Virus record (IMG/VR): IMGVR_UViG_3300050021_000090
Location: 1 to 51,584 of that record
DNA length: 51,584 nucleotides
Strand: one strand, 5' to 3'
From: a virus
How positions within the stretch are numbered: the first letter of the stretch is position 1; every line of letters starts with the position of its first letter. Position numbers and translations under genes: made by a program. The notes beneath the pieces were generated by a model. It searched no databases. It was not told the origin of the DNA and saw only the letters and a program-made list of their open reading frames with translations. Shown piece after piece: positions 1 through 51,584 of this stretch.

Positions 1-134
1 ATTCGGCACGGTATGAAGGTGAGCGAATGGCAAAGATCGAAGTTGAAGATGTGCTGAAGTATTGCAAAAGTCAGATACTGCGAGAGGAGGTCGAACGAGA
101 CAAGCGGGATAAGCGACCGTTCGCCGCATCAAGG
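1..134. repeat. Terminal direct repeat (copy 1), circular overlap
   Basis: Bases 1-134 are the same as 51451-51584 except at position 115 (G here, A at 51565). The overlap cuts through a small gene in the middle of the head operon. This is what is expected when a circular or circularly permuted genome is written out linearly. The mismatch changes Arg to Gln in the 60-residue protein and points to strain variation or a sequencing error. Confidence 0.9.
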
Positions 135-209
135 GAACAAGATGCGCGGGCCGCGATTGATGCCTACGAATCGGTGATCCGATTCCTGACCGGAGGCAAT
201 CACGTATGA
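27..209 (+). CDS. Small conserved-context hypothetical protein (60 aa)
   Basis: This is a charged, probably helical protein of 60 residues starting MAKIEVEDVL. The start codon follows an SD-like GAAGGTGAG. Its upstream neighbour across the circular junction is the 55-residue gene at 51299-51466 and its stop overlaps the next start (ATGA). It lies between the portal and the prohead protease, so a role in head assembly or packaging is possible. No family is recognised. Confidence 0.65.
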   Translation: MAKIEVEDVLKYCKSQILREEVERDKRDKRPFAASREQDARAAIDAYESVIRFLTGGNHV

Positions 210-301
210 ACCAATGGGCGACCGTATTCTTGACCGAGATAGTAGCAATCATAATCGGCGTGTATATCGCCGCTGTTCTTTATGCGAGGTTCCCGGGATG
301 A
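206..301 (+). CDS. 31-residue single-pass membrane peptide
   Basis: ATG at 206 overlaps the previous stop (ATGA) and is preceded by CGGAGG 9 bases upstream. The peptide begins MNQWATVFLTEIVAII and is almost entirely one hydrophobic helix ending in YARFPG. Its stop overlaps the next start at 298. The good SD and the overlaps at both ends argue that it is real. Function is unknown; tiny membrane peptides in viral operons are sometimes holin-like or anchors. Confidence 0.55.
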   Translation: MNQWATVFLTEIVAIIIGVYIAAVLYARFPG

Positions 302-693
302 GTTTCTTATCACGTCGCAAGCAGTTCAAAGGGATAGGTAGCCAACCGAGAACCGTGGCGTGGACACAGGCGGCAGCCGACTTCCATAATGCACACGATA
401 CTTGCGAGATGTGCGGGTCAAAGGAAGGTTCGCTTAATGTTCCTGATGCCAAGTTGGACGGCGCAACCGGAGATCAGTGTCAACTCGAGGCACACGATGT
501 TCTACCGTACCACAAACTCACAACGGCACAACAGAACGACTATGACTTCATCTTGGCGAACTTCATAATGCTGCATCATTTTGAACACCACAGGTTTGCT
601 CATGGTTGCGATCCCGAGTGCTGGCATTATAACCCGAACATACGGCAACTCGCCGCACTGATGCTTGCGGCACGATCGAGTTGTGTTGAGTAG
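298..693 (+). CDS. HNH-like nuclease, head/packaging region
   Basis: The 131-residue protein has a CxxC pair (CEMCGSKEG), then LEAHDVLPYH, a later asparagine, and a His-rich LHHFEHH segment, with further Cys/His residues near the C-terminus (CDPECWH). This is the layout of a zinc-supported HNH nuclease. HNH proteins beside terminase and portal genes assist DNA packaging in HK97-like phages, so that role is inferred here. An ATG at 214 is in frame, but 298 is preferred because it overlaps the upstream stop and has GAGG in front. The 214 start would swallow the membrane peptide gene. Confidence 0.7.
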   Translation: MSFLSRRKQFKGIGSQPRTVAWTQAAADFHNAHDTCEMCGSKEGSLNVPDAKLDGATGDQCQLEAHDVLPYHKLTTAQQNDYDFILANFIMLHHFEHHRFAHGCDPECWHYNPNIRQLAALMLAARSSCVE

Positions 694-701
694 GTGATTG
701 A

Positions 702-1445
702 ATGACACTCGCAAAGGATGTTAAACACGGCAAAAAGATCTACAAGATCTACAAGATCGACGACGTTAAACCACTCGGCGACATCAACGACGACAACGGG
801 CCGATCACGTTCACTATAACAACGGACGTCCGCGACAGGGATCGTGACATCGTTGATCCTGCCGGAGTTATGGTCGAGAACTTCACCACAAACCCGGTGA
901 TGCAATGGGCGCACAACTACGACGAGATGCCTGTCGGCAAATCTGTATCGCTGGTAGCGACCAAGATCAAGGCAATCAAGGACGGCGCAACAGTTGAACA
1001 GAACGCGATACAGGCAAAGGTCGTATTCCAACCTGATACCAATTACCACGAATCTTATGCAGGCATTCGCGGGTCAATGATTCGTCGAATGTATCTGACA
1101 GGATTCCTCAATGCCGTCTCAATAGGCTTTGATCCTATGGAATGGGAGGACATCGAGGAAAAGGACGAAGGCAAGAGCGCCATTATCGCATTTAACGACG
1201 GAACAAGGTTTACAAAGTGGGATCTATTAGAGTTCTCCGCAGTTCCGGTACCTGCGAACCCGCAAGCATTGATTGACAGGTCAAAGTCGTTCGGTTATGA
1301 CGAAGCCAAGTCTATGCTCAAGGCGTGGACACCGGAAGCAATCAAGTTCTGTACGGGCGATGATTGCCCCCTCAAGGAATCGAAGTGCGCTCACATCACC
1401 GAGATCACGGAGCGGATTCGGGAACGTGAGGAGGCAAAGACATGA
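702..1445 (+). CDS. Prohead maturation protease (HK97/U35 family)
   Basis: The 247-residue protein carries the family signatures: the histidine block WAHNYDEMPVGKS (His about 71), the serine block NAVSIGFDP (Ser about 140), and the acidic block LLEFSAVPVPANPQA (Glu about 177). It would cut the scaffold and capsid N-terminal regions inside the prohead. It sits just upstream of the scaffold and capsid genes, as expected. The C-terminal tail has Cys/His residues (CTGDDCPLKESKCAH) that could bind a metal, which is unusual for this family. Its stop overlaps the next start. Confidence 0.9.
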   Translation: MTLAKDVKHGKKIYKIYKIDDVKPLGDINDDNGPITFTITTDVRDRDRDIVDPAGVMVENFTTNPVMQWAHNYDEMPVGKSVSLVATKIKAIKDGATVEQNAIQAKVVFQPDTNYHESYAGIRGSMIRRMYLTGFLNAVSIGFDPMEWEDIEEKDEGKSAIIAFNDGTRFTKWDLLEFSAVPVPANPQALIDRSKSFGYDEAKSMLKAWTPEAIKFCTGDDCPLKESKCAHITEITERIREREEAKT

Positions 1446-2245
1446 CAATCACGGACACTGACAAGAGTGATTTACAAACCGCAATCAACAAGGAGAGTTT
1501 GTCGGATCTGTCAGCATATCACCGGCGCTTGCATCAATTTGCAGCGCAAGGCAATTTGATGACAGGTTTTACACAGGCCGATATGAATTGGCTTCACTCT
1601 CGAGTTGAAACGGCGATGTGTGCGTGGCACAAGAAGGACGACCCGCCGACTAAATGCGCCGATCCTTCTCCTCTAGAATGGAAAAAAGGATTCGGCGGAA
1701 CGGAGGCAAGTATGAGCGAACAAGAAACGAAAGTATATGAGGATAAGATCGCCGGACTCGAGGCGACGATCGCCGAACTTAAAGCAGGGCGCGTCCTGAG
1801 TGCGGCGAACGAAGGCGATCTTAGGGACGCAGTAGCGGCACACAACTCCGGCGTCAAATTGACGAACGGGGTATTGAACCAAGTGACAGGTACACCCGGA
1901 CCGGGCGGGCCGGGATCGAAACCAAATCAAGGCGACAATCCTGCGCCGAATCCCGACGCGGGAGATGCGACACCGGCATCAGGCACGAACGCGGCGTCGC
2001 CCGATGAAACAAAGGGCGAGATTGCTACTGTCCCCGCAGTAGTGACAGAGAACACGGAACCGATTGTCGTCGAGACTGATAAAGGGGAATCTGATGATGA
2101 CATTATAGTCGTCGATGAGGATGAGTTGCGGGCCGTTCTACAAGGCGAGGGCGGCGAAGTAAAAGACGAATCTGACGACGAGATTGTTGTTGTTGACGAG
2201 GACGAACTACGAGCAGTCCTTGAAGGCAACGGCGCGGAGGCATAA
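1442..2245 (+). CDS. Putative capsid scaffolding protein (267 aa)
   Basis: The protein is acidic. It has an N-terminal helical domain (1-90), a coiled-coil (about 91-125) containing the GRVLSAANE motif seen in scaffold-like extensions of prohead proteases, a Gly/Pro/Asp-rich linker, and a C-terminal near-duplicate of VVDEDELRAVL (two copies about 24 residues apart). Position between protease and capsid genes supports a scaffold role. A second start with a better SD lies inside at 1712, so two products are likely. The function is inferred from position and composition. Confidence 0.7.
   Translation: MTITDTDKSDLQTAINKESLSDLSAYHRRLHQFAAQGNLMTGFTQADMNWLHSRVETAMCAWHKKDDPPTKCADPSPLEWKKGFGGTEASMSEQETKVYEDKIAGLEATIAELKAGRVLSAANEGDLRDAVAAHNSGVKLTNGVLNQVTGTPGPGGPGSKPNQGDNPAPNPDAGDATPASGTNAASPDETKGEIATVPAVVTENTEPIVVETDKGESDDDIIVVDEDELRAVLQGEGGEVKDESDDEIVVVDEDELRAVLEGNGAEA
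1712..2245 (+). CDS. Nested in-frame scaffold product (internal start)
   Basis: Within the scaffold gene, GGAGG at 1702-1706 stands 5 bases before an in-frame ATG at 1712. This would give a 177-residue product consisting of the coiled-coil, linker and duplicated acidic tail without the N-terminal domain. The arrangement parallels lambda C/Nu3, where scaffold is made from an internal start. That comparison is inference; the SD and ATG are directly visible. Confidence 0.5.
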   Translation: MSEQETKVYEDKIAGLEATIAELKAGRVLSAANEGDLRDAVAAHNSGVKLTNGVLNQVTGTPGPGGPGSKPNQGDNPAPNPDAGDATPASGTNAASPDETKGEIATVPAVVTENTEPIVVETDKGESDDDIIVVDEDELRAVLQGEGGEVKDESDDEIVVVDEDELRAVLEGNGAEA

Positions 2246-2246
2246 C

Positions 2247-3500
2247 ATGGGCGAAATACGAATGACTCGTTCTCAGTTGAACGATCTCATGGGCAAAGAT
2301 GGGATCAAACGAGAGACGAAGTACACACGGCAACAGCTTCAAGATATGTTCTTGAAGCGAACTGGACAAACAAAAGACGAACTCAAGGGTCAAACCCATG
2401 AGGCAATTGACCGACAGAACCTTGCGATCCGCACGGCACTCGCAGGCGAGGAACAGTATGCGGAAGCAAACAAGTTTGAAAAGGTCGATCCACTTGGCGG
2501 ACTTATAATCGCATACGCGAACGCCAAGGGTAACGTCAGGGATGCTCACTTTTGGGCGCAGCGGAAGTTTGGTGACAAATCCAAGATCACCAAGGCGCTC
2601 GAGGTTGCCATTCCAACCGCAGGCGGCATGATGGTTCCCGAGATACTCTCGGACGAAGTGATTGAACTCTTGCTTGCCGCGACGGTCATGCGATCAATGG
2701 GATGCACGATCATGCCTCTTGTCAACGGACAACTGAGCATCACACGGCAAACCGGCGGCGCAACGGCAGCGTATCTCAGCGAAGGCGGGAACATCACCTA
2801 CTCGCAGCTACAAGTCGGACAGATTAACCTACAAGGTCACAAACTCGGAGCAATCACGGCGATCTCAACTGATCTCCTTGACTTCTCACAACCGAACGTT
2901 GACCAAATGGTTCGCAACGACATCGTAAAACAAATGGCATTGAGAGAAGATCTTGCATTCATCGAAGGTAACGGCGCACTCGCCACACCTGTCGGAATGC
3001 GGAATCAGATGACTGCGGCAAATGCAATCGCAATGACCGCAACTCCATCGGCAGTAACGGCAACAACCGACGCCGCGAGAATGGAGACAGTTCTCGACAA
3101 CGCCAACGTACCCAACACAAAGCGAGGTTGGATAATGCGGCCGTCAAACAAGAACTGGCTCGCACAAGTGAGGGAAGCAACAGGCATGCTCGCGTTCCCA
3201 ACAGTACAGGCGAACAACACATTTTGGGGACACCCAATCGCAACCACGACTCAACTGAGCATGGACGCACCGACAACGAACTACATCTATCTTGCCGAGT
3301 TCCCCGAGATGATTATCGGCGATGCCATGACGATGAGAATCGACGCTTCGACCGAGGCCGCTTACGATATGAGCGGAACCTTACTCTCGCCATTCAGCAG
3401 AGACGAGGCAGTTATTCGTGCGATTCAAATGCACGACTTCGGAATGCGACATCCCGCATCCGCCGCTGCATTAACCGGCGTGACATGGGGCAACGTCTAA
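2247..3500 (+). CDS. Major capsid protein, HK97 fold
   Basis: This 417-residue protein has a helical charged N-terminal region (about 1-105, typical of a cleavable delta domain), then the HK97-type core with GGMMVPEILSDEVIELL, TRQTGGATAAYLSEGG, and LREDLAFIEGNG. ATG 2247 is chosen over an in-frame upstream start because GGAGG (2237-2241) is correctly spaced and the earlier start would overlap the scaffold. It forms the icosahedral shell. The protease immediately upstream suggests that the N-terminal region is removed during maturation. Confidence 0.93.
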   Translation: MGEIRMTRSQLNDLMGKDGIKRETKYTRQQLQDMFLKRTGQTKDELKGQTHEAIDRQNLAIRTALAGEEQYAEANKFEKVDPLGGLIIAYANAKGNVRDAHFWAQRKFGDKSKITKALEVAIPTAGGMMVPEILSDEVIELLLAATVMRSMGCTIMPLVNGQLSITRQTGGATAAYLSEGGNITYSQLQVGQINLQGHKLGAITAISTDLLDFSQPNVDQMVRNDIVKQMALREDLAFIEGNGALATPVGMRNQMTAANAIAMTATPSAVTATTDAARMETVLDNANVPNTKRGWIMRPSNKNWLAQVREATGMLAFPTVQANNTFWGHPIATTTQLSMDAPTTNYIYLAEFPEMIIGDAMTMRIDASTEAAYDMSGTLLSPFSRDEAVIRAIQMHDFGMRHPASAAALTGVTWGNV

Positions 3501-3531
3501 TCGAATGGCGTTATCAAACGGAGGAAGTAAC

Positions 3532-4059
3532 ATGGCATGGAAAAGTGGAATGATTGGACAGGCGAGGATCAAGCAGCCCGAGAGCGGCCCGGTGACACTC
3601 ACCGCGTCCGGCGCCGGTTCAACGATCACCTCAACACCGACGGCATACGCAATCGGAACCAACAAGGCGTTTAACGCAGTCAGGGCGATATTCCCGTTCA
3701 TTAAAACGGGAGGCGGCGGCGCGGTTGCAGTTCAACTCGAGTTGCAGTCCGACAGCGGGACATCGAACGCATATCAGAGTGTCTCGTTGCCTTCGTATGT
3801 TGCAGGCACGGCGAACGCTCCAACGATCACGCCTGTCGGCACGGATGCGGCACATGGATACGTCGCCACGACAGGGCCGGGTGTTGTTGAAGCAATGTGG
3901 GATCTTGACAATGTCAAGGTCAACGCGAACCTCAAGATAAAGATCTCGGCAACGTTCGTCGCCGCGTCAGTTGATGCAGTGGTCGGAACACCTTTGCTCG
4001 AGTTCTTCAACGCTCGAGAGGAACCACCTACGTCGACAACCGAGGCAACGTCAGCATAA
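3532..4059 (+). CDS. Putative head decoration or minor structural protein
   Basis: The 175-residue protein follows the capsid gene directly. It is Gly/Ala/Thr/Val-rich and predicted to be mostly beta strand, with no cysteines. The start at 3532 has GGAGG 7 bases upstream; an in-frame ATG at 3505 lacks an SD. Place and composition fit a capsid cement or head-fibre protein, but no family motif is recognised. A hairpin terminator follows immediately, so this gene closes the head transcription unit. Confidence 0.6.
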   Translation: MAWKSGMIGQARIKQPESGPVTLTASGAGSTITSTPTAYAIGTNKAFNAVRAIFPFIKTGGGGAVAVQLELQSDSGTSNAYQSVSLPSYVAGTANAPTITPVGTDAAHGYVATTGPGVVEAMWDLDNVKVNANLKIKISATFVAASVDAVVGTPLLEFFNAREEPPTSTTEATSA

Positions 4060-4086
4060 GGGGACAATAGTCCCCGCTCCTTTTTT
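4060..4086 (+). terminator. Hairpin plus T-tract terminator after head genes
   Basis: The stem GGGGAC/GTCCCC (4060-4065 with 4070-4075) has an AATA loop and is followed by GCTCC and six Ts. A very similar element (GAGGGAC-AATAAAA-GTCCCTC plus eight Ts) occurs after the histone-like gene at 44364. T-rich stretches alone can end archaeal transcripts; the hairpin could add RNA stability. Confidence 0.7.
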
Positions 4087-4100
4087 AAAAGGAGGTCAAA

Positions 4101-4340
4101 ATGCAATTAGTCAGATTTCTAAAGGAATATAACGGTCACACAAGCGGCTCGTATCAATGGTACGACGAAGTTATGGCGGGCAACTTGATTAAAGGCGGCA
4201 CAGCGGTCGACGCAACCAAAGAATACCTCAAGGCAGTTAATCCAATGAAAGAAGAGGAAGTCGAGGAAGTAAAGGCAATGAAGGCAGTTGACGCACCAAA
4301 GAAAAACAAAATGGTTCGTTCACCTGTTAAAAAGAAGTGA
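4101..4340 (+). CDS. Small charged protein, capsid-proximal (79 aa)
   Basis: An AAAGGAGG lies just before the ATG. The N-terminal half (MQLVRFLKEYNGHTSGSYQ) looks globular. The C-terminal half is low-complexity Glu/Val then Lys-rich (KKNKMVRSPVKKK). Small proteins of this layout occur next to capsid genes in other tailed viruses, but no function is assigned. It is the first gene after the head terminator and may have its own promoter, which I could not identify. Confidence 0.6.
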   Translation: MQLVRFLKEYNGHTSGSYQWYDEVMAGNLIKGGTAVDATKEYLKAVNPMKEEEVEEVKAMKAVDAPKKNKMVRSPVKKK

Positions 4341-4346
4341 TGCGTC

Positions 4347-4604
4347 ATGCCCGGAACTTCATCACGAACAACACTCGGGCCGAATTGCGTCGACACGGAA
4401 CAGATCTTTGACGGCGCGGTAACTGCCCCGAAGTTAGATCCAAGTATAGTCGGCGTTCTCCCGTTGATAGTAACAACGGCACAGCGAAAGGCGCTCACAC
4501 CGACGACAGGGCAACAGGTCTACGACACGACGCTTAATCAGCCAGTTTGGTATAACGGCACGGCATGGACTGACGCAACCGGAACGCCACTCGTCGGGGG
4601 ATAA
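4347..4604 (+). CDS. Tail-fibre-like short structural protein (85 aa)
   Basis: The sequence ends with VYDTTLNQPVWYNGTAWTDATG. The YNGTAWTDATG motif is common at the ends of phage tail-fibre and virion-surface domains. The N-terminal part resembles a fibre shaft repeat (DGAVTAPKL). It starts the adhesion cassette. The stop overlaps the next start by one base. Confidence 0.6.
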   Translation: MPGTSSRTTLGPNCVDTEQIFDGAVTAPKLDPSIVGVLPLIVTTAQRKALTPTTGQQVYDTTLNQPVWYNGTAWTDATGTPLVGG

Positions 4605-4882
4605 TGCCCGAGACTCAGTATATCAAACCGCAAGAACGCGGCGGCATTGGATATGAGTATGAGGTATTTGACCCAAAGGTCATCATTAAAAACAATACTC
4701 ACCCATTCCCGCATGAGTACCACAATTGCTCAACGTGCAAGCGTTCAAGTTGTCAAACAACGCAGCCGCGAGGAGTACAATCGTGGTGCGGGTTTAAGAT
4801 GAAGTGGCAAATGGAGCGCAAGGATCTATTTGACAACGGTTGTCCGGCACACCTTCGCAAGATCCCAAGGGCGGACATCTAA
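4604..4882 (+). CDS. Cys/His-rich small protein (92 aa)
   Basis: The protein has NCSTCKRSSC, later WCGF and GCPAHL, giving five to six cysteines with neighbouring histidines, consistent with one zinc site. There is no signal peptide or membrane segment. It is translationally coupled to the gene before it (TAATG). Function is unknown; a zinc-stabilised virion or assembly protein is possible. Confidence 0.6.
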   Translation: MPETQYIKPQERGGIGYEYEVFDPKVIIKNNTHPFPHEYHNCSTCKRSSCQTTQPRGVQSWCGFKMKWQMERKDLFDNGCPAHLRKIPRADI

Positions 4883-4896
4883 AAGGAGAAATTAAC

Positions 4897-5373
4897 ATGG
4901 TTGGAACTATGTATGAAGGCGGGCCGCTGAGAATGGTCGGACATCCGACGGAGCGAATCAATTGGCTCACGGACACGATCAAACTCGCACTCGCTAAATC
5001 ATCAACGAACTCGCCGACGTATGTCCCGAGTAACGAGACTGAGACCAGTTATACCACGATCGCGGCGGCAATGGAGACGACCAACGGCGCGGGCGCAGGT
5101 TACACGGCAGGCGGACAAGCGGTCGCAACGCCAACACTCGGGATGATAACGGATTCTGATGACGGGTTACGCTATCTCAAATACAACGGGACAGCACCGG
5201 CCCCGTGGACATCATCGACGTTTGTGACTGAGGGCGGCGTGGTCTACGACTTCACGGCGACAAACAAGCCGCTGATATGTTATCTTGACTTCGGAGTTGA
5301 GAAAGACGTCACTGCCGGAACTCTGACGGTTGTATTCGATGCGAATGGAATCTGTCGACTGAAAGTAGTTTAA
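4897..5373 (+). CDS. Putative virion structural protein, GYTAGGQAV family
   Basis: The 158-residue protein contains NWLTDTIKLALAKSS, a GYTAGGQAV motif, and a C-terminal YLDFGVEKDVTAGTL segment. A paralogue lies at 9692-10198 (GYTSGGQAV ... YQDLGVNSVT). This pattern is common in phage structural proteins that build a beta-rich ring or fibre subunit. ATG 4897 is selected because AAAAGGAGA precedes it. Both copies sit beside presumed receptor-binding genes. Confidence 0.65.
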   Translation: MVGTMYEGGPLRMVGHPTERINWLTDTIKLALAKSSTNSPTYVPSNETETSYTTIAAAMETTNGAGAGYTAGGQAVATPTLGMITDSDDGLRYLKYNGTAPAPWTSSTFVTEGGVVYDFTATNKPLICYLDFGVEKDVTAGTLTVVFDANGICRLKVV

Positions 5374-5388
5374 TCGGAGATACGAATC

Positions 5389-7320
5389 GTGGCTCTTGCT
5401 ATTTACTACACGTTCGCAGCGGACTCGGAGACCATAACAAACTATGGCAGCGGCGGCCCGAGTGGCAACGGTGGAGCAAATTTCTCCGGTTGGCACGCGA
5501 CCAACGCCAACGGTGCGCCTTATCCTTATTACGGGCCGTTCTCAGCGGGCGGCGACGCGATTGTAGTTGCGAGCACCGACTACAACACCGCAGGCACGGG
5601 CGCATTCGTTCACTCTTGGGAGATCGGCTTCTACTATAATGGCGCAGGTGTCAACGGAACAATCTCCAAGATCTACGACAAGGCATGGGGCGCATACTCG
5701 ATCTATATCCAAAACGGGTATATCCTATTCCTCCGTGCTGGCGCGTCCGCCGGGTCATCGGTCTATTGGTCATCGAACCGGGCGCTCACCGCGGGCAAGA
5801 CCTACTACATCCAAGTTTCGGTAAACATCCCCGCGAATCCGCAGTCGTGCGCCGCTAGTAACGTGAGCATTTGGGTTGGGGCGACTCCATCGGGCGGCAC
5901 GCCTGTCGCACCAACGGCCACGTCGGTCGCAATGACAAAGAACTGCTCCGATTCATCGTGGCATAACACCGACTCCGGGTATCAGGCAGCGATTGGCAAC
6001 TGTTCCGCAGGATGCACGAATTACAACATAAACTTTGATTTGATTGTGTACCGCGAGTACAGCGCCGAGGCTAAGAATTGGGCGTCGTTCTCGGACTTCG
6101 CAGCGGATTCCGTTCGATGGAATCCTTCGGTCGCAACAACGATCTCGGCCACTCCAAACACACTGACACCAATCCTCGGTCAGATCTACGAAGTCACCGG
6201 CACACTCCAAACAACGGCAGGCGTTAAACTCGCAGGCAAAGCACTCAACGTTTGGTACACGACCGACGAGGAGACATGGCATGCGGAGGTTGGGTATTGC
6301 ACGACCGACGCAAACGGCAATTATTCGTACGAACAAACGGCCATCGCACTCGAGGACGAGTATGTTGTCTTTCCCGGTGACACCGGCCACGGAAGTTCAA
6401 CGAGTACGATCTTTAAGAGTCGTGGACAGAAGATGCCGATGAGTATCACGATGTCCGCGAGCACCACGACTCCGGCGGTCGGCTCACTGTTTGGACTCTC
6501 CGGCGTGTTAAGCGGAATGGGTGTCGGCCTCGACTCGGCAAGCATCAGATTATGGACAGGAACGTCTCAGTCCGGGCCGTGGACTCCGTCAGGTGGGGCG
6601 ATCGCCGCAACGACTGACCCGAGCGGTGAATATACGATTGATGTCACTGCGGTCGCGGGCGTGACGTGGTACGGGGTCAGTTATGACGGCGATGCGACAC
6701 ACCTTACATGCTCATGTTCACCGACTGCAATTGCGATCACAGGCGCGAGTGTTAGTCAAACAGTGAATGCGATCTCTCCTCCCGATATGGCGATAGCAAC
6801 TTTGCCACTCGGGACTGCGGGCGCGTGGATAGCATTGCCAGCGGTCGTGCCTGCAATGGAAGCAACGGCGGGGGCAAACCCGACAATAACGATCGGTTTT
6901 ACCGTCACGACGACCGTCGTGGGAATGGAGATCGATACTGTCATCGTATATTGCGATGTCATGCACCTCTATGAGTTTGTATTCCCGGCAGTTGCGACAG
7001 GCAACGAGTTCACAGCGAGACCGCTGATCGTCAGTCAACTTAGCACGCACGTCAACACTGAGGTCGTCGGCGATTGCGTCGTCGAGACAGAGAACTACAC
7101 AAGCGTGCAACAATCGGAGACGGCGACGACAACTGTTGTCCCGGCGATGGAGGCGGAAGTTTGCGACGCTTACGGCGTGATTGCCTATAATAAAGTCCTC
7201 GACTTTGACGTCGTGGTCATAGATGAGGCCGATGTCGCAACGTATGTGATCGACAGTGAGGATCTCACGGGTATCGTGACCGATTCAATTGATATTGTTG
7301 GGGAGGTAGCAACCGAATGA
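5389..7320 (+). CDS. ConA-like and Ig-like domain adhesion protein (643 aa)
   Basis: The gene starts at GTG 5389 after CGGAGA. Residues about 1-245 form a beta-sandwich resembling concanavalin/LamG domains. Two Ig-like or carboxypeptidase-regulatory-like repeats follow (about 255-350 and 352-455; TTDANGNYSY and TTDPSGEYTI are the matching turns), then a Val/Thr-rich C-terminal region. The N-terminus is related to that of the lectin protein at 24634 (YYTFAADSETITNYG versus LHYLFNQNSATIKNYG). A virion-surface glycan-binding role is inferred. The stop overlaps the next start. Confidence 0.65.
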   Translation: MALAIYYTFAADSETITNYGSGGPSGNGGANFSGWHATNANGAPYPYYGPFSAGGDAIVVASTDYNTAGTGAFVHSWEIGFYYNGAGVNGTISKIYDKAWGAYSIYIQNGYILFLRAGASAGSSVYWSSNRALTAGKTYYIQVSVNIPANPQSCAASNVSIWVGATPSGGTPVAPTATSVAMTKNCSDSSWHNTDSGYQAAIGNCSAGCTNYNINFDLIVYREYSAEAKNWASFSDFAADSVRWNPSVATTISATPNTLTPILGQIYEVTGTLQTTAGVKLAGKALNVWYTTDEETWHAEVGYCTTDANGNYSYEQTAIALEDEYVVFPGDTGHGSSTSTIFKSRGQKMPMSITMSASTTTPAVGSLFGLSGVLSGMGVGLDSASIRLWTGTSQSGPWTPSGGAIAATTDPSGEYTIDVTAVAGVTWYGVSYDGDATHLTCSCSPTAIAITGASVSQTVNAISPPDMAIATLPLGTAGAWIALPAVVPAMEATAGANPTITIGFTVTTTVVGMEIDTVIVYCDVMHLYEFVFPAVATGNEFTARPLIVSQLSTHVNTEVVGDCVVETENYTSVQQSETATTTVVPAMEAEVCDAYGVIAYNKVLDFDVVVIDEADVATYVIDSEDLTGIVTDSIDIVGEVATE

Positions 7321-7748
7321 GCATAGGCTATAAAGTGACGGAAGTGGACAGCGGCGGCTTACCAATTACAACGCCGATGGCCGCAACGCCGACCGGCGTG
7401 GATATTAACATCGATGAGCGGGCATCGCTGACGGTGAACATCCATTTGTTCACACCTGCCGGAGATCCCCGAGACATCACTGATTATGATATTACGTGGA
7501 ATGCCACGTTCAACGGGGACATACTGATACCTAAAAGCACCGATGCCGGGAACATCACTCTCGCCGACCCGGTCAACGGGATAATCAACACGTTCAGCAT
7601 ATCATTCTTACCGACTGACACGCCGTTGCCGGACACTAAGACGATCGGCGTGCCGATCATCTATGACCACGAAGGACGACTGACGTATACAAGTCAGTCA
7701 TGGATTGGGATACGAGGGCGGTTGTTTATCATGCCGTCACAAACATAG
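7317..7748 (+). CDS. BppU-like beta-sandwich structural protein (143 aa)
   Basis: The sequence PRDITDYDITWNATFNGD and later FSISFLPTDT match the general look of the N-terminal domain of baseplate upper protein BppU, an Ig-like attachment domain for receptor-binding proteins. A similar domain forms the C-terminal part of 11817-12893 (ARDISTATFNFTAYHN). It overlaps the preceding gene by four bases. Assignment is by pattern only. Confidence 0.5.
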   Translation: MSIGYKVTEVDSGGLPITTPMAATPTGVDINIDERASLTVNIHLFTPAGDPRDITDYDITWNATFNGDILIPKSTDAGNITLADPVNGIINTFSISFLPTDTPLPDTKTIGVPIIYDHEGRLTYTSQSWIGIRGRLFIMPSQT

Positions 7749-7761
7749 GAGGAATAAAAAG

Positions 7762-8301
7762 ATGACAGGGAATCCGGGAGACGCAGGGTATGATCCAAAC
7801 ACTCAAGGAGTGCCAGTTAATATCGTAGCGGGCGGCAGCGGCGGCGGCAGCGGCGGCGCGGTGTCACTCTTGTCAACTGATCCGGGCCTCGTCGCTCTTG
7901 CAAATACAATCACAGCCGCAGTAGTCGCAATTCCGGGCTTTAACGGTAGCGTAACGGACGCAGTACTTGAAGCCACGGTAGACCAGCTTGCTCATTTCAT
8001 AGCGGTTGCTCAAGTAGGGTCAACAACGGTTTACAGTGGTCAAATTGGTTCCGTAGCCGCATACGGGTCAGCTACAACAAACGGTGCGGCGATGACGACA
8101 CAAACATGTTCAGAGGTAACAATCCAAGCACCGGTGGCAAACACAGTCACGGTTCTTTTTGGCACCTCGCCATCAACATGCTATATGGAATTAGTGGCGG
8201 GACGCGATTATACGATTGCCGTTTCAAACGTTAACAAGATTTTCATTAAGAGTTCAACTTCAGACACGACTCCAATGGTGAATTGGATTGCGAGGGCATA
8301 A
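7762..8301 (+). CDS. Structural protein with Gly/Ser linker (179 aa)
   Basis: An N-terminal extension (about 1-30) ends in a flexible GGSGGGSGG linker. It is followed by a helical piece and a beta-rich C-terminal domain (about 100-179). ATG 7762 has TAGGAGGA upstream; an in-frame ATG at 7705 would overlap the previous gene and lacks an SD. It probably belongs to the virion-surface cassette. No family recognised. Confidence 0.6.
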   Translation: MTGNPGDAGYDPNTQGVPVNIVAGGSGGGSGGAVSLLSTDPGLVALANTITAAVVAIPGFNGSVTDAVLEATVDQLAHFIAVAQVGSTTVYSGQIGSVAAYGSATTNGAAMTTQTCSEVTIQAPVANTVTVLFGTSPSTCYMELVAGRDYTIAVSNVNKIFIKSSTSDTTPMVNWIARA

Positions 8302-9678
8302 ATGAAAACACAGGGATTTGGGGCGCGTATATGTCCTACCGTTGCTCCGGCAGGTGGGGGCTGGACATGGCCGACGTGTTGGCCGACTATTACGGATTGT
8401 GCGGCAGGTAATATTGAGCTGGTAGTAAGCGACTTAGGGGAAGCCACGTATGCATTTAGCGCTACGACGAACTCAGGAACGTGGTCGATTACGTGGGGCG
8501 ACGGCACAACGACGTCAGGGTTAGCAAGTGGCGCGACGGCTCCAACAACACAACACACCTATAGCATCGGCGCAGGCGCAGCGTGTACAGGATATACGGT
8601 TTGGAAGGTGACAATCTCTCCTGACACTGGCCACTTCCTGACGTGGGGTGTTGTGATGCACAACTTATCCACTAATAACCAGTATCACCACATCCTCGCC
8701 GCGCAGATAGCGGCAAACTCCGCTACCACATTGGGGGGGTTTTATGGCGCATCAGGGCACGTTACCTGCCCGTCGCTACAGAGTTGCGTATTTAGTGGCT
8801 CATTTAGTGCGCTTCAGTACACAACTAGCATGTTTGAGTATTGTTACGACCTCCAATCGGTCACGCTCCCGGCATCGCTTCCAGCACTCCTTGGTGCGTC
8901 TTCGATGTTTCAAGGTTGTAGTTCCCTTCAAACAGTCACGGTTCCTACGATGGCACTATGCCAGACCGTAGCGAGTATGTTTTCCACGTGCGCATCGCTT
9001 CAAACTGTCACACTCCCCGCATCACTGCCCGCTGTCACGATGACGCTAAGCATGTTCGCCACCTGCACGTCACTTCAATCAATCACCCTCCCTACGATGG
9101 TGGCACTCGCGACGGCGACGGGCATGTTCAACAACTGCGTGTCGCTTAACCGTGTTACGTTTTTACCTGCTGCGTATGGGGCGCTCATCGGAACCGGAAC
9201 TATGTTCTCCAACTGCTACTCGCTTGCATCACTCGCACTTCCGAATATGCCTGCTGTTACGACTGCCACGTCTATGTTCTCCGGGTGCTTTTCGTTATCT
9301 ACGCTAACTAACTTGTCGAACTTCGGCTCTACGGCGGCATCAACGCAGTGTGACACGATGTTTGATAACTGTGAGATGCTTACTGCAATCGCGCTCCCGA
9401 ATACAAAAGTAACGACACTTAGTATGAAGGGAGCAGCAGCGAAACTTACGAAGTTGGGAACCGCACCAACGTTCAGCGCATCTTCAGTATTTAGCAGCGC
9501 TACGACACCGCAACTCGATGTGGGATATACAGGTTTATCTACCGTGCAACTTAACGATTTGATTGCCACACTCCCCACAGGCTTAACTAGCAAGATACTA
9601 AGGGTGTACGGGGCGACGGGCGCAGGCGGTTCGTTAAATTCACCCCCCAGCGGGTGGACAATTAACAATACATCATAG
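8302..9678 (+). CDS. BspA-type leucine-rich repeat protein with PKD-like domain
   Basis: The 458-residue protein has an N-terminal PKD-like stretch (WSITWGDGTTTS ... HTYSIG, about 50-95). It then has at least seven BspA/LRR_5-type repeats of the form SMFxxCxSLxxVxLP (about 170-370), and a C-terminal beta cap. BspA repeats mediate surface adhesion in microbes. In this cassette the protein is probably a receptor-binding fibre. It starts directly after the previous stop. The base composition looks somewhat AT-richer than the head genes, suggesting later acquisition. Confidence 0.75.
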   Translation: MKTQGFGARICPTVAPAGGGWTWPTCWPTITDCAAGNIELVVSDLGEATYAFSATTNSGTWSITWGDGTTTSGLASGATAPTTQHTYSIGAGAACTGYTVWKVTISPDTGHFLTWGVVMHNLSTNNQYHHILAAQIAANSATTLGGFYGASGHVTCPSLQSCVFSGSFSALQYTTSMFEYCYDLQSVTLPASLPALLGASSMFQGCSSLQTVTVPTMALCQTVASMFSTCASLQTVTLPASLPAVTMTLSMFATCTSLQSITLPTMVALATATGMFNNCVSLNRVTFLPAAYGALIGTGTMFSNCYSLASLALPNMPAVTTATSMFSGCFSLSTLTNLSNFGSTAASTQCDTMFDNCEMLTAIALPNTKVTTLSMKGAAAKLTKLGTAPTFSASSVFSSATTPQLDVGYTGLSTVQLNDLIATLPTGLTSKILRVYGATGAGGSLNSPPSGWTINNTS

Positions 9679-9691
9679 GAGTTGAGTTAAA

Positions 9692-10198
9692 ATGACAGGG
9701 CATAACCTAAACTGCTTACCAGAATATGCAATGCGAGGCTTTATAAATTGGAGTACTGCGGGGCAAACATTCAGCCCGTCTAACGCAGTTTACGTAGCAT
9801 TGTTTAAATCGACGCTAACACCGTCACCGACTCATAGGGTGTGGGCAGACCTAACACCCGCAACGTATGAGGCAAGCGTCGGTTTTACCGGGACAGGCTA
9901 TACATCAGGCGGCCAAGCGGTAACGCTCTCCAACACCTATACGCAAACGGGGGCTGCGTATCCGTACATAGTGGAGTTTTTAACGGGGGCTAACCCGACG
10001 TGGACTATAGGCGGCGGCGTTGCGTTTCCGTATCAGTATGCGTATTACTACATCAACGCGACGATAACGCTTGCCGATACAACTACCGTCGTCAAGCCGC
10101 TGTTGACATATCAGGATTTAGGAGTAAATTCTGTTACGAACAATGTTATCCTCCTAACAGAACCATCTTTAGGAATAATAAATATGCAAGTTGATTAA
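9692..10198 (+). CDS. Virion structural protein, paralogue of 4897 gene
   Basis: The 168-residue protein begins after TAGGAGTTGAG. It shares the order W-x-L-TPATYEAS, GYTSGGQAVTL and YQDLGVNSVT with the gene at 4897-5373. Such proteins are common minor structural components. A duplicated copy within one cassette suggests that two fibre modules were each brought in with their own adaptor. Confidence 0.6.
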   Translation: MTGHNLNCLPEYAMRGFINWSTAGQTFSPSNAVYVALFKSTLTPSPTHRVWADLTPATYEASVGFTGTGYTSGGQAVTLSNTYTQTGAAYPYIVEFLTGANPTWTIGGGVAFPYQYAYYYINATITLADTTTVVKPLLTYQDLGVNSVTNNVILLTEPSLGIINMQVD

Positions 10199-10206
10199 GT
10201 GAAAGG

Positions 10207-11688
10207 ATGACTACGACTTCATACCCCGGGACTAATGCGTGCGAAGTGAGTCTTAACGCACCAACTATGTCAACGGCTGCGGTAACAGGGTTTAATGTTA
10301 ATGTAACACCGTTTGACCCAGTTCTCGCGCGACAAAAAGCGATATTGAACTTACCCAATCTCCCTAATTACGCGGTAATAGAAGACTGGCACGATGCTTC
10401 AGGTTGGTCGGCTTTCACTACAGGCGCGTTCGACGTAAATGCACCGGCAGCACTTGGGGAGGCATGGGGTGGCGTCGCTTCGTTCATACCAAGTATTAGT
10501 TATCCCACTAAAACATACGGCACAAACTTCTCCCTTGGCAACCTACTCCTTTGTCGCATCCGCACCGACGTTCCCGCAAACGTTGCTCGAATTGACATGC
10601 GTTTTTCATACAATAACAGCCAATCGAACTACTTTAACCTACAGATAAGCCCTTACTTTCCAAGCACCGCCATAGCAAATCAAACGTACTACTCCGTGAC
10701 CGGCATCGATGCCGCAACCGTCGTTGGTTCACCGTCTTGGGCGAATGTTAACACCGTCACCTTTTATGTGGATATAAGTGGGCCGTGCACGCTGAAAATT
10801 GGGAAGATTGAAACTTACACAATGCCGGCGAGACTGACCATCTGGTTCGATGATGGCTTAGAGGGGCAATACACCAAAGCATACCCGTATATGAAATCTA
10901 AAGGCATCGTTGGTACTTGTGCAATAATTGGTTCATTTGTGGACTCAACTCCCGCCGGAACAATCGGGGGGTATATGACGAGTCCGCAACTAAGTGAACT
11001 TGTCGCTAATGGTTGGGAGTTAGGAAACCATACATGGTCTCACGCAACCGCTGGCGGTTCAAATGGATTGATAGGGATGCCAATCGCTGCCGCAATAACT
11101 GACATCGAACACGGGAAAGCGGCGGTTCAAGTGTTTTCAGGTGGTCAATTTAGCGGAAATTATTTTGTACCACCACATCACAAGACCAACGCTGCTGTTT
11201 ATACTGAAATTGAAAAGGTATCGGTGTGCTGTGAAGGGACGCCCGGGCCCACCGCGAACGTGCAACCAATAGCAATCCTCGGGGATGTTTACAATATATC
11301 TTCAATCCAAGTAGACGGCTTGTTGAACTCGCCAAGTTACATGAACGGGTTGATAGACACATTTGCAGCGCAAGGAAAATGGTACTGCATGACGTTTCAC
11401 GATATACAGGATGGCGTTTCGGGTGATTATATATACGCGACAGCTGATTTTGAGACGATAATTGACCACATAGCCGCGCTGCGCGACGCCGGAACGATTG
11501 TTGTTTCAAACATAACCGATGCGCTCGTAAATCAGGGTTGTTTCTATCCAGAATACAAGAATGTAGTAGAAGCATCCAACAATGAGCCGCTTGTATATCC
11601 GGTGGCCCCGAACATGTGTGAATGTATCGGAAACGATGCTAAAGTCGCACCGTACGGGCCGTACGGGGACTTATTCGGGAGCCATTAG
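10207..11688 (+). CDS. Virion-associated polysaccharide deacetylase (CE4/NodB-like)
   Basis: This 493-residue protein has a beta-rich N-terminal region (1-205) and then a NodB homology domain. Motif 1 appears as TIWFDDG (Asp about 215/216), motif 2 as GNHTWSH (His about 274 and 278), a degenerate motif 3 as FVPPHH (the usual Arg is absent), and motif 5 as MTFHDI. CE4 enzymes remove acetyl groups from surface glycans using a D-H-H metal site. Its place among adhesion genes suggests modification of host-surface polysaccharide during entry. Activity is inferred; the altered motif 3 leaves room for a binding-only role. Confidence 0.75.
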   Translation: MTTTSYPGTNACEVSLNAPTMSTAAVTGFNVNVTPFDPVLARQKAILNLPNLPNYAVIEDWHDASGWSAFTTGAFDVNAPAALGEAWGGVASFIPSISYPTKTYGTNFSLGNLLLCRIRTDVPANVARIDMRFSYNNSQSNYFNLQISPYFPSTAIANQTYYSVTGIDAATVVGSPSWANVNTVTFYVDISGPCTLKIGKIETYTMPARLTIWFDDGLEGQYTKAYPYMKSKGIVGTCAIIGSFVDSTPAGTIGGYMTSPQLSELVANGWELGNHTWSHATAGGSNGLIGMPIAAAITDIEHGKAAVQVFSGGQFSGNYFVPPHHKTNAAVYTEIEKVSVCCEGTPGPTANVQPIAILGDVYNISSIQVDGLLNSPSYMNGLIDTFAAQGKWYCMTFHDIQDGVSGDYIYATADFETIIDHIAALRDAGTIVVSNITDALVNQGCFYPEYKNVVEASNNEPLVYPVAPNMCECIGNDAKVAPYGPYGDLFGSH

Positions 11689-11814
11689 ATGAGCGCAATA
11701 ATATCTGACAACGGTTTGCGAATGGCATCGTTCAATGGCGTCTGCAGGGGGGCTCTGGCGACGTTGTTAACTAACTTCCTCGCAGACAGGTGGAGATTCG
11801 GGCAGGTGTTCTAA
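11689..11814 (+). CDS. Short hypothetical protein (41 aa)
   Basis: ATG 11689 follows the previous stop immediately and reads MSAIISDNGLRMASF to RWRFGQVF. Short proteins with this type of sequence (SDNGLRxA) are found among phage tail genes, so it is possibly genuine. No SD is present other than translation coupling from the previous gene. Confidence 0.4.
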   Translation: MSAIISDNGLRMASFNGVCRGALATLLTNFLADRWRFGQVF

Positions 11815-11816
11815 CC

Positions 11817-12893
11817 GTGGCAATTGAGAATGTAGAGTATAGTGTGCCGTTTACGTGGAACGGCATGGATTGGGTGATGCACACGGAGCAGATCAGCGGA
11901 GCATATATCGATACAACAACGGACTCCCTTCACCTGTTTATATTACTTGACCCGACGGGAAGTTCTACCGGCGGCCCGTATTGGCCATGGGTCGATCTAA
12001 TATCCGCCGCACCCGTTCACTATGGCACGTTTCAATGCACAATGACCACGGACATATCGGCGATGATACTCGGAACGGCCGCCGGATTTGCCCCGGGGAT
12101 GCCAAATCTAGCGTTTGCTATGTACGTTTGTGATGAAAATGTAAAACCGTTCCGTGGCGAGATTGGTATCGAACCATGTCAATGGGGCGATCCTACGTCC
12201 GAACCTATGTCATGGCTGGAGAATTCGCCGACCGACCCCGCATCTTTGGTCGGGAGAATAATGAGACCTTATGTTGCCGGGCCGAACGTGACGCACACGC
12301 TGACATGGGACTCTTCGTATGTCAAATGGGAGGCAGACGGCGGACTCTCCGGCCATGTTGAGAAGACATACTATAATGATACTACATGCACGTCACCAAA
12401 AGACACGGATGGCATGTTCGTGCGGCTGATGCTAAGCAATACACTCAACGGCGGGGATTTTCCCCCGGGACTATCGCAGGTCGAAGTAGTGCTAAGTAGT
12501 TTCATATATACGCCGAACCCTTTAACGTGGGGCGGCACACTGTCCCCGAACAAGACGGTTTATCAGGACGCGGATGACCAGCTTCTTTTCGTCATAACTG
12601 ATGACAACGGAGTCGCCCGCGACATAAGCACCGCGACGTTCAACTTTACGGCGTACCACAATGTAACAGGTGACGTGCTGCAAAAAACACTCGGGTCGGG
12701 TCTCGCATTCGGGACGCCATCAAAAGGGCAGATCGCGGTCTTATTCTCTGCATCGGAGATGACAATTCCGGCGTTCATCTATGAGTATATATTGGAGATG
12801 ACGATCACCGTCGCGGGCGTCACGACGACGAGCATCGAGGCGACCGGCTACCTCACCGTTGAGCCGAACCGGATTCTCGAGGAGACAGCATGA
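11817..12893 (+). CDS. Structural protein with C-terminal BppU-like domain
   Basis: The protein has about 358 residues from GTG 11817; an alternative GTG at 11790 adds nine residues but would overlap the previous gene. The N-terminal 250 residues are beta-rich (SVPFTWNGMDWVMHTEQ). The C-terminal part (TVYQDADDQLLFVITDDNG, ARDISTATFNFTAYHN) resembles the BppU attachment domain and the gene at 7317. It ends the adhesion cassette and overlaps the connector gene by four bases. Confidence 0.6.
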   Translation: MAIENVEYSVPFTWNGMDWVMHTEQISGAYIDTTTDSLHLFILLDPTGSSTGGPYWPWVDLISAAPVHYGTFQCTMTTDISAMILGTAAGFAPGMPNLAFAMYVCDENVKPFRGEIGIEPCQWGDPTSEPMSWLENSPTDPASLVGRIMRPYVAGPNVTHTLTWDSSYVKWEADGGLSGHVEKTYYNDTTCTSPKDTDGMFVRLMLSNTLNGGDFPPGLSQVEVVLSSFIYTPNPLTWGGTLSPNKTVYQDADDQLLFVITDDNGVARDISTATFNFTAYHNVTGDVLQKTLGSGLAFGTPSKGQIAVLFSASEMTIPAFIYEYILEMTITVAGVTTTSIEATGYLTVEPNRILEETA

Positions 12894-13528
12894 GATGTAA
12901 TATCCAAACGATCACGCCGCCCGAGAAGTTCCCCGTCGCCCGGGCGGAGATGCTCAACTTCCTCCACATCGACGGCACGAATCCCGATATGATCGAGGAC
13001 ATCGTGTTCGTTGAGGATCTTATCTATGCAGCGACAGAGGCGATCGGTGACTACACGGGCCGGGCATTCATCACACAAACACTCAAGATGATTATGACGC
13101 CGACGATTAAACCGTTGATGCAAGCAGGACTCACGACATGGGCGTATGAGGGGTTCCCGCCGGTGATCCCAATATGGCGACCGCCGTGCCAACAAGTGCT
13201 CGACATATCGGTCGTCGATCAAGAGGGCGTCTTACATTCAGTTATCCCGAGCACCTACAACATTAATACGGGCTTAGAACCGGCGCTTATTCGTTTGAAT
13301 TACGGCGCATGGTGGCCGTATTACTTGCACGGTTGGTATCAGATCACATTTATCGCGGGATATGGCGACAACGCGAAAGATGTTCCGGCTCAGATCAGAA
13401 ACGCAATCCGCATAACCGTCGCTCAATGGTATGCCTCTCGAGAGAACTTAGATTATACGTTGCCAACGCAGGCAGTCGACTTAGTGGATGACTATGCGAT
13501 CAGCGTCGGCGATTTGACCGGAGTGTGA
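12890..13528 (+). CDS. Head-tail connector protein (gp6-like adaptor)
   Basis: The 212-residue protein has the features of the HK97 gp6/phiE125 gp8 connector family: an N-terminal VARAEMLNFLHIDG, a helical FVEDLIYAATEAIGDYTGRAF, and a C-terminal YQITFIAGYGD, VPAQIRNAIRITVAQWY. These bind below the portal as the first adaptor ring. It is followed one base later by the head-closure gene, as in other siphoviruses. Confidence 0.85.
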   Translation: MRCNIQTITPPEKFPVARAEMLNFLHIDGTNPDMIEDIVFVEDLIYAATEAIGDYTGRAFITQTLKMIMTPTIKPLMQAGLTTWAYEGFPPVIPIWRPPCQQVLDISVVDQEGVLHSVIPSTYNINTGLEPALIRLNYGAWWPYYLHGWYQITFIAGYGDNAKDVPAQIRNAIRITVAQWYASRENLDYTLPTQAVDLVDDYAISVGDLTGV

Positions 13529-13529
13529 T

Positions 13530-13943
13530 ATGCCTTTTCCTAAAATGAATTGGACTGTACAAAACCCGGGCCTTGCGAACAACTATGTCGCACAGCGCAA
13601 CAAGGTTCGAATCCGACAACCAAAAGGCACGGTCGACGCCGCGAGAGCCACGCCGCCCGACTTCGAGGATTATCTTGTTGGCAACGGGAACGGTCTTTAT
13701 GCAGAGATCCAACAACCAACGCCGCAGGATGCGATTCTCGCATTTGAACAGAACGTGAGGATAACGCACTCGATCAAGGTGCGCTATGATTCGAGGATCA
13801 AAGAAGATATGCAGGTATCATGGGTTTGGAAGGGCGTCACGCACTATGCTCGTATTCACAGTATCACCGACGTCGAATATCGCCACATTTGGTATCTGCT
13901 CAGTTGCGTCGAGCAAACAACACAGGCGGAGGCGTATCAATAG
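13530..13943 (+). CDS. Head closure / head-tail joining protein
   Basis: In this 137-residue protein, VRITHSIKVRYDSRI followed by VSWVWKGVTHYARIHSI matches the common pattern of SPP1 gp16-type head-tail joining proteins (THxVxxRY...GRxYxI). It lies between connector and tail-completion genes. Its stop codon TAG overlaps the next GTG start. Confidence 0.8.
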   Translation: MPFPKMNWTVQNPGLANNYVAQRNKVRIRQPKGTVDAARATPPDFEDYLVGNGNGLYAEIQQPTPQDAILAFEQNVRITHSIKVRYDSRIKEDMQVSWVWKGVTHYARIHSITDVEYRHIWYLLSCVEQTTQAEAYQ

Positions 13944-14446
13944 TGGTCGCAACGCAACAAGGCGGCATGGGCAAGATGACCTATTCGGTCAGCGGCGTGC
14001 CGGAACTACAAGCGAAGTTTGCAGCGGCCCCGGCAAAGATCCGAATCAAGATAATGGCGGATCTAAACAAATACGGCGTCGTTATTGCCTCGGCACTCCG
14101 CGCAAAAGCACCGAAGGATCAAGGCAACTTGCGGGCCGGGATTCACTCTGACCCAATGCTCGCCGCGGGCGACCTTGCAGTCATCACGATCCGCGGAAGT
14201 GCATCATACACGATGGCAGTCGACAAAGGAACCGCACCACACTTCCCGCCGTCGGCCGCGCTGGTAGGATGGGCGACACGGCATCCAATGGCCGGAGTCT
14301 CACCACAACAGAGCGCATTCCTAATCGCACGGGCAATCTCAAAGCGCGGAACAAGAGCACAGGACTTTATTGACCCGGTACTACTCCCGGCAGAGCGCGA
14401 GGTTGCATCGGTTATCAACAAGTCGCTCGGACAGGTGACACTATGA
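13943..14446 (+). CDS. HK97 gp10-like tail completion protein
   Basis: GTG 13943 overlaps the previous stop and has GGAGG about 11 bases upstream; in-frame ATGs at 13970 and 13979 are alternatives. The sequence has the family features: VSGVPELQAKFAAAPAKIRIK, RAKAPKDQGNLRAGI, YTMAVDKGTAPHFPPSAAL and RGTRAQDFIDPVL. This family joins or completes the tail at its head end. Confidence 0.8.
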   Translation: MVATQQGGMGKMTYSVSGVPELQAKFAAAPAKIRIKIMADLNKYGVVIASALRAKAPKDQGNLRAGIHSDPMLAAGDLAVITIRGSASYTMAVDKGTAPHFPPSAALVGWATRHPMAGVSPQQSAFLIARAISKRGTRAQDFIDPVLLPAEREVASVINKSLGQVTL

Positions 14447-14919
14447 CGCTGATCGCTAAAAAGACGGCGCAATGGGAACTGCGGGTAATGCTCGCCACGC
14501 TCTTAAACGGCACGATTCAGTTCACCAAGAACGGAGCCTCGTCAGTTGTCCCGGTATTCGAGACGATCCCGAAAGGGATGCCGCTCCCGTATGTATGCCT
14601 TGGCGATTGCACAGCGACGAACGAGGAGACCAAACAGGCGTTCATTGATGACTATATCATCGAGATCTATGTGTTCACCGACTATGGCGGAACGATGGAC
14701 AACCTATCGATCCTCAATGTGGTCTATCAGGTGTTATCAACAGCTTACAACACGGGCGAATTGAATTTCACGCCGCCTTGTGATTTTAACATCGGCATGT
14801 TTTGGTTCGGAGCCGAGGAGACACGGCTGCTTGCAGAGGAAGGACTCGCAAAGCGTGTCAAAGAGGAGCTCGAGCAATCTAAAATCGAGTTACAGTTTAG
14901 GATTGAACAGGTGCGATAA
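14443..14919 (+). CDS. Tail terminator protein (DUF3168/gp17-like)
   Basis: The 158-residue protein contains PLPYVCLGDCTATNEET and IIEIYVFTDYGG, the typical pattern of tail terminators, where a beta-sheet ring caps the tail tube. The C-terminal helix is charged. It overlaps the previous gene by four bases and sits in the conserved place between gp10-like and tail-tube genes. Confidence 0.75.
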   Translation: MTLIAKKTAQWELRVMLATLLNGTIQFTKNGASSVVPVFETIPKGMPLPYVCLGDCTATNEETKQAFIDDYIIEIYVFTDYGGTMDNLSILNVVYQVLSTAYNTGELNFTPPCDFNIGMFWFGAEETRLLAEEGLAKRVKEELEQSKIELQFRIEQVR

Positions 14920-14936
14920 ACCGGGAGGTGCGTTGC

Positions 14937-15368
14937 ATGGCAAAAAAGAAAGATACTGAGAACGCGAAACGGGCCGAGCCACAGAGCGATATGGAGACGC
15001 TTTACTATGAGGTCGGCAACCGGCTCGTAGATGAGGGAATTAATGTCAATGTGGACACACTCCCGAAAGTCGAAATAGATAATTTCGGAATGGCGATGAT
15101 CCCGCAAACAGTGTTCTCGCCGCCTGACTTCCCGCCGTGGACTTTCACGGTGCGGATGACTTGTGTCGTAGCAAAAGGCTATGAGACAAAGACAAGGCTC
15201 GAGATCTTAAAGAACGCGGTGAGAGCAGCATTGATGAAAGAACCTCTTGCGATTCGGAACTTCACCGTTTCGGCGGTCGTAGTCAACGAACACAACACAA
15301 GAGAGGTCGGAGTTCGGAAGTCGGAACTCACGGTCGCAATAAAGGTCGAACATAAACAAAGGAAGTGA
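14937..15368 (+). CDS. Tail-region protein of unknown function (143 aa)
   Basis: ATG 14937 has CGGGAGG 8 bases upstream; an in-frame GTG at 14928 lies inside that SD and is rejected. The protein has a Lys/Glu-rich start, then an alpha/beta domain with two similar strands (FTVRMTCVVAK and LTVAIKVEHKQ). Size and position suggest a second terminator- or tube-like ring protein. No clear family match. Confidence 0.6.
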   Translation: MAKKKDTENAKRAEPQSDMETLYYEVGNRLVDEGINVNVDTLPKVEIDNFGMAMIPQTVFSPPDFPPWTFTVRMTCVVAKGYETKTRLEILKNAVRAALMKEPLAIRNFTVSAVVVNEHNTREVGVRKSELTVAIKVEHKQRK

Positions 15369-15375
15369 TAGAAAG

Positions 15376-15804
15376 ATGGCAGTACCTACATGCTATCCGG
15401 CAAGCTTCGAGAACGGAATGGTGACGAGGTTCTACGTCGACGCCAATCTAAGCGGAGCTTCGTCTTGGGTATCGATTGGGGGCGAAACGACCTCCAAGAT
15501 GAGCGTTAAACCTGCAACCGCCGACGCAACGAACAAAGACAGCGCGGCAGGGTTGGCAATAGCGGTCGGTTACGATTGGTCAGTGACCCTTGATTGTCAA
15601 TGGAACCTTACTGACCCCGGTCAAATGCTAGTGCGGAACATGCCTCTCGCTCTCGAGATGCGGCGTGTATCTTGGAAGCCTAACGGATCGTCCGTCGGTT
15701 ATTACGGATACTCGACGATCGGGTGGGACAGCGACGCAACGAACCGAGCCGTGACCAAACTGAGCCTCACCGTGACAGGCTGCGGAATCCTGCAATATGC
15801 GTAA
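15376..15804 (+). CDS. Major tail tube protein
   Basis: The 142-residue protein has the ordered features of tube proteins: WVSIGGETTSKMSVKPATADATNKDSA split by loops, then a strand-rich YDWSVTLDCQWNL, and a C-terminal KLSLTVTGCGILQYA. The TNKDSAAG segment resembles the TKDSxG signature of TP901-1-like tube proteins. Position before the chaperone and tape measure supports it. Confidence 0.75.
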   Translation: MAVPTCYPASFENGMVTRFYVDANLSGASSWVSIGGETTSKMSVKPATADATNKDSAAGLAIAVGYDWSVTLDCQWNLTDPGQMLVRNMPLALEMRRVSWKPNGSSVGYYGYSTIGWDSDATNRAVTKLSLTVTGCGILQYA

Positions 15805-15820
15805 TCGGAGGCGTTGAAAA

Positions 15821-16168
15821 ATGGCAGCGACAGTTTATACGCCTCAAGTGATGAGCCTTACCGGGCTCGATCTGACCGCGTTGCTTGCCGCAGGGCAAAC
15901 GCCCGGAGGACTGACCGGAGACTCGTTCGTCAACACTGGCCGCGAGTTCTTTGTGCATATCAACGGCACGGCATCACCGCACACGGTCACGTTCTCGGAG
16001 GGTCAGTGTTCTTATGGAGTCGAGCACGACAACCTCGAGACGACCGTGGCAAATGACGCCAAGGCATACGGGCCGTTCGATCCCGCTGCCTTTGGGACTT
16101 CAATCCCGGTCGCATTCGACTCGATAACGAACATCAAGGTCTTGGTCATACAGGTTCCGACGGTGTAA
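15821..16168 (+). CDS. Tail-associated beta protein, paralogue A (115 aa)
   Basis: The segment GDSFVNTGREFFVHINGTA matches FPNTGREALLVRSTSSS in the next gene. Both continue to a GPF motif and a hydrophobic last strand. They look like decoration- or tube-decorating proteins that duplicated in tandem. A GGAG SD lies upstream. Confidence 0.6.
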   Translation: MAATVYTPQVMSLTGLDLTALLAAGQTPGGLTGDSFVNTGREFFVHINGTASPHTVTFSEGQCSYGVEHDNLETTVANDAKAYGPFDPAAFGTSIPVAFDSITNIKVLVIQVPTV

Positions 16169-16181
16169 GGAGTGAAATAAG

Positions 16182-16628
16182 ATGGTAGATCCAAATATTA
16201 TAACTCCGCAAGTATCGACGATTGTCGACACCGGAGCACACGTTCCGCCACAGCCCCCCACAACGGGATTAAACCTGACGTGGTACACGCTGATTGCGGC
16301 GGACTTTGCGAACGGGATCTCGTTCCCCAATACGGGCCGTGAGGCGTTGCTTGTTCGGAGCACTTCGTCCTCAGTTGTGACCGTGACCGCGCAATGCGGG
16401 ACGGCTTGCAGCCAAGGATATAAGTCCCCGCAGCACGACGTCATCGGTTCGCTCGCAGCGGGCAACGTGACGCCAACATTTAAGAGTCTCGGGCCGTTTC
16501 AGAAGTCCCGGTATAACCAAACAGTAGGTTCGATAGCGCCTGCGGCAAATAGCGTCCTTGTCAACTTCGCAGGCGACACGGCAAACGTTCAGATCGCAGT
16601 ATTGTCGACCCCGTTGATCGGGGATTAA
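16182..16628 (+). CDS. Tail-associated beta protein, paralogue B (148 aa)
   Basis: This is the longer second copy of the preceding fold, with a Pro-rich N-terminal extension (HVPPQPPTTG) and two cysteines (CGTACSQ). SD AAGGAGTG is just upstream. Both genes lie between tail tube and tail chaperone, which suggests decoration of the tail tube, but the function is inferred. Confidence 0.6.
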   Translation: MVDPNIITPQVSTIVDTGAHVPPQPPTTGLNLTWYTLIAADFANGISFPNTGREALLVRSTSSSVVTVTAQCGTACSQGYKSPQHDVIGSLAAGNVTPTFKSLGPFQKSRYNQTVGSIAPAANSVLVNFAGDTANVQIAVLSTPLIGD

Positions 16629-16650
16629 AGGAGTATAATAAAGAATCGTT

Positions 16651-17106
16651 ATGGCGAATCCTCATAAAGGCGAGGTCGCGGTCGATTTCCATAAGTCAAT
16701 CGCGGCGAAATTGATTAAACCGAAAGATCATCGGACTGTCTACCTCAAGTTAGATTATAACGCGATGGCCGATGCGGAGTTGCAGTTCCGCGGGAACGAA
16801 TCGTTGCTTGCAGTTCTAAACAAGAGCGGCGGTGAACATCCCGAGAACGTCAGCTTCCATGATATGCGAGTGCTCTTAGCGTTCGCACTCCGACCGCAGT
16901 TCGGCGGGATGACAACGACCCTCGCGGGCAAGATCCTCAATGTTGAGGACTTTGGATACATCATCGAAAAGGTAGGCGAAGCAATCGGTCTTGCATTTGA
17001 AGGCACGATCGCGGGCAACGTCAAAGAGGACGGTGATGAGTTTCAGCACCCGCTCGACGAAGTCGAAGGTCTTGAGGAAGGTGAGGAAGCAGACGAAAAA
17101 AACTGA
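16651..17106 (+). CDS. Tail assembly chaperone, zero-frame product
   Basis: The 151-residue protein begins MANPHKGEVAVDF and ends in an acidic tail (EEGEEADEKN). Placement directly before the tape measure is the hallmark of the lambda G/GT pair. An A AAA AAC slippery heptamer lies at the last codons and the -1 frame stays open for another 197 codons, so a fraction of ribosomes should make the fusion listed separately. The chaperone would bind the tape measure during tail assembly. Confidence 0.8.
   Translation: MANPHKGEVAVDFHKSIAAKLIKPKDHRTVYLKLDYNAMADAELQFRGNESLLAVLNKSGGEHPENVSFHDMRVLLAFALRPQFGGMTTTLAGKILNVEDFGYIIEKVGEAIGLAFEGTIAGNVKEDGDEFQHPLDEVEGLEEGEEADEKN
17097..17103 (+). promoter_or_regulatory. 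Programmed -1 ribosomal frameshift site (A AAA AAC)
   Basis: The heptamer A AAA AAC is in the correct register: zero-frame codons are GAA AAA AAC TGA, and the stop follows at once. A purine-rich SD-like AAGGTGAGG lies about 10 bases upstream, which is a known stimulator of -1 slippage in dnaX. The -1 frame runs without a stop from here to 17696. Confidence 0.85.
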
Positions 17107-17696
17107 GCTCCTTTAAATGGGACGAGATACTCTCAGTTGGCCTCGGCGTTCTGAATCTCTCATACGACGAGATCTTTGCGCTGACGCCATATCAATTTCG
17201 GCAAATGTTCCTTGGATGGCAGGATAGAGAACGACATGAAGCTATAAAACGGGCGGAACTCTATGCGACCCTTCACAACGTCAATCGTTGGGATGAGAAG
17301 CAAGAGCCGATGCGAATTGAGGATATACTCCCGTGGTATCTCGATTATATCAAGGGCAAGGGAGTCAGTCGGCAACACTATTATGAAGAGCCGCAGTTCA
17401 CCCCGCAACCGTTGGCCGTTGACATCGTTCCCGAGGAGTTGTTACTTCAAACGACAAGGTCACTCCTCGAGCAGTGGGGCCATGATCCTGACACGACTTC
17501 GCCGGAGTCTCCCGAGTGGGAGGAAGCGAATCGAGTCGCTCGACTATGTTGTGGCACTGACCTCACAGGCGAAGGCGGCATGGTCGTCGGACAAGGTGTC
17601 GTGATATACAAGGCGGACAAATCGGTTTGGGGCGAAGCTGGCAAACCGCCATGGGAAGTTGAGGACGAGAAAGCAGCGAAGGCAAGAGGCGAATAA
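17103..17696 (+). CDS. Tail chaperone -1 frameshift extension (GT-like T domain)
   Basis: This part is reached by -1 slippage at 17097-17103 and gives a fusion of about 348 residues in total. It opens with LSSFKWDEILSVG and LSYDEIFALTPYQFRQMFLGWQDRE, a helical segment typical of T domains. It has no start codon with an SD near the junction; the ATG at 17205 is internal and probably unused. The TAA stop overlaps the tape-measure ATG. Confidence 0.8.
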   Translation: MSSFKWDEILSVGLGVLNLSYDEIFALTPYQFRQMFLGWQDRERHEAIKRAELYATLHNVNRWDEKQEPMRIEDILPWYLDYIKGKGVSRQHYYEEPQFTPQPLAVDIVPEELLLQTTRSLLEQWGHDPDTTSPESPEWEEANRVARLCCGTDLTGEGGMVVGQGVVIYKADKSVWGEAGKPPWEVEDEKAAKARGE

Positions 17697-20600
17697 TGAC
17701 AATTGGTTCGGTAGGATCTGACATAATTGTCAAGATCGGCGCTGATATGTCAGGTTTGAGCAGTGGGTTCAAACAGGCAGAGTCGGACGCAGGCGGCTTT
17801 GAGAGCAATCTTAAAAGCCACGCCGCGACACTAAGCAGCGTCGGAACCGGAATGACTGCCGCTGTCACTGTGCCCCTTGTCGCCATTGGCGCATTTGCAG
17901 TTAAAAGTGCAATGACCGTCGACAGCGCATTCTCCACGATGGCGAAGTCGACAGGACTGCAAGGGACGCAACTCACAAGTCTCGAAGGAAGTTGGAAGTC
18001 CGTTTATGCGTCCGTCCCGGTCAGTGCTGACACCTTAACGAGTGTCATTGACAAACTCAACAACTCTCTCCACCTCCAAGGCCCGGCGATGACTGAGGCC
18101 GCGACCTCGATGGTCAACTATGCCAAGGTGACGGGGACGGATGCCGCGTCCGACACGGACACATTCACGAAGGCGTTGTCAGGCGCGAACATGGGCCTTG
18201 CGGCAATACACGCGCCGCTCATGACTATTCCACAACTCACCGACATGATGACCGTTGGATTCCAAAAGACCGGCGTGTCAATCAGTGACATCGCCCCGGC
18301 GTTTGACAAAGGCACGGCGGCAATGTCGGCCATGGGTATGACCGTCCCGGCTCAGATCGCACTCCTCGATGGAATGACGCAGTCAGGATTAAAGGCGAGA
18401 CAGATCGTTCCGATATTGACCGCAGTAGGCCCGGCAGCGAAGGCGGCAGGTGAAAGCTCAAGCGATTTTTGGAATCACATGGTCACGGACGCAAAGGAAG
18501 GCGGAAAATACACTGACGCCGAGTCGAAACTACTCGGCAAGAACGCCACGATGTTCACCGCCGCGGGCGTGGCGGGCAAACTAAGCAACGATCAATTGAC
18601 GGCGTCGATTGCGAACAGCACAGGCGCGACCGCGAAAGCGGCGGAGGCGGCGCAAACGTTGAGCGAGAAGTTTGAACTATTGAAACAGAAGGCGACGCTC
18701 GCGTTCGCCCCGATCGGTGAGGCACTTATCGCGATGGCAATGCAACTGATGAACCTCTTTATGCCTCTGTTAAACGTCATCGGCGACCTCGCATCGAAGT
18801 TCGGGGACATACCCGCGCCGCTGCAAGACATCCTTTTAATAGTTGGTTTGATAGTCGCAGGGATCGGGCCGTTGTTGATGCTTACAAGCAAAGTTCTGAC
18901 CACGTTCGACTCAATGAAAAAGACGCTTGGCGATCTGTCGAACATGGTCGGGCCGCTTGTTCAGAAGTTGACCGGGATCACAATCCCCGGACAAACCGCA
19001 CCGAAGTCAGGTCTCCCGTCGATCGCATCGTCCGCATGTCCTGATCCTGCTTGCTTTGACAAGGTGCTTCAAAAGACGAACGACGAGAAGGCAGCACTCG
19101 GCGATGTTAAAGGCGCAGCGAGTGACATCACTCCCGCCGTTGAGGATACCGGAGACGCAGTTGAGGATGTAGGAACACACGCCGGGATCTTGGGCGGAAT
19201 CTTTGACAACTTGCCCGGGCCGCTGTCATCAATCGCCGGGATGATCCCGGGAATAGGCTCGGGACTTGGCGAGGCAGGTGTCGCAGCGGAAGGCGTCGCA
19301 GGTGGAGTCGCCGGAGGTGCGGAGAGTGGCGGATTAATGGCGGCGGCGATGGGTTTGATCGGGCCTGCGTTGGTTCCCGTCTTGGCAATACTCGCCCCGA
19401 TCGTGGCATTCTTTGGTGTCCTCTATGCGACCTCGCAAACGTTTAGGACTTCGGTCGGCGCTCTCGTAAGTCAGTTCATGGGCCTCGTTGGGTGGGTCAA
19501 AGAACTCGTTGGTGATCTAACGAGCATGAACTTTGGTAAGCTCGGAAGCGACCTGACCAGCGGGTTCTCAAGTGGATTTAATATTATAAAGCAAGACATC
19601 ATGGGCTTCCCGGGAATGATGGTCACAGCACTCGGGGAGGCAGTCACGTCGATCGGCGGCATCGCTGACAAGATCGGCGGCATGTTCATGGGCGCGTTCA
19701 ACGCCATTAAAAATGTTGATTGGGGCGGAATGGTGAACGGGCTGCTCACCGCGATCGACAACGTCTTGACCGGCTTGCTCAACTTCGATCCGACCCCAAT
19801 GATTAACAACCTGATAAACGGGATCGGCGCAGCGTTCGATTCACTGTTCGGCGGCGGCGGGGGATCGGCTACAAGTCCGACGGGGACGAAAGTCTCGGGC
19901 GGAATGAGCAAAGGATTATCGGCGGGGGTTGCCAAGGCAGGCCCGGACATCCTCGGCAAACTCGGCGACGTCTTTATCAAACTGCTCGAGCTTGTCCCGA
20001 CGATATTCTCCAAGATCGCAATAGCATTATTCACCGCATTATCAAAGGTCGATTGGGGGCAGGTATTCGGCAAGTTAGGCGGCGCATTGGCGGGCGCATT
20101 CGGCGGCATTAATTGGGGAAGTGTGCTCGGAGGAGTATTCAAGACTCTCGCCGCGTCAGCGGTTGCACTCGGCACGGCGCTACTCAACGCACTCAAGGCG
20201 GTCAATTGGTTGCAGATCTTCACACTGATATTCGTCACCTTGAAGTTCTTTGGACAAGCGATCATCAATGCGTTTAAGGCGATTGATTGGGGCTCGGCAT
20301 TCTCCAAGTTAGGCACGGCATTGACAACACTCGGGGGCAATATCGTCGACGGGATGAAGGACATCGGAACGAAGGTTTGGGGATGGCTCACACAGATCCC
20401 GGGCAAGTTCATAGATGGATTGAGCACGATCGGCGACAAGATTTGGGGATGGATCTCGGGGCTGGCATTGAGAGAGATCCAAGGGTTCGCAACTATCGGC
20501 GACTTCATTTGGAATCTTATAAAAGACCTGCCGCAAAAGTGGATTAACCTCCTCACCACGATCGGAGACTTCATTTGGTCAAAGCTGTCGCCGTTGCCAA

Positions 20601-21469
20601 TGCAGTTTATAAACGGACTCGAGACAATCGGCTCGAAAGTGTGGAGCTGGCTGCAAGGTGTTCCCGGACAGTTCATAAACGGACTGAGCGGCATTGGTTC
20701 CTCGGTTTGGGGGTGGTTGTCAGGAATCCCGGGACGACTCATAAGCGGACTGAGCGGCATTGGTTCCTCGGTTTGGGGGTGGTTGCAGGGAGTTCCGGGT
20801 CAATTCATATCAGGACTGAGCGGCATCGGAAATTCAATTTGGGGATGGATCAGCGGACTCCCGGCCCGATTCATAAACGGATTGAGCACGATCGGGACAC
20901 AGATCGGGAGTTGGATACAATCAGGAATAAGCGGCTTTGGTGCGTGGCTTATGACCGCGGCGCAAGGGTTTATCGGCGGCTTGCCCGGCGCAATTCAAGG
21001 CGCAGTGAGCGGCCTTGGTGCGTGGTTAATGACCGGCGCACAGGGATTCTTTGGAGGGATTCCGGGCGCATTTGAGGCCGCACTTGGTCAAGTCTCATTT
21101 GACACACATATTCCCGGTATAGGTGTCGTTCATCTCGCGGAGGGTGGATACTTCCCGGGAAGGCCCGGCGGTTATTATGCAAACATTGGAGAGGAAGGCG
21201 ATGAGCTGGTCTTGCCGCGAAAATACTTCGGCAGCGTTGACCCGTCGGTATTGGCTGCGTTCGGAGTCAGCTCAGTCGGCCCGGTTTCGACACCGACAGG
21301 CGTGAACCTTCCGGTTGGGTCGGTCAACACCTCGGCCGCAACGTCGTCACAGCCTCAAACAGTGCATAACCATAAGTGGTATGTCTCAGTCGACTCGGAG
21401 AACATCACGCGCAAGATCTTCAAGTCGATACAAGATCTCGAGGACTATAATCACATCGGGGCGATTTGA
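17696..21469 (+). CDS. Tape measure protein (1257 aa)
   Basis: The protein is long and Ala/Gly-rich, with an N-terminal helical start (VGSDIIVKIGADMSGLSSGF), several hydrophobic stretches (about 60-75, 380-400, 565-590), and an array of about nine 22-residue repeats near residues 885-1073. The C-terminal region is His/Gly-rich. The length predicts a tail of roughly 190 nm at about 0.15 nm per residue, a general rule not measured here. It starts by overlapping the chaperone stop and ends overlapping Dit. Confidence 0.92.
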   Translation: MTIGSVGSDIIVKIGADMSGLSSGFKQAESDAGGFESNLKSHAATLSSVGTGMTAAVTVPLVAIGAFAVKSAMTVDSAFSTMAKSTGLQGTQLTSLEGSWKSVYASVPVSADTLTSVIDKLNNSLHLQGPAMTEAATSMVNYAKVTGTDAASDTDTFTKALSGANMGLAAIHAPLMTIPQLTDMMTVGFQKTGVSISDIAPAFDKGTAAMSAMGMTVPAQIALLDGMTQSGLKARQIVPILTAVGPAAKAAGESSSDFWNHMVTDAKEGGKYTDAESKLLGKNATMFTAAGVAGKLSNDQLTASIANSTGATAKAAEAAQTLSEKFELLKQKATLAFAPIGEALIAMAMQLMNLFMPLLNVIGDLASKFGDIPAPLQDILLIVGLIVAGIGPLLMLTSKVLTTFDSMKKTLGDLSNMVGPLVQKLTGITIPGQTAPKSGLPSIASSACPDPACFDKVLQKTNDEKAALGDVKGAASDITPAVEDTGDAVEDVGTHAGILGGIFDNLPGPLSSIAGMIPGIGSGLGEAGVAAEGVAGGVAGGAESGGLMAAAMGLIGPALVPVLAILAPIVAFFGVLYATSQTFRTSVGALVSQFMGLVGWVKELVGDLTSMNFGKLGSDLTSGFSSGFNIIKQDIMGFPGMMVTALGEAVTSIGGIADKIGGMFMGAFNAIKNVDWGGMVNGLLTAIDNVLTGLLNFDPTPMINNLINGIGAAFDSLFGGGGGSATSPTGTKVSGGMSKGLSAGVAKAGPDILGKLGDVFIKLLELVPTIFSKIAIALFTALSKVDWGQVFGKLGGALAGAFGGINWGSVLGGVFKTLAASAVALGTALLNALKAVNWLQIFTLIFVTLKFFGQAIINAFKAIDWGSAFSKLGTALTTLGGNIVDGMKDIGTKVWGWLTQIPGKFIDGLSTIGDKIWGWISGLALREIQGFATIGDFIWNLIKDLPQKWINLLTTIGDFIWSKLSPLPMQFINGLETIGSKVWSWLQGVPGQFINGLSGIGSSVWGWLSGIPGRLISGLSGIGSSVWGWLQGVPGQFISGLSGIGNSIWGWISGLPARFINGLSTIGTQIGSWIQSGISGFGAWLMTAAQGFIGGLPGAIQGAVSGLGAWLMTGAQGFFGGIPGAFEAALGQVSFDTHIPGIGVVHLAEGGYFPGRPGGYYANIGEEGDELVLPRKYFGSVDPSVLAAFGVSSVGPVSTPTGVNLPVGSVNTSAATSSQPQTVHNHKWYVSVDSENITRKIFKSIQDLEDYNHIGAI
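20352..20914 (+). repeat. 66-bp coding repeats in tape measure gene
   Basis: About nine copies of a 22-residue unit of the form GLSGIGSSVWGWLxGxPGxFI are read here, with units 6 and 7 nearly identical at DNA level. The periodic Trp and Gly residues suggest an amphipathic solenoid. Unit number may vary between related viruses and set tail length. Confidence 0.75.
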
Positions 21470-22407
21470 TGGAGCAATGGATACTTAAAACGGCGTGGGA
21501 CTCGCAGGAATATATGTTCAACACTGAGAACACGCCGGGCGATTGGTCTTACGATTCCCGCTATCATCTACTCAAAGGCGCATACGGACACCACGGGATG
21601 CCGCGGACATATACATCCGATGTGATCCCAAACATCGCAGGCGAGGAGCTCCGCGAGGAACTTATCGGGAAGCGAGAGCTCTACATGCCGATACGGATTC
21701 AAGGATACACGGCAGCCGAGCGGGAACTCAACAAGCAACTACTCCGAAAGTCACTCTCCTATGCTCAGAGCGTTATTGAGTTACAGATCACCAATGAACT
21801 CGGTGAGACGCGGAGTTGCTTCTGTAAGTATGAGAGTGGATTCGAGCTCTCTCCCGATGATGCGAACCGCAGCTTCCAATCGATGAATATCCCGTTAAAG
21901 ATGGTTGCGTTCGATCCTTACTTCTATGACATCGCCGGGAACGCAATCGTGCATGTGACAGCTTACGAGGCTCCGGTCAATCTATTCTTTGATTCTAATC
22001 CGTGGTTCTGTTCTCCGTGGCGACTCGCGTCGTCAGCGGTTGCGCGGGATTGGGTCGTCTTTAATGATGGCGATGCCGACGCATACCCGGTTTGGACAAT
22101 CGCAGGCCCGGGAGTCGCCCCGTCACTTATGAACGTCACGACCGGCGAATCGTTCCTACTCAATTACACTCTCACCGTCGACGAAGTTGTCACGATCGAT
22201 ATGCGCGAGGACGGTGCGACATCGCACACGGTCACGTCAGTTATGCCCGATGGCACGACGACCAACCTCCGCAAGTTCATGGATGCAAATCAGCGCGATA
22301 TGTGGGCTCTCATTCCGGGGCCGAACGAGATCTCCCTCGAGATGGATGGAGGCGCAGGCGAGGCACTTGTCACATTTACATTCTTGCAGCGGTTTGAGGG
22401 CATCTAA
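21469..22407 (+). CDS. Distal tail protein (Dit)
   Basis: The protein has 312 residues from ATG 21469, which overlaps the tape-measure stop (a TTG at 21466 is rejected). The C-terminal part has the Dit signature NDGDADAYPVWTIAGPG with NVTTGESFLL. The N-terminal half contains the ring domain (KMVAFDPYFYD at its end). Dit forms the hexameric ring at the tail tip that carries the hub and receptor-binding proteins. Confidence 0.85.
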   Translation: MEQWILKTAWDSQEYMFNTENTPGDWSYDSRYHLLKGAYGHHGMPRTYTSDVIPNIAGEELREELIGKRELYMPIRIQGYTAAERELNKQLLRKSLSYAQSVIELQITNELGETRSCFCKYESGFELSPDDANRSFQSMNIPLKMVAFDPYFYDIAGNAIVHVTAYEAPVNLFFDSNPWFCSPWRLASSAVARDWVVFNDGDADAYPVWTIAGPGVAPSLMNVTTGESFLLNYTLTVDEVVTIDMREDGATSHTVTSVMPDGTTTNLRKFMDANQRDMWALIPGPNEISLEMDGGAGEALVTFTFLQRFEGI

Positions 22408-23900
22408 TGGGAATCTCCAACCTCGTCGACGCTGACTGTCAAGTAGTCGTGCGGGATATAAACCTCGAGGACAACGGCGAGATCCGTAACCTTGTCGACT
22501 TCACCTGTACAATCACACTCAACGACGTCTCGAGCTGGCAAATTGATATGCACACTGAGGACTACATGGCGCTCAACTCCAACGGCCACACGTTTAGCCT
22601 TGGCGACGGCATTATGTTCCTGCGTGACAACGTGCAGATAATGACCGGGCCGGTGATGCTCACAAAGACGCACTATATCACAGGGATGCGAACGACGTCG
22701 ATATTCGGAGGCTGTGATAATGCCTATCTCGCCGCGAGAGTGTGCTATCCCCGAGTTTCGGGAATGATCCTCGACACTGACGGCTGTTATCGGTTCACTG
22801 ACAAGGTCGTCGCCGAAGGACTGACGACGACGATCGACACGACCGCAGTCGTCGCACAACCGAACCTTATTGTCACCGATGCGAGCGGATTCTTGCCCGG
22901 GGCGACGGCGACGGTCGCAACCGCAGGCACAATCGCCGGAACGTCATTCGTGATCGCCGCGATTGACTACACGACCAACACACTTATAGCGGCAACAAAC
23001 TTCGGCAGGGCGCATCCCGCCGGAACATTGGTGACGCAAACCAACACGAAAGGCGCAATCGTCGACAATCCCGCATACTTGGGATTCGATACACGGAGCG
23101 GCCCGGCCGAAACCGTCATGAAAGAGCTTGTTAATTACAACGCCGCGGCGGGCGCATGCGTGGATCAGTTCGGCCCCCGGGCAATCCCAAACCTTGTCAT
23201 CGAGACGAACTTCGGCCGGGGAGCCAACGTCGTCGTCAACTCGCGGGGCGAGAACTTACTGTCTCAGATACAAGACACAGCGATCGCAGGCGGCGTCTAT
23301 TTCTACGTTACACAGAACGGCACGAAGCTCGAGTTTGAAGTTTACACCGGAGCCGACCTTACCAATGATGTGATATTCTCGACCGACTCCGGCACGCTCG
23401 CAGAATATGAATACACCATTGGGCTTCCGACAGCGAACATGGTGATCGGCGTCGGGCCGAATGCAGGGGTCGATAAGATCATGCTCCCCTCGGCCGACCC
23501 GATCTCAATTAAACAATACGGCCGGTTTGAAGGATGGGAGAGCGCAACCACAGGACAGGCAAGCGACACTCCGGCGGAGATCAACACGAACATGGCAGCG
23601 ACGAATCAGATCGCTCTTTTATCAGAGGCGTATAATGCACAGCTCACGCTCACGATACAAGAGACCGATCAGATCCGCTTCCCGCGAGACTTCTATGTCG
23701 GCGACACTGTTTGCGTTATGATCGGAGACGAACCGATTAATCAGGTCGTCACGAATCTCAATTACTCAGTTCCCGCCGGAAGCGGCAGCGCATCAGGATC
23801 GGCGGCCTTGGCATTTAGCAAGAGACAACAAACCCGCGTCATGCAACAGATCGGAGTGCAAGGCGATTTGATCCGACAGCTTATGCTTAACGCGAGGTGA
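22407..23900 (+). CDS. Tail hub protein, siphovirus Gp37-like (Tal-like)
   Basis: The 497-residue protein follows Dit, as the tail-associated hub does in siphoviruses. It shows FTCTITLNDVSSWQID, a central inserted Ig-like segment (about 150-210), GENLLSQIQDTAIAGGVYFYV, and a C-terminal FYVGDTVCVMI with NQVVTNLNYSV. This order matches Gp37/Tal hub proteins, which lack sheath genes nearby and support a non-contractile tail. Confidence 0.8.
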   Translation: MGISNLVDADCQVVVRDINLEDNGEIRNLVDFTCTITLNDVSSWQIDMHTEDYMALNSNGHTFSLGDGIMFLRDNVQIMTGPVMLTKTHYITGMRTTSIFGGCDNAYLAARVCYPRVSGMILDTDGCYRFTDKVVAEGLTTTIDTTAVVAQPNLIVTDASGFLPGATATVATAGTIAGTSFVIAAIDYTTNTLIAATNFGRAHPAGTLVTQTNTKGAIVDNPAYLGFDTRSGPAETVMKELVNYNAAAGACVDQFGPRAIPNLVIETNFGRGANVVVNSRGENLLSQIQDTAIAGGVYFYVTQNGTKLEFEVYTGADLTNDVIFSTDSGTLAEYEYTIGLPTANMVIGVGPNAGVDKIMLPSADPISIKQYGRFEGWESATTGQASDTPAEINTNMAATNQIALLSEAYNAQLTLTIQETDQIRFPRDFYVGDTVCVMIGDEPINQVVTNLNYSVPAGSGSASGSAALAFSKRQQTRVMQQIGVQGDLIRQLMLNAR

Positions 23901-23905
23901 AAGTA

Positions 23906-24637
23906 ATGTCAGAACTTCGTATAATCTGCATGGGCGGGACGATCAGCGACATAGGATGGCTTGCGAGCCACGGAGTTGATGAAGCGGGCGTCGTCACGTA
24001 TGACACATCGACAATCCCCGATCCCTCGTTTATCCACAACGCAGGGATCACGACCGCAACGTGGAATCCTTTTAACACGGAAGGCAACAGCGCCTTAACA
24101 CCGGGCGATCAGTTTGGCGGCGTGATCGCTGCGGCTAAAAACTTGGGATGGGATCTGATCGCAGGCGCAGGATTAAGCGGCGACATAACTCGCGTGCTGA
24201 ATAACTATATGTGGGTTTGTAACTATGCCGGAATAGGCGGAGACGACTACGACGGCGTTGGCAACGGTCAGATCAATGCGTACGCCGCACCTTGGAGCCA
24301 TCCGATAGACGGGAAGCACGTTGACTATATCCAAACGTGTGTCAACGGCTGTGATCCGACACCGGCCTCGACGATTAACCAAATGATAAATGCATATAAC
24401 GCGGGAGCGAACGAAGTCGGGATTCTTATTAACATGACGTCGTGCATGAACCTCGGCCTCGCGTGGTACATCAATCTAATCGACACGGCAAGATCGCAGG
24501 GCGTTCCGTGCGATAACGTCCTCTATTACTGCGGAGTTGGATACGATATTTGCTCACTTGTGCAAAACGATTTCGGTATAACCTTCCGGGGACTTATTGA
24601 CCATTACGGCGTCAGATATGGGATGAGAGGCACATGA
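23906..24637 (+). CDS. TIM-barrel-like tail protein, possible glycosidase
   Basis: The 243-residue protein starts at ATG 23906 with GAGGTGA upstream. It alternates strands and helices (LRIICMGGT, WDLIAGAGLS, EVGILINMTS, NVLYYCGVGYD), which looks like a TIM barrel. Paired cysteines occur (CVNGCDP). The N-terminal part of 36310-37464 may share this fold. A glycan-degrading or glycan-binding role at the tail tip is plausible; no catalytic pair could be assigned. Confidence 0.5.
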   Translation: MSELRIICMGGTISDIGWLASHGVDEAGVVTYDTSTIPDPSFIHNAGITTATWNPFNTEGNSALTPGDQFGGVIAAAKNLGWDLIAGAGLSGDITRVLNNYMWVCNYAGIGGDDYDGVGNGQINAYAAPWSHPIDGKHVDYIQTCVNGCDPTPASTINQMINAYNAGANEVGILINMTSCMNLGLAWYINLIDTARSQGVPCDNVLYYCGVGYDICSLVQNDFGITFRGLIDHYGVRYGMRGT

Positions 24638-26835
24638 CTCAGTATCTTCACTACCTGTTTAATCAAAACTCGGCAACGATAAAGAACTATGGCGCGGCGG
24701 CTGCCGGTTCGTATGATGGACAAGCCGTTCGCAATCAATACGGCACGAACTCAAAGGGTCATCCTATTTGGGGGCCGATGACCGGGGCAAAGGATGGGAT
24801 AGTCGTTCCGAGCGGCATAAGCAATCCATATCAGCACACATGGCAAATTGGATTAAATATCGCCCGTTGGTGGCCGGTCAACGGTGTCGTGGACGGTATG
24901 CTCGTTGGTAACGATGGCAAGCTTTGGTCGGCCGCTGACGATCAATTTTATGGCTATATTCATGAGGGGTGTTCTTGGGACGGAAGCACCTTGACTCAAC
25001 TTGGCTACTACTTTTTGACCGTTGAAATACAAGGCGCGAGCTATTTGGATGTTGAGTTCTACCTCGGTGTTGGTGCGAACCGACCTGTCAAGATACAGCC
25101 CGACTCTCCGGGCAACGAGGGGGCATTGTATCAGGGATTTAGCAACGCGAGCTTAAAGTTGAATACTAACTACTACATGCAGATCGCCGTGTCCTCCGAC
25201 GGGCCGACTTCGGGCGCTTATGTTATTGGGAACTGTACAGGCCCGGGATGCAACGACGCATCAAATTGCGGCGGGTTCCCGTGCGGGGCGTATATCTATT
25301 CGTGGAGAGAGGACAACACCGTTCTCGATCTCGCAGGCGGCGGCAACTGGGCGGATGACGTCGGACTTTGGACAGGGAGCGCCGTGCCTGCGACTCCAAA
25401 CGCAGCCGTCGCAGCGGTCGTAAAGTGTCCATGTAAACATATATGGTGTGGAGTAACGGGCGCACCAACAACGTCGCTCTACTCGAAAACAGTCAACGTC
25501 AACGATTCCGTCAGTATCAGCGGAGCGCAAGGGTGGGTCACACAAGCCGGAGGATGGATCGCAAACAAACCGGACGCAACCACAATATCGATTGTGCAAA
25601 AAGATCCGGCGGGGAACCTCACAACAATCGGGACGGTCAAGCCGAATGCTAAGGGCAATTTCAGCGCCACAATTCCAAGTCCCAAAAAGACCGGCGTGTA
25701 TCACTATAACGCAAAAGGAGCCTCGGGCAATTGGGGACACGACATCGTTATAACTTGGGGCGGTATTGTGAGCCTCACCTCGGCAGGATGGGAAGGTTCA
25801 ACTCCGGCGGCCTGCGTTCCTGACGCCAACGAACTCGCCGTCTTTATACGCGGAACCGATAGCAAGATCTATTTCAAACAACAAGAAAAGGGCGTTTGGG
25901 GCGTTTGGAGGGGCATCGGCGGTTTGGCATACTCCGGGGCCGGAGTTGGCGTTGCATCATGGGGCGCGGGTCGGATGGATGCGTTTGTCACTGGCTACAA
26001 CAACACGGTATATTATGCCAACAACGCGAGCGGGTGGATATGGACAAGCATCGGCGCAATCAGCACGTCGTCAGTATGTGCCGTATCGGATCAATTAAAT
26101 CATGTCATGGTGCTTGCACGCGGCAGCGATGGCGCGTGTTGGTATAAGCTATGGAATGGCAGCGTTTGGGGCGATTGGATAAGCCTCGGTGGAGGGATGC
26201 TCGCAAATACCGGCCCGGCAGCGTGTTCACGCGGAGCCAATCTATTCGACGTATTTGTCACGGGGACAAACGGGGCCGTCTACCATAAGTCCTACTCGGG
26301 CGGCGTTTGGACATCGACATGGGAGGATCTCACGGCCGGAGGATTCCAAACGACGGCATCGGCGGCAGCTGCCGCACAGTCAAGCACGCAACTCGCCGTC
26401 TTTGCACAGGGATCAAACGGCCATCTCTACATGCTCGAGTGGAATGACGGCGCTTGGGACGCAGCATGGCTCGAGTTAGGTGGACAGCTCGCAACAGGAA
26501 CCGGTCCGGGCGCGTGTTCCGACGGGACAAACTATCATGTCTTTGTCACCGGAACGGACGCACAGGTCTATCACACATACGGCAACGGCTCAGTGTGGTA
26601 TGCTTGGGAGAACCTCGGCGGCAAGGATTCGATCGACGCGAGCGAACCGGCAGCGCAATCAGGTGGGATTATCCCAACCGGGACGGGCGGCGCACCCGGG
26701 GGGCCGATAACAACTCCGCCGTCACCGCAAGACCTAACGCTCGTTCCTATAACTCCGGTTCCGACGGCGATGCCTGCCGGGATCAGCGTCGTACTTCGCG
26801 ACCATAAAAAAGCACCGCCGACAGGAGGCACTTAA
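24634..26835 (+). CDS. ConA-like, Ig-like, six-bladed lectin adhesion protein
   Basis: The 733-residue protein contains an N-terminal ConA-like domain (about 1-255) related to the gene at 5389. An Ig-like domain follows (about 270-375). Six similar blades come next (about 385-670), with the repeated form AVFxRGxDxxIYxK...W..W..LGG, as in PLL-type fucose-binding lectins. It ends in a Pro/Thr-rich tail. It probably binds host-surface sugars. Overlap with the gene before is four bases. Confidence 0.75.
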   Translation: MTQYLHYLFNQNSATIKNYGAAAAGSYDGQAVRNQYGTNSKGHPIWGPMTGAKDGIVVPSGISNPYQHTWQIGLNIARWWPVNGVVDGMLVGNDGKLWSAADDQFYGYIHEGCSWDGSTLTQLGYYFLTVEIQGASYLDVEFYLGVGANRPVKIQPDSPGNEGALYQGFSNASLKLNTNYYMQIAVSSDGPTSGAYVIGNCTGPGCNDASNCGGFPCGAYIYSWREDNTVLDLAGGGNWADDVGLWTGSAVPATPNAAVAAVVKCPCKHIWCGVTGAPTTSLYSKTVNVNDSVSISGAQGWVTQAGGWIANKPDATTISIVQKDPAGNLTTIGTVKPNAKGNFSATIPSPKKTGVYHYNAKGASGNWGHDIVITWGGIVSLTSAGWEGSTPAACVPDANELAVFIRGTDSKIYFKQQEKGVWGVWRGIGGLAYSGAGVGVASWGAGRMDAFVTGYNNTVYYANNASGWIWTSIGAISTSSVCAVSDQLNHVMVLARGSDGACWYKLWNGSVWGDWISLGGGMLANTGPAACSRGANLFDVFVTGTNGAVYHKSYSGGVWTSTWEDLTAGGFQTTASAAAAAQSSTQLAVFAQGSNGHLYMLEWNDGAWDAAWLELGGQLATGTGPGACSDGTNYHVFVTGTDAQVYHTYGNGSVWYAWENLGGKDSIDASEPAAQSGGIIPTGTGGAPGGPITTPPSPQDLTLVPITPVPTAMPAGISVVLRDHKKAPPTGGT

Positions 26836-26837
26836 AA

Positions 26838-28451
26838 ATGACAGAAAGTTCTTTTCCATTCGATATAACGGCAATGAACGAGGATATGTGGGCTCAAATG
26901 GCTCGTTATTGGATGCCGACCGGCGTCATGGCGATCCCGCAGGATGTAGTCAATCAACTCGCAGTTACGACGACCGGAGGCGCAAACCGACAGATATTGA
27001 TCGATAGCGGTTCGGCGTGGGTTCAGGGGTTCTTTTATTCAAACGATGGGATTCCACAGTTGTCGCTCAATCCGGGAGTGAACACTAGCTTGGACGGCTC
27101 TCGAGCCGACCTGATCGTCCTTGACCTAAAATGGGGGGTTGGCGCAGCCATCACAGTGAAGATTATGCCCGGAACTGCGGGCTCTGTTTATCCCGCAGGC
27201 AACGGGTCACTCAGCGGGACGCCAATGCCGCCGACTCCGACCCAAGTGTATCAGTCGGAATGGCAAATCCCGCTCGCGTGCGTTACAGTTCCGTATAACG
27301 CCGCCACGCTCACGCAAGCGAACATACGTGACATGCGGAACTTCGTCAACGGCGGAACAGCCAAGTCAACGACCTACACCATCGCCGCCGACAACGCATC
27401 TCCGCTTGTCCGTGCGAACGCTGACGCAGTCATACCGGCAGGATATAAGCATGCTGAGGACATCATAAACGCGGCTCTTGTCGAAGTCTCACCGGGCGGT
27501 AGCTATGGTGGTCTTGGTCGTGGAGGCGGTACGGTTACGTTATCTGAGGGCGACTTTTACACAGGCGGCCCGATCAATATGCCCGGGTCGACCAATCTCA
27601 AAGGGCTCGGTTGGGGGACGCGCATCTATTCGGCCGGAGGCGCAAACCCGGCGATCCTGCTTGATCATGTTAATTGGTGCTCAGTGGCCGAGATGTTTAT
27701 CGATGGCGGCGGGACAGCTCCCGGTCGGGGCTCATTCCCGGCAGTTGTCGCGGGCTCAAATGCAATCACCGTCAATGATGGGATCTTAAACACGTTCAAA
27801 GACCTCTATATCAATGACTGCTCGGACACAGGGATCTTTATCAATAGTATAAGCTCCGGCGACACCTCATTCGGCCATCGAATCGATCGGTGCTATATCG
27901 GGAACTGTACGGTCGGAGTTTGCACGTCCGGCTCACAGGGAATCATCACCAAGAATCAGATCAAATACAATAAGATCGGGATGCAACTCGTCGGAGCGAC
28001 GGGATCGATCGGGGCGTCGGCAAACGTCATCAACAATAACACGATCGGGTTTAATTGGTGGGATGGACTGCAACTGAGCAGCTCGACAACGGGAAGCCTC
28101 ACGGTGTATCGTAATAATATCCAAAATAACCACTTTAATTCAAACGGTATCGATGCCGACAACACTCATGCACATATCCTTATGTTTGGTCAGTTGACAC
28201 AGGGCAATTTTATCACCGGAAATAACTTTTGGACTGAGAACGGCGTGGCTCAAAAACCGGACTATGGGATCTACATGGACAACCTTGTCAACGCCAATAT
28301 AGTCACCAACAACGAGGCATGGTATGCCGCACGCAACTCGGCGTTAAACATCAAATGTACATTTGCAGGCGGATCAAACGTAAATCCAAATTGGATCAGG
28401 TTTAACCGGAGCCAATGCTCCGCACCGAACGGCTCGAGTTACGACGCATAA
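26838..28451 (+). CDS. Right-handed beta-helix tailspike protein
   Basis: The 537-residue protein has an N-terminal baseplate-binding domain (about 1-180: SSFPFDITAMNEDMW, SGSAWVQGFFY) and then a pectate-lyase-like beta-helix. The helix is recognisable from Asn/Gly-rich coils such as NTFKDLYINDCSDTGIFI, KNQIKYNKIGMQLVG and NIVTNNEAWYA. Such spikes bind and often cut host polysaccharide. Catalytic residues could not be identified. Confidence 0.75.
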   Translation: MTESSFPFDITAMNEDMWAQMARYWMPTGVMAIPQDVVNQLAVTTTGGANRQILIDSGSAWVQGFFYSNDGIPQLSLNPGVNTSLDGSRADLIVLDLKWGVGAAITVKIMPGTAGSVYPAGNGSLSGTPMPPTPTQVYQSEWQIPLACVTVPYNAATLTQANIRDMRNFVNGGTAKSTTYTIAADNASPLVRANADAVIPAGYKHAEDIINAALVEVSPGGSYGGLGRGGGTVTLSEGDFYTGGPINMPGSTNLKGLGWGTRIYSAGGANPAILLDHVNWCSVAEMFIDGGGTAPGRGSFPAVVAGSNAITVNDGILNTFKDLYINDCSDTGIFINSISSGDTSFGHRIDRCYIGNCTVGVCTSGSQGIITKNQIKYNKIGMQLVGATGSIGASANVINNNTIGFNWWDGLQLSSSTTGSLTVYRNNIQNNHFNSNGIDADNTHAHILMFGQLTQGNFITGNNFWTENGVAQKPDYGIYMDNLVNANIVTNNEAWYAARNSALNIKCTFAGGSNVNPNWIRFNRSQCSAPNGSSYDA

Positions 28452-28455
28452 TACC

Positions 28456-28557
28456 ATGGCAGGCAATGACCGAAAGCACAACGGAAAAGCACGACGACGA
28501 AAAAAGCGAGCGAGGAAAAAACATGACGCCGAGGAACGGACGAAATACCTATTCTGA
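28456..28557 (+). CDS. Very basic 33-residue out-of-frame ORF
   Basis: ATG 28456 lies just after the tailspike stop and reads MAGNDRKHNGKARRRKKRAR onward; about half of its residues are Lys, Arg or His. It overlaps the next gene in another frame. There is no strong SD. It could be a small DNA- or RNA-binding peptide or an accident of a Lys/Arg-rich frame. Confidence 0.25.
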   Translation: MAGNDRKHNGKARRRKKRARKKHDAEERTKYLF

Positions 28558-28999
28558 AAATGGCTTGCCGTTTAGAATGGCCGAGGCGGAACACACGCTC
28601 CGCGATCATGAGAAACTCCTCGACGAACTCAGGCTTAACAAGGTCGCACAGGACGGAGTCAATGCTTTATTCAAAGAGCAGATCGAGACACTCAAGCAAC
28701 AACACAAGAACAGCGATATAGCGATCAAGGACATCAACGACTCCCGCGAAGAGATGCTCAGGATGCTCAACGACCGAATGAGCCGCGTTGACCACACTCT
28801 CAACGAAAAGATAAACCACATGGACGAGGTTCTCAGTGCGTCGATGGCTGCGCTTGGAGAACGATTTGAAAAGAACCTTGGCACACTCTCCCAAACATTC
28901 ACCGACTTCGCAAGCGCAAATAAAACATGGCTTATGGGAGTTATGCTGACGGTGATAATGGCGATGTTCTTCATAATCGCGTCGAGGTTTATACCTTAA
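28523..28999 (+). CDS. Coiled-coil protein with C-terminal membrane helix
   Basis: The ATG at 28523 has CGAGG upstream; an in-frame ATG at 28466 adds 19 residues. A long coiled-coil (about 20-120, HTLRDHEKLLDEL ... KINHMDEVL) is followed by one transmembrane helix (TWLMGVMLTVIMAMFFIIAS) at the end. This resembles XhlA-type, holin-associated proteins. Its position between tail fibres and the holin-like gene agrees with a lysis or membrane-attachment role. Confidence 0.6.
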   Translation: MTPRNGRNTYSENGLPFRMAEAEHTLRDHEKLLDELRLNKVAQDGVNALFKEQIETLKQQHKNSDIAIKDINDSREEMLRMLNDRMSRVDHTLNEKINHMDEVLSASMAALGERFEKNLGTLSQTFTDFASANKTWLMGVMLTVIMAMFFIIASRFIP

Positions 29000-29011
29000 A
29001 GGAGTAAAAAA

Positions 29012-30961
29012 ATGACCGATGTCACCATAATCACCACTTGCGTCGGAGCGACGCAAATCGACGGCGCGGATTGCTCAGAAGTATTCCAAGTTGTCGATCC
29101 GACGGTTCAATATGACCCCGGTTGTTACCCGGAAGTGGTCGAGGCCGAGTTCAGTGTCGGCTCAACGACCGCCATCGCTGACGCGGGAATCACCTCGAGC
29201 GGTTTCGGCGGCGATATGCTATGGAGCGATCCTGCAACGTGGATCGGGGGCGTTGTTCCCGGAGATGGCAACGGCGTCTCGATCGCGACCGGAGACATCG
29301 TTCACTTTGACCTCGACGAATCAGCTTTTAACGTAGGACACAACGGGATCGTGATCCACGGCACGCTATGTTTTGCCACGGCTTCACCGATCACCGGAAC
29401 GGCGCTCATTCCGTTCACACTGACGCCGACGCTTGCCTTGATGGACTCGACACAGATCACCGGCGAAGGCTCACTCTTTATCGGTAACTCCACAGCCGAC
29501 CCGATCGCCGCGGCTCCTATCGGCATGGCGCACAGGGCCGCAATCCTCGTCCTCGGCAACACGCCCCCGGGCGGACTGATTAACGTCGCAAACTGTTCGA
29601 TATTTGGATGGTATGACCTAATCAACGACACGACGCTGGTATTGCCACAGAACGCCGGAGATACGACTGTCACCGTCACGGACACTCTAATGATTAACAC
29701 CGGCGACACGATCCTGATCGGCAGCTCAATCGATCAGGGGATGTTTGACGAAGCCAACGCCGGGATCTACGAGGTCGCGTTGTATGATCCAACGACGAAT
29801 ATCGTCACGCTCACCGAACCTCTTGGAGAGCCGCGGCTTGTCGGCGAGATCCTCGCACACGTCTCGCGGCCGATCTATGTCAACGCTCCCGTCGCAGTAG
29901 GCGTCCCGGCCCCGTTGTTTGCGACTGAGGTCAGCACGTTTGATTCACTTATCGGCTTATGGCTTGCAGGCGGAGCTCACCTCGCACACAACCTCCCCGA
30001 CAACTATGAGATCACAGCACTCACGATCCAAGGCAACACCGTTCCGGCGCTCTATGGTAACTCCGGCGGGATTGACATCTTAAACAGCACAGCGGTAAAC
30101 GCGACTACCGCTCCGACGCTTGGCGCGTTCCTCGACACGATGACCGGCTCTGTCTTTATGCAAGACTGCGTCATCTCCGGCGCGAATACAGGGATTAACA
30201 ATATCACCGGCATTCAAGGGAAGGACGTCACAATACAGAACATGGAAGTCGCGTGCATGAATCAGATCAACACGTCGCTGTTCAACGGCTGCATGTTTCA
30301 AGGCGCAAGCCTCGGAGCGTCAAACGGCGGATCGAACACGTATGTCAATTGCACATTCAACAACAACGTCGTCGACTTCATAAATGAGTATGAGGCCGTG
30401 TGCTATGGCTTGACTCTCGGGAACCCACTCACTCTCGGAGTTCCGCTGACAGCCGCGAGCAAGCAGTGGTATTCAAACGACTCATACGACCACAACGGGA
30501 ACATCGGCATGCACCGGACATGGTGCGTTGGCGGCTATATGTTCATGCAAACGCTCGAGACCTATGCCGGATTTCCTACGTGGCAATTCATAATCCAACA
30601 AGCCAACCTCCCGATCTATTGGGATACGCCATTCCTCGGCAAACTCGGCGACACGATCAACGTATCGATAGTGATGAAAAAGGAGTTCCTCGGCGGGACG
30701 GCCAAGTTCCAAATCATCGACCCGGCACTTGATCCGCTATACGGCTTCGGCGACTCGGCGCTGGTAGAAGTTACGCTTCCCGATGAGATAGATCATTGGC
30801 GTGTGCTGTCTTTAACGTTCTCGCCGGACGTCACAAAGGCATATAACGCCCGAGTATTAGTTCAGAGCACCGACGGCGAGGGTGTAGCTTACGCGCAACT
30901 CGAAGGGTTGGACGCTGTGACAATTATAGGAGACGACATCATAGCCTACGGGCCGATTTGA
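29012..30961 (+). CDS. G8-domain tail protein with beta-helix features
   Basis: The 649-residue protein opens with a short region and then LWSDPATWIGGVVPGDGN and VSIATGDIVHFDLD, the hallmark of the G8 domain, with MAHRAAILVLGN further on. A beta-helix-like middle and a carbohydrate-binding-like C-terminal domain (about 520-649) follow. G8 proteins are linked to extracellular glycan binding or cleavage. It is the last large virion gene of the late block. Confidence 0.65.
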   Translation: MTDVTIITTCVGATQIDGADCSEVFQVVDPTVQYDPGCYPEVVEAEFSVGSTTAIADAGITSSGFGGDMLWSDPATWIGGVVPGDGNGVSIATGDIVHFDLDESAFNVGHNGIVIHGTLCFATASPITGTALIPFTLTPTLALMDSTQITGEGSLFIGNSTADPIAAAPIGMAHRAAILVLGNTPPGGLINVANCSIFGWYDLINDTTLVLPQNAGDTTVTVTDTLMINTGDTILIGSSIDQGMFDEANAGIYEVALYDPTTNIVTLTEPLGEPRLVGEILAHVSRPIYVNAPVAVGVPAPLFATEVSTFDSLIGLWLAGGAHLAHNLPDNYEITALTIQGNTVPALYGNSGGIDILNSTAVNATTAPTLGAFLDTMTGSVFMQDCVISGANTGINNITGIQGKDVTIQNMEVACMNQINTSLFNGCMFQGASLGASNGGSNTYVNCTFNNNVVDFINEYEAVCYGLTLGNPLTLGVPLTAASKQWYSNDSYDHNGNIGMHRTWCVGGYMFMQTLETYAGFPTWQFIIQQANLPIYWDTPFLGKLGDTINVSIVMKKEFLGGTAKFQIIDPALDPLYGFGDSALVEVTLPDEIDHWRVLSLTFSPDVTKAYNARVLVQSTDGEGVAYAQLEGLDAVTIIGDDIIAYGPI

Positions 30962-30991
30962 TACGTTTAAAACGGAGCTAGGAGACGTCAG

Positions 30992-31177
30992 TTGTCAACT
31001 CGAAAGGATCGAGATGCACAGGCCCGTTGGTGTAGTGAACACAAAGTTCTCCGCATCACCAACGAAGCACACGTGGCACTCTTGCGCTATGCGGGCAAAC
31101 TCCAAATGGAGCGAGGGGAGGATATGACGACATCAAAGGCTATCGAGGAGTTAGTGAAACAGGTGTTAAAAGACTAG
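30992..31177 (+). CDS. Ribbon-helix-helix-like small protein (61 aa)
   Basis: TTG 30992 follows TAGGAG. The segment VLRITNEAHVALLRYAGKLQ followed by MTTSKAIEELVKQVL fits a ribbon-helix-helix fold: one strand and two helices. It resembles the 64-residue protein at 34452 (VYIPNEAHEWLQKRAGEIQ). Likely a small DNA-binding regulator. Confidence 0.55.
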   Translation: MSTRKDRDAQARWCSEHKVLRITNEAHVALLRYAGKLQMERGEDMTTSKAIEELVKQVLKD

Positions 31178-31189
31178 GAGGTGAAACAA

Positions 31190-31483
31190 ATGATAGTAGA
31201 TCAAAGCACGGTTAATTTTCTTTGCCTCGTCGCGGGGCTTACGATTGGTGTAGTATTACACACGCTCGTCAGTGACGTGGCGGATCTCAGTGCAACGTCG
31301 CACAAGATTGTAGTGATCCTTATAGCCGTCATCGGCGGAATCGCAACACTCGCGGCAAGTGGCAACGTTGTCGTCCCACTCGCAGCGGGATCAGTGATCG
31401 CCGGGTATGTTATCGGCATGGGTATTCAGATCAGTGCGACTGTGCAAGACATGGCGGCGATGATGCACGGCAAGCTGCTTTGA
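31190..31483 (+). CDS. Holin-like membrane protein (97 aa, three helices)
   Basis: ATG 31190 has TAGGAGGTG upstream. Three hydrophobic segments (about 8-26, 41-57, 62-80) with short charged termini give the outline of a class I holin. It comes at the end of the tail block and is followed by a terminator. In an archaeal host it would open the cell membrane at lysis, which is inference. Confidence 0.6.
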   Translation: MIVDQSTVNFLCLVAGLTIGVVLHTLVSDVADLSATSHKIVVILIAVIGGIATLAASGNVVVPLAAGSVIAGYVIGMGIQISATVQDMAAMMHGKLL

Positions 31484-31505
31484 GGAGGCAACTCCTCCTT
31501 TTTTT
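31482..31505 (+). terminator. Hairpin terminator ending the late operon
   Basis: The stem GAGGAG/CTCCTC with the GNRA loop GCAA is followed by a run of seven Ts. It lies directly at the holin-like stop codon. It probably ends a transcript covering the connector-tail-fibre region. Confidence 0.75.
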
Positions 31506-31773
31506 ATATTTGTCATTAAAGGACAATAACACGGTTAAGACTAGCACAGACCGGCCAATGAATTAGCCTGATTGTGTGAGCCACATGTGACCAACTTGAG
31601 CAAGTAAATAATAAATATCTTACTTCTGTGATTGACCGCGCACCACAAAACACCGTGATTTCAACAGATAGTTTTAATACATAATCAAGCGCACTTAGGC
31701 AGGTCAACTATTTTTCGATTGGTTATTCTCTCTATTTTTCTGCTTCTCTTTTTGTTGACCCAAGATATTTAAG
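31506..31773. other. AT-rich intergenic region, no gene seen
   Basis: About 270 bases without a credible reading frame on either strand. The end near 31720-31770 is pyrimidine-rich (CTCTCTATTTTTCTGC). It divides the late block from the regulatory block and probably holds control sites. Confidence 0.6.
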
Positions 31774-31783
31774 ATATTTATAG
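31774..31783 (+). promoter_or_regulatory. Archaeal-type TATA box (leaderless transcript)
   Basis: ATATTTATAG is centred about 26 bases before the ATG at 31805. In archaea transcription begins at about this distance, so the message would begin at the start codon, which has no SD. The motif and spacing are visible; promoter activity is inferred. A TTGACC at 31756 with TTATAG could be read as a bacterial promoter, but it would give the same start region. Confidence 0.5.
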
Positions 31784-31804
31784 CATGAGCGTGTAGTATA
31801 GCCT

Positions 31805-32200
31805 ATGGCAGATTCATTCGGCCTAAGACGGGGGGGGCAGTATGAGACGCAGATAGTCGCCATAGAACGCGAGATTAAAGAGCGCGTCGACGGCTGCATG
31901 CGTCCTCAGTGTTGGGTTCTCAAAGACGAGAAGGATATTGGAAAAATGTATCTCGGCAAAAAAGTCACGACTGACGGCAAAGGCCGATACGTCTATATCC
32001 GACGCTATCTCTTTTTGTTGACCTACGGTTTCCTTCCCGATAGACGCAGACTTGAGACGCTCTGCGGGAACAATCGTTGCGTCAATCCGGCTCATGTAAC
32101 GTACGCTCGGTTTAATAGGACGTATGAGCAGGTTAAGGAGTTGTTAAAGCGCAATTGGATAACTGAGGAACAAGTTGAGGAATTATATTCAGGAGGTTAA
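31805..32200 (+). CDS. HNH_3-like nuclease or DNA-binding protein
   Basis: The 131-residue protein has CGNNRCVNPAHVTYARFNRT, the second half of an HNH_3 motif (CxNxxCVNPxHL). The usual His before the first Cys is replaced (LETLC), so cleavage may be lost. It is basic, has no SD, and probably comes from a leaderless message. It is first in the regulatory block, so a regulator or homing-type nuclease are both possible. Confidence 0.55.
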   Translation: MADSFGLRRGGQYETQIVAIEREIKERVDGCMRPQCWVLKDEKDIGKMYLGKKVTTDGKGRYVYIRRYLFLLTYGFLPDRRRLETLCGNNRCVNPAHVTYARFNRTYEQVKELLKRNWITEEQVEELYSGG

Positions 32201-32202
32201 GG

Positions 32203-33177
32203 ATGGTAGGAACAGGACTTTGCGTCTCGGCATGTAAAAAACGATGCGAGACGATTAGACAGCATAAAAACAAGTGTGGCCTTACATCAAGTCAGATTAA
32301 CGATGATGAGCGGTATTTTGATTGGGTAGAGGATGTGGTCCGGATATACGGGACAGATGAAGAACGTATTTATACGTTCTGTAAAAAATCGCCAATGGAG
32401 CCGTTATTTGAGAAAAGGAACGCGGAACTTAAAGAAGCAGCTACGCATATAATAGTTGACCGCATAGGTATGAAGAAAAGAACAACAAAGAAGGACGTAA
32501 TAAACATCCTTCAAGAACTCCGCGCAAAAGACAAAACAACAAAAGGGACAACGACATGGAAACCAAAAGAGAAACCACAGGCAGAATTAATGCACGGCGA
32601 CTTTAAAGAAGTTCTCCCCACAATCGAAGCGGATTCTATTGACTTAGTTTTTACCGACCCACCGTATGATATTCAATCATTAGACCTTTGGGAAGATTTA
32701 GCGCGAGAATCTAAGAGAATTTTAAAACCCGGCGGCTTCTTAGCGACCTATGCAAGCGTCAACACATTGCCGTTAACGTTAGACAGCATCGGCGCTCACT
32801 TAAACTACTATTGGACGGTCGCAGTCACACATACACATGGACAGGCGCGCTTTTGGAAGTACAAGATGTGGCGGGGTTGGAAACCTATCCTTATATTTGT
32901 CAAGGGCGAACGTGACGAAGCAAAACATGCTTGGCTTAATGACGTAATAAGTGAAGGCGCAGTCGATGTAAAGGACGTGCATGAATGGTCACAACCGGCG
33001 GCTCACGCTAAGATAATTATAGAAGCATTCTGCGACGGAACTTCTAAGATTATTGACCCTATGTGTGGTGCTGCGACTATACCAATTGAGGCGGCCCGGT
33101 TAGGACATGAAGCAATCGGAATCGAGAAAGACGAGGCCCGATATACAAAAGCATTGGCGAGGATTGGCGATGACTAA
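32203..33177 (+). CDS. DNA methyltransferase (DPPY, beta-type order)
   Basis: The 324-residue protein has an N-terminal Cys-containing segment (about 1-125), then LVFTDPPYDIQS (motif IV, about 150-158), LKPGGFLATY, and a C-terminal motif I region DPMCGAATIPIEAARLG. Motif IV before motif I gives the beta-class order of N6-adenine or N4-cytosine methyltransferases. It may protect the viral genome from host restriction. No partner restriction gene is present. AGGAGG precedes the start by 6 bases. Confidence 0.85.
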   Translation: MVGTGLCVSACKKRCETIRQHKNKCGLTSSQINDDERYFDWVEDVVRIYGTDEERIYTFCKKSPMEPLFEKRNAELKEAATHIIVDRIGMKKRTTKKDVINILQELRAKDKTTKGTTTWKPKEKPQAELMHGDFKEVLPTIEADSIDLVFTDPPYDIQSLDLWEDLARESKRILKPGGFLATYASVNTLPLTLDSIGAHLNYYWTVAVTHTHGQARFWKYKMWRGWKPILIFVKGERDEAKHAWLNDVISEGAVDVKDVHEWSQPAAHAKIIIEAFCDGTSKIIDPMCGAATIPIEAARLGHEAIGIEKDEARYTKALARIGDD

Positions 33178-33739
33178 ACAATCATTTGACCCAAATAAAT
33201 TTGACACCTTTGATAATTGGCATGCGGGCTGCAAATATTTAGATGCCCGCGACCTCGGATTATCGTCCAACGACATTGATAAAATAAATCTCCACATAGA
33301 AGGGGCCGTTGAGCACTATCAAGTGTTAGAGATTAAATCCCATGGATACCGAGATTTTCGTCAAAGATACAAAGGCGGCCCAATGCAAGAAAAAACTTTT
33401 AGAACTACAGATAGGGCATTCAAAATATTAGCTGAAGATGACCCCTACGTTTCATATCACGGCGCATATCTCATCTCTTATGACGGTGAACTTCCAAACT
33501 TTTGTTTTGATTGTGACAAAGAAGATTGCGAATACGAATATCGAAGCAATCGCCTCGCGTATTGTTTCAAATGTCCAGCCATAGACGAGTGTAACAGATA
33601 TGGAAACAAATGCAAACCGGATGATTCTGTGGCATATTGCTCATTAGAAGATTATCCAAATTATATTGACGGTGAACACAAGGAAATCATACAGTTATTA
33701 ATGAGTGTAAATCTGCACTATCCCTTCAAACCACGATGA
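33170..33739 (+). CDS. Cys-rich hypothetical protein (189 aa)
   Basis: ATG 33170 overlaps the methyltransferase stop. An N-terminal helical region precedes a C-terminal Cys cluster (FCFDCDKEDC, CFKCPAIDEC, KC) with eight or more cysteines, probably two zinc sites. No family recognised. Coupling to the methyltransferase suggests a shared role, such as DNA recognition. Confidence 0.6.
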   Translation: MTKQSFDPNKFDTFDNWHAGCKYLDARDLGLSSNDIDKINLHIEGAVEHYQVLEIKSHGYRDFRQRYKGGPMQEKTFRTTDRAFKILAEDDPYVSYHGAYLISYDGELPNFCFDCDKEDCEYEYRSNRLAYCFKCPAIDECNRYGNKCKPDDSVAYCSLEDYPNYIDGEHKEIIQLLMSVNLHYPFKPR

Positions 33740-33881
33740 CCAAATACGTCAGCGTCACAAGCCCAAACTATCGTCGCACCAAAGACGAGAACACATGGCC
33801 AAAGGAACAACCTTCATTACAATGTATCCCAAAGGAGAAGAACCATGCCAACCGGAGACGAAATAGCCGCAACAAAGAATG
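33735..33881 (+). CDS. Possible basic 48-residue protein
   Basis: ATG 33735 overlaps the previous stop (ATGA) and reads MTKYVSVTSPNYRRTKDE to a basic C-terminus. It overlaps the next gene by 37 bases and contains that gene's SD. The reading is possible but the sequence has low complexity, so it may only be a bridge. Confidence 0.3.
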
Positions 33882-34132
33882 AATACACACACACACGCAC
33901 CGAGGACTTAACTGACGGTTGCCCGATTGGCAATCACGGCATTCCTGACGCTTGTTTTGATTGTGGTTATACCGACCGGGTCGGGTTCTGCGTTCATCCG
34001 GTCGACATTCACACAGAGATAAAGGCGGGCCGAGCAAAGCCGATGTATCACGACCCGATAGTCCCCGAGGTCGTTGCCGACATAAAGCAAAGGGCATACA
34101 ACCTCGCATTCCGAGCAGTCGACAAGAGGTAG
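33845..34132 (+). CDS. Cys/His small protein (95 aa)
   Basis: AAAGGAGAAG precedes the ATG. The middle GCPIGNHGIPDACFDCGYTDRVG is split by Cys and His residues that could bind one zinc. The C-terminus is helical (VVADIKQRAYNLAFRAV). No function assigned. Confidence 0.55.
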   Translation: MPTGDEIAATKNEYTHTRTEDLTDGCPIGNHGIPDACFDCGYTDRVGFCVHPVDIHTEIKAGRAKPMYHDPIVPEVVADIKQRAYNLAFRAVDKR

Positions 34133-34150
34133 TTTAAAGAGCAACAAGGC

Positions 34151-34157
34151 TATATAG
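34151..34157 (+). promoter_or_regulatory. TATA box upstream of 34201 gene
   Basis: TATATAG is centred 47 bases before ATG 34201; initiation about 26 bases downstream (near 34180) would leave a 20-base leader containing AAAGAGGTGAG. The distance and the AT-rich context fit an archaeal promoter. Confidence 0.45.
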
Positions 34158-34200
34158 CATTAAAAGAATATAGACTATTACCTAAAGAGGTGAGTGACTA

Positions 34201-34455
34201 ATGGAAGCAGAGGAACAGTTAATGCAACAAATCAGAGACGCCTTAGAGTTGCGCCGTCTAATCGCGGAGGATGAGGTCATTCTCCTCGATTCGGACAAGG
34301 CAATCCAAGCCTTTGATTTGATGACGAAAGCACGGATACACAAACCAAAAAAGCCGCGATTGAGCGAGAACCTCAAACTATGGGGCCTCGTTGCTATCGC
34401 AGGGGGCTCAATGCTCGCCGCCGTCATATTGAGCATTTGGCATTTGATACTATGA
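34201..34455 (+). CDS. Tail-anchored membrane protein (84 aa)
   Basis: A helical cytoplasmic part (MEAEEQLMQQIRDALELRR ...) is followed by KPKKPR and a C-terminal transmembrane helix (LWGLVAIAGGSMLAAVILSI). It starts the transcript from the TATA box at 34151. Function unknown; superinfection or membrane-remodelling roles are possible. Confidence 0.6.
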   Translation: MEAEEQLMQQIRDALELRRLIAEDEVILLDSDKAIQAFDLMTKARIHKPKKPRLSENLKLWGLVAIAGGSMLAAVILSIWHLIL

Positions 34456-34646
34456 AAGAACACAGCAAAGCGTTTATGGAGTCTCACAAGGGCGTATATA
34501 TTCCGAATGAGGCTCATGAGTGGCTCCAAAAGAGAGCCGGAGAAATCCAAGCAGAAGAAGGTATTAGAGTTTCAATGGGCGACGTTTTAATGGACGCAAT
34601 TAGAGCCCTTGAAGACTATGAAAACACCGAAGTGATTAAAAAATGA
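34452..34646 (+). CDS. Ribbon-helix-helix-like protein (64 aa)
   Basis: ATG 34452 overlaps the previous stop. VYIPNEAHEWLQKRAGEIQ and VSMGDVLMDAIRALEDYE form strand-helix-helix. It parallels the protein at 30992. Likely a small DNA-binding regulator. It overlaps the HNH gene start by four bases. Confidence 0.5.
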   Translation: MKEHSKAFMESHKGVYIPNEAHEWLQKRAGEIQAEEGIRVSMGDVLMDAIRALEDYENTEVIKK

Positions 34647-35227
34647 CTGGTGGTCAACTCAAATGGAGTGAAGACCCTGAAAGGCAACGTCAGTATTACA
34701 AGCAATATCATGAAGAGCATCGAGAGCGGATTTTAGTTCAGAACAAAGAACGCTACGAAAAAAACAAGGAGTTACACCTAGCACGAATGAAAAAGTGGCA
34801 CGATGCGCACAAAGAAGAGGTGGCAATATACCACAAAAAATGGCAGCATGCGAACCCAGATAAGCGTAGGGCCATTCGGTTTAGATACAACGAAGCAAAC
34901 CGCGAAAATGTTAATGCGAAAAGCAGAAGATGGAATGCCGAGCATCAGTGGCTCCGCAAATTGTATACGCAAAAGTATAGGGCACGTAAAAGAGGCAATG
35001 GAGGCTCTTTCACACTCAACGACTTAAATAAGTTATTTGTTGAGCAGGATGGTCGCTGCTTCTATTGTGATAAAATTTTAGTAGATACACATATAGAACA
35101 TAGAATCCCCCTTTCACGGGGAGGGACAAACTATATAGAAAATATTGCATTGTCGTGTGCAAAATGTAATTTAAGCAAAGGCACGATGACAGATAAAGAA
35201 TTTTTAGAACGGAGGGAATCAATATGA
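34643..35227 (+). CDS. HNH endonuclease with long basic N-terminus
   Basis: In this 194-residue protein, residues about 10-110 are highly charged, with repeats of the type YHKKWxxANPDK, a possible DNA-binding helix array. The C-terminal part carries GRCFYCDKIL, HIEHRIPLSRGGTNYIENI and CAKCNLSKG, a complete zinc HNH motif. The sequence is AT-richer than its neighbours, as is usual for mobile HNH genes. A homing nuclease or packaging-related nuclease are both possible. Confidence 0.8.
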   Translation: MTGGQLKWSEDPERQRQYYKQYHEEHRERILVQNKERYEKNKELHLARMKKWHDAHKEEVAIYHKKWQHANPDKRRAIRFRYNEANRENVNAKSRRWNAEHQWLRKLYTQKYRARKRGNGGSFTLNDLNKLFVEQDGRCFYCDKILVDTHIEHRIPLSRGGTNYIENIALSCAKCNLSKGTMTDKEFLERRESI

Positions 35228-35670
35228 GTTCAACGATAGTAGAACGTGAGCCCCATAAAGCTCAAATCGATGAGGGTGTTCACGAAGCCAATATAGAAGC
35301 AGTAGAAGCGGTAGACGCAGTAGAAACGGCATATGGAATCAAGAATGTCATTTACGTGACGTTCAACATCGAAGGGAAGTTAATCAAACGCCGCTACAAC
35401 AAAAGCTGGAATCCAAGTTCGGCACTATTCAAGTTAGTTTCCGACCTGCGACCCGGCGAACTTCCAATGAAGTTTGACGTCGCTGATTTAGTGGGCGACA
35501 ATTGCCGGGTTTTAGTAGCACACAATACAACAGATTCCGGTGACACCTGGGAAAACATAGTTCAAGTATCAAAGCCGAAGCCGCAATCCGAGCAACCAAA
35601 ATTTGAGACAATGGCGTCGAAATCGTTGCACGAACTCGGGGGCGACCCCGAACTGACGAGGAATATCTGA
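35224..35670 (+). CDS. Replication-associated OB-like protein (putative)
   Basis: The 148-residue protein has RRYNKSWNPSSALFKLVSDL, FDVADLVGDNCRVLVAHN and GDTWENIVQV. This resembles the pattern of short phage proteins (SLHEKSxLRKDL..FDLxxLLGKxCLLNVxHxxxxGKxYxNI) found beside primase or recombination genes and thought to bind single-stranded DNA. No such partner gene is here. The resemblance is by eye and weak. Confidence 0.45.
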   Translation: MSSTIVEREPHKAQIDEGVHEANIEAVEAVDAVETAYGIKNVIYVTFNIEGKLIKRRYNKSWNPSSALFKLVSDLRPGELPMKFDVADLVGDNCRVLVAHNTTDSGDTWENIVQVSKPKPQSEQPKFETMASKSLHELGGDPELTRNI

Positions 35671-35679
35671 GGTGAGGCG

Positions 35680-35763
35680 ATGATGTACCCACAATTTGTA
35701 TTATGGGCTCTTGGCTACGTAGCCGCAATGGGCTCGGTTTGGGTTATATGGTTGTTTTTATAG
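35680..35763 (+). CDS. 27-residue membrane peptide
   Basis: ATG 35680 follows GAGGTGAGG and reads MMYPQFVLWALGYVAAM, then VWVIWLFL. It is one hydrophobic helix. Good SD and spacing argue for translation. Function unknown. Confidence 0.5.
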   Translation: MMYPQFVLWALGYVAAMGSVWVIWLFL

Positions 35764-35773
35764 GAGGTAAAAA

Positions 35774-36085
35774 ATGGGAACTCGAATAAGGGACGTTGAG
35801 AACAGAAGTGACATGCAAAAAGTCATAGACGATTTTATGACAACCGGATACGTCGTGAAGGAACAAGGACTAAACTCGACCCTAATGCAAAAGCATTCAT
35901 GGGGTTCGGCGATTGGATGGGTGCTCGCGCTCGTTGCCGGAGTAGTCATCGGAGTATTCACCGTCGGAATCGGCTTCGTCGTCATCGTGATCGCATACGC
36001 AGTAGTCGCTCACGTAACTGCTCCGAAGGTATTGCTTAGAGTAAAAGGCGAGCAAGGCAGCGTCACGCCAATGGTGACGGACTAA
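35774..36085 (+). CDS. Two-helix membrane protein (103 aa)
   Basis: TAGGAGGTAA precedes ATG 35774. The N-terminal half is soluble (IRDVENRSDMQKVIDDFMTT) and is followed by two adjacent hydrophobic stretches (about 45-85). The C-terminal tail is short. A hairpin terminator follows directly. Perhaps involved in membrane defence or signalling, which is unsupported. Confidence 0.6.
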   Translation: MGTRIRDVENRSDMQKVIDDFMTTGYVVKEQGLNSTLMQKHSWGSAIGWVLALVAGVVIGVFTVGIGFVVIVIAYAVVAHVTAPKVLLRVKGEQGSVTPMVTD

Positions 36086-36111
36086 GCGGGGCAAACCCGC
36101 GCCTTTTTTTT
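36086..36111 (+). terminator. Hairpin plus T-tract terminator
   Basis: Stem GCGGG/CCCGC (36086-36090 with 36096-36100), loop GCAAA, then GCC and eight Ts. It closes the transcript that begins near 34180. Confidence 0.75.
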
Positions 36112-36309
36112 CGACAACTATAAGGCAAGGAACTTTAAATTTATAGCCGTCGGAGGTGAGACGACGAATCTATATACCCGAGAACTATCAAACAGCTCTC
36201 TGTCAGGGCGACAAGGTTTTACAAGGTTCCTTCATGACCTATCCCCTCCTTTGTCGTCCTTCTCACCTCCTTACTTTGACATAATTTTCTAACAACCGGA
36301 GGGTACCAA
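36112..36309 (+). other. Structured leader or small RNA before 36310 gene
   Basis: TATA-like TTTAAATTTATAG (36134-36146) is followed by GGAGGTGAG (36151-36159). Its complement CTCACCTCC lies at 36261-36269, with ACGAC/GTCGT pairing inside that, and AAGGAAC (36126) complements GTTCCTT (36226). The region could fold into a long hairpin of about 120 bases. It contains TCACCTCCTTA, the anti-SD-like element. The gene at 36310 has its own SD (CCGGAGG). It may be a leader with regulation or an RNA gene. Confidence 0.45.
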
Positions 36310-37464
36310 ATGACAGCGATATGGCTCGAGGTTGGCGGAGCGGCGAGTAGCATTACCGACGCAGCATGCCAACGACTCTATGCTCTCGGGGCGCGTGGCG
36401 TTCATTGCGTCACGCCCGATATGAGCACCAATCAGGCACAGATCAACAGCATTAAAAAGTTTGGAATGACCGGGACGCTTGACATCGAGGTTCCGTTATG
36501 GGACGCACTCGGAGAGAACGTCAACACTGACCTAACACCGTATCTCCCGCAACTACAAGCGCAGGCAGCCGCGGGGTGGAGCTACTTCTCAGCGGAGGGA
36601 ATCGGACGGAACGGAGTTGCCACGATCGGCAGCGTCAAGCCTTACATTAACTATGGCGATGAATACGGCGCGAATATGTACGGCGGCCAATACAACCACG
36701 CCGCGAATGCTCACTTTGCGAACCTGCTCGAAACGTATCACAAGTCCGCAATCTCAGCGTATCTTGCGTCATCCGCGATCGCAAAGGCGAACTGTCCTCG
36801 ATACGGACTCACGCTCATGATGTATAACCCGAGCGACCTCGAGCAAGACACGACAGCTCTTATTAACTACATAAATCAGGTCGGCGGGGTTCAGAACGTC
36901 ATGATGTGGTGTAACTCTGACATACAGAGCGTGTTTAACCAACCGTGGCTCGGAATCGTCGAGGCGCTTAAGACAGCGTTCGGATTCCGCACAGATCTAC
37001 CATGGACAACGGTGACACCCCCGCCCCCGGTCTCGACCGTTGCATCCGCTCCGGCCACTTGCTTAGATCCTGCGGGTAATGTCAATGTGTTCACCGTCGC
37101 CTCGGATAAAACCTGTTTGTGGCGACAGAAAAAAGTTGACGGCACATGGATTCCACGGACATCTCTCGGCGGGATATGCACAAGTCCTCCTTGCGCTATA
37201 TTAGGGCCAAGCGGCGTCATACATTTGTTCGTGCGCGGCTCTGATGGCGGCGTGTGGACTAAATACATGTTTGACAATCAATGGTCGACTCTTTGGACAA
37301 GCATCGGCGGGCAAACGCTGGCAGGAACGGGAGTCTCAGCGGTTTCGATCTCCGAGACAGTCTTTGAGGTTTGGTGTACCGGACAGCACAACGACGTTTA
37401 TGTCAACGTCTACAACGGCACAATATGGTCAGGTTGGATCAAGCAACTGTCGCCGGAGTTTTAA
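36310..37464 (+). CDS. Glycosidase-like domain fused to lectin blades
   Basis: In this 384-residue protein, residues about 1-235 look like a TIM barrel (TAIWLEVGGA, ALGARGVHCVTPD, GMTGTLDIEVPLW, YGLTLMMYNPSD). A Pro-rich hinge (TPPPPVS) and about three blades of the PLL-type lectin follow (LFVRGSDGGVWTKYM ... WTSIGG), related to the blades in 24634-26835. It is separated from other adhesion genes and comes just before the terminase genes. It may be secreted or virion-bound; no signal peptide seen. Confidence 0.6.
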   Translation: MTAIWLEVGGAASSITDAACQRLYALGARGVHCVTPDMSTNQAQINSIKKFGMTGTLDIEVPLWDALGENVNTDLTPYLPQLQAQAAAGWSYFSAEGIGRNGVATIGSVKPYINYGDEYGANMYGGQYNHAANAHFANLLETYHKSAISAYLASSAIAKANCPRYGLTLMMYNPSDLEQDTTALINYINQVGGVQNVMMWCNSDIQSVFNQPWLGIVEALKTAFGFRTDLPWTTVTPPPPVSTVASAPATCLDPAGNVNVFTVASDKTCLWRQKKVDGTWIPRTSLGGICTSPPCAILGPSGVIHLFVRGSDGGVWTKYMFDNQWSTLWTSIGGQTLAGTGVSAVSISETVFEVWCTGQHNDVYVNVYNGTIWSGWIKQLSPEF

Positions 37465-37664
37465 TGACACAACTCGAGTGCTATCATGTGCTCAAGACCG
37501 CGGGAACCAAGATGACGGCCCGAGAGGTCATGACGACACTCGGGAGCGACAACATATCGAACATACAATACTACTGTAAGAGACTCCACGATCACGGCTG
37601 CATTGAGCGAGAGCAGTCCGGGCCGCGTCGTATCTTTGTTTATTGGATTGGTGACGATGCCTAA
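37464..37664 (+). CDS. Winged-helix DNA-binding protein (66 aa)
   Basis: ATG 37464 overlaps the previous stop. MTAREVMTTLGSDNISNIQYYC and HGCIEREQSGPRRIFVYWI give helix-turn-helix plus wing. Small HTH proteins are typical just before terminases. A regulator of packaging or transcription is likely. An earlier in-frame start at 37371 lies in the previous gene and is rejected. Confidence 0.65.
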   Translation: MTQLECYHVLKTAGTKMTAREVMTTLGSDNISNIQYYCKRLHDHGCIEREQSGPRRIFVYWIGDDA

Positions 37665-37791
37665 ACCTCATATCTGTAGGGGTTGCGGCAAACCGGATGA
37701 GTTCAGGTTCATCAGCGGGAAGCATCGCAATTATTACTGCGTAAACTGTGAACGATCATCTTATACACTGATACGGAGGCGCTCAAGATGA
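37657..37791 (+). CDS. Zinc-ribbon miniprotein (44 aa)
   Basis: CRGCGKPDEFRFI and YYCVNCERSS form two CxxC pairs, a classical zinc ribbon. ATG 37657 overlaps the previous gene. Basic C-terminus (LIRRRSR). Probably DNA-binding. Confidence 0.6.
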   Translation: MPKPHICRGCGKPDEFRFISGKHRNYYCVNCERSSYTLIRRRSR

Positions 37792-37889
37792 AGCCGATTA
37801 AACTGAAAGACGATACATACTGGCAGCTGCGCGAGATGCGCGATAAGAGAGCAAACCGGAAGCCGCCGCAGCTTTGTGTATTGGATTGA
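37788..37889 (+). CDS. Short basic protein, RHH-like start (33 aa)
   Basis: ATG 37788 overlaps the previous stop and follows CGGAGG. IKLKDDTYWQLREMRDKR looks like strand plus helix of an RHH protein. The 3' part repeats a nearby sequence (GTGTATTGGATTG, as at 37638), which suggests a truncated or rearranged gene. Confidence 0.4.
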   Translation: MKPIKLKDDTYWQLREMRDKRANRKPPQLCVLD

Positions 37890-37894
37890 TAACG

Positions 37895-38413
37895 ATGCCG
37901 TATAACCATCGCGGGCCTGATCCGAAACTGAATGACCGACGTCTCGAGTTCTATACACGATATACTCAAGGCGAGAAGGTATGCAACATCGTCCGGGCGC
38001 TCTCGGGCAAGTATCACGTCGCCGAAGCTACGTTAAGAACCGATTGGAATAAGCGTGACAATTGGGGGCTCATTCTCCGCGAACCTATCGAGGAATTTAT
38101 CGTTCAAGACTACCTCCAAGAGGTCGCGGAGGTCATCGAGAACTTATGGCATATAGCACTCACGGCCCCGATGCCTGCCGATAGGATCTCAGCGTTTAAA
38201 GCGATCGCGGACATCATGTTCCGCCGGTTCGATAACAATCAAAAGCTTGGAAGGATCCATAAAGAACCAATGCGGATCGAGATCGAACAAGACATTGACA
38301 AGCTACACAACGCAGTCGTCAGAGTCGCAGGCGGTAACATCGAAGCGGAGAAGGATCTCGTCAGGCTTTTAATGGAGATGCAGCATGGCGTCGAGGGCAA
38401 TTCCGAGAACTGA
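37895..38413 (+). CDS. Terminase small subunit
   Basis: The 172-residue protein has an N-terminal helix-turn-helix-like region (LNDRRLEFYTRYTQGEKV ... YHVAEATLRTDWNKRDNWG) and a helical C-terminal part. It directly precedes the terminase ATPase gene and overlaps it by 29 bases. It would bind the packaging site and load the motor. Identity rests on fold and position. Confidence 0.75.
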   Translation: MPYNHRGPDPKLNDRRLEFYTRYTQGEKVCNIVRALSGKYHVAEATLRTDWNKRDNWGLILREPIEEFIVQDYLQEVAEVIENLWHIALTAPMPADRISAFKAIADIMFRRFDNNQKLGRIHKEPMRIEIEQDIDKLHNAVVRVAGGNIEAEKDLVRLLMEMQHGVEGNSEN

Positions 38414-39197
38414 GAACCCGCTCGAGTCGGATCTGCTCGCATTGATGTTCTATCCGTCAATGTTCGCCGAGGCGCTCTTTGGAGCTCCGCCTGATCCGTG
38501 GCAAACCGAAGTCCTCGAGACGAAGTCAAAGCGAATCCTCCTCAACTGCGCGAGACAAACCGGCAAGTCCTCGATTGTGGCGGCGATGGCGCTCCACCAT
38601 GCGCTGTGGACTCCGAAGTCAATGGTCATCGTCATATCGCACACGCTCGAGCAAGCGAAAGAAACCTTCCGAAAGATCACCGATTACTATAAGCAGATCG
38701 ACCGGCCGGTTCTATCAGTCACGGAGACCGTGCAAAAGATCGAACTCGCCAACAAGTCACGGATCATCGCACTCACCGGGCAAGCGCCTGACTCAATCCG
38801 AGGCTACTCCAACGTCACGCTCCTCGTCATTGACGAGGCTTCGCAAGTGCATGAGAAAGCATACACGAACTCCCGACCGATGCTCGCTATAAGCAACGGT
38901 AAGATCGTCCTCCTCAGCACACCACACGGCAAGCGAGGCTTTTTTTGGGAAGCGTGGGACAACGAGGAGAACTGGCTTAAAGTCAGGATCACCGCCGATG
39001 ATTGTCCGCGGTTCACTCGATCGTTCCTCGAGGAGGAGCGAGAACGAATGCTTGATTGGGAGTTTAAGCAAGAATATTATTGTTACTTTGCCGAGGCGAT
39101 CGACAGCGTATTTAAACCGGAGGACATCGAAGCGGCATTCGATCATCCCGAACTACCTGTAAGGAATGAGATAGATCTGAGTCTTGACGATTTATAA
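38385..39197 (+). CDS. Terminase large subunit, ATPase half
   Basis: The 270-residue protein carries Walker A CARQTGKSS (about 55-63), Walker B LLVIDEAS (Asp150, Glu151) and coupling motif LLSTPHGKRG (about 176-185). It stops after EQ-rich helices and FKPEDIEAAFDHPELP. The nuclease half is in the next gene in the same frame, separated by one TAA and an SD. Together they equal one ordinary large subunit. This ATPase drives DNA translocation into the prohead. Confidence 0.9.
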   Translation: MASRAIPRTENPLESDLLALMFYPSMFAEALFGAPPDPWQTEVLETKSKRILLNCARQTGKSSIVAAMALHHALWTPKSMVIVISHTLEQAKETFRKITDYYKQIDRPVLSVTETVQKIELANKSRIIALTGQAPDSIRGYSNVTLLVIDEASQVHEKAYTNSRPMLAISNGKIVLLSTPHGKRGFFWEAWDNEENWLKVRITADDCPRFTRSFLEEERERMLDWEFKQEYYCYFAEAIDSVFKPEDIEAAFDHPELPVRNEIDLSLDDL

Positions 39198-39209
39198 GGG
39201 GGAAAAAAG

Positions 39210-39989
39210 ATGCCAGTTCGTAACATGGGGGCCGCGTGGATGCCCGGGGATGGTTCACTTTCACAGTTCATAGAGGAACACGAATACTCACCACGTCGAG
39301 CACTTCGCAAACAGCGGGAGAAAGAGGAATCGAACACATGGCGCACGACGCAATGGGGCAACTATAACAAGTCACTATATATCGGCCTTGACCCGGGCAA
39401 GAAGTCGGACTATTCCGCTCTTATATTCTTGGAGCCATTCTTGCCAATTGACCCCGAACAGCACCAAGGCAAGTTTGTCTACCACTTATCGCGCATTCAA
39501 CGCTTACCGCTCGAGACGCCATATCCAAAGATTGCGAGGCTCCTCCGCAAAGCCTACAATCAGGCGAAGGCAAATCCCGATTGGGACTTTATCTATATCG
39601 CAATTGATGAGGGCGGAGTTGGCACGGCAGTCGCGGATCAGATCGTCGAACTGATCCCAAATGCGGACATAACTCGCGTGACGCTGACAGGCGGTTTGCG
39701 CCCGAGGTGGAATGACGCACGGAATGTATCACTCCCGAAGCCGCAGCTCGCATCAACACTGATCGCACTGTTTGAATCGCGGCGCATTTGGGTCGCGCAT
39801 GAGGACAAGAAACAACTTGAGGAACTCAAAGAGGAATTGGAGACGTATCAAATGAAGATAAACACACAGGGACACGACTTATACGGCGCATTAAAGATCG
39901 GGGCGCACGACGACATCGCATCGGCAATCGGAATCGCCGCTTGGCTTGCAGAGGATAGCAACGGCGGCAGTGTGCCGCTCTTTTGGTGA
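39210..39989 (+). CDS. Terminase large subunit, nuclease half
   Basis: The 259-residue protein has an RNase H-like fold: YIGLDPGKKSDYS (Asp61), IAIDEGGVG (Asp133) and HDDIASAIGIAAW (Asp234/235). The ATG at 39210 is preceded by GGGGGAAAAAAG, so it can be translated on its own. The first 55 residues are a linker (MPVRNMGAAWMPGDG ...). It cuts the concatemer during packaging. In most viruses this domain is fused to the ATPase. Confidence 0.88.
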   Translation: MPVRNMGAAWMPGDGSLSQFIEEHEYSPRRALRKQREKEESNTWRTTQWGNYNKSLYIGLDPGKKSDYSALIFLEPFLPIDPEQHQGKFVYHLSRIQRLPLETPYPKIARLLRKAYNQAKANPDWDFIYIAIDEGGVGTAVADQIVELIPNADITRVTLTGGLRPRWNDARNVSLPKPQLASTLIALFESRRIWVAHEDKKQLEELKEELETYQMKINTQGHDLYGALKIGAHDDIASAIGIAAWLAEDSNGGSVPLFW

Positions 39990-40000
39990 GGTGAGAACAC

Positions 40001-40099
40001 GTGACCGACGAGGAAGCTGAAAAGCAGTTTGATAGAATAATGAAGGAACAACGCGACTTTACCCGGAGGTATAATGAACAGAAAAAGCTACGAGGATAG
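40001..40099 (+). CDS. Charged 32-residue protein
   Basis: GTG 40001 follows GAGGTGAG and reads MTDEEAEKQFDRIMKEQ to KKLRG. A helix is expected. It overlaps the next gene. Possible small assembly factor; low information. Confidence 0.4.
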   Translation: MTDEEAEKQFDRIMKEQRDFTRRYNEQKKLRG

Positions 40100-40274
40100 A
40101 GAGACCGAAGGCACGATCATGGACGAACACGACAGCGTTCCCGATCATGCGATGCACAATCGCATCAACGAATGGGACGACCCGTCACAACACCAAGCAT
40201 CGAACGGGAGCGTCGCCGCATTCCTGATCCTGATCTTTATTGCCGGACTATTGTTCGGACACTTCATAATTTAA
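40074..40274 (+). CDS. C-terminal membrane-anchored protein (66 aa)
   Basis: CGGAGGT precedes ATG 40074. The N-terminal 45 residues are hydrophilic; a terminal helix VAAFLILIFIAGLLFGHFII spans the membrane. Between its stop and 40375 about 100 bases hold no convincing gene. Confidence 0.55.
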   Translation: MNRKSYEDRETEGTIMDEHDSVPDHAMHNRINEWDDPSQHQASNGSVAAFLILIFIAGLLFGHFII

Positions 40275-40374
40275 GAGGAGGTGATCGTGTCAAGTATGCA
40301 CGATGTCACTGTTCGTTTGACCCGTTTGTTTGGGGTGCGTTCGTGGCAGTGCTCGTAATTCTTGCAGTCATTAG

Positions 40375-40524
40375 ATGAAACCGAATAAACGAGGCTGTCG
40401 GTATTGTGAGCACTTAGACAAAAAGGACGAGACTTGCGCGGCAGGATATGAACCCGATGATCTCGGAACCTGCCCGCAGTTTCGGAACGGTTATATTATG
40501 CGGATCTTGAAAGGGCATGACTAA
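40375..40524 (+). CDS. Cys4 zinc-type miniprotein (49 aa)
   Basis: MKPNKRGCRYCEHLDKKDE, then TCAAG and GTCPQF give four Cys and a His in a zinc-finger spacing. The stop overlaps the MuF gene start. Such small proteins next to packaging genes are common in this virus. Function unknown. Confidence 0.6.
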   Translation: MKPNKRGCRYCEHLDKKDETCAAGYEPDDLGTCPQFRNGYIMRILKGHD

Positions 40525-41404
40525 ACGAGACGACAAGCGTCACAAGTACGCGATCATGATCGGCGCACACCGCGACGAGTGGATCAAGTACGGGCGCAAG
40601 CAGTTCACGACGCAGCACAAGAACGACCTCGCGGCTATCAGAGCTATCTTTGCCGCTACATCACAACCAAGCGCCGCCAAGATCCGCATTGATACATATC
40701 TCAAAGGCCCGGCACGCCAAGGTTGGATGATGGCAACGCGGGCCGTTTGGATCGCAACAGGTCACGCTACTATTCGATATATGCACGACTACCTCACGGG
40801 CAACAACGTTCACGCGAGGAACTATGCCGGGATCTACATCAAACAAGACGACACCGAAGTCGCTCCGATCCTCGATTCTTGGGAGAACCGCGTCAACTCC
40901 GACATAAAAGCCGGAGGCGACAAGATCACCGGAATCACTGACACAGAACAGGCAAACGTCACGAAAGCGATGGCAGACGGACAAGCCGCGGGCCTTGGTC
41001 ACTATGAGATCGGGCAAGCGGTCGACCAACAACTGACGACAACGTGGCCGGGACGAGGCGAGACAATCTCGAGGACAGAAGTCAACTCGGCGATGAACAA
41101 AGCAACGCTCCAAGACGCCGCCGCCGCAGCGCCCGACCTTAATAAGGTATGGTCAACGACAGGAATGGACAACGTGCGGGACTGGCACGCGGACGCCGAC
41201 GGTCAGTCAGTCCCGCAAGACCAACCATTCGAGGTCATGGGCGAGGATATGGATTGCCCGGGAGATGACGCAGGCAGTCCCGAGAACGTCATCAACTGCG
41301 CTTGTTGCCTTCTATTCGAGGAAGCTGAGGAGTTCGCAACGCACGGAGTTCCCGAGGAGGAAGGCGAGGAAGCTGAGGCCGAGATGGGAGAAGGCGAGGA
41401 ATAA
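40517..41404 (+). CDS. Minor head protein, phage Mu gpF-like
   Basis: The 295-residue protein has ETISRTEVNSAMNKATL, then KVWSTTGMDNVRDWHADADG with FEVMGEDMDCPGDD and PENVINCACC, the signature of MuF-type head morphogenesis proteins. The C-terminus is very acidic (GEEAEAEMGEGEE). It sits inside the prohead or near the portal. Here it follows terminase, while portal is about 8 kb downstream, an unusual gap. Confidence 0.88.
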   Translation: MTKRDDKRHKYAIMIGAHRDEWIKYGRKQFTTQHKNDLAAIRAIFAATSQPSAAKIRIDTYLKGPARQGWMMATRAVWIATGHATIRYMHDYLTGNNVHARNYAGIYIKQDDTEVAPILDSWENRVNSDIKAGGDKITGITDTEQANVTKAMADGQAAGLGHYEIGQAVDQQLTTTWPGRGETISRTEVNSAMNKATLQDAAAAAPDLNKVWSTTGMDNVRDWHADADGQSVPQDQPFEVMGEDMDCPGDDAGSPENVINCACCLLFEEAEEFATHGVPEEEGEEAEAEMGEGEE

Positions 41405-41491
41405 GGCGGCGATAACGATTATGAAAGAACAACCGAAGCCGAGGCAATGAAATTCATAGCATCGCACACGGAATAAAGTTGTGAGGTAAAA

Positions 41492-41716
41492 ATGGACGAA
41501 AGAGTAATTGAAGGACATTCAGATAGCAAAGCAGAGTTTAAGCGACAGTTTGGACGGAACCCGCCCGAAGGGTGTACACGATGCCACACGCCGTTAAGTG
41601 AATGCAAGGGACTGACCGATTCACAGATGGATGGCGTTCACCAATTCGAGGGTAAAGAATGGCTATGTGACAGTTGCCTGCAAAAGCAGGGACGACGCGA
41701 GGCGGGATTGGATTAA
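41492..41716 (+). CDS. Zinc-ribbon-like small protein (74 aa)
   Basis: CTRCHTPLSEC and later LCDSCLQKQG give a Cys4 ribbon with DNA-binding potential. ATG 41492 follows GTGAGGTAAAA. First gene of the accessory block after the MuF gene. Confidence 0.6.
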   Translation: MDERVIEGHSDSKAEFKRQFGRNPPEGCTRCHTPLSECKGLTDSQMDGVHQFEGKEWLCDSCLQKQGRREAGLD

Positions 41717-41720
41717 ATAT

Positions 41721-42215
41721 ATGGCAGGGTATAGCCCGTTTGAAAGCAGGATCGTCAGATTAATCAATGACGATTTTTTCTCTGCAACAGGACAACCGGG
41801 CCTTGCCTTCCGTCTTAAACAAAGCCGTTGGAATACTCAGCTTATCGACGTCCTTGTCGACTCAGGCAGTCGGGCGCACTACCTCGCCATCGAGTGCAAG
41901 TCGATCGATCCAAAAAAGACAAGGAAATTCTACTTCTCGGCTTGGGATCGCAAAGGACGTCACCAAGTCGAGACAATCTCCGAGTTTGTCGACAAGTCAC
42001 AAAGGTTCGGGATCATGGCCGCGGAGATCCGACAAGGTCGAGGCCCGATCCCAAATCAAATTTTTCTCATACCGTGGCAACACGTCGATGACGCGTATCA
42101 GGGCGGCAAGGTCGGAATTGATCCGAACGATCTGCCGGACAAGTATCCACAACTAAAGAAGATCAAAGGAACGCTAAACCTTGAAAGTTGCTTATCATTA
42201 TTGCGTCAGTTCTGA
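41721..42215 (+). CDS. PD-(D/E)XK nuclease, Hjc-like resolvase candidate
   Basis: This 164-residue protein has the PD-(D/E)XK pattern: NTQLIDVLVDSGSRAHYLAIECKSID has the Asp, the Glu-x-Lys pair and spacing of archaeal Holliday-junction resolvases. An N-terminal Glu (FESRIVR) may complete the site. It could resolve concatemers or branches before packaging. ATG 41721 is preferred over an upstream in-frame start, which lies in another gene. Confidence 0.7.
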   Translation: MAGYSPFESRIVRLINDDFFSATGQPGLAFRLKQSRWNTQLIDVLVDSGSRAHYLAIECKSIDPKKTRKFYFSAWDRKGRHQVETISEFVDKSQRFGIMAAEIRQGRGPIPNQIFLIPWQHVDDAYQGGKVGIDPNDLPDKYPQLKKIKGTLNLESCLSLLRQF

Positions 42216-42432
42216 CCTGAGTGGGCTTGATCGCCTCAAATGGGAACATCTAAAAGGGTCATTTGACCGATCGCGGTTCACTGCATACCCTAATCCCGAC
42301 CTGACGCTAAACTCCTTACTTTTCGACCTCACAAGTATGCTCGGCGATCGCAAAGATACAATGGATACAAATATAAAGGTGCGAATCAATGGAAGTTTAG
42401 CGTTTCCTATTAGGAAACAAAGGGAGGATTAA
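42181..42432 (+). CDS. Hypothetical protein (83 aa), TTG start
   Basis: TTG 42181 follows AAAGGAACG and reads MKVAYHYCVSSDLSGLDRL. It overlaps the nuclease gene by 35 bases. Alpha/beta composition, with no family signs. Translation is less certain because of the TTG start. Confidence 0.45.
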   Translation: MKVAYHYCVSSDLSGLDRLKWEHLKGSFDRSRFTAYPNPDLTLNSLLFDLTSMLGDRKDTMDTNIKVRINGSLAFPIRKQRED

Positions 42433-42435
42433 AAA

Positions 42436-42621
42436 ATGTGTGCATCACGCGACGCGGGTTGGTGCGACTGCATAAACCCGGACGATTGTAATGGGTGCGA
42501 GACGGATCACGCGAAAGAAATTGTGATCCTTAAAGAGGACGTTGAGAAACTTACACGCAAGAATATCTTTTTACAACATGAACTCTCACGGGCGGGGGAG
42601 AAAATCGAGTTTTTGAGGTGA
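42436..42621 (+). CDS. Cys-rich head plus coiled-coil miniprotein (61 aa)
   Basis: GGGAGG precedes ATG 42436. Residues about 1-23 contain six Cys (MCASRDAGWCDCINPDDC), then a leucine-zipper-like helix (ILKEDVEKLTRKNIFLQHEL). Likely a dimeric zinc protein. No family recognised. Confidence 0.6.
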   Translation: MCASRDAGWCDCINPDDCNGCETDHAKEIVILKEDVEKLTRKNIFLQHELSRAGEKIEFLR

Positions 42622-42630
42622 GATTAAAAA

Positions 42631-42804
42631 ATGACTGACGAAACGATTTTAGTTGAGATCTCAGTTGACAACTACAATAAAATCATGAAGATTAGGGACG
42701 ATTATCGACACGCTCAAGCGCACCATAACGCTGACGGCACGGTTGACATGCCTGACATGACGACCAACGACGTGATCTCGGAGCTTGTTTATGGCAAGTG
42801 GTAA
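42631..42804 (+). CDS. RHH-like small protein (57 aa)
   Basis: GAGGTGAG precedes ATG 42631. ILVEISVDNYNKIMKIRDDY and MTTNDVISELVYGKW suggest strand plus two helices. Overlaps the next gene. Candidate regulator. Confidence 0.5.
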   Translation: MTDETILVEISVDNYNKIMKIRDDYRHAQAHHNADGTVDMPDMTTNDVISELVYGKW

Positions 42805-42958
42805 AAAGGACACGCTGATACTTCCCGAACCTGTGGATCTTATTCTTTTAGTCAAATGTGGCGACGATGTCAAGCCGGTCGAGGAGTGCGTTGTATGCAA
42901 CTATTCATCTTATAACATGGCAAGCAACAAGCTCCAATGCTCAAAGGGCAAGTTATGA
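42791..42958 (+). CDS. Cys-containing small protein (55 aa)
   Basis: MASGKKDTLILPEPVDLI, then VKPVEECVVCNYSS, and LQCSKGKL. Three Cys near the end. It overlaps both neighbours (ATGA at its stop). Function unknown. Confidence 0.5.
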   Translation: MASGKKDTLILPEPVDLILLVKCGDDVKPVEECVVCNYSSYNMASNKLQCSKGKL

Positions 42959-43260
42959 TTCAAAGCATACGTGACGAGTTTATCCAATACAAACGTAGCC
43001 ACAATATCATCGGCGATGCAATCCCGCTCGAGATCGTGCTTGACTTCCTCGAGATACACTGTGAAGGCAAGCTTCCAAAGTTGATCTCAGTTAAGGAAGC
43101 CTCGAAGCTCCTCGGGATGAAGCAAAACAAGGGATACGAATTATGCAGGGCCGGAATATGGCCGGTCATTCACGTAACCGGGAGTAGATACATGAAGATT
43201 GACACAAAGAAGTTTTTGGAGATGTATCCGGTTCTAAAACCGGCGGTGCTAAAACCATGA
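42955..43260 (+). CDS. Excisionase/MerR-type HTH protein (101 aa)
   Basis: LISVKEASKLLGMKQNKGYE followed by GIWPVIHVTGSRYMKIDTKKF matches a helix-turn-helix plus wing of the excisionase family. ATG 42955 overlaps the previous stop. No integrase is in the genome, so it is more likely a transcription regulator than an excisionase. Confidence 0.7.
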   Translation: MIQSIRDEFIQYKRSHNIIGDAIPLEIVLDFLEIHCEGKLPKLISVKEASKLLGMKQNKGYELCRAGIWPVIHVTGSRYMKIDTKKFLEMYPVLKPAVLKP

Positions 43261-43607
43261 GCGAATGGAGTGACTTTTTTAAGAAATTAGGTACAGATGT
43301 CCTCGGCGTTGATTTGAAGGGCTACACGCCGACGGAGGCACTTGAAGCTGCAATCGAGAAACTCAATGAGAATAGAGGTGAGAATATGGAAAATAACCAA
43401 ATGGAGGACGACAAGGAGCTACTCGGCGGTTTGGTCGGTTGGCTCAAGGAATGCAATTACACGATGACCTATGAGGACAACATATTCATCGGCACGTATC
43501 TTGAGTTTACGAAAGAGAACAGCGGCGCAACGGTTCGGATCACATTGAGCAAGGAACTTCGGGTCGCAATGGCCGCGGAGGGAGTTGAGCAATGGATGAA
43601 AGCATGA
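43257..43607 (+). CDS. Hypothetical protein (116 aa) with possible internal start
   Basis: The N-terminal 40 residues look helical (EWSDFFKKLGTDVLG). An in-frame ATG at 43386 has GAGGTGAG in front and could make a 73-residue second product beginning MENNQMEDDK. The C-terminal half is alpha/beta. No family recognised. Confidence 0.6.
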   Translation: MSEWSDFFKKLGTDVLGVDLKGYTPTEALEAAIEKLNENRGENMENNQMEDDKELLGGLVGWLKECNYTMTYEDNIFIGTYLEFTKENSGATVRITLSKELRVAMAAEGVEQWMKA

Positions 43608-44017
43608 CCTCATCCACCGAGATTTTAAAGGCGATGAGTGATGGCTTGACCGAAGCCGCTGACAAGATTCTCGCCGAGACGAACCTCATGATCGACGACA
43701 CATACGAGGCGCAGGGGATCAAGGACATCGTCGACACTGCCGAGGCGATGGCGTTCGTCGATGCCGCACTCGAGAAGGACATGGACACCAACAAAGCGAA
43801 ATACACAAGCGAAAAGGCGCGGGATATGGCAACCGCCTTCAATCTCTCTCAAAGCGACCTTTATATGCAGCGCAGGCTCGAGCATCGGGCAAAGATGGCG
43901 CTGGTCGAGAAACGCAAAGCGACGATCCTACGACTCCACGAACAACGCCGTGACTTGATGGCATACATTGAGTTCGCCAAGATATGCGGCGTCAGTTTTG
44001 CGGAGGGCTGTCCATGA
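43592..44017 (+). CDS. Helical hypothetical protein (141 aa)
   Basis: GGAGGG precedes ATG 43592. It is nearly all helix, with EAADKILAETNLMIDDTYEAQ and a basic coiled stretch HRAKMALVEKRKATILRLHE. It may dimerise. Coupled to the next zinc-ribbon gene by ATGA. Confidence 0.6.
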   Translation: MDESMTSSTEILKAMSDGLTEAADKILAETNLMIDDTYEAQGIKDIVDTAEAMAFVDAALEKDMDTNKAKYTSEKARDMATAFNLSQSDLYMQRRLEHRAKMALVEKRKATILRLHEQRRDLMAYIEFAKICGVSFAEGCP

Positions 44018-44157
44018 GCGATGATACGCCGTGTTGTCGACGATGCAAACACCCATTGAACTCAAGAGAACAGAACAACGGCATTTGTCAGCGTTGTGCG
44101 GATGACATCATGGCAAACGATAAGACGTCATGGACGCAAGCAAGTCTCGAATGTTAA
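44014..44157 (+). CDS. Zinc-ribbon miniprotein (47 aa)
   Basis: CCRRCKHPLN and ICQRCADD form two CxxC pairs. A similar ribbon occurs at 49414-49545. Just upstream of the histone-like gene. Probably nucleic-acid binding. Confidence 0.6.
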   Translation: MSDDTPCCRRCKHPLNSREQNNGICQRCADDIMANDKTSWTQASLEC

Positions 44158-44178
44158 AGGAGGTGACAACAAAACAAC

Positions 44179-44364
44179 ATGATAAGTGAAGCAGCATTCG
44201 ATAAAGCCTGCAAAGCCGCAGGCGCAAAGCAGGTCAGCGAAGCAGCACTCAACGAATTCGACGCGGTGATGACTGCCAAGATGAACGCAATCGCAACCGC
44301 CGCAGTCGCATCAATGACCGCAGCGAAGCGTGTTCGTATAGAACCGGCCGACATAACGGCATAA
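44179..44364 (+). CDS. Archaeal histone-fold protein (61 aa)
   Basis: The protein aligns along nearly its whole length with archaeal histones such as HMfB. Helix 1 ends KACKAAG, loop 1 is AKQVS (AERVS in HMfB), helix 2 is the long Ala-rich stretch from about 21 to 49, loop 2 is KRVRIEPADI (GRKTIKAEDI). Arg51 and Asp58 keep the Arg-Asp clamp at the same spacing. Helix 3 is cut short after Thr-Ala, and the usual loop Thr is Arg. SD GGAGGTG lies about 13 bases upstream of the ATG at 44179. It could coat or bend viral or host DNA. A terminator follows at once. Confidence 0.75.
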   Translation: MISEAAFDKACKAAGAKQVSEAALNEFDAVMTAKMNAIATAAVASMTAAKRVRIEPADITA

Positions 44365-44393
44365 GAGGGACAATAAAAGTCCCTCTTTTTTTT
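44364..44393 (+). terminator. Hairpin plus T-tract terminator after histone gene
   Basis: Eight-base-pair stem AGAGGGAC/GTCCCTCT (44364-44371 with 44379-44386), loop AATAAAA, then eight Ts. It overlaps the histone-like stop. It resembles the terminator at 4060. Confidence 0.8.
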
Positions 44394-44405
44394 ATTGGAG
44401 AAAAT

Positions 44406-44579
44406 ATGAAAATTGAATTGGATATTGTAGGATTGGCATACGTCTCTGTCGAGGACGACGCAGGCGCTCCGTTCATGGACATGAATACAGGCATAACAGC
44501 CGCTATGGCCTTATTAGATAGCACTTTAGAACGTGCAACAGCGTCATCAAGCAGAGAACGAGAAACGAGGCGCGAATGA
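44406..44579 (+). CDS. Hypothetical protein (57 aa)
   Basis: TTGGAGAAA precedes ATG 44406. MKIELDIVGLAYVSVEDDAG, then a helix ALLDSTLERA and a charged end. No family. Confidence 0.5.
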   Translation: MKIELDIVGLAYVSVEDDAGAPFMDMNTGITAAMALLDSTLERATASSSRERETRRE

Positions 44580-44597
44580 GGATGGGAGTTAATAACG

Positions 44598-44900
44598 ATG
44601 AGTCTTGAGGACGAGATAAACACCGAAGCATGGGCGCTTAAACAAACAGCCCGGCAACTCGCAAGAACGATTGAGGACATGGAATATCACGACCGTGACC
44701 GCGAGAGAAGGATGTTAAAAATCATCGCGGAACGACTCGAGAATCAGGCCGATCGATTGTCTCGAGTCAACGAACAACCTGATAAGGTCGAAACCTGCAA
44801 ATGCAACAGTTCGCAGTATAATGTAACGCCTGGGACTCTTAAAGAGAAGTGGCCGCCCGGAGCGTATGAACGAATATACGGAGGAAAAGATGACCGTTGA
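44598..44900 (+). CDS. Coiled-coil protein with CxC pair (100 aa)
   Basis: GGGAG precedes ATG 44598. Long helix (EAWALKQTARQLARTIEDM ... ERLENQADRL) followed by ETCKCNSSQ. Its 3' end contains the SD for the peptidase gene. Function unknown. Confidence 0.55.
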   Translation: MSLEDEINTEAWALKQTARQLARTIEDMEYHDRDRERRMLKIIAERLENQADRLSRVNEQPDKVETCKCNSSQYNVTPGTLKEKWPPGAYERIYGGKDDR

Positions 44901-45789
44901 AAGAAAGTTTGGATGGTTTCCGTCGATGCCTGATATGCGGAACAAGATATTCCCATCGCTTGCGCCGACAATTGATCCGACGAAACCGATCGACATAAGC
45001 GCAGGCGATTCTCCCGTTTATAATCAAAACGGATTCGGCGAATGTACAGGCATGGCGTGCAAGTCAGCCTTCGAGTATTGGCAGAAAAAGAACTTCGCAG
45101 GCAAATACACCGACGTCAGTGCGATGTTCATCTACAAAATGGCGCGGGATCTGTTAGGGTTACATGGCGACAGTGGCGCAACATTGAAAGCCGTGACGAT
45201 GGCCGCGAATAAATATGGCTGTCCTCCGACGACTTCGTGGCCGAACACTGCAAAGAACCTCAACAAAGAACCGACAGCGGCAGTTAAAGCGACTGCCAAG
45301 TTGACCGAGGCGATTGGCTACTACAATATCGACGTACCCGGCAAATCGCTCAATCAGATATTCCTCGACAGTCTTGGCGCATTCAGCGTCGCCGGACTGC
45401 CATTTATCGCAGGCGTTCCGGTTTACGCGTCATACGACCAAGGTGAAAAGACAGGTTGGTTCCCGTATCCGGTTAAAGGCGAGGCAATTGTCGGCGGACA
45501 CGCACTCGAATATTGTGCATGGCTTCCTGACTTAGTCATCACCAACGAAAGCGATGGATCAACAACGACAGGCGCATACAAGTTCAAAAATTCGTGGGAC
45601 ACAACATGGGGCGATCACGGATACGGCTATTTACCCAAGAAATACGCCGACATGGGATTATTGACGGATTATTGGGTTATAACGCTCGAGTCACATATCG
45701 CCAAGATGATCGGAAGGATCGCAACCGTCAACGGCGGAACATTAGAACCAATAAACCCGTCAGTGATGGTCGAAAACAACACGGGATAA
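44890..45789 (+). CDS. Papain-like cysteine peptidase (C1A family)
   Basis: The protein has 299 residues from ATG 44890, which has CGGAGG upstream (the ATG at 44866 lacks one). PVYNQNGFGECTGMACKSAF holds the oxyanion Gln46 and catalytic Cys52 at the papain spacing. GGHALEY gives His204, and KFKNSWDTTWGDHGYGY gives Asn234. No signal peptide or propeptide is visible. It could cut cell-surface protein (S-layer) for entry or release, or process virion proteins. The reading as a peptidase is strong; the target is inference. Confidence 0.88.
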   Translation: MTVERKFGWFPSMPDMRNKIFPSLAPTIDPTKPIDISAGDSPVYNQNGFGECTGMACKSAFEYWQKKNFAGKYTDVSAMFIYKMARDLLGLHGDSGATLKAVTMAANKYGCPPTTSWPNTAKNLNKEPTAAVKATAKLTEAIGYYNIDVPGKSLNQIFLDSLGAFSVAGLPFIAGVPVYASYDQGEKTGWFPYPVKGEAIVGGHALEYCAWLPDLVITNESDGSTTTGAYKFKNSWDTTWGDHGYGYLPKKYADMGLLTDYWVITLESHIAKMIGRIATVNGGTLEPINPSVMVENNTG

Positions 45790-45791
45790 AC

Positions 45792-46163
45792 ATGCTCAAT
45801 CCCGATTTCTCGATATTGAATTGGCGTCCGTTCTTAGAACTCCACGCCATCGAGAAACTCTTAAAGAGAATAGTTTACGGACGGCACTATTCAAAGCCGT
45901 CCGATCTTTTTTTCCAAGACCACAAGTGGCAAGCATGGGCAAGAGCACACGAATCAAAGCCGCCGACAGGACGCACAAAGCCAAGCATATCACCGCCGCC
46001 GTCTTTTTGGGACTCAAACAAACCAATGGCCGAGCGCGTCTCTGAGATTATTGACGATTCAAGAGACGGCAACAACGCAACCGACAAACAACGCGAGGGC
46101 GCTTATGCGTTTTATCTTGCACAGTTTCACGCCGATATAATCAACAAGGGCGGCAGACAATAA
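45792..46163 (+). CDS. Hypothetical protein (123 aa)
   Basis: It starts two bases after the peptidase stop. FSILNWRPFLELHAIEKLLK is helical, followed by a Pro/Ser-rich loop (KPSISPPPSFWDS) and a helical C-terminus. Coupling to the peptidase may mean a partner or inhibitor. No family recognised. Confidence 0.5.
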   Translation: MLNPDFSILNWRPFLELHAIEKLLKRIVYGRHYSKPSDLFFQDHKWQAWARAHESKPPTGRTKPSISPPPSFWDSNKPMAERVSEIIDDSRDGNNATDKQREGAYAFYLAQFHADIINKGGRQ

Positions 46164-46251
46164 CGCGAGAACGTTGTATCCAAGAACACGTCGAAAGTCT
46201 AAGGCACGACGAAGGTTGGGATAATCCCGCACCAAGAAAGGAGGTATTACG

Positions 46252-46296
46252 ATGATAAAACCAATCAACGAAGAGATGTACCACTCAACACTCTAA
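46252..46296 (+). CDS. Possible 14-residue leader peptide
   Basis: AAAGGAGGT stands just before ATG 46252, one of the strongest SDs in the window, yet the frame ends after MIKPINEEMYHSTL. It may be a leader peptide or a remnant. Upstream, 46164-46251 holds nothing convincing. Confidence 0.3.
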   Translation: MIKPINEEMYHSTL

Positions 46297-46302
46297 AACC
46301 AT

Positions 46303-46309
46303 TATATAG
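46303..46309 (+). promoter_or_regulatory. TATA box near 46320 gene
   Basis: TATATAG preceded by AAAACC (BRE-like). A start about 26 bases downstream would fall near 46332, after ATG 46320. The in-frame TTG at 46341 could be the actual start. Spacing is therefore ambiguous. Confidence 0.35.
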
Positions 46310-46319
46310 AATTCCTAAA

Positions 46320-46676
46320 ATGCTGCATCGGATACACAGATTGCAGGGAGTTAAACTCGGCGAGAGCATCCTTATATCGAGATGTCTCGCCTATTTTATC
46401 AACAATAATATCACGGTTACTGAAGTCACCGATCGTTGTCACTTGCCGCATGGATCATTCCTTAATGCGTTCCCCGTAGACAACCGCGATACTGACTATG
46501 ATTACCGCAGGATCTTGATTAAATGGGTTCGCAGGATCTACGATCTCGGCCCCGATATGTTTGAGAACAGCATATACCGATGGGACGGCCGACAATTTGT
46601 AGAACTCAAAGAACTTAGAGGTATAAAGGATAATCAAACCTCGGGGATTATACGAACGAATAATGAGATGATTTAA
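46320..46676 (+). CDS. Hypothetical protein (118 aa), start uncertain
   Basis: No SD precedes ATG 46320, and TTG 46341 is an alternative. ILISRCLAYFINNNITVTEV and HLPHGSFLNAF, YDYRRILIKWVRRIYD suggest a helical DNA-binding fold like a small HTH. No certain family. Confidence 0.5.
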   Translation: MLHRIHRLQGVKLGESILISRCLAYFINNNITVTEVTDRCHLPHGSFLNAFPVDNRDTDYDYRRILIKWVRRIYDLGPDMFENSIYRWDGRQFVELKELRGIKDNQTSGIIRTNNEMI

Positions 46677-46724
46677 AGCAAAGGTGATTATGAGCAATTT
46701 TACTTTAGTTGACAAGAGGCAACC

Positions 46725-46913
46725 ATGAGATACTTAAAGTACGATGATGCGATCGAGTGGCTCAATAAAGCGTTCGGGAATATCGTATCATCCGAGTTTA
46801 AGAAAGCGATTGATCGAGGTGATATTGAATATCTATCTGATGGACGAGATACAGAGGAAGATCGACCCGGAGCGATCAAGATCAAGGCAAGGGATTATTC
46901 AAAGGAGGACTAA
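46725..46913 (+). CDS. Hypothetical protein (62 aa)
   Basis: AGAGG precedes ATG 46725. YLKYDDAIEWLNKAFGNIV, then an acidic DGRDTEEDRPG and a basic end. A 12-codon frame at 46690 with AAAGGTG overlaps its start, perhaps for coupling. Confidence 0.5.
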   Translation: MRYLKYDDAIEWLNKAFGNIVSSEFKKAIDRGDIEYLSDGRDTEEDRPGAIKIKARDYSKED

Positions 46914-47309
46914 ATGAATCTATTATCCAAACGACAAGCGATGGAGAAAGACGTTGAGATCGATCCGAGATCCGTTGTCACCTACGACAGCGAGGTCAAG
47001 GACAACGATATGAACTTCATCGAGAAAGATCTACGACGACAACTTTGGTTGTTCTGTAAACAGAAAGACATTGACTTCAACACATTGAAGTTAAGTCCGA
47101 TCGAATCAGAACCGATCAACAAGGAGGATCCTAAAGGAATGTGGCGATACAGTCTCGCGGCATCTATCCCGAATCCTGTCACGATGCAAAACACAATCGG
47201 AGCATCGGCAGTCTATCCGTATGCGTTCTTAGTTAAGCACGGCATTTTGCTCGATGAGTCAATACATCTAGATCAAGAGGCAAACGATGGGCGCGAACTC
47301 ACCGAGTAG
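46914..47309 (+). CDS. Hypothetical protein (131 aa)
   Basis: AAAGGAGG precedes ATG 46914. NFIEKDLRRQLWLFCKQKDI is helical, followed by an alpha/beta C-terminal part. Overlaps the RHH-like gene by 23 bases. No family. Confidence 0.55.
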   Translation: MNLLSKRQAMEKDVEIDPRSVVTYDSEVKDNDMNFIEKDLRRQLWLFCKQKDIDFNTLKLSPIESEPINKEDPKGMWRYSLAASIPNPVTMQNTIGASAVYPYAFLVKHGILLDESIHLDQEANDGRELTE

Positions 47310-47463
47310 ACTCAACTATGTGCATCTCACGATTAAGAAAGATCCGTATGGTGATCTGATAATGAAGTGGGCCGATGAACGTGGCATTACTCGAGTCGAG
47401 ATGCTCGAGAGAATCACGATGACATACGCTGCATTCAAAGGGCAAACGGTGATCGGCGAATGA
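47287..47463 (+). CDS. RHH-like DNA-binding protein (58 aa)
   Basis: VHLTIKKDPYGDLIMKWADE and GITRVEMLERITMTYAAFKG give a strand then two helices. The last 46 bases recur at 48673-48718 with two changes, leaving only a fragment there. Overlaps its neighbours. Confidence 0.5.
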   Translation: MGANSPSRLNYVHLTIKKDPYGDLIMKWADERGITRVEMLERITMTYAAFKGQTVIGE

Positions 47464-47464
47464 G
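47419..47464 (+). repeat. Direct repeat A (copy 1)
   Basis: The first 35 bases, from ATGACATAC onward, match 48673-48707 exactly; over 46 bases there are two changes. Copy 2 is the end of a broken gene. Confidence 0.85.
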
Positions 47465-47564
47465 ACTTAAACAGATTGTATTTGATACGAAGGTCGTGAT
47501 CTTTATGGAGGTTGCGATCTTAATCATGACGTTCTTGCGAATCGAACGCAGGTTAAGATCGTGA
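47460..47564 (+). CDS. 34-residue membrane peptide
   Basis: ATG 47460 overlaps the previous stop. MRLKQIVFDTKVVIFMEVAI and LIMTFL form one hydrophobic helix with a basic C-terminus (RIERRLRS). Overlaps the next GTG. Confidence 0.4.
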   Translation: MRLKQIVFDTKVVIFMEVAILIMTFLRIERRLRS

Positions 47565-47803
47565 CATTAACCGAACAGGATAAAGACACACTGTTCGCGG
47601 TCTTAGGGCCGACGATGTATAGTTTCGTTGAATCAATTGAGATGACATACAAACCAATGACCGCGACGATCGAGTGTCCGTGTGGCAAACAGTTCGAACA
47701 TGAGTTCCTCGCTGGAATCGCTGAGAAGATTAACACAACCCGAGAATCCGAAAAACAAAAGACCGGGGTTTTGAGTAAACCTGTGGACAAAGAGGACAAT
47801 TAA
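47561..47803 (+). CDS. Hypothetical protein with CxC motif (80 aa)
   Basis: GTG 47561. An N-terminal helix (EQDKDTLFAVLGPTMYSF) is followed by MTATIECPCGKQFEHEF and a charged tail. Residues from MTYKPMTATI are identical in the gene at 49076. Confidence 0.5.
   Translation: MTLTEQDKDTLFAVLGPTMYSFVESIEMTYKPMTATIECPCGKQFEHEFLAGIAEKINTTRESEKQKTGVLSKPVDKEDN
47641..47708 (+). repeat. Direct repeat B (copy 1), 68 bp perfect
   Basis: Identical to 49075-49142. It encodes MTYKPMTATIECPCG and following residues in both copies; here it is the middle of a gene, there the start. Confidence 0.9.
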
Positions 47804-47831
47804 CCTTGTAAAAAAGTTATGATGTGAACAA

Positions 47832-47960
47832 ATGACCAAGGAGCACGTAATTAGATTTTTAGAACGGATGATAGTCGAAGGAACTGGTGGCGATTACTCT
47901 AAGCAAGAGATGCAAGAAAAAATAGACCTACTGAAAAAAGAGATGAAGGGTGAAAAATGA
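47832..47960 (+). CDS. Helical miniprotein (42 aa)
   Basis: MTKEHVIRFLERMIVEGTGG then SKQEMQEKIDLLKKEMKG. It has only a weak SD. Couples to the next gene by ATGA. Confidence 0.4.
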   Translation: MTKEHVIRFLERMIVEGTGGDYSKQEMQEKIDLLKKEMKGEK

Positions 47961-48118
47961 TTATAAAAGAAATTGACGACCTTAAAATAAGTATTGCCAA
48001 ACTTGAAACTGAGGTTAAAGAAGGGCGCGTTCTGAGTTGGCGAAACGAGGCCGACGTATCATCGGCGCGTTGTCTCGTTGATTTAGTTCTGCACGACCAA
48101 AAGAAGGAAGAAAAATGA
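47957..48118 (+). CDS. Coiled-coil miniprotein with GRVLSWRNE motif (53 aa)
   Basis: IIKEIDDLKISIAKLETEV is a short coiled-coil, followed by KEGRVLSWRNEADVSSA. The GRVLSxxNE motif also occurs in the scaffold protein at 1442, so the two may share an evolutionary piece. Function unknown. Confidence 0.45.
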   Translation: MIIKEIDDLKISIAKLETEVKEGRVLSWRNEADVSSARCLVDLVLHDQKKEEK

Positions 48119-48129
48119 GGGTTTGAAAA

Positions 48130-48258
48130 ATGACTTGTAAACATTTTCGAGTCGTTGAAGTGGAGAATAATAGGGGTTTTTATCTTTGCGTCCTTTTTAA
48201 ACTCCGCGTAACGAAAGAATTTTGCGGGGTAGGGTGTAAAAAGGAAGAAGAAAAATGA
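48130..48258 (+). CDS. Cys-containing miniprotein (42 aa)
   Basis: MTCKHFRVVEVENNRGFYLC, then FCGVGCKKEEE. Cys/His ligands for one zinc are possible. Its ends (GAAGAAAAATGAGG, GTGAAAAATG) repeat those of the gene before, a sign of tandem duplication. Confidence 0.45.
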   Translation: MTCKHFRVVEVENNRGFYLCVLFKLRVTKEFCGVGCKKEEEK

Positions 48259-48268
48259 GGTGTGAAAA

Positions 48269-48583
48269 ATGGCATCAGACGAATGGCGGAAATTTTTAGC
48301 AGAGAATTTCAAAGACGAAGGAGACGTTGCCTTAAATTTAGAAGAGCTTACGGTAGAGCAAATTCATGGTTTCTTAGGCATCGCAGAACGCAGGCTATTA
48401 GCATACACCGCAGAACAAGGCCACAAGGGAATGATGACACGCATTGTTATGTGGAAGTTAGACGAAATTCGCCGTCAACTTAAATACGCTCGCAATTCGC
48501 TAGGGACGGTTATAGGCTTTGAAACGTGGCTTACTAATGTGATAGAAAGCGCAAGGAAAGGAGAAAGAGATATAACTGAGTGA
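48269..48583 (+). CDS. Helical hypothetical protein (104 aa)
   Basis: GAGGTGTG precedes ATG 48269. LNLEELTVEQIHGFLGIAER and MTRIVMWKLDEIRRQLKYA are helical. Possibly nucleic-acid binding. No family. Confidence 0.55.
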   Translation: MASDEWRKFLAENFKDEGDVALNLEELTVEQIHGFLGIAERRLLAYTAEQGHKGMMTRIVMWKLDEIRRQLKYARNSLGTVIGFETWLTNVIESARKGERDITE

Positions 48584-48650
48584 GGTATACTTAATTCAGC
48601 GAATTGAGTTAGGGCATTTCTCGATTCGTGAGGATGGGAGCATAAGGGAT

Positions 48651-48673
48651 AAGACCATTTTTTCACCTCCTTA
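48651..48673 (+). repeat. Intergenic repeat with anti-SD-like end (copy 1)
   Basis: AAGACCATTTTTTCACCTCCTTA recurs at 49617-49639; the 11 bases TCACCTCCTTA also occur at 36260. The upstream part (GGGAGCATAAGGGAT) loosely matches GGAAGCATATAAAAGAGTT in the other copy. Confidence 0.8.
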
Positions 48674-48717
48674 TGACATACGCTGCATTCAAAGGGCAAA
48701 CGGTGATTGGAGAATGA
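48673..48717 (+). pseudogene. Fragment of RHH-like gene (duplicate tail)
   Basis: Reads MTYAAFKGQTVIGE, the last 14 residues of the protein at 47287-47463. It has no SD and no N-terminal part. It joins directly to the repeat element at 48651, marking a recombination junction. Confidence 0.65.
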
Positions 48718-48848
48718 GCGAACTAAGTTTAAGAACGTGTCTTGCGATTGATCTGTATCCGGGAATAACGTGCGCTGAATGTTTGAAGGATCATAACGGT
48801 TGCAGATACAAGCGGGAGGAACGTATGATGCAAGAGAGGCACGAATGA
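48714..48848 (+). CDS. Cys-rich miniprotein (44 aa)
   Basis: TTGGAGA precedes ATG 48714. LRTCLAIDLYPGITCAECLK then NGCRYKREER holds four Cys. Overlaps the next start. Zinc binding is likely. Confidence 0.5.
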   Translation: MSELSLRTCLAIDLYPGITCAECLKDHNGCRYKREERMMQERHE

Positions 48849-49072
48849 ACACATCGATCGCTTGCAGGAAGCAAACACATGCACAGTTCAATTATCTCCG
48901 TCACAAAATGGCGATCCATCGTGCGAAGTATATGACGCAAGACGAGTTGCTTTGTTTGTTGCTTGACAACTTCGATTATTGTGTATTGGAGAACGAGATC
49001 GACGTTGACTCAACTGTGGATCAGATCGTTCCGCATAAGGTGGACACAAGGGATGATTCATTGATATGGTGA
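48845..49072 (+). CDS. RHH-like protein (75 aa)
   Basis: AGAGG precedes ATG 48845, which overlaps the previous stop. HAQFNYLRHKMAIHRAKYMT then QDELLCLLLDNFDYCVLE is helical. A regulator is possible. Confidence 0.45.
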   Translation: MNTSIACRKQTHAQFNYLRHKMAIHRAKYMTQDELLCLLLDNFDYCVLENEIDVDSTVDQIVPHKVDTRDDSLIW

Positions 49073-49074
49073 AC

Positions 49075-49142
49075 GATGACATACAAACCAATGACCGCGA
49101 CGATCGAGTGTCCGTGTGGCAAACAGTTCGAACATGAGTTCC
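49075..49142 (+). repeat. Direct repeat B (copy 2), 68 bp perfect
   Basis: Identical to 47641-47708; here the repeat supplies the start codon and first residues of a gene. Confidence 0.9.
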
Positions 49143-49264
49143 GAGTCAGAAACAAGAACGGCAAGATCATCAAGACCAACGGACGACCGCCGATCTATTG
49201 TCCTGACTGTGCGACCGAACGAAAGACACGAACCGCAACTCGCGGACATTGGATTCACCATTAA
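49076..49264 (+). CDS. Zinc-ribbon miniprotein (62 aa)
   Basis: ATIECPCGKQFEHEF and PIYCPDCATERKTR form CxC and CxxC pairs. The start is inside repeat B. Function unknown, probably DNA- or RNA-binding. Confidence 0.6.
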   Translation: MTYKPMTATIECPCGKQFEHEFRVRNKNGKIIKTNGRPPIYCPDCATERKTRTATRGHWIHH

Positions 49265-49265
49265 C

Positions 49266-49421
49266 ATGACGAACAGAAGATGCAACTCTCCGTATGTTTA
49301 TGAACTCGTCAAAGGTTGCCAGTTCTTAACCGTTGTCAAAGGCGAACGTCTTTGCAGTTGTCCGAACAACTGTGAGAGTTGTCGAGTTGGTATGATTCAG
49401 ATTAGAGGATTAGATGAATGA
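49266..49421 (+). CDS. Cys-rich miniprotein (51 aa)
   Basis: NRRCNSPYVYELVKGCQF, then RLCSCPNNCESCRVG holds six Cys, enough for a zinc cluster. The stop overlaps the next start. No family. Confidence 0.5.
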   Translation: MTNRRCNSPYVYELVKGCQFLTVVKGERLCSCPNNCESCRVGMIQIRGLDE

Positions 49422-49545
49422 GAAGATGAACTCGATTGACTTGCCACGTTGTGCAAGATGCGGCGTGAAGATGACGACACAAGATGCGATATGCAAACGA
49501 TGTAAGTGCATTATCGAATCAGAAGCAAACAAAGATAAAGATTGA
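49414..49545 (+). CDS. Zinc-ribbon miniprotein (43 aa)
   Basis: AGAGGAT precedes ATG 49414. RCARCGVKMTTQDAICKRCK is a compact ribbon, similar to the gene at 44014. Last gene of the accessory block. Confidence 0.55.
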   Translation: MNEKMNSIDLPRCARCGVKMTTQDAICKRCKCIIESEANKDKD

Positions 49546-49749
49546 AGTCAACTATATAACGCGAGTCGGTTTAGTGGCATTACTCGACTCGTAGAACGGA
49601 AGCATATAAAAGAGTTAAGACCATTTTTTCACCTCCTTAAATCTGCGAGTTGCTTGCCCGGGACGTATGGCCCCGGATACGGCACATGCTTCCGTTCTCC
49701 TCCTTAATCTTGAATCTCCTTACTTTTTGATAAAGTCCTTTGTAATAGA
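49546..49749 (+). other. Structured intergenic region, possible small RNA
   Basis: No gene is visible. TATATAA (49553-49559) stands before an inverted repeat CGAGTCG/CGACTCG. Then GAACGGAAGCAT (49594-49605) pairs perfectly with ATGCTTCCGTTC (49686-49697) around an 80-base interior with CCGGG/CCCGG. TCACCTCCTTA (49629-49639) lies in that interior. On the minus strand two tiny frames with SDs are readable. Either strand may be transcribed. Confidence 0.45.
49617..49639 (+). repeat. Intergenic repeat with anti-SD-like end (copy 2)
   Basis: Second copy of the 23-base sequence at 48651-48673. It lies between the arms of the 12-base inverted repeat. Confidence 0.8.
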
Positions 49750-49766
49750 TTTAATATCCTTTATTT
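49750..49766 (+). promoter_or_regulatory. Portal promoter, TATA-like
   Basis: TTTAATAT and CTTTATTT lie 40 to 24 bases before GTG 49790, which has no SD. The second is centred about 26 bases upstream, fitting a leaderless archaeal message. Confidence 0.4.
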
Positions 49767-49789
49767 GCGATGCGATTCATATTTGAACC

Positions 49790-51286
49790 GTGCCTACGAC
49801 AAGCGAAGGATTATTAACCCGGGTTCGCAAGGCAGTCACAAGACAACCGACACCTGTTGGCGCAAGTGTGACAGGTGGATCAACAGCAAACTCTTTTATC
49901 ACACAGTATCTTGGGGCCGCACGACAATCGACCGGCGTCAAGCGCGGCATTCCGCAATTTCTCAATGCTTATAACACCTTACCGTGGTATCGTGCCGCAG
50001 TCGGCAAGATCTCACACTCAATCAGCGGCGTCGAATGGTTGGGATTGACCGAAGATCCTGAGACGGAGCAAATGGTTCCTCTCGAGGACATACTCGAAGG
50101 ACAGAAACATCCGATCGAGATCTTCTTATCGAAACCGAATCCATTTTTCAGTTGGCAAACGGTTATGTTCCTGTGGTCGGTTCACTTGCGGACAACTGGC
50201 GAAGCATTCGGCGTTTGGGATTCAACTCCCGAAGGAATGCAGATATGGCCGATCACTCCGAATGCGATCACCAAATTGCCAACACCTGCCGAACCTGCCT
50301 TTATGATCTCACTCCCAACAGGTCAGTTCCCGATCCCAATGGAGGAAGTCTTTTGGATGATCGATCCTGATCCTGTCGTTCCTTACTCAAGAGGATCCGG
50401 CGTTGCTCAATCTCTCGACGATGAACTATCAACGGATGATGAAGCGGCAAAGACTGTTCGCGCATTCTTTGAGAAACAAGCACGACCTGACATCTTAATC
50501 ACCGGCAAAGGATTGAATCCCGAAAAGACAAAGAAGATCGAGGAGGATTGGATCGAGAAACAATCAGGTTTTTGGAACGCATTTAAACCGCACTTCATGA
50601 GTGAAGCGGTCGAAGTCACCACGTTTCAACAGGACTTCCAAGCGATGCAGTTCATCCCGTTGCGGCAATATGAACGTGACACGATCATCCAAGTGTTCGG
50701 TATACCGCCTGAGATCATCGGCATATTGAGTAACAGTAACCGGGCGACGATCGAGGCCGCTGATCTGTTCTTCTCACGATACACATTAACACCAATCTTA
50801 AACCAAATGCGCGAGGCATTCCAAAAGCAACTCGTTCCTAAGTTCGATGATACCGGACTTATTGAGATCGACTTCGTCTCGCCGATTCAAGAGGATAAAG
50901 ACTACAAACTCGCCGTGATGACCGCCGCACCGTACGCATTCCTGATCGATGAAGTTCGAGCGGCGGCAGATGAGGAACCTTTACCTGACGAGATGGGTCA
51001 ACGGTTCCCGTTGGCGATGAACATCGATCTTAACCCACTTACACCCGAGGCGACGGTACCCGAACCAACACAACCAACGACAGAACCGTTGCCTGATCCG
51101 ACCGGACAAGATACGTCCGAGAATCCCGCAGTCACCGATGTCCCCGGCTCGAATGAACCAAACGTCCTGATGCCCGAAGCTGCTTCAATGTCCTCACAAC
51201 AAAACAAACGCAGAAAAGGCGGACGAAAGGTTCGCACGGGCCGGGGTTACGTCGTGACGTTGCGACAAAGACGGCGCTACAATTAG
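49790..51286 (+). CDS. Portal protein, HK97 type
   Basis: The 498-residue protein starts at GTG 49790. It shows AYNTLPWYRAAVGKISHSIS, FLSKPNPFFSWQTVMFLWSVHL, QDFQAMQFIPLRQYERDTI and VFGIPPEIIGILSNSNRATI, the normal order for phage portals. The C-terminal 90 residues are Pro/Thr-rich, then basic (KRRKGGRKVRTGRG). It forms the dodecameric ring for DNA entry and begins the head operon. Confidence 0.93.
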   Translation: MPTTSEGLLTRVRKAVTRQPTPVGASVTGGSTANSFITQYLGAARQSTGVKRGIPQFLNAYNTLPWYRAAVGKISHSISGVEWLGLTEDPETEQMVPLEDILEGQKHPIEIFLSKPNPFFSWQTVMFLWSVHLRTTGEAFGVWDSTPEGMQIWPITPNAITKLPTPAEPAFMISLPTGQFPIPMEEVFWMIDPDPVVPYSRGSGVAQSLDDELSTDDEAAKTVRAFFEKQARPDILITGKGLNPEKTKKIEEDWIEKQSGFWNAFKPHFMSEAVEVTTFQQDFQAMQFIPLRQYERDTIIQVFGIPPEIIGILSNSNRATIEAADLFFSRYTLTPILNQMREAFQKQLVPKFDDTGLIEIDFVSPIQEDKDYKLAVMTAAPYAFLIDEVRAAADEEPLPDEMGQRFPLAMNIDLNPLTPEATVPEPTQPTTEPLPDPTGQDTSENPAVTDVPGSNEPNVLMPEAASMSSQQNKRRKGGRKVRTGRGYVVTLRQRRRYN

Positions 51287-51298
51287 GAGGTTTATAAG

Positions 51299-51466
51299 AT
51301 GGTTTCATGGACAGTTGCAGGGACGACAGATACCGCAATGACGGCATACATAGCCGAACGATTGGCACAAGACAACGTCACCGTGACCTTAGATCAAGCG
51401 GTGATGGAATTGCTCGCAATTGGGGTCAAGATCAAGAACCACGGCGGAGCATTCGGCACGGTATGA
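51299..51466 (+). CDS. Small hypothetical protein (55 aa)
   Basis: TAGGAGG precedes ATG 51299. MVSWTVAGTTDTAMTAYIAE then VTLDQAVMELLAIGVKIK has the look of a helical or RHH-like protein. It lies between the portal and the 60-residue gene. Confidence 0.6.
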   Translation: MVSWTVAGTTDTAMTAYIAERLAQDNVTVTLDQAVMELLAIGVKIKNHGGAFGTV

Positions 51467-51584
51467 AGGTGAGCGAATGGCAAAGATCGAAGTTGAAGAT
51501 GTGCTGAAGTATTGCAAAAGTCAGATACTGCGAGAGGAGGTCGAACGAGACAAGCGGGATAAGCAACCGTTCGCCGCATCAAGG
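51451..51584. repeat. Terminal direct repeat (copy 2)
   Basis: Matches 1-134 with a single difference at 51565. It contains the first 36 codons of the gene at 27-209 (here from 51477), cut by the window end; it should not be counted as another gene. Confidence 0.9.

Follow-up and report, generated by a model that had tools for sequence, protein, structure and literature searches.

Can a tailed virus carry a histone of archaeal type and, if so, what might such a protein do to the chromatin of its host? This question is raised by a short open reading frame in the viral record IMGVR_UViG_3300050021_000090, of which positions 1 to 51,584 were analyzed (51,584 nucleotides; this entire stretch is referred to here as the window). 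An earlier note, made from the sequence alone, had described a 61-residue protein with an archaeal histone plan. The ORF was located exactly where that note had placed it, and the AGAKQVS loop, the long Ala-rich helix, the RIEPADI stretch and the Arg51/Asp58 pair are all present. The coordinates of this gene, its signals and the other features discussed below are collected in Table 1.

Table 1. Positions of the histone gene, its surroundings and other features of the window.
Feature	Position	Strand	Details
HK97-type major capsid protein	2184..3500	+	marks viral genome
AT-rich TATA-like box	31774..31781	+	about 28-30 bases 5' of start codon of gene at 31805, which lacks a Shine-Dalgarno site
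Terminase ATPase	38385..39197	+	host evidence
Putative Holliday-junction-resolvase-like protein	41631..42215	+	assigned by motif
Shine-Dalgarno site	about 44156..44166	+	AAAGGAGGTGA; strong; 5' of histone start
Swapped cassette (histone gene and terminator)	44160..44399	+	identity 100% to L001, about 45-77% to L004
Viral histone gene	44179..44364 (stop included)	+	61 aa, MISEAAFDKACKAAGAKQVSEAALNEFDAVMTAKMNAIATAAVASMTAAKRVRIEPADITA
Segments of the 61-aa histone	residues 4-13; 14-20; 21-50; 56-58		helix 1; loop 1 (AGAKQVS); helix 2, followed by loop 2; rudimentary helix 3
Terminator 3' of histone	44363..44395	+	9-bp hairpin with T-run at 44363-44387; GAGGGAC-AATAAAA-GTCCCTC-T8
100-aa protein	44598..44900	+	no assigned function; between histone and peptidase
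Papain-like (C1) peptidase gene	44866..45789	+	3' of histone
Portal protein	49790..51286	+	marks viral genome

Independent sequence, profile and structure tests agree that the protein has a histone fold and descends from archaeal histones, as the earlier note had proposed, and we consider it almost certain that it is a histone homologue. The NCBIfam model NF043032 (archaea_histone) was the top match for all three viral members tested (E-values: 1e-5, 2.2e-5 and 2.4e-5). For the window histone, this match covers residues 4-60 (E-value: 1e-5), with a score of 25.8 bits that lies below the curated cut-off of 50. PF00808 had no match anywhere in the window. When a profile of four viral sequences was compared to the PDB, the best six matches were archaeal histone chains; with five sequences, the top eight were all histones (best E-value: 3.6e-4). 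Profile-profile comparison with HMf-type histones gave an E-value of 8.5e-7 and a probability of 91.5%, so the histone match that had been expected of a profile search was found by this method as well as with NCBIfam. In six-frame searches of methanogen genomes with the viral profile, the best matches were the histones of those genomes, and a profile built from viral sequences only, when searched against 1,691 ORFs from the surroundings of 80 archaeal histone loci, found all 80 histones without any further ORF up to an E-value of 1. At most 10 of 3,000 shuffles attained the HMf-type alignment scores of the window histone. As a separate observation, contigs with methanogen-type histones (L022 and L047; JARKQC010000028.1 and JARKQC010000031.1) were found in a genome titled Bacteroidota bacterium, probably through contamination.

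The AlphaFold model of the window histone (P0001; pLDDT 75, moderate confidence) has the predicted helix-long helix-helix arrangement, with the limits given in Table 1, and 30 of its 31 Foldseek matches were histone-fold chains. The homologue from L011, a different virus of approximately 67 kb, was modelled with a higher pLDDT (86.7): its helices span residues 4-13 and 21-48 and are followed by a three-residue helix 3. This model superposes on HHoB and HMfB (TM 0.88, 1.0 Å rmsd by Foldseek), and Bdellovibrio HBb is also among its matches. In a library of viral folds, the named leading matches were giant-virus histones.

From loop 1 through its end, the window histone aligns without gaps to HMfB, with residue numbers equal to those of HMfB minus one. 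Arg51 and Asp58 have the spacing of HMfB Arg52-Asp59, as had been claimed, and in both proteins the loop-1 Val likewise lies 32 positions before the clamp Arg. Residues retained from HMfB include Gly15, Ala16, Val19 and Ser20 of loop 1, Ala23, Ala39 and Ala42 of helix 2 and the Arg51-Asp58 clamp; the clamp (seven residues apart) and the loop-1 Gly and Val are invariant in an alignment of five viral sequences. The DNA-contact motifs, RV in loop 1 and RKT in loop 2, are not kept. HMfB Arg19 corresponds to Gln18 in the window histone and RKT to RVR (thus QV and RVR), while L011 has KV and RVT; at the position of Arg19, relatives have Lys or Gln. The DNA-contact changes noticed earlier are therefore genuine in the window histone (Gln18/Arg53) but are not fixed in the viral family, as L011 has Lys18/Thr53. 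The helix 3 that had been described as shortened is essentially absent: nothing remains of it beyond one turn, which amounts to three residues in the model. At the positions of L46, H49 and L62, which the literature gives as the dimer-dimer contact residues of HMfB, the window histone has S45, A48 and A61. Because helix 3 is missing and the DNA-contact residues vary, assembly through a canonical four-helix bundle is unlikely.

Among known systems, the archaeal nucleosomal histones (HMfA/HMfB, HTkA, HPhA and Asgard HHoB) provide the best sequence and fold matches, at about 25-34% identity. They share with the viral histone ungapped homology over loop 1, helix 2 and loop 2, the loop-1 Gly and Val, the R-D clamp and the length of helix 2. 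The viral proteins differ in that the loop-1 Arg is replaced by Gln, Lys or Thr, RKT is replaced by RVR or RVT, the dimer-dimer contact residues of HMfB are absent and helix 3 has about 3 residues in place of about 10. As its helix 3 has three residues rather than about 10, we file the protein as a histone homologue and not as a nucleosomal histone. The alpha3 histones (the face-to-face HTkC and the bacterial dimer Bd0055/HBb) are similar to it in being small stand-alone proteins with a rudimentary helix 3 and an R-D clamp. In these, however, helix 3 has 3-4 residues and helix 2 is shorter by 4-5 residues (PMC11390915), the spacing from loop 1 to the clamp is 28 (8fvx and 9f2c; Bd0055 and HTkC) compared to 32 in the viral histone, and there is an FtF Asn that the viral histone lacks, its loop-1 AGA being of nucleosomal type. 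The acidic miniature histones of cluster 4 (PMC13260811) are also short with a rudimentary helix 3, but they are haloarchaeal proteins of about 55 aa with a shortened helix 2 and without the loop-1 Gly. Giant-virus histones (Marseillevirus, Medusavirus and Pandoravirus) are virus-encoded histone folds as well, but they are of the eukaryotic H2A/H2B/H3/H4 type, are often doublets, belong to viruses of amoebae and represent an unrelated acquisition. The window histone thus fits no published class exactly, as it has the full nucleosomal helix-2 length yet a truncated helix 3; it joins a nucleosomal-type helix 2 to an alpha3-type helix-3 stub, without a C-terminal domain.

A search of related viral contigs, which the earlier note had suggested, yielded homologues in L001, L004, L011 and L012. 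UViG_3300036883_000007 (L001) encodes an identical histone, L004, L005, L009 and L010 encode a 58% identical histone at the corresponding position, and further versions (56% and 53%) are found in L011 and in L012, another virus of approximately 67 kb. The histone homologues in other viral contigs are about 51-59% identical and all are 61-62 aa in length; those of L004, L011 and L012 are preceded by the same Shine-Dalgarno site as in the window. The L011 virus also encodes, at another genomic location, a further paralogue that has diverged more (62 aa, L111:1501-1686, corresponding to G306:C1:20977-21162), adjoining small membrane-protein genes, so that two histones occur in one tailed virus; diverged paralogues of this type were identified in two more contigs (L116 and L117). 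Ka/Ks among the histone homologues is about 0.22-0.41 (Nei-Gojobori, with synonymous sites near saturation in diverged pairs), which indicates that the histone is a selected protein. The genes common to the L011 virus and the window include those for tail, peptidase, resolvase-like, HNH and histone proteins. In the L011 virus, the peptidase homologue likewise lies 3' of the histone, and a homologue of the 100-aa protein adjoins the peptidase gene. The C1 peptidase, used as a query in the genome scan, had no match.

The flanks of the cassette that contains the histone gene and its terminator are 90-100% identical to both L001 and L004, and the alleles of the gene just 5' of it (43680-43919) group in the opposite manner among the window, L001 and L004. 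The L004 terminator at the corresponding position has an unrelated stem (GACATCGGGG-AATAAT-CCCCGGTGTC). Fast divergence of the histone was replaced as an explanation by recombination, because the divergence begins and ends abruptly and the allele of L001 is identical. By these sequence comparisons, alternative histones move between close viruses by gene-scale mosaic recombination, a pattern of exchange that would fit a host-interaction gene tuned to variable partners. Elsewhere in the window, about 1.4 kb (47464-49084) is missing from L004, and direct repeats around 47647-47708 and from 49080 onwards suggest a duplication or insertion.

That the gene is virus-encoded is borne out by the near-identical ends of the window (133 of 134 bases), by a tailed-virus structural module with portal, capsid, terminase, tape measure and Dit-like tail proteins, and by the recurrence of the histone in other viral contigs. 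The terminase appears as two adjacent ORFs, the ATPase and a probable nuclease part (39210-39989), and the ATPase is a separate ORF in archaeal relatives too. An intergenic region of the window (36086-36309) has a hairpin resembling a terminator, together with a TTTAAATTTATAG box at a long distance 5' of the next gene, and may encode a small RNA. The related L011 virus encodes a Ku protein (L114:6287-7078, minus strand; PF02735, E-value: 2e-43), a component of DNA end joining that viruses seldom have, and a single 683-aa ORF (L115:758-2809) combines a uracil-DNA-glycosylase-superfamily match with a prohead-protease (S78_2) domain.

The histone had also been put forward as a hint of an archaeal host. 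This hint is insufficient by itself, as an argument from the histone alone would be circular, and the host was therefore assessed on other genes, which do support an archaeon. Three Halobacteriota genomes encode proteins that match the window terminase ATPase over its length at 62-64% identity, while its best match among 50,697 phage records reaches 41%. For the resolvase-like protein, a further Halobacteriota genome has a 44% identical counterpart. A replication-type ATPase of the L011 virus (L114:2162-3415, minus strand) matches 26 of 295 Halobacteriota genomes (best match 38% identity, E-value: 6e-69), compared to two weak matches among 198 genomes of a control phylum and none among the 50,697 phages that served as a negative control. 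In archaeal leaderless genes, a TATA box lies at a distance from the start codon like that found 5' of the gene at 31805; orthologues of this gene in L011, L012 and L117 also have no Shine-Dalgarno site and a TATA-like box at the same distance, although the numbers are small. It counts against such a host that capsid and tail proteins had no match in the 295 Halobacteriota genomes. Sigma-70 promoters were not enriched in the window (27 vs. 24.3 ± 5.2) and the shape of the Shine-Dalgarno motif does not discriminate between hosts. A CRISPR-spacer search of 20 kb of window DNA against 393 genomes gave, besides gene-level matches, only short matches of uncertain meaning. A bacterial host, suggested at first by phage-like capsid, portal and tail matches and by hairpin terminators, was dropped on the basis of the archaeal matches of the terminase, resolvase-like protein and ATPase and of the negative phage control. 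The archaeal contigs that match viral genes could themselves be viral contigs binned with an archaeon. Judged from gene similarity, the virus very likely infects an archaeon, and its host is probably a histone-bearing, methanogen-like member of the Halobacteriota. In each of the four genomes where the terminase or the ATPase has its nearest relatives, 2-3 full-length histones are encoded.

Our best explanation, to which we assign roughly even odds (a probability of about 0.5), is that this protein is a trimmed archaeal histone of a tailed archaeal virus that acts as a dimer-only binder or as a capstone limiting host hypernucleosomes. Through its conserved helix-2 core, the viral histone would pair in a handshake dimer with a second copy of itself and/or with host histones. 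A dimer containing it would be unable to pass the polymer on, and would either cap the chain or bind DNA purely as a dimer. Host hypernucleosomes would thereby be limited on viral or host DNA, which would favour viral transcription or packaging. With helix 3 and dimer-dimer contacts of HMfB type gone, chain growth is not expected. Both roles suggested in the earlier note, dominant partner and compaction protein, are compatible with the data, but this same loss favours the version in which the protein is a dominant partner or capstone. According to a study of HMfA and HMfB, histones without the dimer-dimer residues are expected to bind as dimers only, or to cap in heterodimers (PMC10151503). 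The full-length histones of the candidate host-lineage genomes could be heterodimer partners. With a net charge close to zero (-0.5) and with changes at several of the residues that contact DNA in HMfB, the window histone may bind DNA weakly; a charge this near to neutral speaks more for a protein that works through partners than for one that binds DNA strongly by itself. The capstone step by itself has at best an even chance and perhaps somewhat less. A stronger version, in which tailed archaeal viruses captured a host histone and stripped it of helix 3 to give a heterodimerizing poison subunit that ends hypernucleosome chains as an anti-chromatin weapon, is somewhat less likely than not.

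The main rival, which we regard as rather unlikely, is that the protein is a stand-alone DNA organizer in the manner of Bdellovibrio HBb, here of the viral genome: its homodimers would bind viral DNA or bend it, within infected cells or inside the head, and host histones would not be involved. Also lacking a proper helix 3, HBb both binds DNA and bends it (PMC11317129), and virion DNA is packaged with viral histones in the Marseilleviridae (PMC11390915). The two paralogues of the L011 virus are also in keeping with such a role. The near-neutral charge argues against it, as does the location of the histone gene, which is near the peptidase gene and away from those for the capsid. Furthermore, tailed viruses use terminase to package DNA into preformed heads, and little space is left there for wrapped DNA.

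A histone-fold regulator, either TAF/NF-Y-like or promoter-proximal, that acts at specific viral or host promoters is improbable. A Pfam search with the window histone gave two matches in all, both weak and both to histone-fold transcription families (TAF and Bromo_TP), but archaeal nucleosomal histones are what the viral profile matches best and the protein has no extra domain. Very unlikely is an alpha3 "phage histone" of a bacteriophage. The published phage histones come from tailed-virus metagenomes, carry a C-terminal helical tetramerization domain and lack RxTxxxxD (Schwab et al. 2024, PMC11390915). They resemble the window histone in their truncated helix 3 and their tailed prokaryotic viruses, and the best database matches of the capsid are bacterial phages, with hairpin terminators present; in contrast to them, the window histone stops at residue 61 directly after helix 3 and has a spacing of 32 rather than 28, which largely refutes this reading, while its L011 relative retains RxTxxxxD and the terminase and other genes point to archaea. 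Least probable of all is that a short, helical and Ala-rich protein, not a histone, has come to resemble one by convergence, since the modest single-sequence scores, under curated cut-offs, are set against the specific recovery of archaeal histones, the NCBIfam and PDB matches and the Foldseek superposition described above.

Viral histones (the giant-virus class and one alpha3 "phage histone" class) and archaeal histones are already known. In the literature searched, of which the coverage is incomplete with many journals absent, no report was found of an archaeal virus that carries a histone of archaeal type, and neither this literature nor the viral fold library searched contained, for archaeal tailed viruses, a stand-alone histone of nucleosomal type from which helix 3 is deleted. 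With the trimmed histone described here, the virus may be able to disturb or remodel the packaging of host DNA. As a minimal histone that has the dimer core without the polymerization surface, it would be a natural tool for studying the role of archaeal hypernucleosomes during infection. It would bear both on the origin of viral histones by capture from the host and on whether viruses of archaea, like those of eukaryotes, combat chromatin.
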